DNA from: Bacteroidota bacterium | GTDB lineage: Bacteria > Bacteroidota > Bacteroidia > UKL13-3 | DNA length: 64,000 bases | NCBI GenBank assembly: GCA_027488905.1 | Contig: JAIYAT010000017.1 | Span: 62,001-126,000 of the forward strand | Reading direction: 5' to 3' | Shown here: positions 1 to 64,000 of the stretch, one piece after another | Layout of the letters: every line of letters starts with the position of its first letter | Numbering within the stretch: the stretch's first letter is position 1 | Program-made: the position numbers and the translations under genes | Notes under the pieces: generated by a model | Told to the model about the DNA's origin: nothing | Seen by the model: the letters and a program-made list of their open reading frames with translations, nothing else | Database searches by the model: none

Positions 1-188
1 AAGCTCCGCTTCCCCATTCTTTATTCAAAAAAAATTTCAATAATAATTCTGTTTAGATTTTTTTGACTTAGTTTTTTAGGTTAAACATAATAGAAATAGC
101 ATAAACAATAGATTAAAAATTCCAAATTAAAAAAATTGAACTTGAATACAGCGAGTAAAAATTCACTTATGGGATTTAACAAAAATGA

Positions 189-815
189 TTACCTTTTATG
201 GATGATTTTCCCCGGAACTCCATAGACTAAAGAGTTATCAGGGATATTCATTCTAACTACAGAGCCAGCACCAATTTGACAGTTTGACCCTACTTTTACA
301 TCTGGAAAAATAACAGCGTGACTTCCTACTGATGTAAAATCACCAATTTGAGATCCCCCTAATAGACAAGCATGTGGTGAAACCTCAGAAAATTCACCCA
401 CAATCGCATCATGATGAATACTACTATGGCAATTAATTAAGCTTGAGTTGCCAATTATAGATGAATTTCCAATATAGGCAAATGCCATAATATTAACGCC
501 TTCTCCAATTACTGCATCTCTTCGGCCTATGTCTGCTTTTGAAGAAATCACAGAAGTTAAAACCCCTCCAGATTCAATCATTTTTTTTTGAATCATGCAT
601 CTATTATTAGGATTACCTAATCCTAATACAAATTGATTATTAGTATTTACAAAGTGTTCAACTAGCTTGTCAACAGTTCTGATAACATTATAAGCCTTAA
701 AAAAATTCGGTATCTCTAGGCACCAATCATCAAAAAAGCTTATTTGAACAATCCCGTTTTTTTCTAAGACATCCAATACCTCCTTGGCATGTCTATTTGC
801 ACCTGCAATAATCAT
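189..815 (-). CDS. NeuD/PglD-like sugar O/N-acyltransferase (left-handed beta-helix)
   Basis: The 208-residue protein has the two parts of the NeuD/PglD family. The N-terminus is a small Rossmann-like region (MIIAGANRHAKEVLDVLE) that binds the nucleotide-sugar acceptor in characterised relatives. From about residue 95 to the end are hexapeptide repeats of a left-handed beta-helix acetyl-CoA transferase, with typical turns such as VIGEGVNI, IIGNSSLINCHSSIHHDA, VGSHAVIFPDV and IGAGSVV. The His-His pair near residue 133 lies where the family has its catalytic base. It starts 8 bp after the aminotransferase stop on the same strand, so the two are co-transcribed. The pair suggests acetylation of an amino sugar made by that aminotransferase, as in PglE/PglD. 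The sugar cannot be told from the sequence. Confidence 0.85.
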   Translation of the reverse strand: MIIAGANRHAKEVLDVLEKNGIVQISFFDDWCLEIPNFFKAYNVIRTVDKLVEHFVNTNNQFVLGLGNPNNRCMIQKKMIESGGVLTSVISSKADIGRRDAVIGEGVNIMAFAYIGNSSIIGNSSLINCHSSIHHDAIVGEFSEVSPHACLLGGSQIGDFTSVGSHAVIFPDVKVGSNCQIGAGSVVRMNIPDNSLVYGVPGKIIHKR

Positions 816-823
816 TATCCGTT

Positions 824-1906
824 CTAATTATTTTGTACTCTTAACATAATACTAGCAATTAAATCAATTTCTTCCTTAGATAATGAATGAAAAAGGGGCA
901 GGCATAACACCCTTTTGCTAATTGATTCTGTGATTGGTAATACAAAATTATCCTCGATATAAGGCATTTTAGATAAATTTGGATAAAAGTATCTTCTTGG
1001 ATAAATCCAATTGTCATTTAACACCTGTATCATTTTTAAAGTAATTTCCTCGGATTCAAGTACAACTGGGTAATAAGAATAATTATATTGAGAGTCATGT
1101 ATTAACGTTGGTTTTAAACACTTTAAGTTAACTAAAGCATCATTATAATACATTGAGAGCTTCCTTCTATTAATTAGAATTTCATCAATATATTTTAAAT
1201 TAACTAAACCCATAGCTGCATGAAATTCAGAGTTTTTACCATTTATGCCAATGTCACTAAATTTTTCATAGCCATCATGTCCAAAATTTCTTAAAAAGGA
1301 CATTTTTTTTAGTAGGTCGGCATTTTTTGTAAAAACTGCTCCACCTTCAACTGTATGAAACAATTTAGTTGCATGGAAGCTAGTCGTAGAAATATCTCCA
1401 AACTCGAAAATAGACTTCCCTTTATATGTTGTTCCAAAACAGTGAGCAGCATCATATATTACTTTTAAATGATGTTTTTTTTTTTTTTTTTCTATTGCTT
1501 CAACATCACAAGGATTGCCATAAACATGCGTAGCAAGAATTGCTGAAGTCTTTTCAGTAATAGCAAATTCAATTTTTAAAGGATCTATATTTAAAGAGTT
1601 CGCATCAATATCAACGTAAACTGGTTTGCATCCCTCCCATATGATACTGTTTGTTGTAGCAACGTAGGAAAATGGGGTTGTAATAATTTCATCAGTTAAA
1701 TTCAAAGCCTTTAAAGCAATTTGAAGTGCAATAGTGCCATTTGATAAAAACAGAATATGTGGAATTCTTAAGTATTCCTTTAATCTTAGCTCAAGTTCGT
1801 TAACCAATGGCCCATTATTGGTAAGCCATTGCCTTTCCCAAATACTTGTAATATATGTTAAGTATTCTGATTCAGGGGGTAGGAAAGGCTTGGTTACTGG
1901 TATCAT
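824..1906 (-). CDS. DegT/DnrJ/EryC1 family PLP-dependent sugar aminotransferase
   Basis: A full-length (360 aa) member of the DegT/DnrJ/EryC1/StrS aminotransferases, which transfer an amino group to nucleotide-linked keto sugars. Family landmarks are SNGTIALQIAL near the N-terminus (phosphate-binding loop), VIYDAAHCFG (the Asp contacts the PLP ring nitrogen) and the PLP lysine in SFHATKLFHTVEGG. It precedes the NeuD-like acyltransferase by 8 bp. An oddity is a run of 17 A on the coding strand (plus-strand T tract 1475-1491) that encodes the lysines of IEKKKKKHH. The frame is intact as given, but slippage there would switch the gene off. Sugar specificity is unknown; VioA- or PglE-like roles are possible. 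Confidence 0.9.
   Translation of the reverse strand: MIPVTKPFLPPESEYLTYITSIWERQWLTNNGPLVNELELRLKEYLRIPHILFLSNGTIALQIALKALNLTDEIITTPFSYVATTNSIIWEGCKPVYVDIDANSLNIDPLKIEFAITEKTSAILATHVYGNPCDVEAIEKKKKKHHLKVIYDAAHCFGTTYKGKSIFEFGDISTTSFHATKLFHTVEGGAVFTKNADLLKKMSFLRNFGHDGYEKFSDIGINGKNSEFHAAMGLVNLKYIDEILINRRKLSMYYNDALVNLKCLKPTLIHDSQYNYSYYPVVLESEEITLKMIQVLNDNWIYPRRYFYPNLSKMPYIEDNFVLPITESISKRVLCLPLFHSLSKEEIDLIASIMLRVQNN
1475..1491 (-). repeat. Homopolymer of 17 A (coding strand) inside the aminotransferase gene
   Basis: Seventeen consecutive T on the plus strand, read as A17 in the aminotransferase coding sequence. The encoded Glu-Lys5-His stretch has the length expected for this part of the family, so the present tract length keeps the gene in frame. 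A change of one or two bases would truncate the enzyme soon after. Confidence 0.95.
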
Positions 1907-2011
1907 CTTTGTTTTTTGATATAATTTTCTTAAAATCTCGAGTGAATTCTTTTAATTTTAGAAGTTTTTTATGCTTTATACTTTTTAATTAATTCAAATG
2001 TTAGCGCTCAT

Positions 2012-2935
2012 TTATTTTTCAATTAGGTATCCAGCTCTACCTCTTACCTGGTCTAATACCCTCCAAAGATATTCTCCTATGATGCCCAACATTAACAATA
2101 CAATGCCAAATAAAAGTAAAATTAAAATCATAATTGGAGTCCATCCTTTAAATGGAACATTCCCCCAATAATATTGAAACACAATTATAATAGAATATAC
2201 CACACCCATTAGAAACAATAGACCTCCTAAAACCGAAATTGCCCTTAATGGAAAGTAAGAATAAGCTAAAACCCCATCAATTAAGTATTTTATCTTTTTG
2301 CCAAATGTCCATCTCGATTTTCCTTCTGCCCTTTCCCTCCTTATGTAGGGTATAAATTTTATTGGAAAACCACTCCATAAGATTTGACCTTGCCAAAATG
2401 GATTTGCCTCCTTGTTTGCCAATATTACTTTAACTACTTCTTTACTTAATAATGCATAGTCAAAACCCCCTATTGGCATGTTAGAGAAACTAAGTTTCTG
2501 CATCAATTTATAAAATATTTGACTGGTGAATTTCCTATAAAAACTCTCATCTCTGTCAATTCTAATTCCAATTACGATAGGAATATTTTGAATAAAAAAG
2601 TTTGAAATCATTTCGTTCATTAATTCAGGTGGATCTTGCAAATCGGCAGATATATTTACAACACATGCTCCACTGGAAGCCTCATAGCCTGCAAAAATTG
2701 CTTGAACTTGACCAAAATTTCGTGTGAACTTAATGACCTTAACTAAATCTTTATCCTTTTTTTGGATTTCAAGCAAAATTTGATAAGAATTATCCCCAGA
2801 TCCATCATCAATGCAAATAATTTCAAAAGTATAATCTTTATTCTTTTCTATAACCTCTTGTTTTATTTTTAAAATCGTTTTTTCAATAGATTGCGCATTA
2901 AAATAAACAGGAATTATTATGCTTATATTCTTCAT
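2012..2935 (-). CDS. GT2 glycosyltransferase, GtrB/DPM1-like with two C-terminal TM helices
   Basis: The 307-residue protein begins with a GT-A fold: ISIIIPVYFNAQSIEKTI, then the metal-binding region CIDDGSGDNS and SADLQDPPE. RAEGKSRWTFGKK is typical of polyprenyl-phosphate glycosyltransferases. Two hydrophobic helices follow (about residues 230-255 and 265-288), the arrangement of GtrB, ArnC and bacterial DPM1-like enzymes. These move a sugar from a nucleotide donor to undecaprenyl phosphate on the cytoplasmic face. The gene upstream on the same strand encodes a large polytopic protein that could be the matching periplasmic transferase. Donor sugar is unknown. Confidence 0.88.
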   Translation of the reverse strand: MKNISIIIPVYFNAQSIEKTILKIKQEVIEKNKDYTFEIICIDDGSGDNSYQILLEIQKKDKDLVKVIKFTRNFGQVQAIFAGYEASSGACVVNISADLQDPPELMNEMISNFFIQNIPIVIGIRIDRDESFYRKFTSQIFYKLMQKLSFSNMPIGGFDYALLSKEVVKVILANKEANPFWQGQILWSGFPIKFIPYIRRERAEGKSRWTFGKKIKYLIDGVLAYSYFPLRAISVLGGLLFLMGVVYSIIIVFQYYWGNVPFKGWTPIMILILLLFGIVLLMLGIIGEYLWRVLDQVRGRAGYLIEK

Positions 2936-3004
2936 ATTTTTCTAAATTTATTTCAGTCCTTTTTCGACTAACACATTTAACCAATACTTATTTGTGCTCT
3001 TTGT

Positions 3005-4681
3005 TTAAATAGCTTCATATAAAAAAATATGTCTAAAATAATTTTCTTTATCAAATAGTTTTATTAGGCGTAATTGTGGGTTGTTCACCAAGTTAATTTT
3101 TACTGCTGATAAAATATATTTACCTTTCATTTCTTTAAATGCCAGCCAATTGTATTCCAATCTGTCGATCGAAATGCTGTCATTTTTATTGACCATAAAG
3201 TTACCATGAAGTTCAGATGAAAACGCATAGCACCTGCTTCCCCATCCATCAAAATAATTTTTCAACTTCAAATCTCTATTTAGTTCGCCTTCTATTATTT
3301 TTCTAAATTGTTTTTTATAGGCCAAAGGGTAGTTATTTTGATAACTGTCTAAAGTTTTTATTCCATATAAATGTGCTAAGTTTGGAAACATACCAATACA
3401 AATAAAATTATATTTCTTAAATTCTTCTTTTGGTAGAGCATTTACGATATCTGAAAATAGTGTTTTGTCTATAAATTGGGAATAGGTAACTTCATGTATT
3501 GTCTCATTTTTTAGAATCTTTAAGTTTTCTGAGAATTCTTTATTGTTTCTGATTGTAAATAGTGTTAAAAAAAATAAACAGATGTATATGAGAAGTTTGT
3601 GAAAAAGGGTTGAACTATTGAAGGAATTGATGATATAAAAAAGTGAGATGAACCAAAACAATGGCGAGAGAAAATAAAAGCGATCCATGCTTAATGTTTT
3701 GAATGGCATCAGATATAGTATGTAGCAATAAAATGACGTTATTAACAGGAATGAAATATTAAGTGTAATGAATAATGCAGCAGTTTTTTGTGGTTTCCCA
3801 TTTATTATCCAACTTAAGATAAATAAAATTACAATTGGCCAAGTTTGAAATCCACCAGTATGAATGGCTGTTTTTCCATTAACTAAAGAAGTTAAAAAAA
3901 AACCAAACGCTGATTTCAAATTAATTGAGGATTTTAATATCAAATTTATTTCAACCCTATGTGACGTAACTTTACTAAAAAAAACATTATAGAATAATGG
4001 GAAATCTACAATTAAGCTTACCAAAATAAAAATAGAAATCCCAAACCAAAAATTATGTAATTTAAAATTATGTTTATATTTTAAATAATATGCTAGTATA
4101 AATAACCCTGGTAAATAAAAAGGTAAAGTATGATGTGCATTTGCAAAGAATGGGAATATAGAAATAATGGCCCAGTCATACCATTTACTTTTGAATTTAA
4201 TAATATTCAAAAATGCAAATAATAAAATTGGTTGTCCAGATACTGAAATTCCGATATTAACATAATATGGAATCATTCCGAAAATAAAAGCTATAATGGC
4301 TGAAAAGAAATTATTTTTTATAAAGTAATGATAAGTCAATAAAAACATTCCAAAATAGCCAATTAAATGATTTGTTAGATGGCTCAATTTATATGCACTA
4401 GCATAGTCAAACAATTTGTAAAATATTAGTGTAAAGTTTAATCCTGACCGATAAAAGCTTCTTTCAATGCCATTCATTGATCCGATTACAAGTTCATTTG
4501 GCCTCAATCCTAACAGATTATTTGAATCTATTAGTAATTTAATATAACCAAAGTCTCCATCCAAATTATCGAAGATGGTGATATAGACTTTTTCTCCCAT
4601 TAGAAGCCAAATAATATGAATTATAACTATTACTAGAAGAAAGGCAAGGAAGCTGAGATTTTGATTTATTTTTTTTAGCAT
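3005..4681 (-). CDS. Polytopic membrane protein, possible GT-C type glycosyltransferase
   Basis: The 558-residue protein has many hydrophobic helices over residues 12-385 and a soluble C-terminal part of about 170 residues. The first predicted periplasmic loop carries acidic residues (DNLDGDFGYIK), as in GT-C enzymes that use polyprenyl-phosphate sugars. I do not recognise a named family. It lies 69 bp upstream of the GtrB-like gene on the same strand, and a pair made of a polyprenyl-phosphate sugar synthase and a large membrane protein recalls gtrB/gtr(type) serotype-conversion cassettes. That role is inferred from context and topology. Confidence 0.6.
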   Translation of the reverse strand: MLKKINQNLSFLAFLLVIVIIHIIWLLMGEKVYITIFDNLDGDFGYIKLLIDSNNLLGLRPNELVIGSMNGIERSFYRSGLNFTLIFYKLFDYASAYKLSHLTNHLIGYFGMFLLTYHYFIKNNFFSAIIAFIFGMIPYYVNIGISVSGQPILLFAFLNIIKFKSKWYDWAIISIFPFFANAHHTLPFYLPGLFILAYYLKYKHNFKLHNFWFGISIFILVSLIVDFPLFYNVFFSKVTSHRVEINLILKSSINLKSAFGFFLTSLVNGKTAIHTGGFQTWPIVILFILSWIINGKPQKTAALFITLNISFLLITSFYCYILYLMPFKTLSMDRFYFLSPLFWFISLFYIINSFNSSTLFHKLLIYICLFFLTLFTIRNNKEFSENLKILKNETIHEVTYSQFIDKTLFSDIVNALPKEEFKKYNFICIGMFPNLAHLYGIKTLDSYQNNYPLAYKKQFRKIIEGELNRDLKLKNYFDGWGSRCYAFSSELHGNFMVNKNDSISIDRLEYNWLAFKEMKGKYILSAVKINLVNNPQLRLIKLFDKENYFRHIFLYEAI

Positions 4682-4771
4682 TTTTATGGTTTTTATAAAA
4701 ATAAAATTAATTATTAAATGCTATTTTATTATTAATAAACGTGTCATCTATTATAAGTATAAGTTATTCGC

Positions 4772-6793
4772 TTAATATCTGTATAACTTTACTAAGGCTT
4801 CTTTTAACCGTGCCTTGGGCAAGAAATTCTCTTCCAAATCTAAGTTAAAAGGAACAGGCGTGTCTAAACTTCCTATGCGCATCACAGGGGCGTCTAAATT
4901 TTCGAAGCAATGCTCTGAAAGGTAAGCTGCAATTTCTGCCCCTATACCTCCTGTTAAAGTATCTTCATGCAATACTAATACCTTTCCTGTTTTTTTAACA
5001 CTAGCAACTACTGCCTCTTTATCCCAAGGCAATAGCGTTCGTAAATCTATAATGTCTGCATCAATTTGCATTTCTTTACATGCCGTAACTGCCCAATGAA
5101 CCGCAGCGCCATAGGTAATAATGCTCAACTCATCTCCTTGTTTTACTGTTTTTGCTTTTCCTATTTCTAGCATGTAGTAATCGTCATAAACTTCTTCTTC
5201 CAATTCAGTCATGCGATACAATACCTTGTGTTCAAAAAATAAAACTGGATTAGGATCATTTATAGCCGCTGTTAACAAACCTTTTGCATCTGAAGGACTT
5301 GAAGGATAGATTACTTTTAATCCTGGAACATGAAAAAACCAAGCTTCATTGCTTTGAGAATGAAATGGTCCGGCACCTACGCCAGCGCCTGTTGGCATCC
5401 TAACCACTACATCTGCATTTTGGCCCCAGCGGTAATAACTTTTAGCCAAATTATTTACAATCTGGTTGAACCCAACGCTTACAAAATCGGCAAACTGCAT
5501 TTCAACCATCGCTTTCATTCCTTTGATAGAAAGTCCGTAGCCAGCTCCAATAATTGCACTTTCGCACAAGGGAGTGTTACGCACGCGTTCTTTTCCAAAC
5601 TGCTCTAAAAAGCCTTGTGTAATTTTAAAAACTCCTCCATACTCTGCTATATCTTGGCCCATTAGCACCAATTCTGGATGCTTCTCCATAGATTGCCTTA
5701 AGCCATCGCTAATAGCATCAATATACCTTTTCTTGCTAACATTCTCGCTCGCTGGTGCTATTACAACATCATGCAAGTTCCCTATCTTTTTTCCATTGGC
5801 TTCAAAACTGGCTGGTGCATAAACATCATTGAGTTCAAAGTCAGTATTCGGAATAATTTCTGGTTCATTTAATACCGATTCAACTCCTTCATCAATTTCT
5901 TTTTTGAAGGAAGTTCTAATCTCATCAATAATTTCATGGTTCAAAACACCTTCCTCTTGCAAATAACGTTCAAAGTTGCTTACTGGGTCTTTCTTTGCCC
6001 ATGTTTCAAATAGTTCTTGAGGAACGTATTTAGTTCCAGAAGCCTCTTCATGGCCGCGCATCCTAAAGGTTAAACACTCTAAAATGACAGGGCGTGGTTT
6101 GCTTCTTATAGAATTACCGAGGTTTCTAACAATGTCATAAACTTCAAGGATATTGTTCCCATCAATTTGATAGGCTTCCATACCATATCCAATACCCTTA
6201 TCAGTAAAACTCTTAAACTTAAATTGCTCATTACTTGGAGTTGAAAGGCCATAGCCGTTGTTTTCAATCAAGAAAATAACGGGTAAACTCCAAACCGCTG
6301 CAGTATTTAAGGCTTCATGAAAATCACCTTCACTTGCACCGCCATCACCACTAAAAACTACACTTAGTTTTCTTTCATTTTTTAATAGGTTAGCCAAAGC
6401 TATTCCGTCTGCCACACCCAGCATAGCACCTAGATGCGAAATCATCCCTACAATATGATGTTCATTGGTTCCAAAGTGAAAAGAACGTTCTCGACCTTTT
6501 GAGAATCCATTAAATTTTCCCTGCCATTGCGAGAACAACTTTGCAAATGGGATATCTCTTCCAGTAAATACTCCCAAGTTTCTATGAAGTGGCAGAATAT
6601 ATTCATCCGATTCTAATGCGGCTGTTAAACCAACTGAAATGGCTTCCTGCCCAATTCCACTGAACCATTTGCTTACTTTTCCTTGCCTTAGTAATATGAG
6701 CATTTTCTCCTCAATCATCCTGGGCATCACGATGGCTTTGTATAGGTTTAATAGCAGTTCATTGCTATATTGTTTGCGGTTAAAATTTAGCAT
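4772..6793 (-). CDS. Fused alpha/beta E1 subunit of a 2-oxoacid (branched-chain type) dehydrogenase
   Basis: A single 673-residue chain joins the two halves of a thiamine-diphosphate E1 component. Residues 1 to about 320 match the alpha subunit, with the ThDP/Mg motif GDGGASEGDFHEAL (about 149-162) ending in ENNGYGLSTP. From about 350 on is the beta subunit: LVMGQDIAEYGGVFKIT, TPLCESAIIGAGYGLS and MQFADFVSVGFNQI. The reaction is oxidative decarboxylation of a 2-oxoacid with acyl transfer to the E2 lipoyl group. Fused E1 proteins of this kind in Bacteroidota are usually called 2-oxoisovalerate dehydrogenase. No E2 or E3 gene is adjacent. The gene is divergent from the hydrolase at 6851, with a 57-bp gap. 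Confidence 0.93.
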   Translation of the reverse strand: MLNFNRKQYSNELLLNLYKAIVMPRMIEEKMLILLRQGKVSKWFSGIGQEAISVGLTAALESDEYILPLHRNLGVFTGRDIPFAKLFSQWQGKFNGFSKGRERSFHFGTNEHHIVGMISHLGAMLGVADGIALANLLKNERKLSVVFSGDGGASEGDFHEALNTAAVWSLPVIFLIENNGYGLSTPSNEQFKFKSFTDKGIGYGMEAYQIDGNNILEVYDIVRNLGNSIRSKPRPVILECLTFRMRGHEEASGTKYVPQELFETWAKKDPVSNFERYLQEEGVLNHEIIDEIRTSFKKEIDEGVESVLNEPEIIPNTDFELNDVYAPASFEANGKKIGNLHDVVIAPASENVSKKRYIDAISDGLRQSMEKHPELVLMGQDIAEYGGVFKITQGFLEQFGKERVRNTPLCESAIIGAGYGLSIKGMKAMVEMQFADFVSVGFNQIVNNLAKSYYRWGQNADVVVRMPTGAGVGAGPFHSQSNEAWFFHVPGLKVIYPSSPSDAKGLLTAAINDPNPVLFFEHKVLYRMTELEEEVYDDYYMLEIGKAKTVKQGDELSIITYGAAVHWAVTACKEMQIDADIIDLRTLLPWDKEAVVASVKKTGKVLVLHEDTLTGGIGAEIAAYLSEHCFENLDAPVMRIGSLDTPVPFNLDLEENFLPKARLKEALVKLYRY

Positions 6794-6850
6794 ATCAAAA
6801 AAATGTTGTGCGAAAATAGTGTTTAATTGCTAACTTGAACCTCAATCAGT

Positions 6851-7537
6851 ATGGAAAAAATCTTGTTTTTGCACGGAGCACTTGGAACTAAATTGCAATT
6901 CCAACCCATTATGGGCATGCTCAATGATTGTTATGAGTGTCACGCCATTAATTTTGCTGGGCATGGAGGAGAATTAATACCAGTGCAAGGACTAACATTT
7001 CCAAGTTTTGCAGATAATATTTTGCAATACCTAGATAAGCATCAAATAGAAAAAATAAACATATTTGGGTTCAGCATGGGTGGTTATGCCGCTTTATATT
7101 TTGCGCATTTGCACCCCAATAGAGTTGCTAAGGTTTTTACCTTAAATGTAAAGTTTAATTGGGATCCTATCTCTACTGCAAAGGAAGCCGGAATGTTAGA
7201 TGCTGACAAAATGCTTGAGAAAGTACCCTCTTTTGCCAATAATTTGATGGTTATACATGGAATGCATCTTTGGAAATCATTACTTAAAAGCACTAGTGAA
7301 ATGATGAAGCAGCTTTCTGAAACGGTTACCTTAACAGAGCAACAGTTGCAAGGCATTTCACATCCAGTTCTACTCGGAATAGGCGATAGAGATCAAACTA
7401 GCTCTGTTTTCGAAACCTTAGAAACCTTTAAGAAATTGCCAAATGCAGCGCTCATAGTTTTACCTCATACTGCACATCCTTTCGAAAAAGTTTCCTTAGA
7501 ATTGTTAGCACCTGCTATTAAACAATTTTTTAAGTAA
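6851..7537 (+). CDS. Alpha/beta hydrolase
   Basis: A 228-residue alpha/beta-hydrolase. It has the oxyanion-hole strand LFLHGALGTK at the N-terminus, the nucleophile elbow GFSMGGYAAL (Ser near residue 75), an acid in GIGDRDQTS and a catalytic His in LPHTAHPFEKV. The length fits small MenH- or BioH-like cytosolic esterases. No substrate can be assigned. It is followed after 43 bp by the thioredoxin-like gene on the same strand, and that gap contains one copy of the repeated word TTTCGGTTTGAACCTAA. Confidence 0.88.
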   Translation: MEKILFLHGALGTKLQFQPIMGMLNDCYECHAINFAGHGGELIPVQGLTFPSFADNILQYLDKHQIEKINIFGFSMGGYAALYFAHLHPNRVAKVFTLNVKFNWDPISTAKEAGMLDADKMLEKVPSFANNLMVIHGMHLWKSLLKSTSEMMKQLSETVTLTEQQLQGISHPVLLGIGDRDQTSSVFETLETFKKLPNAALIVLPHTAHPFEKVSLELLAPAIKQFFK

Positions 7538-7554
7538 TTTTGGTCTAATTATTG

Positions 7555-7571
7555 TTTCGGTTTGAACCTAA
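7555..7571 (+). repeat. 17-bp repeat TTTCGGTTTGAACCTAA, intergenic copy
   Basis: The same 17 bases recur exactly at 24310-24326, inside the signal-peptide codons of the esterase gene. The 10-bp core GGTTTGAACC occurs in the window at 7559, 11020 (reverse), 24314, 25000 (reverse), 37840, 44736 (reverse) and 61433. This copy ends 9 bp before the ATG at 7581. Confidence 0.85.
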
Positions 7572-7580
7572 ATAAATGCT

Positions 7581-8045
7581 ATGAGAATCGTAAAAAATTT
7601 GACCTTGGTGATGATTTTATTTTTATTGTTTGGCTATAAAAATCCATCGGAGGAAACCTTAAAATGGTATGCTTGGAATGAAGGGTATCCAATAGCAGTA
7701 AAAGAAAAGAAAATCATATTAGTAGATGCCTATACAGATTGGTGTGGTTGGTGCAAAAAGATGGACAAGGACACTTATGCCAACCAAGATGTAATCAAAA
7801 AGTTAAACAAGCATTTTATTGTAATCAAGTTCAACCCAGAACTAAGAGATTTAACTTATGACATTGACGGACAAACGTATTCAGCCCGCGATTTTTATAT
7901 GCAACTGAGTAGGGGAGAGAGCACAGGTTTCCCAACCACTTATTTTATAGACCCTAAAAAGAAATCTGTTTTTATAGACCCAGGCTACCGCGATGCTCAA
8001 ACTTTTTTAACCATTTTGGATAAGGTAATTGAGGATGCGAAATGA
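7581..8045 (+). CDS. Secreted thioredoxin-fold protein (thioredoxin_7 / DUF255-like)
   Basis: The 154-residue protein starts with a hydrophobic signal or anchor segment (about residues 5-19), so it acts in the periplasm or on a membrane. It has the redox motif DWCGWCKKMD, in which CGWC is the active-site pair, then the cis-proline region GFPTTYFIDP. This is the layout of small thioredoxin-like proteins that reduce or shuffle disulfides in exported proteins. The gene lies just downstream of the hydrolase, but the 43-bp gap leaves co-transcription open. Its substrate is unknown. Confidence 0.85.
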   Translation: MRIVKNLTLVMILFLLFGYKNPSEETLKWYAWNEGYPIAVKEKKIILVDAYTDWCGWCKKMDKDTYANQDVIKKLNKHFIVIKFNPELRDLTYDIDGQTYSARDFYMQLSRGESTGFPTTYFIDPKKKSVFIDPGYRDAQTFLTILDKVIEDAK

Positions 8046-8369
8046 TTATACAATTATCTGAATCTGGAAGTTAAATGAACTTATTAAAAGGGTCTCTAAC
8101 AATATAATATTTTACGGTTGTTCAAGGTAATTTAATTACAAAATAAAATTATTTTTAAAATTAAGTTTTTACAAGCTAAGAGTTTTAGGAACTTATCTTC
8201 TAGTTTATGATTATAAATTCATAGTTTTAGCTGTGTCATAAAATAAATAAAGAACATATTAGCTTCTACATAACTGGATTTTTTTCTTTTTTTCAGTTTA
8301 GTAGTTAATTGAATTAGACTAATTAATAGAGCTTCCCTGAAATAATAAAAATGTACCTACTACTAGCTT
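8046..8369. other. Non-coding gap, nothing recognised
   Basis: About 320 bp of AT-rich sequence between the convergent ends of the thioredoxin-like gene and the methyltransferase gene. I see no convincing open frame, RNA gene or strong hairpin terminator. Confidence 0.6.
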
Positions 8370-9380
8370 CTACCTTTTTATGTATTTAGCATACATTCTT
8401 AAATTCTTACCATGTCCTGAAGCGTTTACATAAAATTGAAGTGCCTCGATGTTCTTTTCTAGAAATTCTGTTCCCATATTTGTCTTTTCATTCAAATACC
8501 ATTGCACATCATATAAGTCCAAACCTTGGGTCTCCCAAAAAAATACTTCAAACCCTGCTTTTTCTAAAAACATTTTCAAACTTTCTGGTGTAAAATAAGT
8601 TAAATGGTGTGTTGGCCAAATAAAATGAGAGTTTTCAATTCCTAATATATCTTTAGTGGCAGAGTTAAAGTTTGGCACATAAATAAATATATTGCCTCCA
8701 TCCACAAGTAAATTTTTAATCTTTTCTAAAATTCCCATAGGATCGGCCAAGTGTTCTAAAACATCAAAAAGACTAATAGCAGCAAATTTATCAGTTGGAT
8801 TGAAATCCTCTATGGAATTGCAATGAATTTTTAAACCTCGCTCTACACCAAATTTTACCGCAGAAGGATTAAGTTCAATTCCTTCTGAGTCCCATCCTGT
8901 ATTCTGATCTCTGAAATAGTCCAACATAAATCCAGTTGAACAGCCTATATCTAATACTCTTTTAGGTAAAGTTGTATCATGGTAACTTGTGATTATTTCG
9001 TATCTCTCTTTCCCAAATCGATTCTTTCTGTATATATGGGATTCTTCCCCAAGTTTTTTTACAATTTCTTGATATTCGTTACTCTTGTAGGCTTCTTTAT
9101 ATTTTTCCTCGTCAAATATTGGATTTACATAAATTATGCTGCAATCATTACATTCAACCACATTGAGGTTATCCTTTTCAAATTTGAAAGAATAAGAAGC
9201 ACTTTTGCAGCAAGGGCAGGATCTTTCGTGTAAGAATTTTTTTAACTCTTCTTTATTTTGAATGATAGCATTTAAATGACCATTTCTATTTTGAATCAAA
9301 TGGTCATAAGATTTATTTGGCCTTAACTCCTCGATTTTTACATTTTGAGATTGAATTTTACTTGAATAGGGTAATTTCAT
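8370..9380 (-). CDS. Class I SAM-dependent methyltransferase with N-terminal zinc-binding motif
   Basis: The 336-residue protein has a Cys-rich N-terminal module (CPCC at residues 55-58, C77 and C80) that probably binds zinc. A Rossmann methyltransferase domain follows, with motif I VLDIGCSTGF at about residues 142-151 and the post-motif ISLFDVLEHLADP. Such methyltransferases with a zinc ribbon are common in glycan and lipid modification loci. The acceptor is unknown. The start at 9380 is supported by the conserved frame, and a decayed copy of the first codons lies just upstream (9418-9470). It is separated from ahcY by a terminator, so it is not in that operon. Confidence 0.88.
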   Translation of the reverse strand: MKLPYSSKIQSQNVKIEELRPNKSYDHLIQNRNGHLNAIIQNKEELKKFLHERSCPCCKSASYSFKFEKDNLNVVECNDCSIIYVNPIFDEEKYKEAYKSNEYQEIVKKLGEESHIYRKNRFGKERYEIITSYHDTTLPKRVLDIGCSTGFMLDYFRDQNTGWDSEGIELNPSAVKFGVERGLKIHCNSIEDFNPTDKFAAISLFDVLEHLADPMGILEKIKNLLVDGGNIFIYVPNFNSATKDILGIENSHFIWPTHHLTYFTPESLKMFLEKAGFEVFFWETQGLDLYDVQWYLNEKTNMGTEFLEKNIEALQFYVNASGHGKNLRMYAKYIKR

Positions 9381-9417
9381 TTTTTTTCATTTTTTATTGT
9401 TCAAATGTAACAGATAA

Positions 9418-9470
9418 CTTTTACATTCTGATATTGAATTATACTCTAAAAGGGTAATTTCATTTTTTTT
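9418..9470 (-). pseudogene. Decayed duplicate of the 5 prime end of the methyltransferase gene
   Basis: This stretch aligns base by base with 9335-9387, the start of the methyltransferase gene. It includes an exact 19-bp match (9452-9470 against 9369-9387) that covers the start codon. Read on the minus strand it gives MKLPF-stop-SIIQYQNV beside the intact MKLPYSSKIQSQNV. It is the remnant of a second copy of the gene, not a functional frame. Confidence 0.75.
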
Positions 9471-9525
9471 GGTTTTTATTCTCAAATTTTATTTAGATAC
9501 CTTACTTTAGCGTAAAATAGACAAA

Positions 9526-9562
9526 AAAAAACTGCCCAGTTTTCACGCTAAGGCAGTTTTTT
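9526..9562 (-). terminator. Rho-independent terminator after ahcY (symmetrical)
   Basis: An inverted repeat pairs AAAAAACTGCC (9526-9536) with GGCAGTTTTTT (9552-9562) around a 15-nt loop. It lies 21 bp after the ahcY stop. The A and T runs on both sides mean it could also work on the plus strand. Confidence 0.85.
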
Positions 9563-9583
9563 CAATTGTCTGTTGGCTATCGA

Positions 9584-10897
9584 CTAGTAACGGTACATTT
9601 CAGCTTTAAATGGCCCTTCTACTTTCACACCGATATAATCTGCTTGTTCAGTATCTAGAACCGTTAATTTAGCACCAATATGTTCTAAGTGTAAGGCAGC
9701 TACTTTTTCATCTAAATGCTTAGGTAATACATACACTTTGTTTTCGTAGTTAGCACTGTGGTTCCACAATTCTATTTGAGCCAAAGTTTGGTTCGAGAAT
9801 GAATTACTCATTACAAAACTTGGGTGACCCATTGCACAACCAAGGTTAACCAATCTACCTTCAGCCAAAATAATGATTTCGTTTCCGTTAATATTGTAAA
9901 TATCAACTTGCGGCTTTAAGTTATACTTGGTTGAACCATAGTTTTTGTTTAACCAAGACATATCGATTTCATTATCAAAGTGACCAATATTACAAACGAT
10001 AGCCTTATCGCGCATGTTCATAAAATGACGGTCAGTAATGATTTTTAAATTACCTGTAGCTGTAACAAATATATTTGCACGTGTGCAAGCTTCTTCCATG
10101 GTAACAACCTCAAAACCATCCATAGCAGCTTGAAGTGCACAAATTGGGTCAATTTCAGTAACTAATACACGAGCACCAGCACCACGCAATGATTCTGCAG
10201 AACCTTTACCCACATCCCCATAACCTGCTACTACCGCAACTTTTCCAGCCATCATAATATCTGTAGCTCTGCGAATAGCATCTACCAATGATTCTTTACA
10301 ACCGTATTTGTTGTCAAATTTAGATTTTGTTACTGAGTCGTTAACATTGATTGCAGGCATCACTAAAGTGCCTTTTTTCATGCGCTCATACAAACGGTGA
10401 ACACCTGTTGTTGTTTCTTCAGATAAACCTTTGATTTCTGCAGTTAATTCCGGGTAACGGTCAAAAACCATATTGGTTAAATCACCACCATCATCCAAAA
10501 TCATATTCAATGGCTTTCCACCTTCAAAGGCAAATAGCGTTTGTTCAATACACCAATCAAATTCTTCTTCATTTTGACCTTTCCAAGCGTAAACAGGAAT
10601 ACCAGCGGCAGCAATAGCAGCAGCAGCATGATCTTGTGTAGAGAAAATGTTGCATGAACTCCAAGTAACTTCTGCACCTAATTCTTTTAATGTTTCAATT
10701 AATACAGCAGTTTGTATGGTCATGTGAAGACAACCAGCTATGCGGGCGCCTTTAAGAGGTTGCTGCGGGCCATATTCTTTACGAATAGTCATTAATCCCG
10801 GCATTTCTGCTTCAGCCAATTTGATTTCTTTTCTTCCCCACTCTGAGAGGGAGATGTCCTTAACTTTGTAAGGTAGAGCGGTTTTTGCGTCTGACAT
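9584..10897 (-). CDS. ahcY: Adenosylhomocysteinase (S-adenosylhomocysteine hydrolase)
   Basis: A full-length (437 aa) SAH hydrolase, the NAD-dependent enzyme that splits S-adenosylhomocysteine into adenosine and homocysteine and so relieves product inhibition of methyltransferases. Typical features are [38 protein letters not shown], the NAD-binding [29 protein letters not shown] and the C-terminal end KAEMYRY, whose Lys and Tyr close the NAD site of the partner subunit. It is followed by a strong terminator and looks monocistronic. It is divergent from brx. Confidence 0.98.
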
Positions 10898-11122
10898 ATA
10901 ATATGTTTTATTTCGATATGAACTGCAAAATTAAGGTTATTTTATTTAATTTGTTTTCCTCTTTGTCATTTTAAGCTAAATTTATTGATAACTTAATTTT
11001 AGCTATTAAGTTAGCGTTAGGTTCAAACCGGACCATAATTATTTGGTCATTTAGATTCGATATTGTTGGTTCTGAAACAATTTTATGCCAATATTGTAAA
11101 CTTATTTAGAATTAATATAATT

Positions 11123-11542
11123 ATGGCATATCCAGAAATGTTAGTTGCGCCAATGCGCCAACAATTAGAATCAGCAGGCTTTCAATCGCTAATGAATACT
11201 ACTCAAGTAGAAGAAAAATTAAGCAAGGGACAAGGTACCCAATTATTGGTTTTTAATAGTGTTTGCGGTTGTGCCGCAGGAACTGCCCGTCCAGGTGTTT
11301 TAGAATCTCTTAATGGCGAAGGAAAGAGACCATCAGAATTGTTAACAGTTTTTGCAGGTCAGGAAGCAGAAGCAGTTGCTAAAGCGAGAGAATTCACACT
11401 CCCTTTTCCACCTTCTTCACCCTCAATTGCCTTGTTTAAAAATGGGGAATTAGTTCATTTTATTGAAAGACATAATATAGAAGGCAGAAGTGCTGCAATG
11501 ATTGCAGAAAATTTGAAGGCTGCTTACGAGGAATTTTGTTAG
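11123..11542 (+). CDS. brx: Bacilliredoxin family protein (BrxA/BrxB, YphP/YqiW type)
   Basis: The 139-residue protein begins at the ATG of MAYPEMLVAPMRQQL, the usual N-terminus of the family; an upstream in-frame TTG at 11063 would add 20 residues without similarity. The redox motif is CGC (Cys48-Gly-Cys50) in NSVCGCAAGTARPG, as in the bacilliredoxins that remove bacillithiol from protein thiols. It also has the conserved segments LFKNGELVHFIERHNIEGRS (near residues 107-126) and IAENL. A second, decayed full-length copy lies at 18629-19048. This intact gene forms the left edge of a mosaic region of glycan genes. Confidence 0.93.
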   Translation: MAYPEMLVAPMRQQLESAGFQSLMNTTQVEEKLSKGQGTQLLVFNSVCGCAAGTARPGVLESLNGEGKRPSELLTVFAGQEAEAVAKAREFTLPFPPSSPSIALFKNGELVHFIERHNIEGRSAAMIAENLKAAYEEFC

Positions 11543-12020
11543 TAATTGCAATTTTCTTATTGTAACGGTTGATTCCTATTCCTTAAATTTTTCCTGAAAT
11601 CTTGAATGCTTAAACCTCTTCTGGAGGATGTAGCATTTATTTCTTATGTGCTTTTTGCTTTTGTTTTTTTGTTTTCCAGTGGAGGATTGTTGTTTTGGGT
11701 TTAAATTTCAAAAAAGCGGCTGCTTTACTTTATGTTTATTCTTATTCCATCCTAGCTGTTCATATATCTAATTATTTTGCATTTAAGTCCCTATATGAAT
11801 TAAGTTTTAAATAAAAATAGTTACGTCTTTTCATTTGACATAATTGCTCCAGTTATTACTATTCTTTTAACAAAGACAATCATGATTTTATTAGCTACAT
11901 TAATTATTTGTTTTCTTTAAAAATCAATTGGATAAAATGATATTTGTATAAAATTAAAAGTTTTTTTATCATTACAATAATTTTTTTTCATATAAACTTT
12001 CTTCAATTTACAAATACGGA
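11543..12020. other. Gap after brx with possible relic of a membrane-protein gene
   Basis: This stretch has no intact gene. Short translated pieces on the plus strand are strongly hydrophobic (for example AFVFLFSSGGLLFWV around 11650-11700, YVYSYSILAVHISNYF around 11730-11790, and a piece with APVITILLTK around 11840-11870) and are separated by stops and frame changes. This could be a dead gene for a membrane protein, perhaps an acyltransferase, but similarity is too weak to name it. Confidence 0.35.
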
Positions 12021-13310
12021 ATGTATCCTATTATTAAAAGAAATTATAGTACAATTATATTAAATTTTTTATTCGTCATTTATTGTATAGCTATTGTATT
12101 CAAATTCTTGCCTCAAATTATTTTATATTATGATTATAAGAGTTGGCAGATTTCAGAATACCTTGTTAATTACCAAGGTGGGTTTGTTAGAAGGGGTTTA
12201 ATTGGTGAATTGTTGTATTTTTTCAAGTGTCACTTTGATTTTAATATTCAATTAGTGATAAAAATTATATGCCTAGTTTCTCTCTTATTAGTAAATTATT
12301 TTTTTGTTAGTAGTTTCCTCAAAAGAAAATATCCAATGTTCATATTACCCTTGAGCTTTTTTTTAGGTGTTTATATGTTTGATTGCTGGATGAAAAGAGA
12401 TAATTTATTGATCTGCCTGTTTATATTAATTTTGTGGATTTTAAAGTCGAATTGGAAATTATCAGTTAAAGTGTTATTTGCTAACCTTGTAATAATTATT
12501 GCATTATTTGTGCATGAGGCGTTTGCACTTTTTTCCATACCAATTGTCTGTCTGTTATTTATTCCATTTACCAAATCAAGGTATAGTTTAATTAGTTTTT
12601 TAAAATCTGTTGGGTACTTTTCCCCAAGTTTGATAGTATTTATAATTCTATCAAAATTTCATGGCAATTTTATTACTGCGCAATTTATTTGGAACTCATG
12701 GGCTAGTCTTTTGGGATTGCCAAATGAAATTGTTACAACTAATTCTCATGGATTTATTAGTTCTATTGGTTGGGAAACCAAGTCAACATTTATTTACCAT
12801 TTTGAAATGAATTTTTTGAGCTATAATTTCGGTATTTATTCAATGTTTTTTTGGCCGCTCGCAATAATAGCAGTATACTATATTTTGACGAATTATTTTA
12901 GTACATTTAATGATGGAAAGTTTAAGTTTTCAGACCGTCAAAATTTAATTTTTTCAGTAGTTTTGATTTTTCAATTGACTTGCCTTCTGCCATTTTTTTT
13001 GATTTTGTCATGTGATTTGGGTCGAATTTTTTTTTATTGGGTTTCAACTTCAATGGCAGTCTTCATTGTGTTTCCTGAAGATATTTTAGAGAAATCATTT
13101 CCAGTAAGTTTTCTAAAAATCACTTTTTTTGTTAATAGTTGGATGCGTTCTTTAGTAAAACCTAGTAAATCTTTTTTATCTTTAATTATGATTTTAATTG
13201 GTATCCCAAATATATTTTTTTCATTTGAAGATGTTATTAGACATAGTGTTTTAGGAAATATTTTTGAGATGTTTAGCAAACTTTTTAATTACATTTTGTT
13301 GTTTTTGTAA
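12021..13310 (+). CDS. Polytopic membrane protein of unknown function
   Basis: The 429-residue protein has about ten hydrophobic helices. After the first helix comes YQGGFVRRGLIGELLY, a motif I associate with uncharacterised membrane proteins in bacterial polysaccharide loci. The codons are very AT-rich even for this window. It lies alone on the plus strand between brx and a decayed fragment of ubiA, so it is cargo of the brx-to-cytochrome mosaic. A role as a glycan polymerase or GT-C transferase is possible but not shown. Confidence 0.55.
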   Translation: MYPIIKRNYSTIILNFLFVIYCIAIVFKFLPQIILYYDYKSWQISEYLVNYQGGFVRRGLIGELLYFFKCHFDFNIQLVIKIICLVSLLLVNYFFVSSFLKRKYPMFILPLSFFLGVYMFDCWMKRDNLLICLFILILWILKSNWKLSVKVLFANLVIIIALFVHEAFALFSIPIVCLLFIPFTKSRYSLISFLKSVGYFSPSLIVFIILSKFHGNFITAQFIWNSWASLLGLPNEIVTTNSHGFISSIGWETKSTFIYHFEMNFLSYNFGIYSMFFWPLAIIAVYYILTNYFSTFNDGKFKFSDRQNLIFSVVLIFQLTCLLPFFLILSCDLGRIFFYWVSTSMAVFIVFPEDILEKSFPVSFLKITFFVNSWMRSLVKPSKSFLSLIMILIGIPNIFFSFEDVIRHSVLGNIFEMFSKLFNYILLFL

Positions 13311-13369
13311 TTAGTTACAGAATTGGCAATAAATTAGTAATCTAGGTTAAAGATGCATCCACCCCTATA

Positions 13370-13760
13370 TGACTATTTGTAAAAACCTATCTTTGAGTTA
13401 TGTTTTCGCTGAACTGTTGATGTTTTCATCAAACAAAGTTGTTTGCAAATAACCAATGATTCTAAAAATTACAAATGTTGAGGCAAGCATCATATAGTTT
13501 ATCGATTCCTATCCTCAGTTGAACTTCTTGTGAAATGAAATATCTGAAATAGTAAACAATTTTAATACTTGACGTTAAGGTTAAAACTGAGGCTATAAAC
13601 GCTTTATTTAAATCCATAAATTAAATCTTGATTTGCTTCCTTCTTTTGAATAATTAATAAAACATCTATTCTTTTTGTAAATGCCAAGAATTAGAGATAA
13701 CAAAAATGGTATTAATATTATTCAAAATAGGAGTGTTTCACCTTTAACCACAGTTGACTT
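13370..13760 (-). pseudogene. Decayed 3 prime fragment of a second ubiA-like gene
   Basis: The sequence aligns over most of its length with 13998 to about 14380, the part of the intact ubiA gene for roughly the C-terminal 130-170 residues. Shared stretches include TTGTAAAAACCTATCTTT, TTAAGGTTAA and GAATTAGAGATAA/GAAATAGAGATAA. Stops and small indels break the frame, and the N-terminal half is missing. From 13761 to 13942 I see only a short open stretch with no recognisable product. Confidence 0.8.
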
Positions 13761-13942
13761 AGTTTTGATTAAAATGAAGTGGTGAAAAAAAGGCCAGCAG
13801 CAGTATTCCTATTTGAACTTAATAGGGGAGATTTTTTAGTGTTAATTTTAGAAAATAATGCCAACGAAATTTCTCACACAAATACAATAGATTTAAAAGT
13901 TGTAACCTTGGGTTGGTACAAAATACAAATTGTATTAGTTTT

Positions 13943-14893
13943 TTATTTCTCATAAAAATATATTAAAAAGGCAAATGTTGTAATCCAGCCTAGAATAACT
14001 AATTGTAAAAACCTATCTTTTAGTAACATTTTGGTTGGACTTCCACTGTTTTCATCTACTAAAGTAGATTGGAGGTAACGTATAATACCAACAATTACGA
14101 ATATTGAGGTGATGTACAATTTATCGGTTCCCATTCTTAATTGAACCTCTGGTGAGATACAATACATAATATAGCAAACAATTGTAATAGTTGCTGTTAA
14201 GGTTAATACTGAGTCTATAAATTTTTCATTGTATCTGCCAATATTAGCTCTTGATTTAGTGCCTTCCTTTGAATGGATTAAGACATCATCTCTTCTTTTT
14301 GCAAACCCAAGAAATAGAGATAATAAAAAGGTCATTAATATGATCCAAAACGAAAGTGATACACCAGTTACAACTGCTCCTGCAAATAATCTGAGGACAA
14401 ATCCTACTGAAATAACAATCACATCTATAATGGCGATATTTTTTAAGTAATAGGTATAGGCGATATTTTGAATAAAATATATTGCTATTACCAAAAGTAA
14501 GACATTGTGATTATGGCTAGCTAAACCAAAAATTACAGAAAGTGTGAGTGTTAAAATAAAGAAATACTTAGCCGTTTTCGGACTAATTTTTCCAGAGGCA
14601 ATGGGCCTGTTTTTTTTTGTAGGGTGAGCCTTGTCTTTCTCTACATCTTTCAAGTCGTTAAGAATATAAATTGAGCTGGCAACAAATGAAAAACTAAAGA
14701 ATGCTAACACTAGGTTTATTACATCCTGAATGTTTCCAAATCCTTGTGCAAAAAACAAGGGTAAGAAAATAAACAAATTTTTAATCCAATGATGTGTTCT
14801 AAGGAGTTTGTTTATTGATGTGAAATAATTTTGTCCAATAATCATGTTTGTATTATTATTTTTTAAAAGCGGATATTTTTTGATGATCTTCAA
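13943..14893 (-). CDS. UbiA-family prenyltransferase, polyprenyl-phosphate phosphoribosyltransferase-like
   Basis: The 316-residue integral membrane protein has the first Asp-rich motif of the UbiA superfamily, NDLKDVEKDKAHPTKKNRPI (residues 79-98), and several further TM helices. The HPTKKNRPIASG version is that of decaprenyl-phosphate 5-phosphoribosyltransferase (DPPR synthase) relatives, which join phosphoribose from PRPP to a polyprenyl phosphate. Translation may start at Met17 (MIIGQNYF) rather than the first Met. It begins 3 bp after a HAD phosphatase gene, a partnership that suits removal of the 5-phosphate. A decayed copy of its 3 prime half lies just downstream. Confidence 0.82.
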   Translation of the reverse strand: MKIIKKYPLLKNNNTNMIIGQNYFTSINKLLRTHHWIKNLFIFLPLFFAQGFGNIQDVINLVLAFFSFSFVASSIYILNDLKDVEKDKAHPTKKNRPIASGKISPKTAKYFFILTLTLSVIFGLASHNHNVLLLVIAIYFIQNIAYTYYLKNIAIIDVIVISVGFVLRLFAGAVVTGVSLSFWIILMTFLLSLFLGFAKRRDDVLIHSKEGTKSRANIGRYNEKFIDSVLTLTATITIVCYIMYCISPEVQLRMGTDKLYITSIFVIVGIIRYLQSTLVDENSGSPTKMLLKDRFLQLVILGWITTFAFLIYFYEK

Positions 14894-14896
14894 AAA

Positions 14897-15490
14897 TTAA
14901 GTTATTTTTTCTGCATGATCTGCTAGTTTTAAAAGCTCATTGTCTCCTGCGCTGTCGCCATAAGCATAAAGGGTATATTCCATTCTATTTGGAAAATATT
15001 CCAATAATCTATTGACCTTTTCTCTGCCATAGCAGTTTTTTGTAATAAACTTACCAGTTAATATCCCATCAACCACTTCTATTTTTGTTCCAGCTAAGTA
15101 TTCTATACCTATACTTTTTGCCCATGGTTCAATCCAATTTTCAATGGAGGCACTTATGATAATGATTTTACAGTCTTCATTTTGATGTTTTTTTAGTTTC
15201 ATAAGCACATCAGCCTTTATCATTTTTTCAATTTCTATCTTAAAGTTTTGTGTATAAATGTTAAATTTCTCAATTTCAAATCCTTTAAAGAAATAAGAAT
15301 ATACCATTTGCTTGGCTATTCCATTATCTAGTAATTTTAATTTCATTAAAATTAAGATAGGGGCATTTAGGAATAATCCTAAGTAGAAGTTGAAGTTGCC
15401 GTGTACAAATTTAACGAACTCTAAAAAGGTGTCTTTTTGAGTCAAAGTTCCATCAAAATCAAAGGCTGCAATTTCAATTTTTTTTATCAT
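14897..15490 (-). CDS. HAD-superfamily phosphatase (HAD-IB, SerB-like)
   Basis: The 197-residue protein has the HAD motif I FDFDGTLTQKD (nucleophile Asp11, acid Asp13), motif II IIISASIENW and the late metal-binding motif YGDSAGDNELL. A cap segment of about 80 residues lies between motifs I and II, as in HAD-IB enzymes. It sits directly upstream of the UbiA-like gene (3 bp) and overlaps the preceding membrane-protein gene by 17 bp, so the three genes form an operon. The likely substrate is the polyprenyl-phosphate-phosphopentose made by the UbiA enzyme. This is inferred from context. Confidence 0.85.
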   Translation of the reverse strand: MIKKIEIAAFDFDGTLTQKDTFLEFVKFVHGNFNFYLGLFLNAPILILMKLKLLDNGIAKQMVYSYFFKGFEIEKFNIYTQNFKIEIEKMIKADVLMKLKKHQNEDCKIIIISASIENWIEPWAKSIGIEYLAGTKIEVVDGILTGKFITKNCYGREKVNRLLEYFPNRMEYTLYAYGDSAGDNELLKLADHAEKIT

Positions 15491-16757
15491 TATCCAATGG
15501 AATTAATCTCTTAATAATACTGTAAAGTCCTATTGATGTGATTGGGATGGAAAGTAAAAATATGTGATGTCTGTATAAACTTAATCCTACTGTAGAAACT
15601 ACAATCATCAAGTTTAATGCTAAGAAAATCATGAAAAAAAATACATATGGGCTTCTTTGTTTCAATAGAATGTAAGCGCCAAAAATAAAAAATATTATAC
15701 AGAGGTAGTGTCTAATTAAAGCCAAGTAAATTAATACCTTCTTAATAAATAGTAGGCTTGTGGTGCTATAACTGAAAAATAATATTTTAAGACAGTCAAA
15801 GGAGTATGTATCAAATCCAAGGTAATTTATAATTTTAACTGGAATTAACTTTATAAATTTTAGTTTGTTTGTTCGTATCCAATTAATTGCATTTCTTTTT
15901 CTTATTTCATCTCTCTTTTCAAAATTTGCTAAGTTTGAAATGCTGTCAATGGAGTATGCTCCTTCTCTAAATCCACCATCGGCATTTGGCATGGCTCCCA
16001 TTCTCATATTTAAACCTGAGGTAGTTGTTTGATAGATAAACTTCCCTATATAATTTGATGAGGTAAAGCCAATTAATAAAATAAAAAACACAAATCCAAA
16101 AGATATTTTAATAATTGAATTTGATTCTATTTTTTTGTTTTGTATGTAAAATGGAAATGCAGCAATTAAGGCAAATAGTCCAAATGGTCTAATCCAATTT
16201 GCTACCCCAAGCGTAATTCCTGTAAAGAAATTATCTATAGATTTTTTTGACTTCCTTGAAATTAAAAAAATGTAAGTTAACAACAAGTATCCAAAGATAA
16301 TTTGAGTCATGTAAAATGGAGTTAATAAAGCATAATTTATTGCTGATAAATACAATATGCCTCCTAAATATCCAACACCTTCGCCTTTAATATTTATCCC
16401 AAGTTTTACAATTAAAATTGAACTTAGTAAATAACAAATAATATTTAAAAGATATAATGTTTTATGACTACCGCTTATCCATTTTAAAAACATTGCAATG
16501 TTAATAAATCCTGGGTTCCAAATAAAATCAGAAAACTCGTCAAATTTATCAGGATAATAATTTGAAGTTTCTAATTTTTGATCAACCAGTTTGATGTAAT
16601 ACTTTGGATCCCCTTGCAATAGTTTTAGATCTGATTCGCTAATTTTCCAAAATGCTATTCCTTGAACAATGGTTGATAGAATAAAAATAAAATAAAATAA
16701 TCTTTTTAGGTTATTTAAATTGATTGATCGTTTCAAAATTGTTGTGACTTTAGACAC
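15474..16757 (-). CDS. Polytopic GT-C-like membrane protein (ArnT/PMT-like)
   Basis: The 427-residue protein has roughly ten TM helices. The first periplasmic loop contains LLQGDPKYYIKL, with an Asp where GT-C enzymes of the ArnT/PMT class have a catalytic acid, and a later NWIRPFGL recalls the NLTRP-type motif of this class. It is the first gene of the operon with the HAD phosphatase and UbiA. A transferase that uses the polyprenyl-phosphate sugar made by those two is a coherent reading. No acceptor can be named. Confidence 0.65.
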   Translation of the reverse strand: MSKVTTILKRSINLNNLKRLFYFIFILSTIVQGIAFWKISESDLKLLQGDPKYYIKLVDQKLETSNYYPDKFDEFSDFIWNPGFINIAMFLKWISGSHKTLYLLNIICYLLSSILIVKLGINIKGEGVGYLGGILYLSAINYALLTPFYMTQIIFGYLLLTYIFLISRKSKKSIDNFFTGITLGVANWIRPFGLFALIAAFPFYIQNKKIESNSIIKISFGFVFFILLIGFTSSNYIGKFIYQTTTSGLNMRMGAMPNADGGFREGAYSIDSISNLANFEKRDEIRKRNAINWIRTNKLKFIKLIPVKIINYLGFDTYSFDCLKILFFSYSTTSLLFIKKVLIYLALIRHYLCIIFFIFGAYILLKQRSPYVFFFMIFLALNLMIVVSTVGLSLYRHHIFLLSIPITSIGLYSIIKRLIPLDNDKKN

Positions 16758-16809
16758 AGCAATTATAGCTTTTTTATCATAATACAGAATCTTTTACCTT
16801 TAATATAAT

Positions 16810-17010
16810 ATACCTATTCCTCTATCCAAATTTCCTAATCTCCTATTTGATAAATTGAATATTTTAAAATTAGCTGAAAAATTTCATCGGTTTTTTCATA
16901 CTTCCATTTATTTTAGCAATCAACTGAGGCGTGGAAAAAGGGTTGTTTGGATTATTCGAGTTGTTATCAAACATCCCATCAACATTACTATCCCTAAGAA
17001 TGGGCTTGAT
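16810..17010 (-). pseudogene. Decayed 3 prime fragment A of the cytochrome/monooxygenase-like gene
   Basis: This aligns with the last 65 or so codons of the intact gene at 21087-22463. Matching landmarks are TTTGATAAAT, TTAAAATTA, GAAAAATTTCATC, the lysine/serine codons in the middle, GGTTGTTTGGATTATT and GAATGGG. The frame is broken. Just after the homology come GGGCTT and an AATATTG stretch that resembles the region upstream of brx, so this may be an old module junction. The rest of 16758-17088 shows no gene. Confidence 0.75.
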
Positions 17011-17088
17011 TTATAATGCAATATTGCAAATTGAATAAACCGAAGGACAATTTACCCTATTTAGTAAATAGTTTGGTTTGCTAAAACA

Positions 17089-18276
17089 TTAATAAATATT
17101 GTCTGTGACAAAGAATCTTATTAAATAAAGCAGTCCAGATAAAACATGCATTCCAAATAATAAAAGTAAGAATAAATCTTTCCTTGACATTCGTTGATTT
17201 TGAATAAATTTTGGTAACAAAAATGAGATAACTGACAAAAACAATAAATAAGTACAAATCACATTTTGCCAAGCAAAGTTTCCATGAAATTTTCGAGGTC
17301 CAGATTCTATGATAAATGCAGATATTAGCACTGAACAAAGTAAAAGCCAAATTGAATAAACAAAAGGCCTATATTTTAATAATTCTTTGTTTAAAATTAA
17401 GGCAAAAATTGGCAACAAAAATGAGAATAGAAATGAAAATGGGATATACTCAATTGGTAGGAAAAATCTAGCAAACTCAAAGGGTTCAGAAAAAGTAACA
17501 CCACTTGGTTCTTTATTATACGACCCAATTTCAAAAATGTATATTATAATGTATTGTAATATTATCCCCAATGCGCCGGTAAGTAAAGGAGAAAATCTAA
17601 TTGCTAATTCTTTAAATGTTGACTTATGAAATTGCCTTAGAATAAAAATTGCGGTAACAGGTAAATATACAAAAATAAATGAAGGCTTTATGGCAATGTT
17701 AATTAAAACCAAAGCATTAAGTACAAGGATATCGTTGATTTTAATTTCATTATTAAATGATTTTATTTGTTTCCAAAACAACAATAACGAGAAAGGAAAA
17801 ACCATTACTACAGTGGAATTATGCCAAACATTTCCAACATACTTTCCGACATACATATTATTGAGTTTTATATAGGAGTATGGGTCTTGAATTGCAAAGC
17901 TAAAAACCAAACCCCATACCAATAGTGATAGCTTATTCTTTATTTTAACATCTGTAGCTGCCAAATAGCTGGTGTTTAGTTCTTTAATGATAAATTTTGA
18001 AATAACAAATTTTGCCACTTGCGAAGCAGCTAGCACAATAGTGGTTGTAAATAGAAGATTCTCATTCCTAAAACCTGAGAAGAAATTTACAACAAAGTAA
18101 AACAGGAAATTACCAGGGTAATCCATAACATTCAAATTGATTTTTTTAATGTGTTGAATGTGTTCGATTACATCAGCCCTTGAAGAATTGTAAGTAACAA
18201 ACCCCCATATAATAATTGAAATAAGCGAGAATAAAATAACATCTATATTTTTTAGGAGAATCTTGTTCTTAATCAT
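17089..18276 (-). CDS. Polytopic membrane protein of unknown function
   Basis: The 395-residue protein has about ten hydrophobic helices and short loops. The loop after the first helix has NSSRADVIEHIQHIKK, with an acidic residue in a position like that of GT-C transferases or O-antigen polymerases. I do not recognise the family. The gene stands alone between two decayed 3 prime fragments of the cytochrome gene, so it appears to be the cargo of one module of the mosaic. Surface-glycan work is inferred only from its neighbours. Confidence 0.5.
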   Translation of the reverse strand: MIKNKILLKNIDVILFSLISIIIWGFVTYNSSRADVIEHIQHIKKINLNVMDYPGNFLFYFVVNFFSGFRNENLLFTTTIVLAASQVAKFVISKFIIKELNTSYLAATDVKIKNKLSLLVWGLVFSFAIQDPYSYIKLNNMYVGKYVGNVWHNSTVVMVFPFSLLLFWKQIKSFNNEIKINDILVLNALVLINIAIKPSFIFVYLPVTAIFILRQFHKSTFKELAIRFSPLLTGALGIILQYIIIYIFEIGSYNKEPSGVTFSEPFEFARFFLPIEYIPFSFLFSFLLPIFALILNKELLKYRPFVYSIWLLLCSVLISAFIIESGPRKFHGNFAWQNVICTYLLFLSVISFLLPKFIQNQRMSRKDLFLLLLFGMHVLSGLLYLIRFFVTDNIY

Positions 18277-18360
18277 AATTTTATAATTTCATCTTACAGC
18301 TTACAATAAAAAGTAAAAAAACTGAATTCTAGAATTGGTAAACTCTATATTTTAATAATA

Positions 18361-18520
18361 TACTCCTCCAATCCAATCTCCTCATCTCCATTTTGATAAA
18401 TAACATAGTTTAAAATTAACTGAAACATTTCATCAGTGGTTTTCATGCTTCCATTTTTTTCTGAAATGAGTTGTGGAGGCGAAAATGAGTTATTAGGATT
18501 GTTTTCAGTGCTATCAACCT
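18361..18520 (-). pseudogene. Decayed 3 prime fragment B of the cytochrome/monooxygenase-like gene
   Basis: It is nearly identical to the end of the gene at 21087: the stretches TTTGATAAATAACATAGTTT, AAAATTAACTGAAACATTTC and TTTCATGCTTCC are shared. About 52 codons remain, and the original stop codon is lost. Outside the homology, fragments A and B share AATATAC just beyond the gene end, which the intact copy lacks. Fragment B is followed after about 100 bp by the decayed brx copy. Confidence 0.88.
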
Positions 18521-18628
18521 CTTTGGTTCAAACAAAACCCCTATTAAAATTATGTTTTAATGTTTTGGGCTTTTAATGCTCAATATTGTCACAATAATAT
18601 TGTATTCTAGTTTAGAATCAATAAAATT

Positions 18629-19048
18629 TTGGCATATCCAGAAATGTAAGTTGCGCCAATGCGCTAACAATTAGTATCAGCATACTTTCAGTCGCTAATG
18701 AATACTACTCAAATAGAAGAAAAATTAAGAAATGGATAAGGTACCCAATTATTGGTTTTTAATATTGTTTGCGGTTGTGCTGCAGGAACTGCCCATCCGG
18801 GTGTTTTAGAATCTCTTAATGGCGAAGGAAAGAGACTATTAGAATTGTTAACAGTTTTTGCAGGTCATGAAGCGGAAGGAGTTGCTAATGTGAGAAAATT
18901 CACACTCCCTTTTCTGCTTTCTACACCCTCAATTGCTTTGTTTAAAAATGGGGAATTAGTTCATTTTATTGAAAGACATAACATTGAAGGCAGAAGCGCT
19001 GCAATGATTGCCGAAAATCTTAAATGATTTTAAGAGGAGTTTTGTTAA
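18629..19048 (+). pseudogene. Full-length decayed copy of the bacilliredoxin gene
   Basis: It aligns without gaps over all 420 bp of the intact brx gene (11123-11542) at about 90 percent identity by my hand count. The start codon is TTG instead of ATG. There are stops at codon 7 (TAA), codon 13 (TAA) and codon 37 (TAA, 18737), and a TGA (19025) and a TAA (19031) near the end. The CGC codons and most of the C-terminal half survive, giving an open stretch at 18752-19027. Some upstream bases (CAATATTGT, TTTAGAAT) also match the intact gene. Confidence 0.93.
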
Positions 19049-19147
19049 TAAAGTTTTTTAAAATTTGCTTAGAGATCAGACATTACCAAGTCCTTTAAAC
19101 AAATTTTTATTTGAAGATTGAATTAATATATTGCATCAAAAAAAAAT

Positions 19148-20950
19148 ATGTCTTCAATTGCCTATCGAAATGATATTGACGGAGTTAGAGCATTTTCTGT
19201 TATTTCTGTTATTTTATTTCACTTAGGGTTTTTAAGAAATGGCTATCTTGGTGTAGACGTTTTTTTTGTTATAAGTGGGTTTTTAATTACTGGAATAGTA
19301 TATAATGAAGTTTTTACAAATAAGTATTCAATTCTTAAGTTTTATGAGAGAAGGTTAAGAAGGATTTTTCCGCTGGTTTTGTTTGCCTCTTTAGTAAGTT
19401 TGATAGTTGGATATTTTGTTATGCTTCCTGATGATTTTGAAAATCTCTGCCAATCAGTTATTGCTTCAAATTTCTCAGCAAATAACATCTTGATGTATAT
19501 AACTTCAAATGATTATTGGGCGATTAAAAATGATTTTAAACCGCTCATGCATACTTGGAGTTTAGGTGTTGAGGAGCAGTTCTACATTATATTCCCACTA
19601 TTGATTTTTACTATGTCAGGAAGATTAAAAAACTTAATCTTACCCATTTTAATAGTACTTACTTTACTTTCTTTAACATTATTTATAGGAAACAACAATG
19701 ATGACGGTTCTAAATTTTATTTTATTCAATATCGATTTTTTGAAATGTCTTTTGGTGGAGTTTTAGCAATTTTAAACTATCAAAATTCTAAGTTTTTAAA
19801 AATCTTAAAACCACAATTCACTTTTGTTTTGTTTTTAATGCTATTAAGTCTATTACTATTTGGATATGGTTTGGAAAATATGGTATTAATTTTATCAGTA
19901 ACTATTATAAGCGGCTTTTTGCTATTAAGTGGGGGATTATTTGAAAAAAATCAAGGCCTATACAATTATTTTCTTACTAATAAACTAGTAACTTTTATTG
20001 GGAAAATTAGTTTCAGTCTTTATATGTGGCATCAAATAATTTTTGCATTTTCAAGGTATTTTGTATTTGAAGAAATATCAATTCCTGTTTCATTTTTGTT
20101 GCTTTTATTGACTTTGGGATTATCAATACTTTCTTATTATATTATTGAAAATCCATTTAGAGATAGAAATGTTATGCCTATAGGTAAGTTATTGTTAACA
20201 GTATCAATCTTATTTATATTTATAAACTTTATATCCCTTTATTATTATCTAAAAGGTGGGGTGGTAAGAGATGTTCCAGAGTTAGATGTAAGTGTTTCAA
20301 ATACCTTAAATGATTTTAGTACCAACATTAATACTAATATTCAATATAATGAAAGTGCTAGACAATTTAAAAAAGAATTTTCAAAAGACACAAATACTGC
20401 AAAAGTTATAGTTTTAGGTGATAGTTTTGGCAGGGACTTAATTAATTTATTGAATGAATCGAGTTTTAAAGACAAAATTGAACTTAACTATTTAGATATT
20501 TGGGTTGATAAGGTTGACAGTGCCGTTATTAAAAAAATTAAAGAATCTCAAATTGTATTTTTGGCTAGTAAGGCCGAAATTACTAAAAGGGACTTTGGGA
20601 TTCTTATTAATCTTTATAAGTTAGATTCTAGTAAGGTTTACTATTTTGGAGTTAAGGATTTTGGTGTAAGCAATGGAATTTTTTATCATAAAATTCGATC
20701 TGGTGCATATTGCCAAGACTTAAAAACCAATGTTAAATCAGGGGTAGTCGAATTAAACAATAAACTTAAATCTGATTGGCCAAATCAATACATTGATATT
20801 ATTTCTTTACTCATAAATGAACAAGGCCAAGTACCTGTTTTTACTGATGATGGCAAATTTATTAGTCAGGACACCGAACACTTAACAAAGCCAGGTGCTA
20901 TTTTTATGGCCAAGAAGTTCGAGAGTAAATTAAGTGAGGTAATATTTTAA
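19148..20950 (+). CDS. Acyltransferase-3 / SGNH fusion protein (OafA/YrhL-like)
   Basis: The 600-residue protein has an acyltransferase-3 membrane domain followed by a periplasmic SGNH domain. The first part shows RNDIDGVRAFSVISVILFH (the catalytic-type His), GVDVFFVISGFLITGI, FYERRLRRIFP and HTWSLGVEEQFYIIFP. The second begins near residue 400 with the SGNH block I segment VIVLGDSFGRDL and ends with DTEHLTKPGA, which carries the late His. Such fusions acetylate surface polysaccharides. The gene lies between the decayed brx copy and the intact cytochrome gene, as the cargo of the third module. Confidence 0.93.
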   Translation: MSSIAYRNDIDGVRAFSVISVILFHLGFLRNGYLGVDVFFVISGFLITGIVYNEVFTNKYSILKFYERRLRRIFPLVLFASLVSLIVGYFVMLPDDFENLCQSVIASNFSANNILMYITSNDYWAIKNDFKPLMHTWSLGVEEQFYIIFPLLIFTMSGRLKNLILPILIVLTLLSLTLFIGNNNDDGSKFYFIQYRFFEMSFGGVLAILNYQNSKFLKILKPQFTFVLFLMLLSLLLFGYGLENMVLILSVTIISGFLLLSGGLFEKNQGLYNYFLTNKLVTFIGKISFSLYMWHQIIFAFSRYFVFEEISIPVSFLLLLLTLGLSILSYYIIENPFRDRNVMPIGKLLLTVSILFIFINFISLYYYLKGGVVRDVPELDVSVSNTLNDFSTNINTNIQYNESARQFKKEFSKDTNTAKVIVLGDSFGRDLINLLNESSFKDKIELNYLDIWVDKVDSAVIKKIKESQIVFLASKAEITKRDFGILINLYKLDSSKVYYFGVKDFGVSNGIFYHKIRSGAYCQDLKTNVKSGVVELNNKLKSDWPNQYIDIISLLINEQGQVPVFTDDGKFISQDTEHLTKPGAIFMAKKFESKLSEVIF

Positions 20951-21086
20951 TTACCCAGTCTTGAATAAAATTTTTTAGGATTTTTGTTGTAATCCCTTAT
21001 TGTTGTTAAGTCCATAAATTAGAAATCCACAAAAGTTATGAAACTAATAGTGCAATGGCGTATTTGATAAATTTCAAATAAATTTC

Positions 21087-22463
21087 TCACTCCTCCAACC
21101 CAATCTCCTCATCTCCTTTTTGATAAATAACATAGTTTAAAATTAACTGAAACATTTCATCTGTGGTTTTCATGCTTCCGTTTTTTTCTGAAATGAGTCG
21201 TGGTGGCGAAAATGGATTATTTGGGTTGTTGATAGTGTTATCAAACACACCTTTCACATAAATTGTGCTACCTCTAGGAATGGGTAGCATTTTTTTTGGC
21301 ATGTAAAAAAACTGCCATCTAAAATCCCAATTGGGTATGTGAATTAACCTTATCGTATCTCCGCTTGGTTTAATGGCATAGGCTAAAAATTTCTTTCCTA
21401 TCAAATGCATATGTGGAACTATACTCACAATAGAAATATCTAAGGGAACCGTAAATTGAATATGAAAAGTTTTTACAGTATTTGGCTCGATTACTAATTT
21501 TGGTTCAACCGGACTTAAACCCAAAGTGCCCAATTGAAACTCAGAAACAGGTCTAGTAGGTGCTTTGGTATCAAAGTACAATCTAAAATAAGATGAATCT
21601 AATTCATCTTTTGCACTTGGACCAAAATGGATGTCATTCAAATATAAAGCAGCCTTTTTGTGAATTCTATATCCACCAATGCCATGAGGGTAAAAGCTGA
21701 ATTGAGAACCAGGAAGATAATTGCATACACTTGGTGTCATAGCAGGATAAGACCCATCATCATTGGTAAGGTTTAAATCATGGTGAATTCGAACGCTTTC
21801 GTTTTGGTCTTGCCTTATAAAATAGTTTCCTTCATGCAAATCAGATTTGGTATTTTCTTCATAATTTATCAAATGAGCATTCATGTGATGCACCAATTTC
21901 TTTTGGTGCGGCACAAATTCAACAGCTTTTAAAAAGGTGTCTGAACCTAATTCTATTGGAAACTTAACCACATAAAACCGGTCTTGATTGTCTCCCTTTA
22001 TTTCAAATGCTTTAGGAATTTTTATTAGCTTTGAGAATGTTCCATTTAGCTTTTTGGAAGTTGGAATATATTCTGTTAAGTTAGCTGTATCTCCTGGTGG
22101 ATTTCCATCTTTTACCCATCTCCCTATTAAGGCAATTTCTTCTGCAGTTAAATAGGTTTCATTGGCAAAATGGGTATAGGTAGGGTCTGCCGGCCATGGT
22201 GGCATAATGCGATTTTCTATAACATATTGAATTAGTTTTCCTTTGCTTGCAACCTGCTCAAAATTATATAAATTAAAAGGAGCTCCTCCTTCTTTATTGT
22301 GGCATTTGCTGCAGTTTTTTCTAATAATAGGTGCAATGTGTTCGGCAAACAAAACTGCTTCTCCCTCCGAAGGATATTTCTTGGTTTCATTGCTGCCGCA
22401 AGCAACAATTATTAGGATTAAGACAACTAATGCAAATCCTATTTTACTCAATTGATAAAACAT
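21087..22463 (-). CDS. Lipoprotein with N-terminal c-type heme domain and copper monooxygenase-like domain
   Basis: The 458-residue protein has a lipoprotein signal (LIIVACGSN, lipid-attached Cys near residue 22) and one heme c motif, CSKCH, in HIAPIIRKNCSKCHNKEGGAPFNL. It then has RIMPPWPADPTYTHFANE, typical of cytochrome proteins joined to a copper type II (PHM-like) monooxygenase fold. Later His-rich motifs HHMNAH and HMHLIGKK fit that fold's copper sites. It overlaps the redoxin gene by 16 bp, so the two are translated together. Fragments of its 3 prime end lie at 16810 and 18361. The substrate is unknown, and monooxygenase activity is inferred from the fold. Confidence 0.78.
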   Translation of the reverse strand: MFYQLSKIGFALVVLILIIVACGSNETKKYPSEGEAVLFAEHIAPIIRKNCSKCHNKEGGAPFNLYNFEQVASKGKLIQYVIENRIMPPWPADPTYTHFANETYLTAEEIALIGRWVKDGNPPGDTANLTEYIPTSKKLNGTFSKLIKIPKAFEIKGDNQDRFYVVKFPIELGSDTFLKAVEFVPHQKKLVHHMNAHLINYEENTKSDLHEGNYFIRQDQNESVRIHHDLNLTNDDGSYPAMTPSVCNYLPGSQFSFYPHGIGGYRIHKKAALYLNDIHFGPSAKDELDSSYFRLYFDTKAPTRPVSEFQLGTLGLSPVEPKLVIEPNTVKTFHIQFTVPLDISIVSIVPHMHLIGKKFLAYAIKPSGDTIRLIHIPNWDFRWQFFYMPKKMLPIPRGSTIYVKGVFDNTINNPNNPFSPPRLISEKNGSMKTTDEMFQLILNYVIYQKGDEEIGLEE

Positions 22464-23029
22464 CCTACTGCTTTGGTTTGATAAGGTTTAACTTCTTTTC
22501 CTAAAGATAAATTCTGCAAAACATTTTCTAAATCATGTGAGGTTATCACCGTTCTTTTTTTTCCAAGCTCATAAGCCCAATTATCAATTCTGCCGCTATA
22601 TACAAGTTGATTATTAGCATTTAATACAAAAACTTCAGGGGTAATCGTAGCTTTGGTTTGTTTAGAAAAGGCATAGTTTGGGTCAAGAAAAAACGGAATT
22701 TTTTTCAATCCATAACCATTTCTATATTCCACAATTTTCAATATACTATATTCTGTTCCAGGTACTATTGCCACAAAGTCTATTCCCTTTGGTTGGAATT
22801 TTTCATTTAACTGTTTAATTGTAAGAGAATAACTTTGACATAGTGGACATTCTGGGGAAAGGAAAAACATTACATAGGCCTTTTTTTTATTAGAGTTTCC
22901 GATAAACTCATATTTACCTTCCAAATTTTTTAAAGTCATTCCTTTAAAATATTCGGTATCATTAGATTTAGTGAAATTAGAAAACAAGATTATAGCAAAA
23001 AATATAAATGTTTTCGAATTAATTTTCAT
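22448..23029 (-). CDS. Redoxin-domain protein (AhpC/TSA-like), exported
   Basis: The 193-residue protein begins with a signal peptide and carries the thioredoxin-fold motif SPECPLCQSYS, with a CxxC redox pair. TPEVFVLN follows as the cis-Pro region, and the C-terminal end QTKAVGCFIN includes another conserved Cys. It is the first gene of a two-gene operon with the cytochrome/copper protein. A redoxin paired with a cytochrome c / PHM-like protein recurs in several phyla, sometimes as a fusion, and suggests periplasmic electron transfer to the copper site. The precise reaction is unknown. Confidence 0.85.
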   Translation of the reverse strand: MKINSKTFIFFAIILFSNFTKSNDTEYFKGMTLKNLEGKYEFIGNSNKKKAYVMFFLSPECPLCQSYSLTIKQLNEKFQPKGIDFVAIVPGTEYSILKIVEYRNGYGLKKIPFFLDPNYAFSKQTKATITPEVFVLNANNQLVYSGRIDNWAYELGKKRTVITSHDLENVLQNLSLGKEVKPYQTKAVGCFIN

Positions 23030-23048
23030 TGCATAAAGTAATTAAGAT

Positions 23049-23067
23049 AATTTGAATAATTCAAATT
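23049..23067. promoter_or_regulatory. 19-nt palindrome upstream of the redoxin gene
   Basis: AATTTGAAT-A-ATTCAAATT has perfect 9-bp arms around one base. It ends 20 bp upstream of the redoxin start in a divergent intergenic region. It could be an operator for a dimeric regulator, or a chance palindrome in AT-rich DNA. Confidence 0.4.
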
Positions 23068-23185
23068 GGATATCAAAATTAGTTATTATTGAATTTTATT
23101 CTAAGCATTTCTTTCTATGAATACAACACTAAAGCTAATATTCTATCAAAAGGTTTAAAAATGCTATTAATTAAGATTTATATTT

Positions 23186-24232
23186 ATGAAGATTTCAATT
23201 GATCCGCGAACTAATGTTGTTTATGCAAGTATTTATATACTAGGTTTATATGAAACTTATGGCAGGAAAAATGTTTCATATAATTGTACTCCATTTAAGG
23301 ATTTACAATATGCAAGCTTAATTGATGACTATCATCATTACTTTGCGTTTTATAATCATGATACCAAGAAACGTTATATTGTAGATTTTAGAGATAAAAA
23401 TGATCTTGCGATTAATGCTCTTAAATGGACAGACATATATGGCAAGGTGAATTTTAATAGTAAAACATCTGAAAACCAAACATTACCATTAACATTAGCC
23501 TCCAAAATTGTGCCACTTGGTCCTAATTTCGGAATTAAAATTTATAATGATTTTACATTGTACTTTTTGTTGTTTCGGAATTTTTTATCCTCGAAACTTT
23601 TTTTAAATTTTAATTTGAGTTTAAGACAATTTTCGACTTCTTATAATTGGATGCGACGTAGGGAGCCATTAGAAAGTTATACAAAAGTAAACAATTATGA
23701 AAATGATTATGTATTTCATCTTTCTACCTTTTATACCAAACAAAACCATGGTGATATTGCAAACCTTCAAAGAGCCAATTTTATTAGAGCCTGTAGAAAA
23801 GTTAGCTCTATTCGTTTTGAAGGTGGTTTAGTTCATAAATTGAATGACTTGAGCAACTATATACAATTTGAAGATGTGCTTATTGGTCAATATTTGGATG
23901 GTAAAACTTATAATCAAAATATCAGAAAATCTTGTGTAGTTTATAATACTCCATCTGCATGGGGCTGTCATGGTTGGAAACTAGGGGAATATTTTGCTAT
24001 GGGTAAAGTAATTATTAGTTCTCCTTTCTTTAATGATGTACCAGTTGGAATTATCAATAATACGAATATTATTTTAGCAAAAAATGAAAATGAAGTTTTT
24101 GAAATGCTTGATTATTTAGTTAGTAACCAAGATTTACATACTAAAATTTCTTTTCAATCTAAACAATATTTTAATAACTATATTTCTCCAAAGGCTTCTA
24201 TTTCTAGGTTGGTAAATGCTTCTAATAATTAG
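23186..24232 (+). CDS. Putative glycosyltransferase (GT-B-like C-terminus)
   Basis: The 348-residue soluble protein is not clearly a named family. Its last third looks like the donor-binding half of a GT-B glycosyltransferase: CHGWKLGEYFAMGKVIISSPF, a variant of the usual 'K..E..A.G.PVI' loop, then NNTNIILAKNENEVFEMLDYL. The N-terminal half has GLYETYGRKNVSY. It has 12 bp or more to the next gene and stands apart from the large glycan locus. Function as a glycosyltransferase is likely, and the sugar is unknown. Confidence 0.6.
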   Translation: MKISIDPRTNVVYASIYILGLYETYGRKNVSYNCTPFKDLQYASLIDDYHHYFAFYNHDTKKRYIVDFRDKNDLAINALKWTDIYGKVNFNSKTSENQTLPLTLASKIVPLGPNFGIKIYNDFTLYFLLFRNFLSSKLFLNFNLSLRQFSTSYNWMRRREPLESYTKVNNYENDYVFHLSTFYTKQNHGDIANLQRANFIRACRKVSSIRFEGGLVHKLNDLSNYIQFEDVLIGQYLDGKTYNQNIRKSCVVYNTPSAWGCHGWKLGEYFAMGKVIISSPFFNDVPVGIINNTNIILAKNENEVFEMLDYLVSNQDLHTKISFQSKQYFNNYISPKASISRLVNASNN

Positions 24233-24280
24233 GTAAAGAAATAGTTGTTTATAAATTTTATTTATTTTAAAACTTTAAAT

Positions 24281-25678
24281 ATGCGTTTTATCCTAGTCAT
24301 TTTTTTAGGTTTCGGTTTGAACCTAAGCGCCTTTTCGCAGGTAAGTATTTCTCTTACGGTAAGTGAAAATACTCCCCCAAATGATTCCATTTATATTGCT
24401 GGTTCTTTTAATAATTGGAATCCAAAAGCGTCTGCTTTTAGGTTGATTAAGGAGGGCGATATTTACCGCATTGTTTTGCCTTCTGGTTCTGGTACCGCTA
24501 AATTTAAATTTACCAGAGGTTCATGGGAAACTGTGGAAGGTTCTGCCACTGGTGGTTTTGTACCAGATAGAACTTTTAATTATTCCACTGATCTACAACT
24601 TAACCTAAACGTTTTAGGCTGGGAAGATAAAAAAGGTGGGGGCGGAGGCACTGGATCAACGGCTTTGCCAAATGTTAAAGTAATTAATGATACCTTTTTA
24701 ATGCCAGCGCTTAATCGTAAAAGGCGTATTTGGATTTATCTGCCCAATGATTATGCAAGTTCTGCTAAAATGTACCCAGTTTTATACATGCATGATGGAC
24801 AAAATTTATTTGATAACCAAACTTCATTTTCAGGTGAGTGGGGTATAGATGAGGCCATGAGTAACATGGAGAAAAGCGGCTACAGCGGTTGTATAGTGGT
24901 TGGAATTGATAATGGTGGAGCTCAACGCCTCAATGAATATTCTCCTTTTGTAAATGTTGCTTATGGTGGTGGGCAAGGCGAAGAGTATGCTTCATTTTTG
25001 GTTCAAACCTTAAAACCCTATATTGATGGTAATTATAGGACCCTAAAGGATAGAGCTAACACCATGATTGCAGGTTCCTCTATGGGTGGTTTAATTAGCA
25101 TGTATGCTGCTATAAAATATCCGGAAATTTTCAGCAGAGTTGGAGTTTTTTCGCCTGCCTATTGGTTCTCTGATTCCTTATTGCAATTCATTAAACAACA
25201 AACCATTTCTGAACCAATTCGATTTTTTCATATTAGTGGTGCCAATGAGAGTTCCAGTATGGTTGGTTTGATGCAAAGATATGATTCTTTGCTTGCCACA
25301 GAAGGGTACTCCAATGTAGATAGAAAGTTAGTAGTGAAAGCAGATGGTGCACATAGCGAATGGTTTTGGAAGAGAGAGTTTCCAGAGGCATTTACTTGGT
25401 TAATCAGCGGTCCAGTTGGCATGCAGGCCGGTTTGATGGCCAAATTAAACAGTGCAACAACTATTTATCCTAATCCAGTCCAAACTACCTTATCTATTAA
25501 AGCAGAACATATAATAGATAGCGTTCAGCTCCTAGACAATTTAGGTAGATTAGTATACACTCAGCAACTCAATACAAATAGCTGCAAAATTGAAACTGTT
25601 GATTTTGCCAAGGGAAATTATGTATTATTATTGCATGCCGATGGAGTTTATTATTCTCGTAAAATCACACTAGAGTAG
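24281..25678 (+). CDS. Secreted esterase with N-terminal starch/glycogen-binding-like domain and T9SS sorting domain
   Basis: Starting at the ATG of MRFILVIFLGFGLNLSAFSQ gives a good signal peptide (465 aa); the upstream TTG at 24245 would add 12 residues. After it comes a CBM48/CBM20-like domain (DSIYIAGSFNNWNP...). Next is a Gly-rich linker and a Fes/esterase-D type alpha/beta-hydrolase: YMHDGQNLFD, nucleophile GSSMGGLISMYA, and His in DGAHSEWFWKREFP. The C-terminal 75 or so residues (IYPNPVQTTLSI ... GNYVLLLHADG) are a type A sorting domain of the type IX secretion system, so the enzyme is exported to the surface. It probably cleaves esters on glycans. A terminator follows. Confidence 0.9.
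   Translation: MRFILVIFLGFGLNLSAFSQVSISLTVSENTPPNDSIYIAGSFNNWNPKASAFRLIKEGDIYRIVLPSGSGTAKFKFTRGSWETVEGSATGGFVPDRTFNYSTDLQLNLNVLGWEDKKGGGGGTGSTALPNVKVINDTFLMPALNRKRRIWIYLPNDYASSAKMYPVLYMHDGQNLFDNQTSFSGEWGIDEAMSNMEKSGYSGCIVVGIDNGGAQRLNEYSPFVNVAYGGGQGEEYASFLVQTLKPYIDGNYRTLKDRANTMIAGSSMGGLISMYAAIKYPEIFSRVGVFSPAYWFSDSLLQFIKQQTISEPIRFFHISGANESSSMVGLMQRYDSLLATEGYSNVDRKLVVKADGAHSEWFWKREFPEAFTWLISGPVGMQAGLMAKLNSATTIYPNPVQTTLSIKAEHIIDSVQLLDNLGRLVYTQQLNTNSCKIETVDFAKGNYVLLLHADGVYYSRKITLE
24310..24326 (+). repeat. 17-bp repeat TTTCGGTTTGAACCTAA, coding copy
   Basis: Exact match to 7555-7571. Here it encodes part of the signal peptide, while the other copy is intergenic, so protein similarity does not explain the match. 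Confidence 0.85.
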
Positions 25679-25696
25679 GCATTGGAATAAGTCCAT

Positions 25697-25725
25697 AAAA
25701 AAACCGGCACTAGGCCGGTTTTTTT
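25697..25725. terminator. Bidirectional rho-independent terminator
   Basis: Stem AAAAAAACCGGC / GCCGGTTTTTTT around a 5-nt loop. It lies 18 bp after the esterase stop and 16 bp beyond the actF stop, so it can end both convergent transcripts. Confidence 0.93.
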
Positions 25726-25741
25726 AAAATCAGTTTTTTAA

Positions 25742-27049
25742 CTAAATACCTACATCATGTAAGGCACTTTCCATTACATAAGGATGTTTAGTTGGATATA
25801 GATTTGCTTTAGTTAAAGCTCTTAAAGTCATCCACAAGAAAAGTCCCGCAAACAAACATAAGAACCCAATTTCCATTAAGCCAATTCCTTGAGAAGGAAT
25901 TTTAATTACTCCAGCTGGATGTGCATCTGTTGGGTCAGTTGCAAGATTCATTGCACCTGGCATAACCATTGCCCAAACATCTAACCAATGTCCAATTAGT
26001 AGCATTGAACCAACAATATAACCAGAGATTCTACTTCTTTTCCAATCACGCATCATAAAGAAGAAGAAAGGTGTAATAAAGTTTAAGAATAGAATTAAGA
26101 AAATCCAACCTTTGTAAGAACCAAAGATTCTATCTTTATAGTAAACAACTTCTTCTGGCATGTTGGCGTACCAAATTAACAAAAATTGAGAAACCCACAT
26201 GTATGTCCAGAATACTGAGAAGGCAAACATAAATTTACCTAAATCGTGCTGATGTTCATCACTTGCAATATTTAAATAACCTCTGCTGCGCAAATAATGT
26301 GTAAATAAATAGATAATAGTTAATGCACTTACCCAACCAGTAGCAAAGTTATAGATAGAAAAAATGGTTGAATACCAATGGGCATCAATACTCATCATTT
26401 GATCCCATGAAAACATAGAAAATGTGAATCCAAAAATCACCGTAAAACCAGCTGATAAAGCATATGTTTTTTTGTAATTTTCTAATCCACCAACGATATC
26501 TTCATTTCTGCTATATTTTCTAAACATATGTGCGCACCATATCCAAAATCCCATGAATACTGCCATTCTGATTAAGAAAAAGGGTTTATTTAAATACCAA
26601 CCTTTGCTTGCCAATAATGCATCGTAGTTGCTTGTTCCTTCTGTCATGATACCATCATGTGCCCAATGATATAAGGTAGGTAATGAGAAAAAGCTAATAA
26701 TTAATAAAATTGGTCCACCAATTAAGGTGTATTCGCTCATTGCTTCAGGAATTCTGCGAATAGCAATATACCAGCCTGCATTTGCAATTTGGCTAATCGA
26801 AATAAAAGCAGCGGCACAAATTGAAACAATGAAAAAGAAATATCCATTAACCAATAAATTGGCCCAGAATCTCTTTTGAATCAAATGGTGTAAGTCGTGT
26901 TCTGATAACCCTTCTATGTGGGGGTGGTAGGTAAAATAGCCTATAGCAGCCAAAATAAGTCCTACGATCATTAATCCAAAGGCCCACTTTTTGTTGCCTG
27001 AGGTAATGGTGTATTTTTCTTCTCTGATATGAACTTCTGCGTGTTCCAT
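25742..27049 (-). CDS. actF: Alternative complex III subunit ActF (NrfD-like quinol-binding membrane protein)
   Basis: A 435-residue polytopic protein of the NrfD-like family, one of the two quinol-site subunits (ActC and ActF) of alternative complex III. It has about ten TM helices, for example WAFGLMIVGLILAAIGYF, FMFAFSVFWTYMWVSQFLLIWYANMPEE and IGFLCLFAGLFLWMTL. It is the last gene of the operon, 25 bp after actE, and is closed by the terminator at 25697. The cytochrome oxidase genes that often follow are not present here. Confidence 0.93.
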   Translation of the reverse strand: MEHAEVHIREEKYTITSGNKKWAFGLMIVGLILAAIGYFTYHPHIEGLSEHDLHHLIQKRFWANLLVNGYFFFIVSICAAAFISISQIANAGWYIAIRRIPEAMSEYTLIGGPILLIISFFSLPTLYHWAHDGIMTEGTSNYDALLASKGWYLNKPFFLIRMAVFMGFWIWCAHMFRKYSRNEDIVGGLENYKKTYALSAGFTVIFGFTFSMFSWDQMMSIDAHWYSTIFSIYNFATGWVSALTIIYLFTHYLRSRGYLNIASDEHQHDLGKFMFAFSVFWTYMWVSQFLLIWYANMPEEVVYYKDRIFGSYKGWIFLILFLNFITPFFFFMMRDWKRSRISGYIVGSMLLIGHWLDVWAMVMPGAMNLATDPTDAHPAGVIKIPSQGIGLMEIGFLCLFAGLFLWMTLRALTKANLYPTKHPYVMESALHDVGI

Positions 27050-27074
27050 TTTGTTCTTTTTCTTGAGTTAAAGG

Positions 27075-27680
27075 TTATTTAGATGAACTTAAGGCAACGG
27101 GAGCGGTGCCATTTACAGAGTGAATAAAATGCACTACTTGCCAGATTTCTTCTGGTGTGAGTGTGGTGCCATAGGCTCCCATTAAATTCTTTCCGTATTT
27201 TATTGAATAAAACATTTTTCCATCAGGAGTGGTCTTGATTCTGTCTGAGTTGTAATCTGGTGGTGGAGGGAATTTGCCTGCTGCAACTATACTTCCATCT
27301 CCAGCCCCTTTTTCTCCATGGCAAGGTGTACAATTAATATTATAAAGTCTATTTCCTTGTACTATGTTTTTAGCAGAAGCTGGCAACGGGTTTTTCAAAG
27401 AAGCACTAGCTTCGTATGACTCATTGCTAACTTTCATATCATATTTGCCATAATCAAATTGGCCTCTTGCAACTGTATTTTTAACAGGTTCTCTCATGTT
27501 CATGCCATGAGGATTGATGGTATTAGGCTCTTCCTCTAATTGAGTCATTGGCTCATAGGCGAATGAATTATACATATTTGGTGCATACTCATAACCTGTA
27601 TTCTCGCCTCCAGCACTGCAAGAACTGATTACAGCAATCGCTCCTATGATTATGCTGGTGTATAAAATAGATATTCTCAT
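27075..27680 (-). CDS. actE: Alternative complex III subunit ActE (monoheme cytochrome c lipoprotein)
   Basis: The 201-residue lipoprotein has a lipobox in ISSCSAG (Cys near residue 21) and one heme motif, CTPCHGEKGAGDG, followed by a likely axial Met near the end (KNLMGAYG). It overlaps actD by 4 bp (ATGA type). In the complex it takes electrons from ActA and passes them on in the periplasm. Confidence 0.93.
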   Translation of the reverse strand: MRISILYTSIIIGAIAVISSCSAGGENTGYEYAPNMYNSFAYEPMTQLEEEPNTINPHGMNMREPVKNTVARGQFDYGKYDMKVSNESYEASASLKNPLPASAKNIVQGNRLYNINCTPCHGEKGAGDGSIVAAGKFPPPPDYNSDRIKTTPDGKMFYSIKYGKNLMGAYGTTLTPEEIWQVVHFIHSVNGTAPVALSSSK

Positions 27681-28216
27681 AGCTCTTTAATCCTTTCTCT
27701 AACTTCGATTGCGCCGCCATCAATTAATTTTTGGTTCAAAGCACCCATATCGGCTTTACTTGCTTTTACATCTACTGCAATAACAAATAAATCATCGGTA
27801 ACTCTAGGGTCCATAATATCTGCATTTTTCCCCCAAAACATTTTATTGACAATAAAAAAGCAAGTAACCATTCCAAATGCTGTGAATAATATACTAAGCT
27901 CAAATGTTATCGGAATATATGTTGGAATATGTAAACTTGGCTTACCACCAATGTTCATTTGCCAATCAAAATATGAAACGTATACTTGGAAGGTAACAGC
28001 CAGGGATAAACCAGTCATTGCAAATAAGAATGCTGCAACTGTTAGTCTTGAGCGTTTTATACCCAATACTCTATCTAATCCGTGAATGGCAAATGGAGAA
28101 TATACATCCTCAATTTTGTAACCACTTTTGATTAATTTTTTAGTGGTTGAATATACCTTATCTGGGTTGTCATAAACTCCCAAGATAAGTTGTTTTGTTG
28201 TTTCTTTAGTTGCCAT
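27677..28216 (-). CDS. actD: Alternative complex III subunit ActD (DUF3341)
   Basis: The 179-residue protein has a DUF3341-type layout: an N-terminal soluble domain (LGVYDNPDKVYSTTKKLIKSGY...DVYSPFAIHGLD), two TM helices in the middle and a short C-terminal domain. It overlaps actC by 11 bp and actE by 4 bp, so the three are translationally coupled. Confidence 0.93.
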   Translation of the reverse strand: MATKETTKQLILGVYDNPDKVYSTTKKLIKSGYKIEDVYSPFAIHGLDRVLGIKRSRLTVAAFLFAMTGLSLAVTFQVYVSYFDWQMNIGGKPSLHIPTYIPITFELSILFTAFGMVTCFFIVNKMFWGKNADIMDPRVTDDLFVIAVDVKASKADMGALNQKLIDGGAIEVRERIKEL

Positions 28217-29627
28217 GTAAAACTCCTTTCTCTGTTGCTAATTCATGAGTATTCCCATGATCATGATGTTCTTCTCCGTGCGCATGGGTTGGAATAATAC
28301 TCTTAACCTCTGCCATATTGATGGATGGTAAAAATTTAATGAATAAAAAGAATAAGAAAAAGAACAATCCAAATGAACCAATTAAAATTGCAACTTCTGT
28401 AATTGTTGGTGTATACATCGCCCAATTTGCAGGAATAAAGTCTCTATGTAACGATGTTACAATAATTACAAAGCGTTCAAACCACATTCCTATGTTTACA
28501 ATAATACTCATAATAAAAAGTACTACAGGGTTTGTTCTTGCCTTTGAACTCCAAAACACTTGTGGTGCTAAAAGATTACAACTCATCATGGTCCAATAAG
28601 CCCACCAATAAGGCCCAAACATTCTATTCAAGAATGCGTATTGCTCGTATTCTACGCCTGAATATGCTGCAACAAAGAATTCTGTGATATAGGCCATACC
28701 CACCATAGTTCCTGTTACCATTACCACTTTTGCCATTGCATCTAAATGTGATTCAGTAATATAGTCTTTATAGTTCATAACCTCTCTTGCAACTACAAGA
28801 AGTGTTAATACCATTCCAAATCCTGAGAAAATAGCTCCAGCCACAAAGTATGGAGGGAAAATAGTTGTATGCCAACCTGGAACCAATGAGGTTGCAAAGT
28901 CCATTGATACAATTGAATGCACTGATAATACAAGTGGTGTAGAAATACCAGCTAAAATTAAGCTGATGATTTCATATCTATGCCAAGTGCGCGTTGAACC
29001 TGTCCAACCCATTGCAAATAAACCATACCAGAATTTTCTGGCCTTTGTGGTTGCTCTGTCTCTTACTGTGGCAATGTCTGGGATCAAACCTACATACCAA
29101 AAAACCAATGAAACACTGAAATAGGTTGAGATGGCAAATACGTCCCAAACTAATGGTGAATTGAAGTTAACCCAAAGTGTACCAAAAGCATTTGGCAATG
29201 GAATTGGCCAATAAGCTACCCATGGTCTTCCCATGTGCGAAAGAATAAAGGAAGCAGCACAAATTACAGCAAATATGGTCATGGCCTCAGCTGATCGGTT
29301 GATAGACATGCGCCATTTTTGACGGAATAATAACAATACTGCTGAAATTAGGGTTCCTGCGTGACCAATACCAACCCAAAATACGAAGTTGGTAATGTCA
29401 AAGGCCCAGCCAACTGTTTTGTTTAGACCCCAAGCGCCTAAACCAACTAAAACAGTGTAAGTAGTGGCTCCTATCCAAATTGCTAATACAATTGTAGAAA
29501 GGCTAAAGCCAATCCACCAGCCTTTTGATGGCGCATTTTCTAGTGGTCTTGTGATGTCTCTTGTTACATCACTGTAAGTTTTTCCACCAGTAACTAATTG
29601 ATCTCTAATGGGTGATTCGTATGACAT
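28206..29627 (-). CDS. actC: Alternative complex III subunit ActC (NrfD-like quinol-binding membrane protein)
   Basis: A 473-residue NrfD-family membrane protein with about ten TM helices. FVFWVGIGHAGTLISAVLLLFRQKWR near residues 82-107 contains the His and Gly of the predicted quinol site. The C-terminus is His-rich and soluble (HAHGEEHHDHGNTHE), which is common in this subunit. It lies 21 bp after actB. Confidence 0.94.
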   Translation of the reverse strand: MSYESPIRDQLVTGGKTYSDVTRDITRPLENAPSKGWWIGFSLSTIVLAIWIGATTYTVLVGLGAWGLNKTVGWAFDITNFVFWVGIGHAGTLISAVLLLFRQKWRMSINRSAEAMTIFAVICAASFILSHMGRPWVAYWPIPLPNAFGTLWVNFNSPLVWDVFAISTYFSVSLVFWYVGLIPDIATVRDRATTKARKFWYGLFAMGWTGSTRTWHRYEIISLILAGISTPLVLSVHSIVSMDFATSLVPGWHTTIFPPYFVAGAIFSGFGMVLTLLVVAREVMNYKDYITESHLDAMAKVVMVTGTMVGMAYITEFFVAAYSGVEYEQYAFLNRMFGPYWWAYWTMMSCNLLAPQVFWSSKARTNPVVLFIMSIIVNIGMWFERFVIIVTSLHRDFIPANWAMYTPTITEVAILIGSFGLFFFLFFLFIKFLPSINMAEVKSIIPTHAHGEEHHDHGNTHELATEKGVLHGN

Positions 29628-29648
29628 GTGATACTTTTAGTTTAATGA

Positions 29649-32600
29649 TTATGAATGGTGTTCAGCGTGTTTTTCTTCAGGCTTATGTTCTTCAGGCTTT
29701 GCCTCATGTTTCGCAGCGCCATGGCCTTTTTCATGAACCAAAGTTTCATTTACATTTCTAATTTTAGTCATGTAAGCCACTGCTGGTTGAATATTATATT
29801 CCTCTAAAACAAAGTAAGCTCTGTCCTTTTTGAAATGCTCTCTAACTTTACTTTTCTCGTCATTGATATCTCCAAAAATAATTGCATCTGCTGGACATGA
29901 TTGTTGACAAGCAGTTTTGATATCACCATCAACAATAGTTCTGTTTTCGAGTTTAGCCTTTAATTTTCCAGCTTGTATTCTTTGAACACAGAATGAGCAT
30001 TTCTCCATTACCCCTCTTGAACGAACGGTAACATCTGGGTTGATAACCATACGACCTAAGTCATGATTAAAGTTAAAGTCAAATTGGTCATTATCCCTAT
30101 ACTTGAACCAATTGAATCTACGAACCTTGTAAGGGCAGTTATTTGCACAATAACGTGTTCCTACACAACGATTGTAAGCCATATGGTTTAAACCTTCACT
30201 GCTATGAACAGTTGCCAATACTGGGCAAACCGTTTCACAAGGTGCATGTCCGCATTGTTGACACATTACTGGTTGAAAGGTTACGCTTACATTTTCAAAG
30301 TCAACACCTGTTGCTTCATTATTGTAATCATCCTCTTTCGTAATAAAATTATTGTCTTTGTTATGGAAACGATAGTATCTATCGATACGAATCCAATGCA
30401 TTTCCCTGCGGTTCAATACTTCTTTTCTTCCAACAACAGGAACATTATTTTCGGCATTACAACTTACAACACAAGAGCCACATCCTGTACATTTGTTCAG
30501 GTCAATTGCCATTGTCCACTTGTGCCCTTTGCTATCTTTTTCGCTCCAAAGCGTAATTAAATTACCATTTTCTTTTAAAGATTTATGGTGATCATGATTA
30601 CCCGCTTTAGAATCTTTAATGTATTCACCCAAAGAAGCTTCCTTAATGATAGCCCTGCCTTCTATGGTATGATGCGTTTGTGTATGCGCTAATTCGTATT
30701 TTCCATCTGCCTTTTCTACTTTCACATCGTTTTGCATGTGAGATTGAGTAGTAGAAAAAATTGTAGCGGTATAGGCATTAACACCAACATTTAATCCTGT
30801 TTTTCCACCAGCGGTTCTTCCATATCCAACTGCTAAAGCAATTACATTATTAGGTTGTCCGGGTTGAACCAAAACAGGAACTGATTCGATTTTGCCGTTT
30901 TTAAAGTTGATATTTATTTTATCACCGTCTTTTATTGAAAGCTCCTTTGCAGTGGCATGACTGATAGCTGCATAGTTATCCCAAGAAACCTTAGAAATAG
31001 GATCAGGCATTTCTTGAAGCCAAGGATTGTGTGCTCCTTCTCCTGCGCCTACACCAATTTTAGTATATAATTTTAGTTCTAATTTTTTAGTGCTATTGGT
31101 ATATAACTCATATGCTCCAGCCTCAATTCCTTTTGTTGCCTCTGAATTAAAACTTACTGCCACATGGCTTACAGGGCCTTGATAAAAACCATCATGAAGT
31201 GCTTTTGTCCAACTATCTCCGCTAAGTGTAGTTGACCAATTGTTCAACATAAAGTCATAATAGTTTGAAGAAACTCCTGCCCACTTTAGCATACTGTCTT
31301 GCATTTGACGTGTTTCAAATACTGTGCTAATAGTTGGTTGTGTAAATGTGAAATAGCCTGCCTTAGGTTCGTTATCATTCCAACTCTCCAAATAATGAGA
31401 ATCAGGTGTATTAAACATACAAACCGATGCTGTCTCATCTAAATTGCTTCCAGATGAAATGCTTAACTTGGCTTTCTTTATTGCTTCAGCAAGTTTCGCA
31501 CCTTCACTGTAGCTATAAACAGGATTAACATTGTAGAATATTACGCCATCTGTTGCACCAGACGATAAATCATTTACAAATGAGGCAAATTGTGCATCAT
31601 CGCTGTAATGTTGATTGCTATAGTTAGCTAAATCAACCGTGGTACCAATATTGCCAAGTAGACTATTGATTGCATTAACAATTACTTGTGCACCAATAGA
31701 ATTTGACCCTGAAACAACTATAGACTGACCTTTATTTGCCCAAAGTTCTTTTGCTGTATTCTCAATACCATTAACAGGTAATTCAACAGCTGGTAAACTT
31801 CCAAGTGCAGGCGCGCCAGCTAAGGCTGCAACTTTATTATATAAACTAATTAAGTATGCTGTTTCAGCAGATGGCTTAATAGGGTAACGAACATCTGCAT
31901 TTGAACCTGTTACTGAAAGATAAGATTCAATTTGGATGTGACGACTCATGGCTTTGTCCTCGGCACTGCGATTTTTTGCCCATTGCTTTGTAAATTCAAC
32001 TGGGCTAATCCATGTCCCTAAGAAATCTGCTCCAAAACTTACAATAACTTTAGCCAAATCAAACCTATATCCAGGAATTACTTCCTTGCCAAAAGATTCT
32101 TTGCTAGCCTTAGCAATTGCACCATATGAAAATGGCTCGTAAGAAATATGCTTTACTTGAGGATATTTTGCTACCAAAGCTGCAATAGCTTTTTTAGTGC
32201 TTGGACTATTTACTGTTCCAGTAATTAAAGCAACATTTTTGCTTGAACCTAATGCTGCTATAACTTCTTTGTCAATCGCATCCCAATTGGCATCTGCACC
32301 TTTTATACGTGGTTTGCGCAAACGTTCATTGTCATATAGTCCAAGAATACTACCATGTCCTGTGCCACAAACGCCACCTTTGAAAACTGGTGACTCAGCG
32401 TTTCCTTCTATCTTGATAGGTCTTCCTTCTCTCGTTTTTACTATGATACTGCAATTAGCAGCACAAGCATTACAAGTACTTGCATACCAGTTTGGAATTC
32501 CAGGAGTGATATTCTCTGGTTTAACTATATAAGGAATTGCATTTTTTACCGGTGTTTTATTGCAAGCTGCTAATGCTACAGCTGATATTCCAAATCCAAA

Positions 32601-32765
32601 GTATTTTAAGAAATCTCTTCTGTTTGAAGTTAAATCTCCATCCTCTTCGGTAAATACATCCTCAAGTGGAATACCTTCTGCAAATTCATGTTTTTTGCCT
32701 GCAAGGAACTTCGGGTCATTATTTAACTCCTCTAGTCCTCTCCAATATTGATTCTTATTTTCCAT
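29649..32765 (-). CDS. actB: Alternative complex III subunit ActB (molybdopterin-oxidoreductase-like / Fe-S fusion)
   Basis: The 1038-residue protein begins with the extended Tat-signal region of this family (YWRGLEEL, then SNRRDFLKYFGFG near residues 46-58, then ALAACNK). Next is a molybdopterin-oxidoreductase-like domain without evident active-site function, which still has an N-terminal CNACAANC motif with a fourth Cys (GGVCGTG). The last 300 residues are a ferredoxin-like module with four Cys clusters: CTGCGSCVVSC, CQQCGHAPCETVC, CVGTRYCANNC and CSFCVQR...CQQSC. It carries electrons from the quinol site to the ActA hemes. Confidence 0.95.
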   Translation of the reverse strand: MENKNQYWRGLEELNNDPKFLAGKKHEFAEGIPLEDVFTEEDGDLTSNRRDFLKYFGFGISAVALAACNKTPVKNAIPYIVKPENITPGIPNWYASTCNACAANCSIIVKTREGRPIKIEGNAESPVFKGGVCGTGHGSILGLYDNERLRKPRIKGADANWDAIDKEVIAALGSSKNVALITGTVNSPSTKKAIAALVAKYPQVKHISYEPFSYGAIAKASKESFGKEVIPGYRFDLAKVIVSFGADFLGTWISPVEFTKQWAKNRSAEDKAMSRHIQIESYLSVTGSNADVRYPIKPSAETAYLISLYNKVAALAGAPALGSLPAVELPVNGIENTAKELWANKGQSIVVSGSNSIGAQVIVNAINSLLGNIGTTVDLANYSNQHYSDDAQFASFVNDLSSGATDGVIFYNVNPVYSYSEGAKLAEAIKKAKLSISSGSNLDETASVCMFNTPDSHYLESWNDNEPKAGYFTFTQPTISTVFETRQMQDSMLKWAGVSSNYYDFMLNNWSTTLSGDSWTKALHDGFYQGPVSHVAVSFNSEATKGIEAGAYELYTNSTKKLELKLYTKIGVGAGEGAHNPWLQEMPDPISKVSWDNYAAISHATAKELSIKDGDKININFKNGKIESVPVLVQPGQPNNVIALAVGYGRTAGGKTGLNVGVNAYTATIFSTTQSHMQNDVKVEKADGKYELAHTQTHHTIEGRAIIKEASLGEYIKDSKAGNHDHHKSLKENGNLITLWSEKDSKGHKWTMAIDLNKCTGCGSCVVSCNAENNVPVVGRKEVLNRREMHWIRIDRYYRFHNKDNNFITKEDDYNNEATGVDFENVSVTFQPVMCQQCGHAPCETVCPVLATVHSSEGLNHMAYNRCVGTRYCANNCPYKVRRFNWFKYRDNDQFDFNFNHDLGRMVINPDVTVRSRGVMEKCSFCVQRIQAGKLKAKLENRTIVDGDIKTACQQSCPADAIIFGDINDEKSKVREHFKKDRAYFVLEEYNIQPAVAYMTKIRNVNETLVHEKGHGAAKHEAKPEEHKPEEKHAEHHS

Positions 32766-32789
32766 TGATAAGTTAGTTCTGATTAGTTA

Positions 32790-34076
32790 TTAATAATGAC
32801 ATTTTCCACATTCTAAACCACCATTTTGAGCAACTGTAATTGAAGTTTGTCCTTCAATTTTAAGGTTTGCATGTAGTTTTTCATAATAGTCGTTGTTGGC
32901 CACATCAACATTCGCTTCTCTATGACAGTTGATACACCATCCCATTTGTAAGCTTTTTTGCTGAGATACAACTTTCATGGTTTCGATTGGTCCATGACAA
33001 GCTTGGCATTCAACTTTTCCTATTTTAACATGTTGTGCATGGTTAAAATAAGCGTGGTCAGGTAAGTTGTGTATCCTTACCCATTTGATAGGGGTTTTTG
33101 GTTTGCTAGGGTCATACATGCGCTTTTCTGAATCCCAACCTACAGCATTGTAGATTTTTTGTATTTCAGGTGATACTTTGCCGTCTTCTTTTTTAGCTTG
33201 AACGTGCATATGGCAATTCATACAAGTGCTGGCAGATGGAATTGTTGCTTGCTTGCTTTTATCAGCACCACTATGACAATACAAACAGTTTATTTTATAG
33301 GTACCTGCGTGTAACTCATGCGAATAATTAATTGGTTGCGTAGGCGCATAACCTTTTTGAACGCCGATTTCTTTGTTTCCGTAGTCAAATCCTAACAAAC
33401 CAAATATTACCATAAATAAAAGTGAAACTACTATGGTTCCAACAACTGGATGCTTTTTAAACAATTTATATCTGAAAGATAGTTTGTTGTCTTTCCAACT
33501 AACTTCTTGAGCCTTCTCAGCAGCAACTGCTTCAGGGTACTTTTGTTCGTATAAACTGTCAACAACTTTTCTGATTCTAAACAGCACAAAAACAATAATT
33601 GCTAACACTAAGGACATTACAATTAGTGCATAATAAGTACCATTTGAATAGAAACCTGTTCCATTTGTATTACCATCAGTTGGAGAAGGTGTTGTACCTG
33701 CTGTTGACGCTACAACTGGTGCAGCTGGGGTTTCACTTTCTTTTTTGATGTAATCAACAATAGAAGTTATTTGAGCGTCTGTAAGATTTTCAAATGCCAA
33801 CATAGGAGATTCGTTGTTCTCTTTGTAAACCTGAACTGCAACAGGATCTCCTGATGCAATTAGTTTTTGAGAATTTTTAATCCACTTAAGTAACCAAGCA
33901 GATTCTCTTCTTTTGTGGACGTCTTTTAAAGCAGGTCCTACTACTTTTTCATTGATTGCGTGGCAAGCTGTACAATTTGCTTTGTAAAGTTGCTCACCCT
34001 CGGCCGCATCGGCAAACGTTAACTGATAGCTCAGTAAGATTGTAACAGCTAACGTTAATAATTTTGAAAGCTTCAT
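32790..34076 (-). CDS. actA: Alternative complex III subunit ActA with six heme c motifs
   Basis: The 428-residue protein starts with a signal peptide. It has a class I cytochrome c domain (CTACH near residue 35, with VGPALKDVH after it), a linker rich in Thr/Pro, a TM helix near residues 150-165, a second TM near 215, and the pentaheme part with CLYCH, CMNCH, CQACH, CINCH and CGKCH. The pentaheme section is the known ActA core; the N-terminal monoheme domain adds a sixth site. It is the first gene of actABCDEF, and I could not pick out a clear promoter in the 200 bp upstream. Confidence 0.93.
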   Translation of the reverse strand: MKLSKLLTLAVTILLSYQLTFADAAEGEQLYKANCTACHAINEKVVGPALKDVHKRRESAWLLKWIKNSQKLIASGDPVAVQVYKENNESPMLAFENLTDAQITSIVDYIKKESETPAAPVVASTAGTTPSPTDGNTNGTGFYSNGTYYALIVMSLVLAIIVFVLFRIRKVVDSLYEQKYPEAVAAEKAQEVSWKDNKLSFRYKLFKKHPVVGTIVVSLLFMVIFGLLGFDYGNKEIGVQKGYAPTQPINYSHELHAGTYKINCLYCHSGADKSKQATIPSASTCMNCHMHVQAKKEDGKVSPEIQKIYNAVGWDSEKRMYDPSKPKTPIKWVRIHNLPDHAYFNHAQHVKIGKVECQACHGPIETMKVVSQQKSLQMGWCINCHREANVDVANNDYYEKLHANLKIEGQTSITVAQNGGLECGKCHY

Positions 34077-34277
34077 TGAATTGAAATGGTTTTCGGTTGT
34101 TAAAGCCTAATTTTAGAGATTATCACCTTGGTTTGTTAAGTGTGACATGTTATAGTTATATAAAATGGCACTCTTTTTACAAACCGACCGCGAATATATA
34201 AACTAATCTTTAACGCCGCGTACTTGGTGGAAAATTTTACTATTTAGAATTTGTCTAAAAGAATTATGATTAATTAT

Positions 34278-36248
34278 TTATTGTAACAACATTTTTTGTA
34301 AATCATTTGAGTTTGGCAAGGTTACGTCATTATCTAAACTTTCGAAGATTGAATTTTTACTTTTAAATTCAGGAACGATTTTTTTCATTTTGCCTACTAT
34401 TAACATATTATCTTGAGAGGAATAACTATTAATTAAATCCTCTATTCTTGATTTAGTTTCAATAAAATCATACTCTCTAACCTTGCCAATCATGATTTTC
34501 TCATGATGCGTTTGTAAAGAGTTTTCTTGGTCATTCAATAGTTCTTCAAATATTTTTTCTCCTGGCCTTAATCCTGTATAAATAATCTGAATGTCTTTAC
34601 CTAGGGTCAAACCGCTTAACTTAACCATTTTTTTAGCCAAATCTACAATCTTGGTACTCTTACCCATGTCAAAGATGAATATTTCACCTCCTTTACCCAT
34701 ATTTCCTGCTTCCAGAACCAATTGACATGCTTCAGGTATAGTCATAAAATACCTAGTAATGTCTGGATGAGTTACGGTAATTGGTCCACCTTCTTCAATT
34801 TGCTTTCTAAACCTAGGAATCACAGAGCCACTTGAGCCAAGAACATTTCCAAATCGAGTGGTGATAAATCTCGTTTTGGTTCCATCCGTTTTGATTAGAT
34901 GATTATTTAAACTTTGAACATAAATTTCTGCAATTCTTTTACTTGCACCCATTACGTTGGTAGGATTTACAGCTTTGTCTGTGCTCACCATTACAAATTT
35001 ACTTGCACTAAATTCAACTGCTAAATCAGAAACTGTTTTGGTCCCATTTATATTTGTCCAAACTGCTTCACCAGGGTTTTCTTCCATTAATGGAACATGC
35101 TTATATGCAGCGGCATGGTAAATGATTTCTGGGTGAAATGCCTCGAAAACCCTTGTCATTCTTGGCTTATTAGTAATATCAGCAACCACAATATCCACAA
35201 AAGTGTTTAAAGCCCCAGGATGATTTTCTGAAATTTCCGAATCTAATTCGTATAGTTTAAATTCATCCTTATCAACGCAAACAAGTTTCTTTGGTTTGAA
35301 TTTTAGCAATTGTCTCACCATTTCGGAGCCTATGGAGCCACCTGCTCCTGTAACCATTACTACCTTATTATTTACCTGATTGCCTATGGCATCTTTATTT
35401 AGTTTAATTACATCACGCTCGATTAGATCTTCAATCTTCGCTTGTTTAATTTGCTTAAAACTTAATTCCCCATTTATCCACTTCTCTACTGGTGGCACCG
35501 TTCTAACAATAACATTCAAATTGAGGCATCTTTCAATTACATCTTGTTTTTTGCTAATTGGTAAGTCTTGATCAGCAATTACCAACTGTTTTATTTCAAG
35601 CTTTCTGATAACTGATTCTAAATCGTGGTTACCATTAAAAATAGTAACACCATCTAATATTTTTTCAAAGGTTGTATTACCATTATGAAAAAATGCCACT
35701 ACCTTAATTGCATGTTCACTTTCCAATTCAAGCTTTCTTTTTGCAATAATTCCAGAAGAACCTGCACCATAAACAGCATACGATTCCTTGTCTGACTTTG
35801 AATTGGAATTTATCCTAATAAACATTAACCTAACAAAAAGCCTAAAACTGCCTAAAAAGAAAGTTGATAAAATAAAATCTACGATTAAAAGGGTGACTGG
35901 AAAGATATGCTCCTTTTTTAAGGGGAAATACAGATAAACAGAATCGATTATAAATAAAAACAAAAATGAAGTACTCATGGCATAAAAAATCCTTACTCCA
36001 TCTTGAATACTTGTGTGCCTTATTACAAATGCATGTAACCTAAAATAACTTATAGAAACAGCTTTTACCATTAGTAATATAGGAATTGCTGATAAGGCAT
36101 CATATAAATTATTTACATTAAAGTCTAGCGTATACCTTGATACAATTGCTAAAACATAGGCTAATGCGCATAAACCAATATCAAATAGCAAAATAAACCA
36201 GCGTGGCACTTGACTAGATTTCGAAAAGATTACTCTTAACAGTTTCAT
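34278..36248 (-). CDS. CapD/PglF/WbpM-like nucleotide-sugar 4,6-dehydratase (membrane-bound)
   Basis: The 656-residue protein has four N-terminal TM helices, a Rossmann-like cytoplasmic domain (VYGAGSSGIIAKRKLE) and, from about residue 295, an extended SDR domain: MVTGAGGSIGSEMVRQL, CVDKDEFKLYEL, AAAYKHVPLMEENP and FVMVSTDKAVNPTN. The last motif has Asp and Lys in place of the usual Tyr-Lys pair, as in this inverting or retaining UDP-GlcNAc 4,6-dehydratase group. It makes a 4-keto-6-deoxy UDP-HexNAc for further amination or epimerisation. It is about 90 bp from the xrtF group on the same strand. Confidence 0.93.
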   Translation of the reverse strand: MKLLRVIFSKSSQVPRWFILLFDIGLCALAYVLAIVSRYTLDFNVNNLYDALSAIPILLMVKAVSISYFRLHAFVIRHTSIQDGVRIFYAMSTSFLFLFIIDSVYLYFPLKKEHIFPVTLLIVDFILSTFFLGSFRLFVRLMFIRINSNSKSDKESYAVYGAGSSGIIAKRKLELESEHAIKVVAFFHNGNTTFEKILDGVTIFNGNHDLESVIRKLEIKQLVIADQDLPISKKQDVIERCLNLNVIVRTVPPVEKWINGELSFKQIKQAKIEDLIERDVIKLNKDAIGNQVNNKVVMVTGAGGSIGSEMVRQLLKFKPKKLVCVDKDEFKLYELDSEISENHPGALNTFVDIVVADITNKPRMTRVFEAFHPEIIYHAAAYKHVPLMEENPGEAVWTNINGTKTVSDLAVEFSASKFVMVSTDKAVNPTNVMGASKRIAEIYVQSLNNHLIKTDGTKTRFITTRFGNVLGSSGSVIPRFRKQIEEGGPITVTHPDITRYFMTIPEACQLVLEAGNMGKGGEIFIFDMGKSTKIVDLAKKMVKLSGLTLGKDIQIIYTGLRPGEKIFEELLNDQENSLQTHHEKIMIGKVREYDFIETKSRIEDLINSYSSQDNMLIVGKMKKIVPEFKSKNSIFESLDNDVTLPNSNDLQKMLLQ

Positions 36249-36342
36249 CGGTTTAAGTTTAAGTTTATATTAAAAAGAAATTAACTCACCTTCATGACGC
36301 AAATTTATAGGCAATTTTATATTTTTTCTTATAAATATTACT

Positions 36343-38088
36343 TCATTTTTTCACAGGACTTAATCGATAGCCTTCCTTTGGAGAATTTCCAAGTGCTTGA
36401 ATTTCATATCCAAATTGATATAAAAATGTACCATGACTTGGGCTTTGGCAGGGCAGAGGCTGATTCCAGCAATAACTTGTAAAGCGCGATGTATCTGAAT
36501 ATTGGTGGTAAGGTAAAAAAATGTTTTTAGGTTCAAATCCGTTAAAAGTAGTAATCTGTTTATTTCTAGATTGGGACTTGAATAAATGAAATGGAACAAA
36601 GCTAAGTATCACAAAAAGGACTAAAGTGAAATATGGAACAAGAAATTTTTGATTTAATAATTTTTTGTTCCAATAATTTCCTATGCATAGTGAAGCAAGG
36701 CCTATAGCAGAGGGTAGCATTAGTCGATATTGGCGCAAAATAAGCCATTCAAGAGCCAGCAGAAGTAGGGTCAAACCAATAAAAAACAATTGAGTTCTAC
36801 CAAGTGCTACTCCAGCTATTGGTTTACGAATGGCTTCCAAAAGCAGTAATATGAAGCCAATTATCCAAATTAAACTCATTAATTTGTTTATAATTCCCTT
36901 GTAGCCTGAGCGTTGTATCCAATTTAGGTATTGTTTCAAAATAGAGTGGTTTTCAATATTTTTCCTTACCACATTGGCGCTAAAATCATCTTTAACCCCC
37001 CAATTTACAATCCCATTTCTGTAGGCTTGGTTCCAATCTAATGGAACTTGCCAAGTTGGTTTAGGCAATACACTTCCCAATATTGGAATAGATTGATTTG
37101 CCATGGGATACAATATATGTCCAGATAAACTATAGTTTTTTATTAAGCCTGGAACCAATAATGCTAAAGGCAAAAGTATAATGGAGGCCAATCGGGTGGC
37201 TTTTTTAGAGAGGCTGTTTAATATTTCATCTTTTAAGAAGGCACTCCAAATGTTTTTGTAAGCAATTATACCAACTATCACAGGCAACAAAGCAGGTGGT
37301 TTTAACATGAACCCAAAACAAGCTAAAATAAATACTACCCAATTTTGTTCTGTTTTGCTAATGGCAATGTAAATAATTAATCCTGTATAGAAAATTATGG
37401 GTAAATCTGGAGAAGGGGCGCTTAAAAACAAAAAACCAATTGGGATAAATAAAATTGAAAAGATGATATTAAAAGGATTGGCATTATGGTAACTTTCCCA
37501 AGTTAAAAAACAAAGCGCAATTATAAGCATAAAGCCGTTTATGCCAAGGTATTGGATTCCTTCGGTGGGGTAAAAAGCATCGAAAATAGTTTGACCTGAA
37601 AACAAAGATAATAAGCTGTGCCAACTGCTGTATAAGCCGTAAGCTGGGTGCAGGTTGGCAAGTCCGTTTACCAATCCATAACTTTGCATCCATTTTAAGG
37701 TTTGCAAATAATACATGCCCATATCATTAATTTTAGTAATTTGGGCACTATGGTAAGCCATCAAAAGGCTTGAACCGAATAAAGCAAAAAGTAAAAATTT
37801 GGGCAGACCCATAAATTTTTGTGTGCTGTTTTTTATTTCGGTTTGAACCAAGGTTCCAAAACGCCATTTAATAACTGGTGCTCCAATTGCCACCACTAAA
37901 AAAGAAAAGAAATCAATTTTACCGCCAAGCAACATACATTGACTCAAATGTGCCAAGAGGGCAATTCCAATTAGAATAACAAAAAATGGGTTTTCTGGGA
38001 GCTTCTTTTTGGTTAATACAAAAGGCAGCAACCCGTAGGCATGAGCAATCCATCCTAATAATAAGCCGAAAAGCAGGTTTAGAATCAT
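36343..38088 (-). CDS. Polytopic membrane protein downstream of xrtF, GT-C-like (resembles LIC_10190 family)
   Basis: The 581-residue protein has 12 or more TM helices. The large first loop has TKINDMGMYYLQTLKWMQSYG and then NLHPAYGLYSSWHSL, which I associate with the LIC_10190 family of uncharacterised membrane proteins, with acidic residues suited to a GT-C transferase. Its start overlaps the stop of the XrtF-associated gene by 4 bp (ATGA), so the three are one translational unit. Function unknown; a part in XrtF-linked glycan or protein anchoring is inferred from the coupling. Confidence 0.65.
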   Translation of the reverse strand: MILNLLFGLLLGWIAHAYGLLPFVLTKKKLPENPFFVILIGIALLAHLSQCMLLGGKIDFFSFLVVAIGAPVIKWRFGTLVQTEIKNSTQKFMGLPKFLLFALFGSSLLMAYHSAQITKINDMGMYYLQTLKWMQSYGLVNGLANLHPAYGLYSSWHSLLSLFSGQTIFDAFYPTEGIQYLGINGFMLIIALCFLTWESYHNANPFNIIFSILFIPIGFLFLSAPSPDLPIIFYTGLIIYIAISKTEQNWVVFILACFGFMLKPPALLPVIVGIIAYKNIWSAFLKDEILNSLSKKATRLASIILLPLALLVPGLIKNYSLSGHILYPMANQSIPILGSVLPKPTWQVPLDWNQAYRNGIVNWGVKDDFSANVVRKNIENHSILKQYLNWIQRSGYKGIINKLMSLIWIIGFILLLLEAIRKPIAGVALGRTQLFFIGLTLLLLALEWLILRQYRLMLPSAIGLASLCIGNYWNKKLLNQKFLVPYFTLVLFVILSFVPFHLFKSQSRNKQITTFNGFEPKNIFLPYHQYSDTSRFTSYCWNQPLPCQSPSHGTFLYQFGYEIQALGNSPKEGYRLSPVKK

Positions 38089-38477
38089 GTGAGTTTAGAT
38101 TTTGACATAGAGATTTTGAATGCAAAACTACTGATTACCAAAAGTGGTGAAAACAAGATTGGGTTTAGGAATTTGCTTACCTCAGAAGGGATAATTCGAA
38201 AGTAGGAGTAAAAATACAAAGAAGACAAAGCCAACAGAAGGCCAAAAAGTAGTATTAGGTTTTTCCTTTGCCAGTAAGGTCTTGGGATTAAAATGGCCAA
38301 TCCAATTAGATTAAGGCTTAATCGAATTAACTTATTGGAAATCAAACCAAAAAAGGAAGTGTTTGGATTGGTCCATTCAAAATAGTTTTCAAAGGTAAAG
38401 TCAATTGGGTTGAGTGATTGTATTGCAAAATTTAGCAGTATTAAGCCAAATAGATAGGCGATTTGTTTACTTTTCAT
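38085..38477 (-). CDS. Exosortase F system-associated membrane protein
   Basis: The 130-residue protein has four predicted TM helices and a shape typical of the small protein encoded next to xrtF in Flavobacteriia (LIPRPYWQRKNLILLFGLLL, then FRIIPSEVSKFLNPILFSP). It overlaps xrtF by 11 bp and the next gene by 4 bp. I rely on position, size and general pattern, so family membership should be tested by a profile search (TIGR04127). Confidence 0.75.
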   Translation of the reverse strand: MKSKQIAYLFGLILLNFAIQSLNPIDFTFENYFEWTNPNTSFFGLISNKLIRLSLNLIGLAILIPRPYWQRKNLILLFGLLLALSSLYFYSYFRIIPSEVSKFLNPILFSPLLVISSFAFKISMSKSKLT

Positions 38478-38988
38478 CCACTATGTTATTTGCTTCTTTA
38501 CTATTATTTTTCTGAAACTTCACCCAAAAAACCATTATCAGAAAGGCAAAACCATAAAGTAATGCAGGAAAAGCATATTCATGGAAAAGTGGAAAATATG
38601 GGGTGTAGTTGTATTTGATTTGAACCAAAAGCCAAAGTCGCAGGACATTTCCAAATTGAAGCAAAGCAAAACTGCTAGGAATAAACCATAAAAATGCAAT
38701 TGCTCTTCCTCCAAAGGCAAGGCAAAATGCAAAGAGTGTTATAAAGATGGCCATGCCATTGCAACCTTCGGCAATATTTACCATGGCCTTTTGGTTAAAA
38801 TACACAATAAACCCTGAGGCATCAGATTTTAGCATGGTGTTAATTGAATAAAACGCGTTATCTATTAAATATGCCGCCAATTTCGTAAAGGGGTCGGGCC
38901 TAAAAAATTCTGTTGTAAGCCAATAGGCGATGTTTCCAAACAGGTAGGCAACGATAAATTTGATCAAAAATATTAAAGAGGGATGCAT
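38467..38988 (-). CDS. xrtF: Exosortase family protein XrtF
   Basis: The 173-residue integral membrane protein has the exosortase/archaeosortase catalytic residues in order: Cys76 in NIAEGCNGM, Arg117 in FGNVLRLW and His136 in PLFHEYAFP. These form the proposed Cys-Arg-His active site facing the periplasm. Size and the partner gene point to XrtF. Exosortases cleave and attach C-terminal sorting signals of exported proteins. For XrtF I know no defined target, and I saw no PEP-CTERM-like tail in this window. It is divergent from the UpxY gene. Confidence 0.85.
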   Translation of the reverse strand: MHPSLIFLIKFIVAYLFGNIAYWLTTEFFRPDPFTKLAAYLIDNAFYSINTMLKSDASGFIVYFNQKAMVNIAEGCNGMAIFITLFAFCLAFGGRAIAFLWFIPSSFALLQFGNVLRLWLLVQIKYNYTPYFPLFHEYAFPALLYGFAFLIMVFWVKFQKNNSKEANNIVDEK

Positions 38989-39066
38989 ATGTCAAATTTA
39001 ATTAAAATGTAATTGCTACCAAAAATCATTTAAATACCACCTAAATAAAAATTTACCCAAACATAA

Positions 39067-39099
39067 TTTGCGGATAAGTGAGTAATTCAACTTAATTTG
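39067..39099 (+). promoter_or_regulatory. Candidate Bacteroidota promoter for the UpxY-led locus
   Basis: A TTTG element (39067-39070) and TTAATTTG (39092-39099), one mismatch from the TAnnTTTG box, are 21 bp apart. This agrees with the -33/-7 spacing known in Bacteroidota. The boxes lie 10 bp upstream of the ATG at 39110, so the leader would be very short. Confidence 0.4.
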
Positions 39100-39109
39100 C
39101 AAAACTTTT

Positions 39110-39667
39110 ATGATGAAAATACTCCCATCCTCAGAAAAAAAATGGTATCTTGTTTATACTAATCCTCGTGCTGAAAAGAAAGTGGCAAAAGTATACGAAC
39201 AAATCGGATTGGAATATTTTTTGCCCTTACAAAAAACTATTAAACAGTGGAGCGATAGGAAAAAATGGGTTGAGGAGCCCTTGTTTAAAAGTTATGTATT
39301 CATCAAAATAGATTTAGAAAAATCGGTTTATCAAGCTTTATCAGTTTCTGGTGCCTCTAGATTGGTTCAATTTAATGGTAAGGCAGCGGAGGTCGATGAA
39401 CGGGAAATCAATATTGTCAAAAAACTTTTAGGAGATCTTTCTGAATTAACCATTTTAAATTCTTCTAAAGACTATTTGGAGCACCAAGAAGGAGATGCCA
39501 TTGAAGTAATTGCAGGACCTCTAATGGGATGCGAAGGTAAATTTTTAAATAAAAAAGGTAGCCAAAGCGTTTTGATTGAATTGAAGACGATGCAACAAGT
39601 GGTTTGTGTATCCATGCCATTAGCTTATATTCGCTTATTAAAGAACCCAAGTAATAAAATAGCATAA
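39110..39667 (+). CDS. UpxY-like transcription antiterminator (NusG/RfaH family)
   Basis: The 185-residue protein has a NusG N-terminal domain (KWYLVYTNPRAEKKVAKVYEQIG, LPLQK, KSYVFIKID) and a C-terminal KOW-type domain (GDAIEVIAGPLMGCEGKFLN). UpxY proteins are first genes of Bacteroides capsule operons and let RNA polymerase read through their leader and long transcription unit. It lies 1 bp before the wza-like gene and starts a run of 25 kb on one strand, so a local role is likely. The ATG at 39110 is followed by another ATG, and either may be used. Confidence 0.92.
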   Translation: MMKILPSSEKKWYLVYTNPRAEKKVAKVYEQIGLEYFLPLQKTIKQWSDRKKWVEEPLFKSYVFIKIDLEKSVYQALSVSGASRLVQFNGKAAEVDEREINIVKKLLGDLSELTILNSSKDYLEHQEGDAIEVIAGPLMGCEGKFLNKKGSQSVLIELKTMQQVVCVSMPLAYIRLLKNPSNKIA

Positions 39668-39668
39668 A

Positions 39669-40502
39669 ATGAAGTATAATTTTTTAAAGATGTTTAGGCT
39701 TGTAATCATACCTGTTTTTATTGGATTGATGTTCTTAACATCTTGCGTTTCCAATAGGCGATTTATTTATATTCAAGATAAAGGAGATGTTAAGATGGAT
39801 ACCTCGCAACATATCTTAATAGAGCCCTATAATTATAAAATTCAGAATGGAGATATTTTGTATATTAGTTTAATGTCCACGGATGATGGAATAAATAAAT
39901 TATTTGTTCCAAGCGCGCAACCAGGACAAGGTACTGGAGTTGGCGGAGGAATGGGGTCTCCCTTTTATTTTACTGGTTTTACTGTAGATCCAGAAGGAAA
40001 GGTAGAGTTGCCTTATGCAGGCAAAATAGCTGTTGCTGGTTTAGATTTAAATGGTGCCCGAGCGATGTTATCCTCAGAACTCGCTAAATATTTTAAAGTA
40101 TTTTTCTTACAAGTTAAAATGGCAGAATTTAGATTTAGTATTATGGGTGCAGTTAATTCACCTGGACAATTCTTTTTCCAACAAAATAAAGTAAGTATTT
40201 TAGACGCGATATTAAAAGCTGGTGATTTAAAAGACAACGCTATCCGCCACGAAATACAATTGTTTAGACAATATCCAGAAGGGGTAAAAATGATTACAAT
40301 TGATTTAACAGATCGTCGAATAATGAACTCTCCTTACTGGTATATTCAACCAAATGATTTAGTGTATGTTATACCACTTAAAACAAGGGCAATTGGAGAC
40401 TTTTCTAGTTTTCAGACCTCAATGGGGGCAATTGGACCAATACTTAACAGTTTCTTTTTATTTGTTAATGCATACGTTTTTTTTAGAGCCATCAACCAAT
40501 GA
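39669..40502 (+). CDS. Polysaccharide export outer-membrane lipoprotein (Wza/BexD-like)
   Basis: The 277-residue protein has a lipoprotein signal ending in MFLTSCVSN (lipid Cys at about residue 26). A Poly_export domain follows (YKIQNGDILYISLM...VDPEGKVELPYAGKIAVAGL) and SLBB-like repeats (FSIMGAVNSPGQFFF...LDAILKAGDL). The C-terminus is hydrophobic. It forms the outer-membrane exit channel and overlaps the wzc-like gene by 4 bp. Confidence 0.93.
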   Translation: MKYNFLKMFRLVIIPVFIGLMFLTSCVSNRRFIYIQDKGDVKMDTSQHILIEPYNYKIQNGDILYISLMSTDDGINKLFVPSAQPGQGTGVGGGMGSPFYFTGFTVDPEGKVELPYAGKIAVAGLDLNGARAMLSSELAKYFKVFFLQVKMAEFRFSIMGAVNSPGQFFFQQNKVSILDAILKAGDLKDNAIRHEIQLFRQYPEGVKMITIDLTDRRIMNSPYWYIQPNDLVYVIPLKTRAIGDFSSFQTSMGAIGPILNSFFLFVNAYVFFRAINQ

Positions 40503-43018
40503 AAAATTATAACATCAGTAACAATGAAGAGGATTTTGTATCAAAGAATAAGGTTACAGAAATTCCTTTAGATTTTAAAGTAGTAATTGGAAAGGTGCTC
40601 TCCTTTTTGCCAATTTTCATTTTGTCAATAGGATTTTCTATACTAATTGCCTGGACGGTGACGAGGTATTCAGAGAGCAGGTATTTAGTATCTGGCAGCA
40701 TTTTGCTTAAAGAAAAAGGCAGGGGGGGAACAGCAGGTTTTGAAAATTTCATAGAAGGAATGGAGTTGCTTTCTGTAAATAGAAACATAGAAAATGAAAT
40801 GGCAATCATACGTTCAAAAAAAATGGTTTTAGAAACAATCAATAAGCTTGATTTTGGTGTTTCAGTTAAACAAAAGGGAGCAATTTTAGACCAAGACTTG
40901 TTTCGAATCACTCCATTTATAATAGAAATTGACAGCAACCATGTTCAGCTAATTGGCACAGATATTAAATGCCGGTTTATAAATGATAAATCTGTTGAAG
41001 TTTGGGTGGAAGAACCAGGATATCCATACATTATTAAAACAGGCGAGTATTTAAATGGCAAACAAATTTTAGAGAAAACAGTATTTGATTTGGAAAAAGG
41101 TGTTTTTACAGAAAATTTGGGGTTTAAAATTAATGTTTGGAATAAAACAGCCATAAAGCCTTCATCTGAGTTTCATATACAGTTTTTAAATAGTGAAATG
41201 CAATTAGGTCTTTTTTATGGACAATATGCAGTTGCACCCATAAATAAGCAAGCTTCCATCTTGAATATAAGCATGGAAACACCAAACCCAACCAAGGCCC
41301 AAGCGTTCATCAATGAGCTGTTTAATACTTATCTAGAAACTGATCTTAAAGAAAAATCGGCAGTCACAAAAAGAACGATTTCGTTCATCGATGAACAGTT
41401 AAGTATTGTTTCAGATACCTTAGGAATTGTAGAGAATGAGTTAAGCACTTTTAGAAACTTAAATAAAATAGTGTCAATTGAGTCTAAAGCAGGTGAATTA
41501 GTATCCGTTATGGTGGAAATGGAAAGCGAAAAAGTAAAAATACAACTACAGAATCGTTACCTTGATTACCTAGAGGCCTATATAAAAGATTCAAAACCAC
41601 TCGACGAATTGGTATTACCAGGAGTGGCGGGAATCGAAGATAATTCAATCAAAAATATTACAGATAAAATGATAGAGCTTTATGTTAAGAAAAAAACATT
41701 AGACGCCAGCTATCACCCTAAAAATCCGATTTTTATAGAAACAAATCAAGCTTTACTCGGGCTTACAGAAGCAGTTTTAGCATCGATTAAAGGACTTCGT
41801 AGCAGTCTTAAAATTAACAATAAGTTTATAGATGATCAGATTTTGAAAATTAATGGTCAAATAAGTTTGTTACCAGAAACTGAACAAAAAATGATAAGAA
41901 TGAATAGGAAATTCTTGCTTAGTGATAAACTATATACTTACCTATTAGAAAAAAGAGCAGAAGCTGGTATTGCTGGGGCAGGGGTAGAACCTGACAGCAA
42001 AGTTGTGGAGGAAGCAGCCATACGAGAACAAACTTTTCCAAAGCCTTCGAATAATTATATTCTTGCATTTAGTATTGGTTTAGTAATACCTCTCATTTTT
42101 ATTTTAACTTTTGAATTTTTCAATCAGGATATAAAGAATCACACCCATCTGCAGGAGTTTACTCGAATTCCTTTAGTAGGAACAATCAATCACAATGATA
42201 AAAATACGGCGCTAGTAATTGCGAATCATCCTAAGTCCCAAATTTCTGAATCATTTAGAACCCTCCGCAGCAATATTGCTTATATTGGAGAGAAAAAAGG
42301 AAAGCGAACTATAATGGTTACCTCTACAGTTTCTGGAGAAGGGAAAACCTTTATAAGTATGAATTTAGCTTCAGTATTGGCAATTGGTGGATATAAAACT
42401 ATTTTAGTTGGAGTTGATTTAAGAAAGCCCAAGATTTTTCAAGATTTTAAACTTGATAACAGTATTGGTTTAAGCAATTTCTTAATTGGGAAAGCCTCCA
42501 TCGAACAAATAATTCAGTCAACTGGCTTAGAAAATTTAAGCGTAATTACTGCAGGGCCAACGCCTCCCAACCCATCTGAGTTAATTATGTCAGATAGCTT
42601 TTATGATGCTATAAATGACTTGAAAGAAAAGTTTGATTTTGTAATTTTAGATACCCCACCAATTGGTTTGGTGGCTGATGGATTAGATATCATGAAACAC
42701 GTAGATGTTGTGCTTTACGTGGCACGACAAAATGTTTCGAAGAAAACTTTCTTTGGTATGATCAATGAAATCTATTCAAATGAATCAAATAAAAATATTG
42801 GTTTAGTTTTCAATGATGTAAACTTTGCCACCGTTTATGGATACGGCTATGGTGCTTATGGATATGGCTATGGTTATTCCAGTGGCTATGGCTATGGCAG
42901 TGGCTATGGTTATGGCTATGGTTATGGCTATGGATATGGATACGGGTACGGATCAGGTTATGGCGAAATTGAAGATTCAATAGAGAAACCTTTTTGGAAG
43001 CGCATACTTGGATTTTAA
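40499..43018 (+). CDS. Wzc-like polysaccharide co-polymerase / BY-kinase with Gly-Tyr C-terminal tail
   Basis: The 839-residue protein has a Wzz domain between two TM helices (about 35-53 and 522-540), coiled-coil regions in the periplasm (residues 300-520) and a C-terminal bacterial tyrosine kinase: Walker A VSGEGKTFISMNLA, Walker A-prime VDLRKPKIF and Walker B FVILDTPPIG. In place of the usual short Tyr cluster it ends in a Gly-Tyr array with 18 Tyr (42836-42964) before the last EIEDSIEKPFWKR. Wzc controls chain length and export through cyclic phosphorylation. It follows wza directly. Confidence 0.93.
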   Translation: MKNYNISNNEEDFVSKNKVTEIPLDFKVVIGKVLSFLPIFILSIGFSILIAWTVTRYSESRYLVSGSILLKEKGRGGTAGFENFIEGMELLSVNRNIENEMAIIRSKKMVLETINKLDFGVSVKQKGAILDQDLFRITPFIIEIDSNHVQLIGTDIKCRFINDKSVEVWVEEPGYPYIIKTGEYLNGKQILEKTVFDLEKGVFTENLGFKINVWNKTAIKPSSEFHIQFLNSEMQLGLFYGQYAVAPINKQASILNISMETPNPTKAQAFINELFNTYLETDLKEKSAVTKRTISFIDEQLSIVSDTLGIVENELSTFRNLNKIVSIESKAGELVSVMVEMESEKVKIQLQNRYLDYLEAYIKDSKPLDELVLPGVAGIEDNSIKNITDKMIELYVKKKTLDASYHPKNPIFIETNQALLGLTEAVLASIKGLRSSLKINNKFIDDQILKINGQISLLPETEQKMIRMNRKFLLSDKLYTYLLEKRAEAGIAGAGVEPDSKVVEEAAIREQTFPKPSNNYILAFSIGLVIPLIFILTFEFFNQDIKNHTHLQEFTRIPLVGTINHNDKNTALVIANHPKSQISESFRTLRSNIAYIGEKKGKRTIMVTSTVSGEGKTFISMNLASVLAIGGYKTILVGVDLRKPKIFQDFKLDNSIGLSNFLIGKASIEQIIQSTGLENLSVITAGPTPPNPSELIMSDSFYDAINDLKEKFDFVILDTPPIGLVADGLDIMKHVDVVLYVARQNVSKKTFFGMINEIYSNESNKNIGLVFNDVNFATVYGYGYGAYGYGYGYSSGYGYGSGYGYGYGYGYGYGYGYGSGYGEIEDSIEKPFWKRILGF
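42836..42964 (+). repeat. Gly-Tyr codon repeat at the end of the wzc-like gene
   Basis: A 43-codon array of mostly GGN-TAY pairs, broken by Ser-Ser-Gly, Gly-Ser-Gly and one Ala, carrying 18 Tyr codons. The near-6-bp periodicity (tat ggc / tat ggt) makes it prone to length change. Confidence 0.92.
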
Positions 43019-43409
43019 TTCAAGATTCCATTGAAGTTTTTTTATTGATAGATATATTTTTTGTATTAATGTAGGTCACAAATTGTGACTCACGATGCGA
43101 AGCTATGTTGGTTAATTATCTTTCTTTAACACTAAAGGAGAAAAGTTGAGTTTCTTCGACATTTAACCTGAATAGTTTGATACTTTGTTTTGAGATTATT
43201 GTTCGAATTAAAAATCAACAATTAAAAGAATTCTAATATGTTGAATTAAAATGATAACTAGAAAGTCAAAAGTTTAATTTTTAGAACTTTTTTATAATGA
43301 AAACGTATAAAAGCTATTTTAAAAACGTATATTAAAATAAATAGATAACAAGTGCTGGAAAATAGTAAAATGAAGTTTTTTTGATTAAATTAAATGTAAT
43401 AAATTGTAA
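43019..43409. other. Gap between wzc-like and tviB-like genes with possible regulatory repeats
   Basis: No gene is seen in this 391-bp AT-rich gap. It holds a 15-nt palindrome (43075-43089) and two copies of AAAACGTATA at 43300-43309 and 43322-43331, 22 bp apart or about two helical turns. A promoter for the downstream genes may lie here, but I see no clear TAnnTTTG box. Confidence 0.45.
43075..43089. promoter_or_regulatory. 15-nt palindrome GTCACAA-A-TTGTGAC
   Basis: Perfect 7-bp arms around one base, about 60 bp after the wzc-like stop and 320 bp before the dehydrogenase start. The arms contain G and C in an AT-rich gap, which makes chance less likely; the TGTGA half resembles CRP/FNR-family sites. 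The regulator is unknown. Confidence 0.4.
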
Positions 43410-44696
43410 ATGAAAAATACTAAAATTGCAGTCATTGGATTGGGATATGTTGGCCTTCCATTAGCAGTGGCTTTTGCGGAAAAATATTTTGTTGTAGGTT
43501 TAGACATAAATCAAAACAGAATCGACCAACTCAATTCAGGTAAAGATTATACCTTAGAGATTGAAGATGATTTGCTTAATAAGGTATTAGTTAAAGATCT
43601 AAATTCGCTTAATAATGGATTATTCTGCACCTCAAATTTGAATGAAATTGCAGAATGTAATGTCTTCATTGTTACTGTACCAACCCCTACAGACAAGCAT
43701 AATAGACCCGTTTTAACACCCTTAATTAAAGCGAGTGAAACTGTAGGAAAAATTTTGAAAAAAGGTGATATTGTTGTTTATGAAAGTACAGTTTATCCAG
43801 GAGTGACCGAAGATGAATGTGTACCAGTTTTGGAAAAAACCTCAGGGCTTGTTTTTAATAAAGATTTTTTTGCAGGATATTCTCCTGAAAGGATTAATCC
43901 TGGTGACAAAGAACATACAGTAACTAAAATATTAAAGGTTACAAGTGGATCAACTCCTGAAATAGCAGAGGTTATAGATCAATTGTATAAAAGTATTATT
44001 GTAGCCGGAACCCATAAGGCAAGTTGTATAAAAGTAGCTGAAGCAGCCAAAGTTATTGAAAATTCTCAACGCGATATAAATATTGCATTCGTAAATGAGC
44101 TTTCCAAAATTTTTTATAAACTCAATATTGACACAAATGAAGTTTTAGAAGCTGCTGGAACCAAATGGAATTTTTTAAAGTTCAAACCAGGTCTTGTTGG
44201 AGGACATTGTATAGGTGTTGATCCATATTATCTCGCTCAAAAAGCGCAAGAAGTTGGATATCATCCTGAAATTATTCTCTCAGGAAGGAGATTAAATGAT
44301 GGCATGGGCGCTTATGTAGCAGAAGAGGTTGTGAAATTGATGGTCAAAAAGAACGTTCAAGTAAAAAATGCAAAATGTTTGGTTTTAGGTTTTACTTTTA
44401 AAGAAAACTGTCCAGATGTTCGCAATACAAAAGTGATAGACATTATTAAAGAACTCAAAAGTTTTAATATAATGCCGGTTGTATTTGACCCATGGGCTAA
44501 TCCTAATGAGGTTGAACATGAATATGGGCTCAAAGTAGTAAATTCATTACCAGAAGGTAAATATGAATCTATTATTTTAGCCGTAGCGCATAATGAATTC
44601 AAAGAAATAGCTGTTGAAAAACTTTTAGTAGACAACGGGGTAATCTTTGATGTGAAAGGTTTTCTTCCTCGAACAATTGTCGATGCTAGGTTATAG
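43410..44696 (+). CDS. Nucleotide-sugar 6-dehydrogenase (TviB/WbpA-like, UDP-HexNAc to UDP-HexNAcA)
   Basis: The 428-residue protein has the NAD-binding [17 protein letters not shown] at the N-terminus, [21 protein letters not shown], and the catalytic Cys in [16 protein letters not shown]. The [12 protein letters not shown] form is that of the UDP-GlcNAc/GalNAc dehydrogenases rather than UDP-Glc dehydrogenases. It oxidises C6 to give the uronic acid. The next gene encodes a TviC/WbpP-like epimerase 3 bp away, the same pair as in Vi antigen and WbpP systems. Confidence 0.92.
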
Positions 44697-44699
44697 TTT

Positions 44700-45650
44700 A
44701 TGAAAATACTAATTACAGGAGGTGCTGGTTTTATAGGTTCAAACCTAGTACGTCATTTTTTACAAATTGAAGGAATAACCAAAGTTAGAATTTTGGATAA
44801 CCTTGCCACCGGTAAAATGTTAAATATTGAACCCTTCATTTCCAATCCTAAATTTGAATTTTTTGAAGGTGATATTAGAGATCCAGAAACTTGTGAAAAG
44901 GCTTGTGATGGGATTAATTTAATTTCCCATCAAGCAGCACTTGGTTCAGTGCCTCGTAGCATAAAAGAGCCTATAAATTCTCACCAAGTAAATGTAAATG
45001 GCTTTCTGAATATTTTGGAAGCAGCCAAGCACAATGGCATAAAAAGAATTGTATATGCATCATCCTCTTCCGTATATGGCGATTTAAATGAATCCCCAAA
45101 AGTGGAAAGTAGACTTGGAAAAATTTTGTCTCCCTATGCTGCAACAAAAATGACCAATGAATTATATGCTGAGGCATATTCAAAAAATTATGGTATAACC
45201 CTTATTGGTCTTCGGTATTTTAATGTTTTTGGTCCGAACCAAGATCCATTTGGACCTTATGCTGCAGTAATTCCATTGTTTATAAAGGCAGCATTGAAAG
45301 GTCAATCTCCAATAATTAATGGTGATGGAACCATTACTAGAGACTTTACTCCAGTAACAAATGTTGTGCAAATAAATGAAAAGGCTTTGTTTACAAACCT
45401 AGAAGTTGGCAAGCATTATGTTTTTAATGTTGCTTGTGGACAAACCACCGACTTAAACACAATTTGGAACACCATTCAATCTATTCTCGGAGTTAAGATA
45501 CCTGCCCAATATGGACCCAACAGGCCAGGTGATATATTAAGTAGTTTAGCTGATATTAATGCTGCAATAACTATCCTAAACTACCAGCCTGCTTCAAACT
45601 TAAAAGAGTATTTATTAGATACAATTTCATACTACGAAAATTTAGTTTAA
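44700..45650 (+). CDS. UDP-HexNAc 4-epimerase (TviC/WbpP-like SDR)
   Basis: The 316-residue extended SDR has the glycine motif TGGAGFIGSNLVRHF, QAALGSVPRSIKEP, SSSVYGD and the catalytic YAATK. The QAALGSVPRS segment is typical of WbpP/TviC epimerases that interconvert UDP-GlcNAc(A) and UDP-GalNAc(A). It is 3 bp after the dehydrogenase gene and 5 bp before the EpsG-like gene. With the dehydrogenase it should provide a HexNAcA residue for the polymer. Confidence 0.92.
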   Translation: MKILITGGAGFIGSNLVRHFLQIEGITKVRILDNLATGKMLNIEPFISNPKFEFFEGDIRDPETCEKACDGINLISHQAALGSVPRSIKEPINSHQVNVNGFLNILEAAKHNGIKRIVYASSSSVYGDLNESPKVESRLGKILSPYAATKMTNELYAEAYSKNYGITLIGLRYFNVFGPNQDPFGPYAAVIPLFIKAALKGQSPIINGDGTITRDFTPVTNVVQINEKALFTNLEVGKHYVFNVACGQTTDLNTIWNTIQSILGVKIPAQYGPNRPGDILSSLADINAAITILNYQPASNLKEYLLDTISYYENLV

Positions 45651-45655
45651 GTGTA

Positions 45656-46930
45656 ATGAAATTAAACTCAATTAAATTTCAAGACTACAAACCTGAGGCT
45701 TCCCGCACTGATAAATACGCCTCTATTATTGTTTTTTTTATGTGGCCCCTTTTAGGAACAATTCTTTCGTTTCGTCACTATAAATTTAAAAACTCAAAAA
45801 ATATAATATGGTTTTTTTGCATTTTTTTAGGCTTAAGTTTCGCATTTTCAGAAGGAAGTGATTCTAGCCGATACCGAAATAATTTGAAATATCTCTATCA
45901 AAAGCAAGATTACTCGTTTACCGAATTTTTAGAGTATGTGTTTGGAGAAGAATCTAATACAATTGATTTTGTTCAGCCTATTATCAATTTTATTATATCA
46001 AGATTTACAGACAATGGATTTATACTTTATGGAGTGTATGGTTTGGTATTTGGCTATTTTTATTCTAGGAATGTTTGGTACCTGATAAACAAAGTCAGAA
46101 ATAAAGTTAAAATTGAGGCTCTTGCTTTTCTAGTCTTGTTCGCAATTTTAGTACCACCATGGAGTATAAATGGTTTTAGGTATTGGACAGCAACTCATGT
46201 TTTTTTTTATGGTCTAATTCAGTATTTTGAAGGCAACAAGAAGGGATTAATTGTAATTGTATGTTCAGTTTTTGTGCATTATACTTACATTTTAGGAGTA
46301 TTTCTATTCGCCATTTTTTTTGTGCTTGGTAATAGACTGAATTTATATTTTTTAGTTTATATTTTAAGTTTATTTCTTTCATTTGTTGATATATCGGCAG
46401 TTAAGTCATTTACTGAAAAATACTCATCTGAAAAAGTACAAAATAGGGCAGGATCTTACCTTACTGAGGAATACTCTGAAGTCTATTTTGGGCAGGAAGA
46501 AACTGTTAATTGGTACATGAAATACCGATACGACTTTATTAAAATATTGGTAGCTGGAAGTTATTTTTGGATTTTTTTTGCGAGGCAAAAACTCATAAGG
46601 CAAAATTTAATGATGCTTAAACTTTTTTGTATTGGATTAATATTCATGTCATTTGCAAACATAAATCAGAGTATACCAGGCATGGTGAGGTTTTTTTATA
46701 TTGGCTTTATGTCGGTAACTGTAATGTTATTTCTTTTCTTTCAATTGTTAAAATTTAAACGAAGGCCAGATTGGTATAAATTTGTTTCAATTCTCTTCGT
46801 ATTTTTGTTTTGTATGGTTGAAATTAGAATTGGTTTTGATAGTTTATCTGTTGCAACAATGTTTGGCAATCCATTTACAGTTGGATGGTTTGATAAGTCA
46901 GTTTCTTTATTTCAATTTTTGTTTCGTTAA
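45656..46930 (+). CDS. EpsG-like membrane protein, probable polysaccharide polymerase
   Basis: The 424-residue protein has about ten TM helices. The segment FAFSEGSDSSRYRNNLKYLY, with its D-S-x-R-Y, is typical of EpsG-family proteins, and another near residue 155 (PPWSINGFRYWTATHVFFYGL) resembles their 'R...A..if' helix. EpsG/Wzy proteins join repeat units on the periplasmic side. It is the only polymerase candidate in the run. Assignment rests on this pattern and position. Confidence 0.78.
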   Translation: MKLNSIKFQDYKPEASRTDKYASIIVFFMWPLLGTILSFRHYKFKNSKNIIWFFCIFLGLSFAFSEGSDSSRYRNNLKYLYQKQDYSFTEFLEYVFGEESNTIDFVQPIINFIISRFTDNGFILYGVYGLVFGYFYSRNVWYLINKVRNKVKIEALAFLVLFAILVPPWSINGFRYWTATHVFFYGLIQYFEGNKKGLIVIVCSVFVHYTYILGVFLFAIFFVLGNRLNLYFLVYILSLFLSFVDISAVKSFTEKYSSEKVQNRAGSYLTEEYSEVYFGQEETVNWYMKYRYDFIKILVAGSYFWIFFARQKLIRQNLMMLKLFCIGLIFMSFANINQSIPGMVRFFYIGFMSVTVMLFLFFQLLKFKRRPDWYKFVSILFVFLFCMVEIRIGFDSLSVATMFGNPFTVGWFDKSVSLFQFLFR

Positions 46931-46935
46931 AGATA

Positions 46936-47340
46936 ATGACAGAAGTTAAAAGGTTAGAATTTTCTAAAATATTAGACCCACGCGGTAACCTCACCTTTAT
47001 CGAATTTCCTCTTCATTTACCATTTGAAATTAAACGAGTTTTCTGGACTTATGATGTGCCTGGTGGTGTGCAAAGAGGAGGACATGCTTACAAAACCCAA
47101 TCAGAGGTAATAATTGCATTAAGCGGTAGTTTTGATGTTGTAATTACGCTCGATTCAGGGAAAGAAGAACGTATATCCTTAAATCGTTCATACTTTGGAT
47201 TGTTTTTGCCACCTTTAACTTGGCGTCACCTAGAAAACTTTTCAACCAACGCCCTAGGTTTACATTTGTCTAGCGTTGCCTATGATGGTAATGATTATAT
47301 TTATGATTTTGAATCTTTAGCACGATTGAAAAATGCATAA
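46936..47340 (+). CDS. FdtA/QdtA-like cupin (sugar 3,4-ketoisomerase family), variant active site
   Basis: The 134-residue cupin has the FdtA/WxcM signature DPRGNLTFIEFP, KRVFWTYDVPGG, RGGHAYK and LSGSFDVVI. FdtA and QdtA isomerise dTDP-4-keto-6-deoxyglucose to the 3-keto sugar. Here the usual HAHK is HAYK (His50, Tyr52), so one of two conserved His is replaced. It overlaps a second cupin gene by 8 bp. It may have a different activity or work with the neighbour. Confidence 0.85.
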   Translation: MTEVKRLEFSKILDPRGNLTFIEFPLHLPFEIKRVFWTYDVPGGVQRGGHAYKTQSEVIIALSGSFDVVITLDSGKEERISLNRSYFGLFLPPLTWRHLENFSTNALGLHLSSVAYDGNDYIYDFESLARLKNA

Positions 47341-47752
47341 GTCAAGCGTATTTGATTGTACCCTATTACAGTTTTCCATTAACCATAGAGCGGTAGGGAA
47401 TATTACTGCCATTAATGAGAATTGTGAGATTCCATTTGCAATTAAAAGAGTCTACTATTTATATGATGTGCCTGGGGGAGAGTCAAGGGGTGGGCATGGA
47501 CATAAAGCCCTACAACAGCTAATTGTTGCTGCCAGTGGTAGTTTTGATGTAATTGTAAATGATGGAAAAGTTAAACGCACCTTTAGCCTATCAAGGCCTA
47601 ATGTTGGACTATTAATGCCTCCCGGTTTATGGCGTGAACTAGATAACTTCTCCAGTGGTTCCATATGCTTAGTATTAGCCTCCTTACCCTATGATGAGGA
47701 AGATTATTTAAGAGACTATCAAACCTATTTAGATTGGAAATTCAAAGCTTAA
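47333..47752 (+). CDS. FdtA/QdtA-like cupin (sugar 3,4-ketoisomerase family), canonical active site
   Basis: A 139-residue cupin related to the preceding one. It keeps both His in RGGHGHK (His55, His57), with YYLYDVPGGESRGG before and ASGSFDVIVNDG after. It is the better candidate for dTDP-4-keto-6-deoxyhexose 3,4-ketoisomerase. With the FdtB-like aminotransferase at 49301 and the acyltransferase at 48804 it would give dTDP-Fuc3NAc or dTDP-Qui3NAc. The rmlA/rmlB genes needed upstream are not in the window. Confidence 0.87.
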   Translation: MHKSSVFDCTLLQFSINHRAVGNITAINENCEIPFAIKRVYYLYDVPGGESRGGHGHKALQQLIVAASGSFDVIVNDGKVKRTFSLSRPNVGLLMPPGLWRELDNFSSGSICLVLASLPYDEEDYLRDYQTYLDWKFKA

Positions 47753-48675
47753 CTTACGAAAAATATAAGGATACCTTTCCTACTTTTTACCACGCTTTTA
47801 ATTCTGCTGAATTTGCCAAGCACAATGAAGCTAAATGTGAGGAGGTGCTGTTTCTTGGCTTTTTTAAAGACAATAAACCCCGTTTGGGTTTAACTGCAGG
47901 CATTAGAAATGGGTGCTTAAGCAGTCCTTTTTCAGCCCCATTTGGTGGCTTTACTTTTTTAAAGGAAGACGTGAAGATTGGCTATTTAGACGATGCACTG
48001 ATTGCTTTAGAGCAGTTTGCAAAGGAAAAAGGCTTAACTAATATTAAAATAGTTTTGCCTCCAGATTGTTACCATCATAGTTTTATTTCAAAGCAAGTAA
48101 ATGCCTTCCAACGCTCATTCTATTTAATTCCTTACATTGATTTGAACTACCAATTTTTTACAAAGGATTTCAATGAAAATTACTTGAATGAAATTTGGTA
48201 TAATGCAAAAAAAAATTATAACCGCGCAATAAAAAGTGCGCTAAGTTTTCAAAAGCAGGGAACCATTAAGGGTAAAAGGCAGGTTTACGATGTTGTGGCA
48301 AGAAACAGAGCAAGTAGAGGCTTTCCTTTGCGGATGACTTGGGAGCAAGTTTGGTCTACAGCTGAAATTATTCCAGCTGATTTTTTTCTTGTTACAAATA
48401 TTAATGAAGAAGAAATAGCGTCGGCCATTGTGTTTCATATAGCTTCCAAAATTGTACAAGTCATTTATTGGGGTGATTTACCCGAGTTTGCAGAACTAAA
48501 AACCATGAATTTTTTGTCCTATTCAGTTTTTGAATATTATAAAAATGAGGGAGTGGAGCTTATAGACATTGGTCCTTCTACAGAAAGTGGAATTCCCAAT
48601 TTCGGTCTTTGCGAATTTAAAGAAAGTATTGGTTGTAAAATTTCTACAAAATTGAGTTTCTTTAAGGCTATTTAG
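47734..48675 (+). CDS. GNAT/FemAB-like acyltransferase
   Basis: The 313-residue protein starts with TTG at 47734, inside the end of the cupin gene (19-bp overlap); no closer ATG fits. The C-terminal half has the FemAB/GNAT layout: YNAKKNYNRAIKSALSF, RNRASRGFPLRMTWEQ, ITNINEEEIASAIVFHI-like strands, YWGDLPEFAELKTMNFLSYSV and DIGPSTESGIPNFGLCEFK. Proteins of this kind beside FdtA genes probably add an acyl or amino-acid group to the sugar. The substrate is unknown. Confidence 0.75.
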   Translation: MEIQSLTYEKYKDTFPTFYHAFNSAEFAKHNEAKCEEVLFLGFFKDNKPRLGLTAGIRNGCLSSPFSAPFGGFTFLKEDVKIGYLDDALIALEQFAKEKGLTNIKIVLPPDCYHHSFISKQVNAFQRSFYLIPYIDLNYQFFTKDFNENYLNEIWYNAKKNYNRAIKSALSFQKQGTIKGKRQVYDVVARNRASRGFPLRMTWEQVWSTAEIIPADFFLVTNINEEEIASAIVFHIASKIVQVIYWGDLPEFAELKTMNFLSYSVFEYYKNEGVELIDIGPSTESGIPNFGLCEFKESIGCKISTKLSFFKAI

Positions 48676-48803
48676 CATAATTTATAAACTACCCCTTTTT
48701 TTAAACTATTTTGCTTAACTTAACTGGTAGTTAACATGTTGAAAAGCAAATTTCACTATAAGACATTTTAGACTTAAGTCAAAATTGTAAATAATAAGTT
48801 AAT

Positions 48804-49304
48804 ATGGAGAATGTTGGTAATGTATTTGGAGATAATGTAAAGATAAACGAAAGCGCTAGCGTTAGTCATACCATTATTGGTTCAAATACTAAAATTGCAA
48901 AGCGTTGTTCTATTTTTGGTCATCCCGATTTTCCTTTAAGAATTGGAGAAGGAAGTTACTTTGGAATGAATAGCATTTGTGAAGGCTTTAATGCCTCTAT
49001 TACAATTGGCAGTTTTGTGAGTTGTGCCCAAAATGTAAATATTATGTCTGGCTCAGGGCCAAATGCTTCAGAAAGAATGCAACGGTTATTTCCAATCAAA
49101 ACCGGAGAAGTTTCAATAGGAAATCACACATGGATTGGAGCAAGTGCAATAATTTTACCTGGAGTTACTTTAGGGAATTTTTGCTTTATTCATGCAAATT
49201 CTGTTGTTAATGCTTCATTCCCAGATTTTTCAGTTATTGGCGGGGTGCCAGCAAAATTAATTAGAGTATTTAGTGATTTAGAAAAAGAAATATTATTAAA
49301 ATGA
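48804..49304 (+). CDS. Hexapeptide-repeat acyltransferase (FdtC-like candidate)
   Basis: The 166-residue protein is made of left-handed beta-helix repeats: [43 protein letters not shown], then [31 protein letters not shown] and the end GGVPAKLIR. Acetyl-CoA is the usual donor. Between the cupins and the aminotransferase it is best placed to N-acetylate the 3-amino sugar. It overlaps the aminotransferase gene by 4 bp and is preceded by a 128-bp gap that could hold a promoter. Confidence 0.85.
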
Positions 49305-50407
49305 TTAAGTTTTTAGATTTAGAAAAGATAAATGCCTTACATCAAAACGCACTGAAGGTAGCTGCTGAAAGAGTAATAAATTCTGGATGGTATTTAATGG
49401 GTAAGGAGTTAAACGCGTTTGAGGAAAAGTTATGCACCCTTACTAAGGCAAAACATAGCATTGGTGTTGCGAATGGTTTAGATGCTTTGCGTCTTGTTTT
49501 AAGGGCCTATATCGAAATGGGTTTTATGCAAGCAGGAGATGAAGTCATTGTTCCTGCAAACACTTATATCGCAAGTGTTTTGGCTATTACAGATAATTAT
49601 CTGGTGCCAGTTTTGGTTGAACCCAGCCCCGATACTTTTAATTTAGATTTAGACCTTATAGAAAGGCATATTACTGAAAAAACCAAAGCTATCTTATTGG
49701 TTCATTTGTATGGTCGTGTGTGTTGGTCGGAACAATTGGTTGCCTTAAAGGATAAGTATAAACTTAAAATTATTGAAGACAATGCCCAGGCCATTGGTGC
49801 ACAATGGCAAGGAGTTGCCACAGGTAACTTAGGTGATGCAGCTGGTTTTAGCTTTTATCCAGGCAAAAACCTAGGTGCACTAGGTGATGGCGGCGCAGTA
49901 ACCACTAATGATGATAACCTTGCAAGTCTGGTAAGAAGTATTGGTAATTATGGAAGTAAAGTTAAATATCAAAACGAATTTAAAGGACTAAATTCAAGGT
50001 TAGATGAAATTCAGGCTGCGTTTTTAGGAGTTAAAATTGATTACATTAATCAAGAAAACAATAGGAGGAAAGAGATTGCTAATTTGTATCAAAGAAATAT
50101 TTTAAATCCACTGGTTCAGCTTCCAATTATTCCAAATGATCAAAGAGAACATGTTTGGCATTTATATGTTATTAAAACCAAACATAGAGAAAGACTACAA
50201 GCCTATTTAACTGAAAATGGAATTCAAACTTTGATACATTACCCTATTCCTCCACATAAACAATTGGCTTATAAAGAGTATAATCATCTTAGCTTTCCGT
50301 TAACCGAGGCTATTCATGAGGAGGTTTTAAGCCTTCCAATTAGTCCTGTTTTAACTGATGCCGAAGTTGAGTTAGTTATAGAAGTTATGAATAATTTTGG
50401 AGTTTAA
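49301..50407 (+). CDS. DegT/DnrJ aminotransferase, FdtB/QdtB-like
   Basis: The 368-residue PLP enzyme has [44 protein letters not shown] (Asp to the PLP nitrogen) and the Schiff-base lysine in [16 protein letters not shown]. These follow the pattern of FdtB and QdtB, which aminate dTDP-3-keto-6-deoxyhexoses. The gene overlaps the acyltransferase by 4 bp. The whole set 46936-50407 is a compact amino-sugar module. Confidence 0.9.
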
Positions 50408-50410
50408 ATC

Positions 50411-51277
50411 ATGAGCATCTCGAAGATCTCGGAAAAAAAGGATTGGGATATTGTGGTAGATGCAAATGCCTCTTTTTTCACAATTAAATTTAAGGAATTA
50501 ACACATTATAAAGATTTACTTTATTTGTTAGTTAGAAGAGACTTTGTTTTTATCTATAAACAAACAGTCCTAGGTCCAATTTGGTTGTTTTTGCAACCGA
50601 TGTTAACTACTTTAGTTTTTTTATTTATTTTCGGTCGTGTGGCTGGGATGGGCACAGGTGGTGTTCCTAAGCCTCTGTTCTATCTTACGGGAATTATCTC
50701 GTGGTCATTTTTTTCAGAAAGTTTAACCAAAACAGCAAATGTTTTTTCCATCAATGCACCAATTTTTGGAAAAGTATATTTTCCAAGGATAATTGTTCCT
50801 ATCAGCAATATCATTGGGAGTTTTATACGATTGGTAATTCAACTAGTCTTATTATTCTTGGTTATGATATATTTTAACCAAACAGCTGGTTTTAAAATTG
50901 AATTTGGTTTTGGACAGCTTTTTCTTCCGTTTTTATTTTTATTATTAGGTGTATTTGGATTAGGAATTGGATTATTGTTTTCAGCATTAACTACAAAATA
51001 CAGAGACTTATCTCATTTGTTGTTGTTTGGGGTTCAATTGTTGATGTTTGCCTCTCCAGTAATTTTCCCATTAAGTTCAACACCTAAGTCTTTAATAAAA
51101 ATCATGAGCTATAATCCTCTGTCAGCTATTTTTGAATCTATTCGATTTTATTTATTAGGCACAGGCACAGTTGATAGCTTAAACCTGCTTTATGCGGTCG
51201 TATTTTGTATAACCAGCTTAGTATTAGGCATACTTGTTTTCAATAAGGCTGAAAAAAGTTTTATTGACACGATTTAA
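50411..51277 (+). CDS. wzm: ABC-2 type transporter permease for polysaccharide export (Wzm-like)
   Basis: The 288-residue protein has six TM helices of the ABC-2 family, with LLVRRDFVFIYKQTVLGPIWLFLQPMLTTLVFLFIFGRV typical of O-antigen or capsule exporter permeases (given here in two parts: an amphipathic start and first TM). It lies 33 bp before the ATPase gene. Together they move lipid-linked glycan across the inner membrane. Confidence 0.92.
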   Translation: MSISKISEKKDWDIVVDANASFFTIKFKELTHYKDLLYLLVRRDFVFIYKQTVLGPIWLFLQPMLTTLVFLFIFGRVAGMGTGGVPKPLFYLTGIISWSFFSESLTKTANVFSINAPIFGKVYFPRIIVPISNIIGSFIRLVIQLVLLFLVMIYFNQTAGFKIEFGFGQLFLPFLFLLLGVFGLGIGLLFSALTTKYRDLSHLLLFGVQLLMFASPVIFPLSSTPKSLIKIMSYNPLSAIFESIRFYLLGTGTVDSLNLLYAVVFCITSLVLGILVFNKAEKSFIDTI

Positions 51278-51310
51278 TCAGTATTTTTATAAGAATTTAA
51301 CAGAAATCAA

Positions 51311-52606
51311 TTGGATTCAATATTAGAAGTAAATAATATTTCCAAACTCTACAGATTGGGTGAAATTGGAACAGGAACCTTAGGTAATGATTTTAAAAGA
51401 TGGTTTCAAAAATCAATTTTAAAACAACAAGATCCCTATCTACAGATAGGTAAAGAGAATAATAGGAATAAAATGGAAGAGGGTGATGTATTTTATAGCC
51501 TGAATGACATCTCATTTTCCATTAGTCAGGGAGAATCTCTTGGAATAATTGGACGAAATGGCGCAGGTAAAAGTACCCTTTTAAAAATCCTATCTAGAAT
51601 TACTAGCCCAACAACTGGAAGTTTGAAAATTAAAGGTAGGGTTACAAGTTTGCTGGAAGTTGGAACAGGATTTCATCCAGATTTAACAGGAAGAGAAAAC
51701 ATTTTTTTAAATGGTGCTATCCTTGGAATGAGGAAAAAAGAGATTGCCCGAAAATTAGATAGTATTATTGATTTCAGTGGAATTGGCAGTTTTATAGATA
51801 CTCCTGTAAGGCGGTATAGCAGCGGAATGTATGTTCGTTTAGCATTTTCAGTTGCAGCGCACCTCGAAAGTGAAATCTTGATTTTAGATGAAGTTCTATC
51901 AGTAGGAGATTTTGAATTTCAAAAAAAATGCACTGAAAAAATGAATGAGCTAAAAAATGCAGAAGGTAAAACCATAATTTTAGTCAGTCATAATATAGAT
52001 GCAATACGTAGTTTCTGCAAGAAATCTTTGTTCCTTGAGAATGGTCGTTTGAAAATGTTTGACGAGACAAATTTAGTCGCCGATGCATACATGCGCGGGA
52101 ATCATGAGGGGTTTGAATATAAAACCAATTTGGTTGAAATTAAATTTGAATCAAAAGGTTTTGATATTATCAACTTTGGAATAAGAAATGGAGAATGTCC
52201 TCCTTTTGATAAGCCAATTTCAAGAGATAAAAGCATTCGTTTTGAATTTGTTTACAACAAAAAAACTGTTGCTGAAAACAATTTTGTGGTATTCAAATAT
52301 AAGGATATAGAAGGTAATTACATTTGCACGATGGACTCATATAACCAATTGCAAATAGATAAGCAAGGAGAAGGGCGCATAGTAATGAAAACGCATCCAT
52401 TTTTCTTTAATACTGGTAAATATAGGGTGGATTTGTTTATTCATGGGATTTTTGAGGATGGTGTAAGGCCAATCTTTGAACAAAGAGATATTTTAAACTT
52501 TGAAGTGGTTGCCTCTACCATGTTGTTTTCCGAGAATTTAGGTGTAGATGAAGGTTATTTACACCCCGTGGCAAATTGGAGAATCGAAGAAATTAACCAA
52601 ATTTAA
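51311..52606 (+). CDS. wzt: ABC transporter ATPase with C-terminal glycan-binding domain (Wzt-like)
   Basis: The 431-residue protein starts with TTG at 51311 (DSILEVNNISKLYRLG). The ATPase has Walker A IGRNGAGKSTLL, Q-loop region GRVTSLLEVGTGFHPDLTGREN, signature YSSGMYVRLAF, Walker B LILDEVLSVGD and switch VSHN. After residue 270 comes a beta-rich Wzt-C-like domain (VVFKYKDIEGNYICTMD...) which in O9a-type systems recognises the polymer end. This suggests a full polymer is exported. Confidence 0.93.
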   Translation: MDSILEVNNISKLYRLGEIGTGTLGNDFKRWFQKSILKQQDPYLQIGKENNRNKMEEGDVFYSLNDISFSISQGESLGIIGRNGAGKSTLLKILSRITSPTTGSLKIKGRVTSLLEVGTGFHPDLTGRENIFLNGAILGMRKKEIARKLDSIIDFSGIGSFIDTPVRRYSSGMYVRLAFSVAAHLESEILILDEVLSVGDFEFQKKCTEKMNELKNAEGKTIILVSHNIDAIRSFCKKSLFLENGRLKMFDETNLVADAYMRGNHEGFEYKTNLVEIKFESKGFDIINFGIRNGECPPFDKPISRDKSIRFEFVYNKKTVAENNFVVFKYKDIEGNYICTMDSYNQLQIDKQGEGRIVMKTHPFFFNTGKYRVDLFIHGIFEDGVRPIFEQRDILNFEVVASTMLFSENLGVDEGYLHPVANWRIEEINQI

Positions 52607-52656
52607 AAGAAGTATATTTATTTTTTAGCTTATGTTTTTTTTGAACAAGAAGAATT

Positions 52657-54075
52657 ATGAATACCATTTTCAAAGTTGAGAATTTAGTAATAGGTGCTGG
52701 TCCAACCGGTTTAGGTTCTGCACATAGGTTTCATGAGTTAAATGTGTCTGATTGGCTTTTAATTGAAGGTGAACAATTTGCTGGAGGTTTAGCAAGCTCC
52801 TTTAAAGACGAAAAGGGTTTCTTTTGGGATATTGGAGGCCATGTTCAATTTTCCCATTATGACTATTTTGATACAGCAATGGTTAAATTCCTTGGAAAGG
52901 ATGGATGGCTAAAACATCAGAGAGAGTCATGGGTTTGGATGAGAAATAGGTTTATTCCATATCCGCTACAAAATAACATTCACCGTTTGCCTAAAGATGA
53001 TTTATTGGAGTGTCTGAATGGAATGGTTGAAATCGCAAGTAAACATCTTAATTACAATAATTTTGAAGAATGGATTCGGGCCTATTTTGGTGATGGCCTA
53101 GCCAAAGTTTTTATGGTACCCTATAACTTTAAGGTATGGGCTTATTCTCCTTCAAAAATGAATGCCAAATGGGTAGGTGAGCGTGTTTCAGTGATAAATT
53201 TAAAAAATGTACTTAAGAATCTGGTAAACGATACAGATGAAATATCTTGGGGCCCTAACAGCACCTTTCAATTCCCAAAAGAGGGTGGTACTGGCGCCAT
53301 TTGGAAAGCTTGTGCCTCATTTCTTCCCCAAGAAAAAATTCATTATGGTTCAAAAATCATTAAAATAGATATAGAAAATAAAATAGTTTATACAGATAAT
53401 AATAACGCATTTCATTATAGCAATCTAATCTCTACTATTCCTCTCACAGAATTGGTAGGGCTTTCAGGCCAGAAACAGTTCGATGAAATTGTTGAAAGTA
53501 GTTTACTATATTCTAGTTCAAATATTATTGGATTGGGCATCAAAGGAAAGCCAAATGATTTGCTTAAATCTAAATGTTGGATGTATTTCCCAGAAGATAA
53601 TTGTCCGTTTTATAGAGTGACTGTTTTTAGCAATTATTCTCCAAATAATGTTCCAAATGCAGATGAATTTTGGTCTTTAATGTGCGAAGTTTCTGAGTCA
53701 GCAGATAAGCCAGTTAACCATAACACGCTTGTAGAAGAAGTGATTCAAGGTTGCCTAAATACTAAATTAATCGAAAACAAGGATGATATTGTTTCTGTTT
53801 GGGATTATCATGCAAAGTATGGATACCCAACACCAGGATTAAATAGAGATAAAACTTTAGAAGAAATTATTCCATTTTTCGAAGCCGCTTCTATATTTTC
53901 TAGAGGCAGATTTGGAATGTGGAAATATGAAGTAAGTAATCAAGACCATTCATTTATGCAAGGTGTTGAAATTGCTGAAAGATTGGTAAATGGATGTGAA
54001 GAAATAACAGCCTTTGATCCAAATTATGCAAATTCAAAAAAGCATACATGGCCATTTGAAAAATGGAATAGATAG
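52657..54075 (+). CDS. FAD-dependent amine-oxidase/UDP-galactopyranose-mutase-like protein
   Basis: The 472-residue protein has the FAD-binding NLVIGAGPTGLGSAHRF at residues 9-25, LIEGEQFAGGLASSF, WDIGGHVQFSHY and, near the end, FGMWKYEVSNQDHSFMQGVEIAERL, which closes the FAD site. This family (protoporphyrinogen oxidase-like NAD(P)-binding) is frequent in glycan loci and distantly related to UDP-galactopyranose mutase. The substrate is probably a nucleotide sugar or a lipid-linked intermediate. The next glycosyltransferase gene begins 10 bp later. Confidence 0.8.
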   Translation: MNTIFKVENLVIGAGPTGLGSAHRFHELNVSDWLLIEGEQFAGGLASSFKDEKGFFWDIGGHVQFSHYDYFDTAMVKFLGKDGWLKHQRESWVWMRNRFIPYPLQNNIHRLPKDDLLECLNGMVEIASKHLNYNNFEEWIRAYFGDGLAKVFMVPYNFKVWAYSPSKMNAKWVGERVSVINLKNVLKNLVNDTDEISWGPNSTFQFPKEGGTGAIWKACASFLPQEKIHYGSKIIKIDIENKIVYTDNNNAFHYSNLISTIPLTELVGLSGQKQFDEIVESSLLYSSSNIIGLGIKGKPNDLLKSKCWMYFPEDNCPFYRVTVFSNYSPNNVPNADEFWSLMCEVSESADKPVNHNTLVEEVIQGCLNTKLIENKDDIVSVWDYHAKYGYPTPGLNRDKTLEEIIPFFEAASIFSRGRFGMWKYEVSNQDHSFMQGVEIAERLVNGCEEITAFDPNYANSKKHTWPFEKWNR

Positions 54076-54085
54076 TTTTCAAAGT

Positions 54086-55042
54086 ATGTTTTTCAAAAAA
54101 GATAAAATTAGTACGGCTCCTTTAATTGAAAAAGTACCTGAAGGAGTAAAAAGGCCTAAATGGTCTGTAATGATTCCTACATATAATTGCGCAGGATTTT
54201 TGAGGAAAACACTTGAGTCTGTTTTGAGCCAAGATTTGGGAGAGGAATTAATGCAAATTGAGGTTGTAGATGATTGCTCAACTTTAGATAATCCCGAAGC
54301 AGTTGTAAATGAAATTGGAAAAGGAAGAGTCAGATTTTATAGAAAACCTAAAAACGCAGGCGCCATTGCAAATTTCAATACTTGTATTGAAAGAAGTAGA
54401 GGTGAATTAGTGCATATTCTCCATGGCGATGATTGGGTTTTACCTGGATATTATAAAACTATCGAACAATGTGCAGCCAATTTTCCGTATGCTTCTTTAT
54501 TTTCATCTCGCGTTTTTTATACTGATGAATCAGGAGTAATTTTCAAAGAACTTCCCCGTGTTTTAGAGTTTGAAAAAGAACCCTCGAAAAATATTAGCCA
54601 ATTTTTGGAGTTAAATCCCTTGTTATTTCCAGGCGTCACAGTTAGAAGGGTTGCATACGAAAACTTAGGGGGGTTTAGATTAGAGTTAGTGCATACAGCC
54701 GATTGGGAAATGTGGATTAGGATCATAAATGAAAATGGTGGACTCATATTACCAGAGATTTTGGCCTGTTATAGGATGTTTGAAGGTAATGATACTTCCA
54801 AACTTGCAAAATCAGCAGAGAATTTGAATGATTATTTGAGATTAAGTAAATATTTTTCGCTTTATAATTCTTTCGAGCCTAAAAAATTCTTAGAAATGGT
54901 TAATGAATTAGCGAAAAAACAATTGTCTTTATTCAATAGAACTGGTGATAAGGATGCTGTTAAAAAAAATTGGGAATTCATATTCAAAAACAGCAGTTTA
55001 AAAGAGAAGATTTCAATGATGCTGGGTGCTAAACCATTTTAG
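54086..55042 (+). CDS. GT2 family glycosyltransferase
   Basis: I start this at the ATG at 54086 (MFFKKDKIST, 318 aa), since a frame opening at 54014 would run inside the preceding gene. The GT-A domain has WSVMIPTYNCAGFLRKTLESVLSQ, VVDDCSTLDN, HGDDWVLPGYY (DxD-like) and ADWEMWIRI. It transfers a sugar onto the growing repeat unit in the cytoplasm. Donor and acceptor unknown. Confidence 0.9.
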   Translation: MFFKKDKISTAPLIEKVPEGVKRPKWSVMIPTYNCAGFLRKTLESVLSQDLGEELMQIEVVDDCSTLDNPEAVVNEIGKGRVRFYRKPKNAGAIANFNTCIERSRGELVHILHGDDWVLPGYYKTIEQCAANFPYASLFSSRVFYTDESGVIFKELPRVLEFEKEPSKNISQFLELNPLLFPGVTVRRVAYENLGGFRLELVHTADWEMWIRIINENGGLILPEILACYRMFEGNDTSKLAKSAENLNDYLRLSKYFSLYNSFEPKKFLEMVNELAKKQLSLFNRTGDKDAVKKNWEFIFKNSSLKEKISMMLGAKPF

Positions 55043-55110
55043 ATGTTTATTACACTAGTTTATTTTGTTTCGGTTTGATCCAAATTTTATAGAATTGTTT
55101 CATTTTAAGT

Positions 55111-56256
55111 ATGCAAAAGGGTAGAATAGCATTTATTGCAGCAATGGAAGGTGAGCCTTGGGGTGGAAGTGAAATTTTATGGTCTAGCACAGCCTTAAAA
55201 TTTGCCGAGTCAGGTCATTCTGTTTTTGTATCAGTAAAAAAGTGGTATTACATACCTAATCCAATAAAAGACTTAATCTCTAGTTCTGCTCAGGTTTCCT
55301 TTCGAGACAATGAACCTAATCCATTTGAAATTATTTGTCATGGAGCTTTAGGTATAGATCCTTTTAAAACAAAGTTTCGTAAGCAATGGAAAAATATTGC
55401 ATCATTTCGACCAGATTTAATTATAATTTCTAGTGGTTCTGTTACCTGCGGTGTTGCTTGGATGAAAAAATGTATTGAGTCGAATATACCATTTGTAACC
55501 ATAGCCCAATCGAACTTTGAACAGTGGTGGTTTAAAGACGAGCTCCAAAAAGAACTCCAAATACTTTTTAGTGGTGCTATTACAAATTACTTTGTTTCTA
55601 AAGCAAACTTGAACTTATTTGAAGAACAATTGGGAATAAGGCTAAAAAATGCAGCAGTTATTTGGAATCCTGTTAAAGTTAAGAATACTGATAACTTAAA
55701 ATGGCCTTCGGACCATTCAGTATATAAACTAGCTTGCGTAGCAAGACTTAATCCTGGCGCTAAAGGTCAAGACTTATTAATTAAGTTAATGAGTTTGCCA
55801 AAATGGAAAGAAAGAAATATTCAGGTTTGTTTTTATGGAGAGGGAGTTTTTGAAAATTCCTTACGCAATTTGGTTAAGATGTATGGTGTTGAAGAGAAAA
55901 TAGTTTTTTCAGGATTCACCAATGATATTGAAGGTATATGGAATGAATGTCATGCCTTCATTTTACCTTCTAGGTATGAAGGGCTTCCATTGGCCTTAAT
56001 TGAAGCGATGCTTTGCAAAAGGATGCCAATTGTAACAAATGTAGCTGGCAATCCCGAAGTAGTAAACGATAGTATAAATGGATATTTGGCCCAAAGTCCA
56101 ACTGTTGAAGCATTGGATGAAGCCTTAGAAAGGGCTTGGATCAACAAAAAGAATTGGGAAACAATTGGTCTAGAAGCTCAACAAACAGTTAGAAAATTAA
56201 TAAAAAAGGATCCTATTCTAGAATTTTTTGACTTAATAAAACTTCACCTTAATTGA
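55111..56256 (+). CDS. GT4 family glycosyltransferase
   Basis: The 381-residue GT-B enzyme opens with RIAFIAAMEGEPWGGSEILW. Its C-terminal half has CVARLNPGAKGQDLLIKLM, SGFTNDIEGIWNECHAFILPSRYEGLPLALIEAMLCKRMPIVTNV (split here: FILPSRYEGLPLALIEAM carries the donor-binding EGLPLALIEA motif). A 68-bp upstream gap contains a variant of the repeated word (CGGTTTGATCC). Sugar unknown. Confidence 0.92.
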   Translation: MQKGRIAFIAAMEGEPWGGSEILWSSTALKFAESGHSVFVSVKKWYYIPNPIKDLISSSAQVSFRDNEPNPFEIICHGALGIDPFKTKFRKQWKNIASFRPDLIIISSGSVTCGVAWMKKCIESNIPFVTIAQSNFEQWWFKDELQKELQILFSGAITNYFVSKANLNLFEEQLGIRLKNAAVIWNPVKVKNTDNLKWPSDHSVYKLACVARLNPGAKGQDLLIKLMSLPKWKERNIQVCFYGEGVFENSLRNLVKMYGVEEKIVFSGFTNDIEGIWNECHAFILPSRYEGLPLALIEAMLCKRMPIVTNVAGNPEVVNDSINGYLAQSPTVEALDEALERAWINKKNWETIGLEAQQTVRKLIKKDPILEFFDLIKLHLN

Positions 56257-56279
56257 AATAGGCCGTAAATCATTTTATA

Positions 56280-57377
56280 ATGAAGTATATCAAACAACTT
56301 GACACCTTAAGAATATTCGCTGTCGTAGGAGTTATTTTATCCCATTGGGTAGTAGGTCCTAAATTGGTTGATCCCAGCAGCACATTAGCAAGATTTCCAT
56401 TGGGTGCAATGGTGGATTTTTTCTTTGTATTAAGTGGCTTTCTTATTACCTCTATTTTATTAAGCAATAGAGAAGCTATTGGAAGTGATGGAAAAACAAG
56501 TAAAGACATTTTAATGGCATTCTATTTTAAAAGAGCCATTAGGATTTTACCTATCTATTATTTATATATAATTATTTCAGTTTATTTTTTCCCTTTTACA
56601 ATACCAAATTTCGATAATTCAAAATGGTATTACATTACACACACAATAAATTTTTATTATTATGCAATCAACGCTTGGGAAGGAATTAATGGGCACTTTT
56701 GGTCATTATCTGTTGAGGAGCAATTTTATTTAGTTTGGCCGTTTATTATTTTATTTACGCCACGAAAGTATTTACTACATATAATAATTTCATTCGTTTT
56801 AATTGGTGCAATTTCCCAATTTCTTTATAATGATTCAAGTCGTTTTTTTAACAAATTACCAATAACTTGTTTGGATTGCTTTGGTTTGGGTGGCTTGCTT
56901 GCTTATTTTAAAAAGTATAATGATAAAGATAGCGCTCTAATTCAGAAAATTCTTAGATTGGCAGCTATTCTTTCATTCATAGTTTTATTTGTAAGCATTA
57001 AATATTCATTTCCTTTTATTATTCCTAGAAGAACCCTTGCTGGAATTGTTTCGATGTTTTTGGTTTTTTATGTAGTTCAAAATCAAGATAGCAATAGTTT
57101 TGTTTACAAAAAGTTTTTGGGTAACCCAGTACTAACTTACTTAGGCAAAATTTCATATGGAATTTATATATACCACATTATCATTCCGTATACTAATGCA
57201 GCAAAGTATTTAAACAAAATTTGGATGGTGATAACTCCAACAACAATAAATCAATTTACAAACGCTAATCCTGCAAAATGGACGCTATTTTTAAATGGAT
57301 TAGTTTTACTATCTGTCTCAATAATTTCATATCATCTAATAGAAAAACAAATTCTTAAACTCAAAAGCAAAGTTTAA
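56280..57377 (+). CDS. Acyltransferase-3 family protein (OafA-like)
   Basis: The 365-residue membrane protein has about ten TM helices and the acyltransferase-3 landmarks: IKQLDTLRIFAVVGVILSHW (His near residue 23), MVDFFFVLSGFLITSIL, FYFKRAIRILPIYYLY and HFWSLSVEEQFYLVWP. Unlike the protein at 19148 it has no SGNH domain. It probably O-acetylates the repeat unit or polymer. Confidence 0.92.
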   Translation: MKYIKQLDTLRIFAVVGVILSHWVVGPKLVDPSSTLARFPLGAMVDFFFVLSGFLITSILLSNREAIGSDGKTSKDILMAFYFKRAIRILPIYYLYIIISVYFFPFTIPNFDNSKWYYITHTINFYYYAINAWEGINGHFWSLSVEEQFYLVWPFIILFTPRKYLLHIIISFVLIGAISQFLYNDSSRFFNKLPITCLDCFGLGGLLAYFKKYNDKDSALIQKILRLAAILSFIVLFVSIKYSFPFIIPRRTLAGIVSMFLVFYVVQNQDSNSFVYKKFLGNPVLTYLGKISYGIYIYHIIIPYTNAAKYLNKIWMVITPTTINQFTNANPAKWTLFLNGLVLLSVSIISYHLIEKQILKLKSKV

Positions 57378-57386
57378 GCATTTTTC

Positions 57387-58313
57387 ATGAATTCAAATAA
57401 CTTAATTTTTACAGTCGTAATGTGCTCCCATAATCCAAATAGGGATTATATAAATAGGGCAATATATGCTTTGCAACACCAAACTTTGAGTGCGAACTTT
57501 TGGGAATTTTTGCTAATTGACAACAACTCTGCACAACCAATTAATAATTGGGCTAATCTAAGCTGGCATCCTAATTCAAGGATTATCGTTGAGAAAGAGA
57601 TTGGGCTTACCAAAGCAAGGGTAAATGGCATTAACCATGCAAAAGGGCAGTGGTTAGTTTTTGTGGATGATGATAATGTCTTAAATTATGATTTTTTAGA
57701 GGCGGCGCATAATATTATTATTGAAAACCCGCGATTAGGTGCTTTTGGTGGAACTGCCAATGGGGAGTTTGAAGTACCACCTGATGCTTCAGTTTTACAT
57801 TATCTTGAAATTATTGCTGTAAGGAAAATTAAAACAATAGCGATTGGGAATTTTTATGAATGGCGAAACACCCCTGCTGGCGCTGGTTTGGTTATAAGAA
57901 AGCAAATAGCAGATCATTATGTGTCTCAACTCCACCAAAGTGAATCTAGGTTAAATCTTGATAGAAAGGGGGAAAGCTTAATGTCTGCAGGTGATATCGA
58001 TATGGCCTATACTTCTATAGATTTAGGGTATTTGAATGGGCTCTTTCCTCAATTGGTTTTGACCCATATTATTCCTAAAAATAGAGTGTCCAAAGAATAT
58101 CTGATAAAGTTGCAAAAGTTTAATGTCTTGTCAAATTTTTTACTTGAATATTTTAGGTTCAAAAAATGGCCACATACACTTCCTCGAAGAGAATATGCTA
58201 GAAGGCAACTCTTGAATTTATATCATAATTACAAGTTTGAATATGATATGGAAAAGGCAAGACGCTACGGTTTTTATGAAGCCATTAAAGTGCTTCAATC
58301 ACTAGAAAAATAA
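57387..58313 (+). CDS. GT2 family glycosyltransferase
   Basis: The 308-residue GT-A enzyme has FTVVMCSHNPNRDYINRAI, LIDNNSAQPINNW, FVDDDNVLNYDFLEAA (the DDD metal site), the FGGTANGEFE loop, and AGAGLVIRKQI. It lies 9 bp after the acyltransferase gene. Sugar unknown. Confidence 0.92.
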   Translation: MNSNNLIFTVVMCSHNPNRDYINRAIYALQHQTLSANFWEFLLIDNNSAQPINNWANLSWHPNSRIIVEKEIGLTKARVNGINHAKGQWLVFVDDDNVLNYDFLEAAHNIIIENPRLGAFGGTANGEFEVPPDASVLHYLEIIAVRKIKTIAIGNFYEWRNTPAGAGLVIRKQIADHYVSQLHQSESRLNLDRKGESLMSAGDIDMAYTSIDLGYLNGLFPQLVLTHIIPKNRVSKEYLIKLQKFNVLSNFLLEYFRFKKWPHTLPRREYARRQLLNLYHNYKFEYDMEKARRYGFYEAIKVLQSLEK

Positions 58314-58333
58314 TAGAATTAGCTATTAGCAAA

Positions 58334-59479
58334 ATGAAATTATTAATTGTTAGAGAAAAGTGGAATCATATGAGCAATGTAAGTGGGTTTGACCCTCTTT
58401 TTAATGCCCTTGCTTCCATTGGAGGTGTTTCAGTTAGCTCCATTTATATTAACGAGACTGATGTTTCAGAATCAAAGGCGAATAAAATTTTAAAATTACC
58501 AAAACGAATTATAAATTCAATTTCAATTAGATTGATAAAGTTATTGCGTTTAAGAAAATTATCTAATGAAAATTTTAATCGAAGCAATATTAGAATTAGT
58601 ACCGCAACCCATTTGGTGCATGAGTTAACTTTTAAACGAGTGTTAAAAGCATATCAACAAGACTCATTTGATTTTATTATTTTTTCGGTTGCAGATAGTC
58701 AGTTTGGTGAAGGTCTTTATAACTCTGCTAAAGAATTTAAAAAGAAATCAATTTTGTTTTTTCATCAACCTCCATCTTGGCTTAAACTCAATTGGAGTGA
58801 TTTTGATGTCTTAAATAATTTTGCTGCAATTGTTACCTTGAGCGAATCAAACAAAAAGTTTTTTCAAATTCAAACTGTAATTCCAGTACTATTAATTAAG
58901 CACGGAGTTGATTTGTCTTTCTTTAATTTAAAAAATTATCAAAATAAAGGTAAGACTAAGCAAATTTTATTTGTAGGAAGTTGGCTTAGAGATTTTGAAA
59001 TGTTACTTAAGGTGACTCAGTTGTTAAACCAAGAAAACTTCAATTTTGTATTGAATTGTGTCATCCCAAGAAAAGATAGACATAACATGGATCTGATTAG
59101 ATTAGGTACTTTTTCTAATGTTAATTTTTATGCAGATTTATCTGCTGAAGAATTACGAACAGCCTACCAAACAAATGATTTGTTTTTTCTACCCCTCATA
59201 GATTCTACCGCAAACAATGGAATGAATGAAGCTTTAGCCTGCGGACTTCCTGTGGTTGCCACCAATATAGGAGGTGTCCCAGATTACCTTTTAGAGCCCA
59301 TCAAATTTTTGGCCGAACCCAATAATGCTAAAGACCATGTTGTAAAAATAAAATTAGCCTTTGATTGGATGCAAAATTGTCCGGATTATCAAGCTAAAAC
59401 AAGACACTTGGCTGAGCAATCTTTGAACTGGACTCATATTTCTTTAGAATTAAAAGAAAAAATAGATGCTCTTGCTTAA
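58334..59479 (+). CDS. GT4-like glycosyltransferase
   Basis: The 381-residue protein has the C-terminal GT-B features QILFVGSWLRDFEMLLKVTQLL, YQTNDLFFLPLIDSTANNGMNEALACGLPVVATNIGGVPDYL (here the motif NGMNEALACGLPVVAT binds the donor). The N-terminal half is more divergent, with WNHMSNVSGFDPLFNALASI. It lies 20 bp after the previous glycosyltransferase gene. Confidence 0.88.
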   Translation: MKLLIVREKWNHMSNVSGFDPLFNALASIGGVSVSSIYINETDVSESKANKILKLPKRIINSISIRLIKLLRLRKLSNENFNRSNIRISTATHLVHELTFKRVLKAYQQDSFDFIIFSVADSQFGEGLYNSAKEFKKKSILFFHQPPSWLKLNWSDFDVLNNFAAIVTLSESNKKFFQIQTVIPVLLIKHGVDLSFFNLKNYQNKGKTKQILFVGSWLRDFEMLLKVTQLLNQENFNFVLNCVIPRKDRHNMDLIRLGTFSNVNFYADLSAEELRTAYQTNDLFFLPLIDSTANNGMNEALACGLPVVATNIGGVPDYLLEPIKFLAEPNNAKDHVVKIKLAFDWMQNCPDYQAKTRHLAEQSLNWTHISLELKEKIDALA

Positions 59480-59508
59480 TCTACTTAAAGCAAAAGATTT
59501 TTAGTAGA

Positions 59509-60690
59509 ATGTCTAAGCCTAAAGTTGTTATTTCGGTCGATAGCTTGCATGATGGAGGGGCAGAAATGTTTGCCATACGGTTAGCAAACCAACTAGTCAA
59601 TATTTGCGAAGTTTATTTTATGGAATTTGAAGCAGGTGCTTCTCAGGAAAAAAAGTTGCTTCAAAAATTAAAGCCATCAATTCCTTTTTTTTCTCCTGAT
59701 AAACATTGGTTATTGGTCAGCATTCTTTTTTTACAAAAGCAAATAGGTTTAAGTAAAATACTTTCTAAGTTATTTTTTCGCTTAAAGTTAATTTTGATAT
59801 TTCGATATTTAAGAAAGCATAAAATACATGTTATAAATAGCCATGCAATAAAACAGAATTATACATTTGGGCTTTTAAAATCTAAATTAACGTCTCTCAA
59901 ATTTGTGTTAACACTTCATGGTCACTATGAGCTGTTAAAAGCAGAAAATCTAGCACTGTATAAGGCAAGTGTTTTGCAAGATGTTAATTATGTGGATGAA
60001 CTTATTTATTTGAGTGATGAGCAACTGAATAATTTTAAATTAGCTGGATTCGATACTCAAAAGGCTACTAGAATTTTGAATGGATTTGAAATTGAAAAGT
60101 GCTTTTCTACTCCAAGTAATCTTAATAAAAACTTCAACGCTCCATTGTCTTTAATGATTCATTCAAGGGCAATTCCTGAAAAGGGTTGGAAGGAGGCAAT
60201 AGAAGCATTTTTCATCCTTAAAAAAAAAGGGTATAATGTTAAGTTAACTTTGGTTGGAACTGGCGAGCAATATGGGATTTTGAAAGAGCTCTATTCTCAT
60301 CCAGACCTACTTTTTGTTGGATTTTCAAACGATGTGTTTGAATATATACAATCTGCAGATATTGGACTACTGCCTACTTATTTTTATGGTGAAAGTCTGC
60401 CCAATTCCATTGTAGAATACTTGTCTTTTGGCATACCGGTGATTGCTTCAAATATTGGTGCAATTGCTCAAATGTTAAAAGTAAATGATGAACTTGCAGG
60501 AGATTTAATTGAAACATCCAAAGGAACTCCAGTTAAAAGTGAGTTGCTTAGTTCAATAATCGAAAAATACATTATTAATCAAGAATACCTTTTCTCTAAA
60601 CGTAAATTGGCCTTTTTGGCTTTTGAAAAATTTAAAATGTCGAGTTGTGTAGACGCTTATAACTCGGCACTTTTTAAATCAAATGTTTGA
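59509..60690 (+). CDS. GT4 family glycosyltransferase
   Basis: The 393-residue GT-B enzyme begins KPKVVISVDSLHDGGAEMFAIRLANQL, the N-terminal pattern of GT4. Its C-terminal half has MIHSRAIPEKGWKEAIEAFF, LVGTGEQYGILKEL and FVGFSNDVFEYIQSADIGLLPTYFYGESLPNSIVEYLSFGIPVIAS (donor motif GESLPNSIVEYL). It overlaps the WbsX-like gene by 8 bp. Confidence 0.92.
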   Translation: MSKPKVVISVDSLHDGGAEMFAIRLANQLVNICEVYFMEFEAGASQEKKLLQKLKPSIPFFSPDKHWLLVSILFLQKQIGLSKILSKLFFRLKLILIFRYLRKHKIHVINSHAIKQNYTFGLLKSKLTSLKFVLTLHGHYELLKAENLALYKASVLQDVNYVDELIYLSDEQLNNFKLAGFDTQKATRILNGFEIEKCFSTPSNLNKNFNAPLSLMIHSRAIPEKGWKEAIEAFFILKKKGYNVKLTLVGTGEQYGILKELYSHPDLLFVGFSNDVFEYIQSADIGLLPTYFYGESLPNSIVEYLSFGIPVIASNIGAIAQMLKVNDELAGDLIETSKGTPVKSELLSSIIEKYIINQEYLFSKRKLAFLAFEKFKMSSCVDAYNSALFKSNV

Positions 60691-61783
60691 ACCTATGAAC
60701 CACAAACAACTTAGAGCCATTGCCTTTCATTTGCCGCAGTTCCATCCAATTCCAGAGAACAATGAATTTTGGGGAAAAGGATTTACCGAATGGACAAATG
60801 TAACTTTAGCATCGCCAAGGTTCCCAAACCACTATCAACCGCATTTACCTTCAGACCTTGGTTTCTATGATTTAAGGCTAGAAGAGGCTCGTTTGGCTCA
60901 AGAAGAGTATGCCAAAACTTATGGATTATCAGGATTTTGTTACTACCATTATTGGTTTCAAGGAAAGAAAATTTTAAATGAACCTCTCGACAGGAAACTT
61001 GCCAATGAAAAGGAAGATTTGCCTTTTATGATTTGCTGGGCCAATGAAAATTGGACGCGCAATTGGGATGGACAAAATAATCAAGTCCTCCTTGAACAAA
61101 AATATAGTGAAGCCGATGATATTCTTCATTTTGAGGAATTCCTGCGCTTTTTTAATGATAAAAGGTACATAAGGGTAAAAGATAAACCAGTATTAATGGT
61201 TTATAGAACCTCTTTATTTCCTGATATCAAGAAAACAGCCATGCTGTGGCAAGAGCTTGCTGAAAAAAATGGTTTGCCTGGGTTATATTTAATCGCTGTA
61301 AAAGGAATCAATCAATTCAATACAACCCCTGAGGCAATTGGTTTTGATGCAATGGTAGATTTTCAACCAAATTTTACGGAAACCTACTCTCAGAGATTGC
61401 CGAATTTGTTAGAGAAAATTACATCTAAGTTAGGTTTGAACCAAAATAAGCTCGCAGAAAATAGGGTTTATGATTACAATGAATTAGTAGATAAATGTTG
61501 TAATGCAGATTGGCCTAACTTTAAATTTTTCCCATGTGTTACACCTTCTTGGGACAATTCTGCTAGGCGGAAATCAGGGGCAATAATTTTTGAAAATGCA
61601 AGTCCAGAGAAATATGGAAAATGGTTAACTACAATTGTTAATAAGTTCAAACCGTATTCAAATGATGAAAACTTTATTTTTATAAATGCTTGGAATGAAT
61701 GGGCTGAAGGTAACCATTTGGAGCCTTGCAGAAGATGGGGTTTGAAATATTTAGAACATACTGCTTTAGCCTTAAATCAATGA
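60683..61783 (+). CDS. WbsX / GH99-like protein
   Basis: The 366-residue protein has the glycosyl-hydrolase-99-like WbsX pattern: AIAFHLPQFHPIPENNEFWGKGFTEWTNV, FCYYHYWFQGKKILNEP, ICWANENWTRNWDG and the end FIFINAWNEWAEGNHLEP. WbsX proteins are common in O-antigen and capsule loci. By analogy with GH99 they may act on alpha-linked sugars, but activity in these loci is not established. The start may be Met5 (60695) instead of Met1. It overlaps the next frame by an ATGA. Confidence 0.92.
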   Translation: MFEPMNHKQLRAIAFHLPQFHPIPENNEFWGKGFTEWTNVTLASPRFPNHYQPHLPSDLGFYDLRLEEARLAQEEYAKTYGLSGFCYYHYWFQGKKILNEPLDRKLANEKEDLPFMICWANENWTRNWDGQNNQVLLEQKYSEADDILHFEEFLRFFNDKRYIRVKDKPVLMVYRTSLFPDIKKTAMLWQELAEKNGLPGLYLIAVKGINQFNTTPEAIGFDAMVDFQPNFTETYSQRLPNLLEKITSKLGLNQNKLAENRVYDYNELVDKCCNADWPNFKFFPCVTPSWDNSARRKSGAIIFENASPEKYGKWLTTIVNKFKPYSNDENFIFINAWNEWAEGNHLEPCRRWGLKYLEHTALALNQ

Positions 61784-62064
61784 ACTTAGTAAGTGTCATT
61801 ATTCCCAATTATAATCACGGGCAATTCTTGCACCAAAGAATTGATTCTGTTTTGGGTCAAACCTACCAAAACATAGAAATAATTATACTAGATGATGCCA
61901 CTGAAAATAACTGGGCAGAAATTATAAATTCTTATGCAAGACATTCTAAAGTTAAACACCTTTTATTTAATTGTATAAATGGCAATTCGGACTTTTTTCA
62001 AACCTTAACGGTATTTCCATTTATAATGATAGCATGGCCAATTTTGACAGGCATGTTTTTTTAG
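61780..62064 (+). pseudogene. Truncated GT2 glycosyltransferase gene
   Basis: An ATG overlapping the WbsX stop opens a GT-A N-terminus: NLVSVIIPNYNHGQFLHQRIDSVLGQ and ILDDATENNW. After about 75 residues (FNCINGNSDFFQT) similarity ends and the frame stops at 95 residues. A normal GT2 runs for 250-330 residues. The following bases to 62181 are open only in short pieces (YNDSMANFD... in another frame). It looks like the remains of a gene with an internal deletion. Confidence 0.75.
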
Positions 62065-62181
62065 TATATAGATTATGTTAGTTTTTTTTAGAATGGCTTT
62101 TTTGATTAAAAGTAAGTAGGCCTAAATTGTCAAGCACTTAAGTCAATATTTAAACTAATAAATTAATAAAGCAAATACAAA

Positions 62182-63162
62182 ATGGAAAAGTTTAATAACT
62201 CAATGAACTTTCAAACATTCGTTAGAAATTTTGAAAAAAAACCTGTAGAACTATACAAGGTTGACAAGTCCTTCGAAATTTTGAATGATATTGTTGTCTC
62301 AGTTATGATAAGAACTTACAACCATGTTGATTTTATTAGGCAAGCGATTGAAAGCGTTTTAATTCAAAAGACAAGTTTTAATTTTGAAATCATAATTGGA
62401 GATGACCAATCTAATGATGGCACAAGAGAAATTTGCATGGCATATGCCGAAAAATATCCTGAGAAAATAAGGTTGTTTTTACATCATAGAGAAAACAACA
62501 TACAAGTTTATGGAAGTAATACTCCTACCTTTATGTTTGGTTACAATATTTATCAAACAAAGGGTCAATTTATTGCTTTTTTATGCGGCGACGATTATTG
62601 GACAGATCCTGAAAAATTAGAGAAACAATATCGTTTTTTGGAGCAAAATTCAAAATATTCATTTGCTATCCATCCTTTTATAACCTTGTATGAGAATTCT
62701 GAAGAAGGTCCAAAACTAGATGAAACATTGGTTAAACACTTTTATTCAAATTGCTCGATGATTAAAAACAACTTTCAACTTTTGCCTTTTGCATTATTTC
62801 AGGTATTAAACGAAGATATTTTTATGCAGTTTATGACGGAAACAATGGGGGAAGGCATTTTATTAGAAAATATAAAACCAACAGTAAGACGAATACAAAA
62901 CAAGGGCATCTGGTTTTCAAAAAAGGATGAATTGTTTAAAGTAAAATGTAGAATTTTAACTGCTAATAAAATGTTTGAAGCTTATTCTAATACCAAGTTT
63001 AAAACTGTTTTAAAAAGTAAAATACTATACCAATGCATTCAAGGTTGGAATTCCTTGAAATATTGCGGTAGCGATAATTTGGATAAGTCTACTAAAATAA
63101 AATTCTATTATTTTTTATGGCGCAATGGAGTTTTATTAGAGTTTTTATTTAAAAAAAAGTAG
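62182..63162 (+). CDS. GT2 family glycosyltransferase
   Basis: The 326-residue GT-A enzyme has VVSVMIRTYNHVDFIRQAIESVLIQK at residues 37-62, IIGDDQSNDGTREIC, YQTKGQFIAFLCGDDYWTDPEKLEKQ (metal site GDDYW). The C-terminal third is less conserved. It is preceded by about 115 bp without a gene and followed after 26 bp by the DUF115-like gene. Confidence 0.9.
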   Translation: MEKFNNSMNFQTFVRNFEKKPVELYKVDKSFEILNDIVVSVMIRTYNHVDFIRQAIESVLIQKTSFNFEIIIGDDQSNDGTREICMAYAEKYPEKIRLFLHHRENNIQVYGSNTPTFMFGYNIYQTKGQFIAFLCGDDYWTDPEKLEKQYRFLEQNSKYSFAIHPFITLYENSEEGPKLDETLVKHFYSNCSMIKNNFQLLPFALFQVLNEDIFMQFMTETMGEGILLENIKPTVRRIQNKGIWFSKKDELFKVKCRILTANKMFEAYSNTKFKTVLKSKILYQCIQGWNSLKYCGSDNLDKSTKIKFYYFLWRNGVLLEFLFKKK

Positions 63163-63188
63163 TCAACTAGTTTTATTATATCAATGAT

Positions 63189-63953
63189 ATGATTCTTCAG
63201 CGGTTTAAAAACTTTCTTAGAATTTCTAATTTAAAAAATGCACATAAAAAAGGTACTGCCTTTATTATAGGGAACGGTCCAAGTTTGCAGGCAAAAGACC
63301 TCGACCTCATCCGACAATATAATATTCCTACTTTTGCAAGTAATAAGATTTATAAAATATTTAATAAAACAGACTGGCGGCCAAGTTACTATGTAATTGA
63401 GGATTATGGAATTTGTTCCTCTAATTACAATGAAATTCAAGAGAAAATTACTTGTCCAATTTTTGCAGGAAATTATTTAAAAGAGTTTTTCCCAAATAAT
63501 ACCAAAGCATTATTTTTTGAACAAATTGGGAGGGTAGATCCTCCTGAAATCCCAGACTTTTCAAAATCTATCGCGCATGGTATCAATGCAGGTGGAACGG
63601 TAACTTATACTTGTATGCAAATAGCCTATTATCTTGGCTTTACAGATTTAATTCTACTTGGTGTAGACTTTAGTTATTCAACGCCTGGTTTAAGGCCTCA
63701 TGACACAATGCATGGGTATAAAACTTATACTCCAGACAATTCAGCTAATTATTTTGATAGCAATTATCTTGATGAGAAGGAAAATATTTTTGCACCTGAT
63801 TTGGAAACTTCCTACTGTGCCTACAAATCTGTTTCTGAAAAGATAAAAAATGGAAGTTTAAAGTGTCAAGTAAGAAACGCTACCAGAGGTGGGAAGTTAG
63901 AGGTTTTTGAAAGAGTTAATTTTGATGACTTAAATTTAAAGGACTGCCATTAA
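63189..63953 (+). CDS. DUF115 / MptE-like domain protein
   Basis: The 254-residue protein has TAFIIGNGPSLQAKDLDLI (a GNGPS nucleotide-binding-type motif), ASNKIYKIFNKTDWRPSYYVIED and GINAGGTVTYTCMQIAYYLGFTDLILLGVDFSYS. This is the pattern of DUF115/MptE-like proteins, which in surface-glycan and flagellin loci are linked to glycan transfer (Maf and similar). The family resembles nucleotide-sugar glycosyltransferases of the sialyltransferase-like folds. A role in sugar transfer is inferred from context. Confidence 0.75.
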   Translation: MILQRFKNFLRISNLKNAHKKGTAFIIGNGPSLQAKDLDLIRQYNIPTFASNKIYKIFNKTDWRPSYYVIEDYGICSSNYNEIQEKITCPIFAGNYLKEFFPNNTKALFFEQIGRVDPPEIPDFSKSIAHGINAGGTVTYTCMQIAYYLGFTDLILLGVDFSYSTPGLRPHDTMHGYKTYTPDNSANYFDSNYLDEKENIFAPDLETSYCAYKSVSEKIKNGSLKCQVRNATRGGKLEVFERVNFDDLNLKDCH

Positions 63954-63977
63954 GCACTTTTGAAAAGTTATTATTGG

Positions 63978-64000
63978 ATGAAAAAACTAATTAGTTCTAG
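63978..64000 (+). CDS. Possible start of the next gene (runs off the window)
   Basis: An ATG with MKKLISS follows the DUF115-like gene on the same strand after about 25 bp. Only seven codons are visible, so this may or may not be a gene. Confidence 0.25.

Follow-up and report, generated by a model that had tools for sequence, protein, structure and literature searches.

The window, by which we mean the whole stretch of 64,000 nucleotides analysed here (contig JAIYAT010000017.1 of a Bacteroidota bacterium), encodes a three-gene unit that we read, with modest confidence, as an exosortase module of the XrtF branch with its own GT-C glycosyltransferase. This module would move tiny peptides onto a glycan or lipid acceptor made with the help of the GT-C enzyme, and surface proteins of type IX secretion (T9SS) would use the same pathway. 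The features of the window are listed below.

39110..43018 (+): first genes of a divergently oriented polysaccharide cluster, namely an UpxY antiterminator, a Wza-like export protein and a Wzc-like kinase (profiles)
38467..38988 (-): gene 1 (xrt), exosortase of the XrtF branch, 173 aa (ATG ORF, profiles, alignment, tree)
38761-38763 (-): codon of Cys76 of the exosortase (alignment)
38638-38640 (-): codon of Arg117 of the exosortase (alignment)
38581-38583 (-): codon of His136 of the exosortase (alignment)
38467..38477 (-): overlap of xrt and gene 2, 11 bp (ORF coordinates)
38085..38477 (-): gene 2, multi-helix membrane protein, 130 aa, remote relative of TIGR04127 (XrtF-associated protein) (ATG ORF, profile comparison, structure prediction)
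38085..38088 (-): overlap of gene 2 and gene 3, 4 bp (ORF coordinates)
36343..38088 (-): gene 3, LIC_10190-family membrane protein, 581 aa, predicted GT-C fold (ATG ORF, profile, alignment, structure prediction)
37723-37725 (-): codon of Asp122 of gene 3 (invariant in 18 rows)
34278..36248 (-): Polysacc_synt_2 gene (nucleotide-sugar dehydratase/epimerase), downstream of gene 3 after a 94-bp gap (profile)

The three-gene unit

The overlaps of 11 and 4 bp had already been described in a sequence-only reading of this DNA, and the ORF coordinates agree with it. They are not a product of chance, since the identical gene order with gaps of -11 and -4 was found in the same-genus genome G116, and xrt and gene 2 adjoin the gene-3 homologue in 13 of the 19 loci retrieved by a genome scan. 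The polysaccharide cluster lies upstream of xrt in divergent orientation and continues to about position 63953 of the window. On the other side, a gene of 656-657 aa resembling the Polysacc_synt_2 gene follows gene 3 in L214, L215 and L224 as well, and it is possible that this gene is a fourth member of the operon.

With 43 bits, gene 1 exceeds the cut-off of 23 set for the general model TIGR04178, which places it in the exosortase/archaeosortase superfamily. The scores against the XrtF model TIGR04128 (73.9 bits) and the XrtX model NF046081 (71.2 bits) were under the respective cut-offs of 90 and 170. The name xrtF given to it previously holds in terms of phylogeny, but strictly not by NCBI's own model: in the tree the protein groups with high-scoring XrtF proteins in a 26-row XrtF branch (support 100/99). 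Within this branch the exosortases linked to gene 3 form one clade of 13 rows, also supported by 100/99, and the exosortases of G134, G036 and G104 form a separate clade. Cys76, Arg117 and His136, which we take to be the active-site residues, are invariant in a 14-row alignment; in one of 18 rows Cys76 and Arg117 are invariant and His136 nearly so. A search with the XrtF model made this enzyme appear to be the only exosortase of the genome, a view dropped when the general models revealed a second one, XrtN (289 bits), adjoining its own VIT-domain protein (783.6 bits). Both are found at L253:3834-7665 as a complete, one-to-one sorting pair of XrtN and VIT-domain substrate.

Gene 2 had no direct match at E 0.01 to the exosortase-associated models, including TIGR04127. 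Of 30 gene-2 proteins, the XrtX-associated model recognized 17 and the XrtF-associated model 8, and neither recognized the protein of the window. These two groups are related to each other (E 9.8e-10 in a profile comparison), and the group of the window (15 rows) aligned to the XrtF-side partners with an hhalign E of 2.4e-8 and a probability of 95.3% over 133 columns. The earlier description of gene 2 as XrtF-associated can therefore be kept as a remote homology, although not as a direct match to TIGR04127. Kinship of this clade with the XrtX-associated partners was also considered and found unsupported (probability 10%, E 0.0033). The predicted fold has four to five helices (pLDDT 89.8) and no match with E < 1 was found for it in the PDB.

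Gene 3 was recognized by the LIC_10190 model NF047510 with 169.1 bits (cut-off 100), which bears out its earlier assignment as LIC_10190-like. Its structural model, built from an 18-row alignment, reached a pLDDT of 83.7 and a pTM of 0.89. The best VIA hit was ArnT, with a Z of 10.5 (rmsd 4.7, 344 residues aligned), a value that helical bundles can reach by chance, followed by others such as ALG12 (9.8), EmbB (9.2), OST (8.5) and Pmt (8.3); the first clear non-GT-C entry in the list was at rank 35. Foldseek gave no hit with E < 0.001, the best being human ALG9 at 0.013. The first periplasmic loop contains the conserved Asp typical of GT-C enzymes, Asp122, invariant in 18 rows, which from the aligned ranges is presumably the counterpart of the ArnT Asp. 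The top VIA rows are in line with the GT-C-like character proposed in the sequence-only reading, and we consider gene 3 a putative GT-C glycosyltransferase by predicted fold. The role suggested for it there, a sugar transferase that may serve XrtF-anchored targets, is compatible with these sequence-derived data. The genome of the window has a second LIC_10190-family gene, at L133:5016-6638, away from any exosortase.

Distribution of gene 3 and of exosortases

A class sample of 158 genomes was searched with the XrtF (TIGR04128), LIC_10190 and PID-CTERM models, and genomes with a TIGR04128 match at E 0.001, a definition that includes XrtX-type enzymes, were called exosortase-positive. There were 98 such genomes, 26 of them over the TIGR04128 cut-off. 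LIC_10190 matched in 29 genomes, in 14 of them over the cut-off and at 17 places. As a general exosortase partner this family was discarded, as there is no genome-wide correlation (the cut-off was passed in 11 of the 98 genomes with an exosortase match and in 3 of the 60 without one; Fisher P 0.25). A LIC_10190 gene was located at 2 kb or less from xrt in five of the 98 exosortase-bearing genomes, on the same strand and at 430 to 477 bp in G000, G116, G143 and G134, and on the opposite strand at 1561 bp in G036. Such proximity at 5 of 17 places has a chance of 4e-11 if the places are independent and of 3e-4 if they represent two events.

The genome scan was done with a four-row gene-3 alignment. 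Three of its 19 loci apparently repeat genomes of the class sample (L214 being G116, L229 being G143 and L230 being G134), and if they are left aside xrt and gene 2 are present in 10 of 16 loci. Among the 13 linked loci the arrangement is divergent in L218 and has a 770-bp gap in L224. L219 and L220 have gene 2 alone, without xrt, beside the gene-3 homologue, and at L222, L231 and L232 neither xrt, gene 2 nor PID-CTERM was found. Across the linked loci gene 3 falls to 32-38% identity, and to 23% in L230. The sequence-only reading would have fallen if the third gene did not accompany xrtF beyond close relatives. The survey of neighbourhoods that it proposed upholds it in a limited form, with a fully supported clade and identities of 32-38%, but with gene 3 near xrt in only 5 of the 98 genomes.

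In three genomes of the window's own family, each from a different genus (G010, G052 and G087), the exosortase does not belong to the XrtF branch, and a different protein of about 575 aa occupies slot 3 of the exosortase operon (L139, L140 and L141). In G010 this protein matches HTTM (PF05090) over the cut-off, and in G052 and G087 it has no match over a cut-off. Gene 3 must be dispensable for PID-CTERM processing in general, because it is beside xrt in so few genomes and another protein takes its slot elsewhere.

PID-CTERM proteins and T9SS cargo

The small PID-CTERM proteins are probably the substrates of the XrtF/XrtX-type exosortases, judging from sequence evidence, and this is the strongest part of our proposal because co-occurrence, adjacency and tail anatomy coincide. 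The model NF046080 matched in 73 of the 158 genomes, over the cut-off in 68, at 98 places (1 to 5 per genome). All of the 68 are exosortase-positive (68/98 against 0/60, Fisher P 3e-21), and with weak matches included the figures are 72/98 and 1/60, the exception being G149, under the cut-off. Fisher values of this order (about 1e-21) overstate independence, since genomes of one class are kin. In 44 cases a PID-CTERM gene immediately precedes xrt and shares its strand, with 38 to 279 bp between match edges. The sequence-only reading knew of no defined XrtF substrate; the PID-CTERM proteins, with a predicted cleavage, are now a strong candidate by co-occurrence and adjacency. The pairing of PID-CTERM with XrtX is itself already known to NCBI curators, since NCBIfam has names for PID-CTERM, XrtX and the XrtX-associated protein.

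The proteome search for short C-terminal tails proposed in the sequence-only reading was run for PID-type tails only, and yielded three PID-CTERM proteins of 63, 69 and 68 aa in the genome of the window, with scores of 42.1, 38.3 and 33.4 bits, all over the cut-off of 26. Their genes are at three other places, outside the xrt operon, and, counted by eye, the stretch that starts at the predicted mature Gln and reaches the motif Asp has 14 residues in all three. One of them is followed, with a 4-bp overlap, by a gene for a 180-aa membrane protein without family match. A wider PID profile of 20 rows was run on 26 exosortase-positive genomes lacking a curated match and on 20 of the 60 exosortase-negative ones. 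It gave near full-length matches in ORFs of up to 140 aa in 20 of the 26 (16 at E 0.001) and in none of the 20, six of which had partial, mostly signal-peptide matches. The genomes gained include some with XrtF scores over 200 bits (G062, G095 and G151), and G125, with an XrtF score of 205 bits, has a PID-CTERM protein over the curated cut-off. G143 possesses the whole three-gene unit and no PID-CTERM protein over the curated cut-off, with one found by the wider profile only. In the same genome two adjoining proteins with PID-like tails (L244) have 194 and 58 aa, and therefore substrates are not always tiny.

An unexpected result is that about half of the PID-CTERM genes follow a gene for T9SS cargo. 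Sequence could be read at 94 of the 98 places (three lacked a sequence stretch and one an ORF). A same-strand upstream ORF within 400 bp was present for 73 PID genes, to which one was added by hand (C23, in the genome of the window, at 19 bp), making 74. The upstream genes matched TIGR04183 (T9SS type A) in 45 of the 74 at E 0.01 and PF18962 in 42, and a local T9SS profile matched 46, one of them added by hand, that is, 46 of the 94 PID genes. Among the other genes of the same stretches a T9SS domain was found in 36 of 901 (4.0%). A count of 45 in 94 has a binomial P of 2.5e-37, or of 1e-20 with a background of 10%, both values ignoring kinship. The T9SS-preceded PID genes comprise 18 of the 44 adjacent to xrt and 28 of the 50 others, and come from 37 genomes and, counted by hand, 25 families. 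No T9SS match was found for 28 of the 73 same-strand upstream genes. TIGR04183 by itself gave 81 to at least 150 matches per genome in 20 genomes.

In the genome of the window all three PID-CTERM genes come directly after a T9SS cargo gene, with gaps of 13, 231 and 19 bp, and a terminal PF18962 is present in each of these cargo genes. The pairs of PID-CTERM gene and T9SS cargo gene are located as follows.

L122:1279-4647: PID-CTERM and T9SS cargo
L101:2285-4096: PID-CTERM and T9SS cargo
L003:1459-2020: PID-CTERM and T9SS cargo

In G014, G145 and G009 there is a 4-bp overlap between the PID gene and a T9SS-like gene (upstream ends set by eye). At L223:489-7869 a T9SS-like gene is followed by a PID-CTERM gene and this by a gene-3 homologue broken into two ORFs; the stretch has no xrt. 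An Ice_binding domain (PF11999) was seen in T9SS cargo preceding PID genes both in the genome of the window, in one of its three cargo genes, and in the distant G055 (L108:4188-7574 and L094:4266-6875).

We regard a pathway shared by PID peptides and T9SS cargo as a lead, somewhat less than evenly probable. The profile of the T9SS sortase PorU has no discriminating power here, being over its cut-off in 149 of 158 genomes. The exosortase-positive genomes G076, G106 and G135 have weak PorU matches only, which is evidence against a strict need for the T9SS; G135 has PID-CTERM over the cut-off and the T9SS sortase not over its own. The idea that the N-terminus of the PID peptide could act as nucleophile for PorU was put aside because most mature ends are Gln (first in 59 of 92 mature peptides by a simple rule), and an N-terminal Gln is expected to become a blocked pyroglutamate in Bacteroidota.

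Proposed mechanism, alternatives and known systems

From the gene order, the active-site residues, the co-occurrence of PID-CTERM and exosortase, the T9SS-PID coupling and the GT-C-like predicted fold we infer cleavage, acceptor, gene 3 activity and a joint role at the surface, as follows. The tiny PID-CTERM proteins, three in this genome and encoded elsewhere, would be exported by Sec, and signal peptidase would leave about 14 residues (QP...DDVPLD) before the membrane helix and basic tail. The exosortase (Cys76/Arg117/His136), aided by gene 2, would cut near P-[ILV]-D-G and move the short peptide onto a periplasmic acceptor, for which a lipid-linked glycan of the adjoining polysaccharide cluster is the likeliest candidate. 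Gene 3 would take a polyprenyl-phosphate sugar and build or finish this acceptor, and the peptide product would work jointly with T9SS cargo on the cell surface. That gene 3 contributes to making the acceptor we rate at slightly under an even chance.

Gene 3 might instead belong to the adjoining polysaccharide cluster as an ordinary glycosyltransferase, carried along in the exosortase operon without any sorting role, which we think rather doubtful. The operon does border that cluster, most exosortase loci lack gene 3, there is no genome-wide correlation (P 0.25), and related genera carry another protein in slot 3. This is countered by the 13 of 19 loci in which xrt and gene 2 adjoin the homologue in varied surroundings, by two further loci with gene 2 alone and L223 with PID-CTERM, and by the 5 of 17 LIC_10190 places within 2 kb of xrt. 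It is improbable that, in place of making the acceptor, gene 3 behaves as a protein O-mannosyltransferase or an oligosaccharyltransferase would and puts sugar straight on the substrate peptide or on T9SS cargo. The protein-modifying GT-C enzymes Pmt, OST and PglB are among its structural matches, but the best ones are enzymes of lipid A or lipid-linked sugars (ArnT, ALG12, Emb), though with close Z values, and by eye there is no Ser or Thr in the predicted 14-residue mature part of the three PID peptides of this genome. Slightly more improbable still, PID-CTERM proteins could be structural or regulatory micro-membrane proteins never cleaved by exosortase, with the T9SS coupling reflecting ordinary operon formation. 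In favour of this, a helix and a basic end are what the tail of any single-pass protein would have. Against it stand the strict co-occurrence with exosortase and the 44 adjacent pairs, and NCBI curators call PID-CTERM a sorting domain, if only in the model name.

Our preferred reading, the acceptor-building GT-C module, can be extended to a broader and unlikely one. The XrtF and XrtX enzymes of Bacteroidota would then sort no large proteins and would load a surface glycan or lipid with tiny, dedicated peptides whose genes share operons with those of T9SS adhesins, the peptide-glycan serving as anchor, docking site or attachment partner for T9SS cargo. Exosortase and T9SS sortase would be two stages of one pathway, and the GT-C enzyme would have been added in this clade to tailor the acceptor. 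If PID peptides and T9SS cargo do share a pathway, two separately studied surface-anchoring systems would be joined, and the GT-C enzyme would gain a role in making the exosortase acceptor. In the parts seen, PMC7468200 describes exosortase acceptor chemistry as still unidentified and speculates on a link of the T9SS linking sugar and Vim-type proteins with exosortase systems. Part of PMC10936215 gives the same phenotype row for deletions of xrtF, Fjoh_1449 (the partner), porU and porZ in Flavobacterium johnsoniae, with less sand colonization, much less biofilm and zorbs abolished. These equal rows help the joint-pathway lead, although two unrelated mutants share the row as well. The targets of XrtF are unknown according to the part seen of PMC12188702 and are deferred to future work in that of PMC10936215, and the named, small set of candidates makes the question directly testable in F. 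johnsoniae, where the xrtF and partner deletions exist. In the open-licence literature we found no mention of XrtX together with exosortase, of LIC_10190 or of PID-CTERM, and no prior report of the XrtF-branch extension of PID-CTERM, the T9SS coupling or the GT-C clade.

Among known systems, the XrtF system of Flavobacterium (TIGR04128/TIGR04127) has an exosortase of the same branch with a small membrane partner as core, and its known polysaccharide link fits the glycosyltransferase and EPS setting of the window. The window differs in its score of 73.9 bits (under 90), in a partner without direct TIGR04127 match, in the third, GT-C-like gene and in the fully supported clade that its exosortase forms. 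The XrtX/PID-CTERM system (NF046080, NF046081, NF046082) is paralleled by the three PID-CTERM proteins over the cut-off, but the exosortase of the window, with 71.2 bits (cut-off 170), lies in the XrtF branch, its partner profile gives E 0.0033 and a probability of 10% against the XrtX-associated group, and the PID-CTERM genes are not beside xrt. In the system described in part of PMC7468200, where PorU joins T9SS cargo to A-LPS and the linking sugar is that of Wbp/Vim, surface proteins of Bacteroidota are likewise sorted to a glycan anchor, whereas here the link is a coupling at the gene level of exosortase substrates to T9SS cargo. The PEP-CTERM/XrtA (EpsH) system resembles the present one in having an exosortase beside exopolysaccharide genes and a tail of motif, helix and basic end. 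It has many large substrate proteins per genome, in contrast to the one to few tiny substrates found here, and the motif here is P-[ILV]-D-G, not PEP. Among the PID-type tails searched, P[ILVFM]D[GSNQA] is present in 86 of 94 PID peptides. CWPP was seen in 33 of the 94, mostly as CWPPPC just ahead of the PID motif, and the sequence of these paired cysteines suggests a loop or a modification site.
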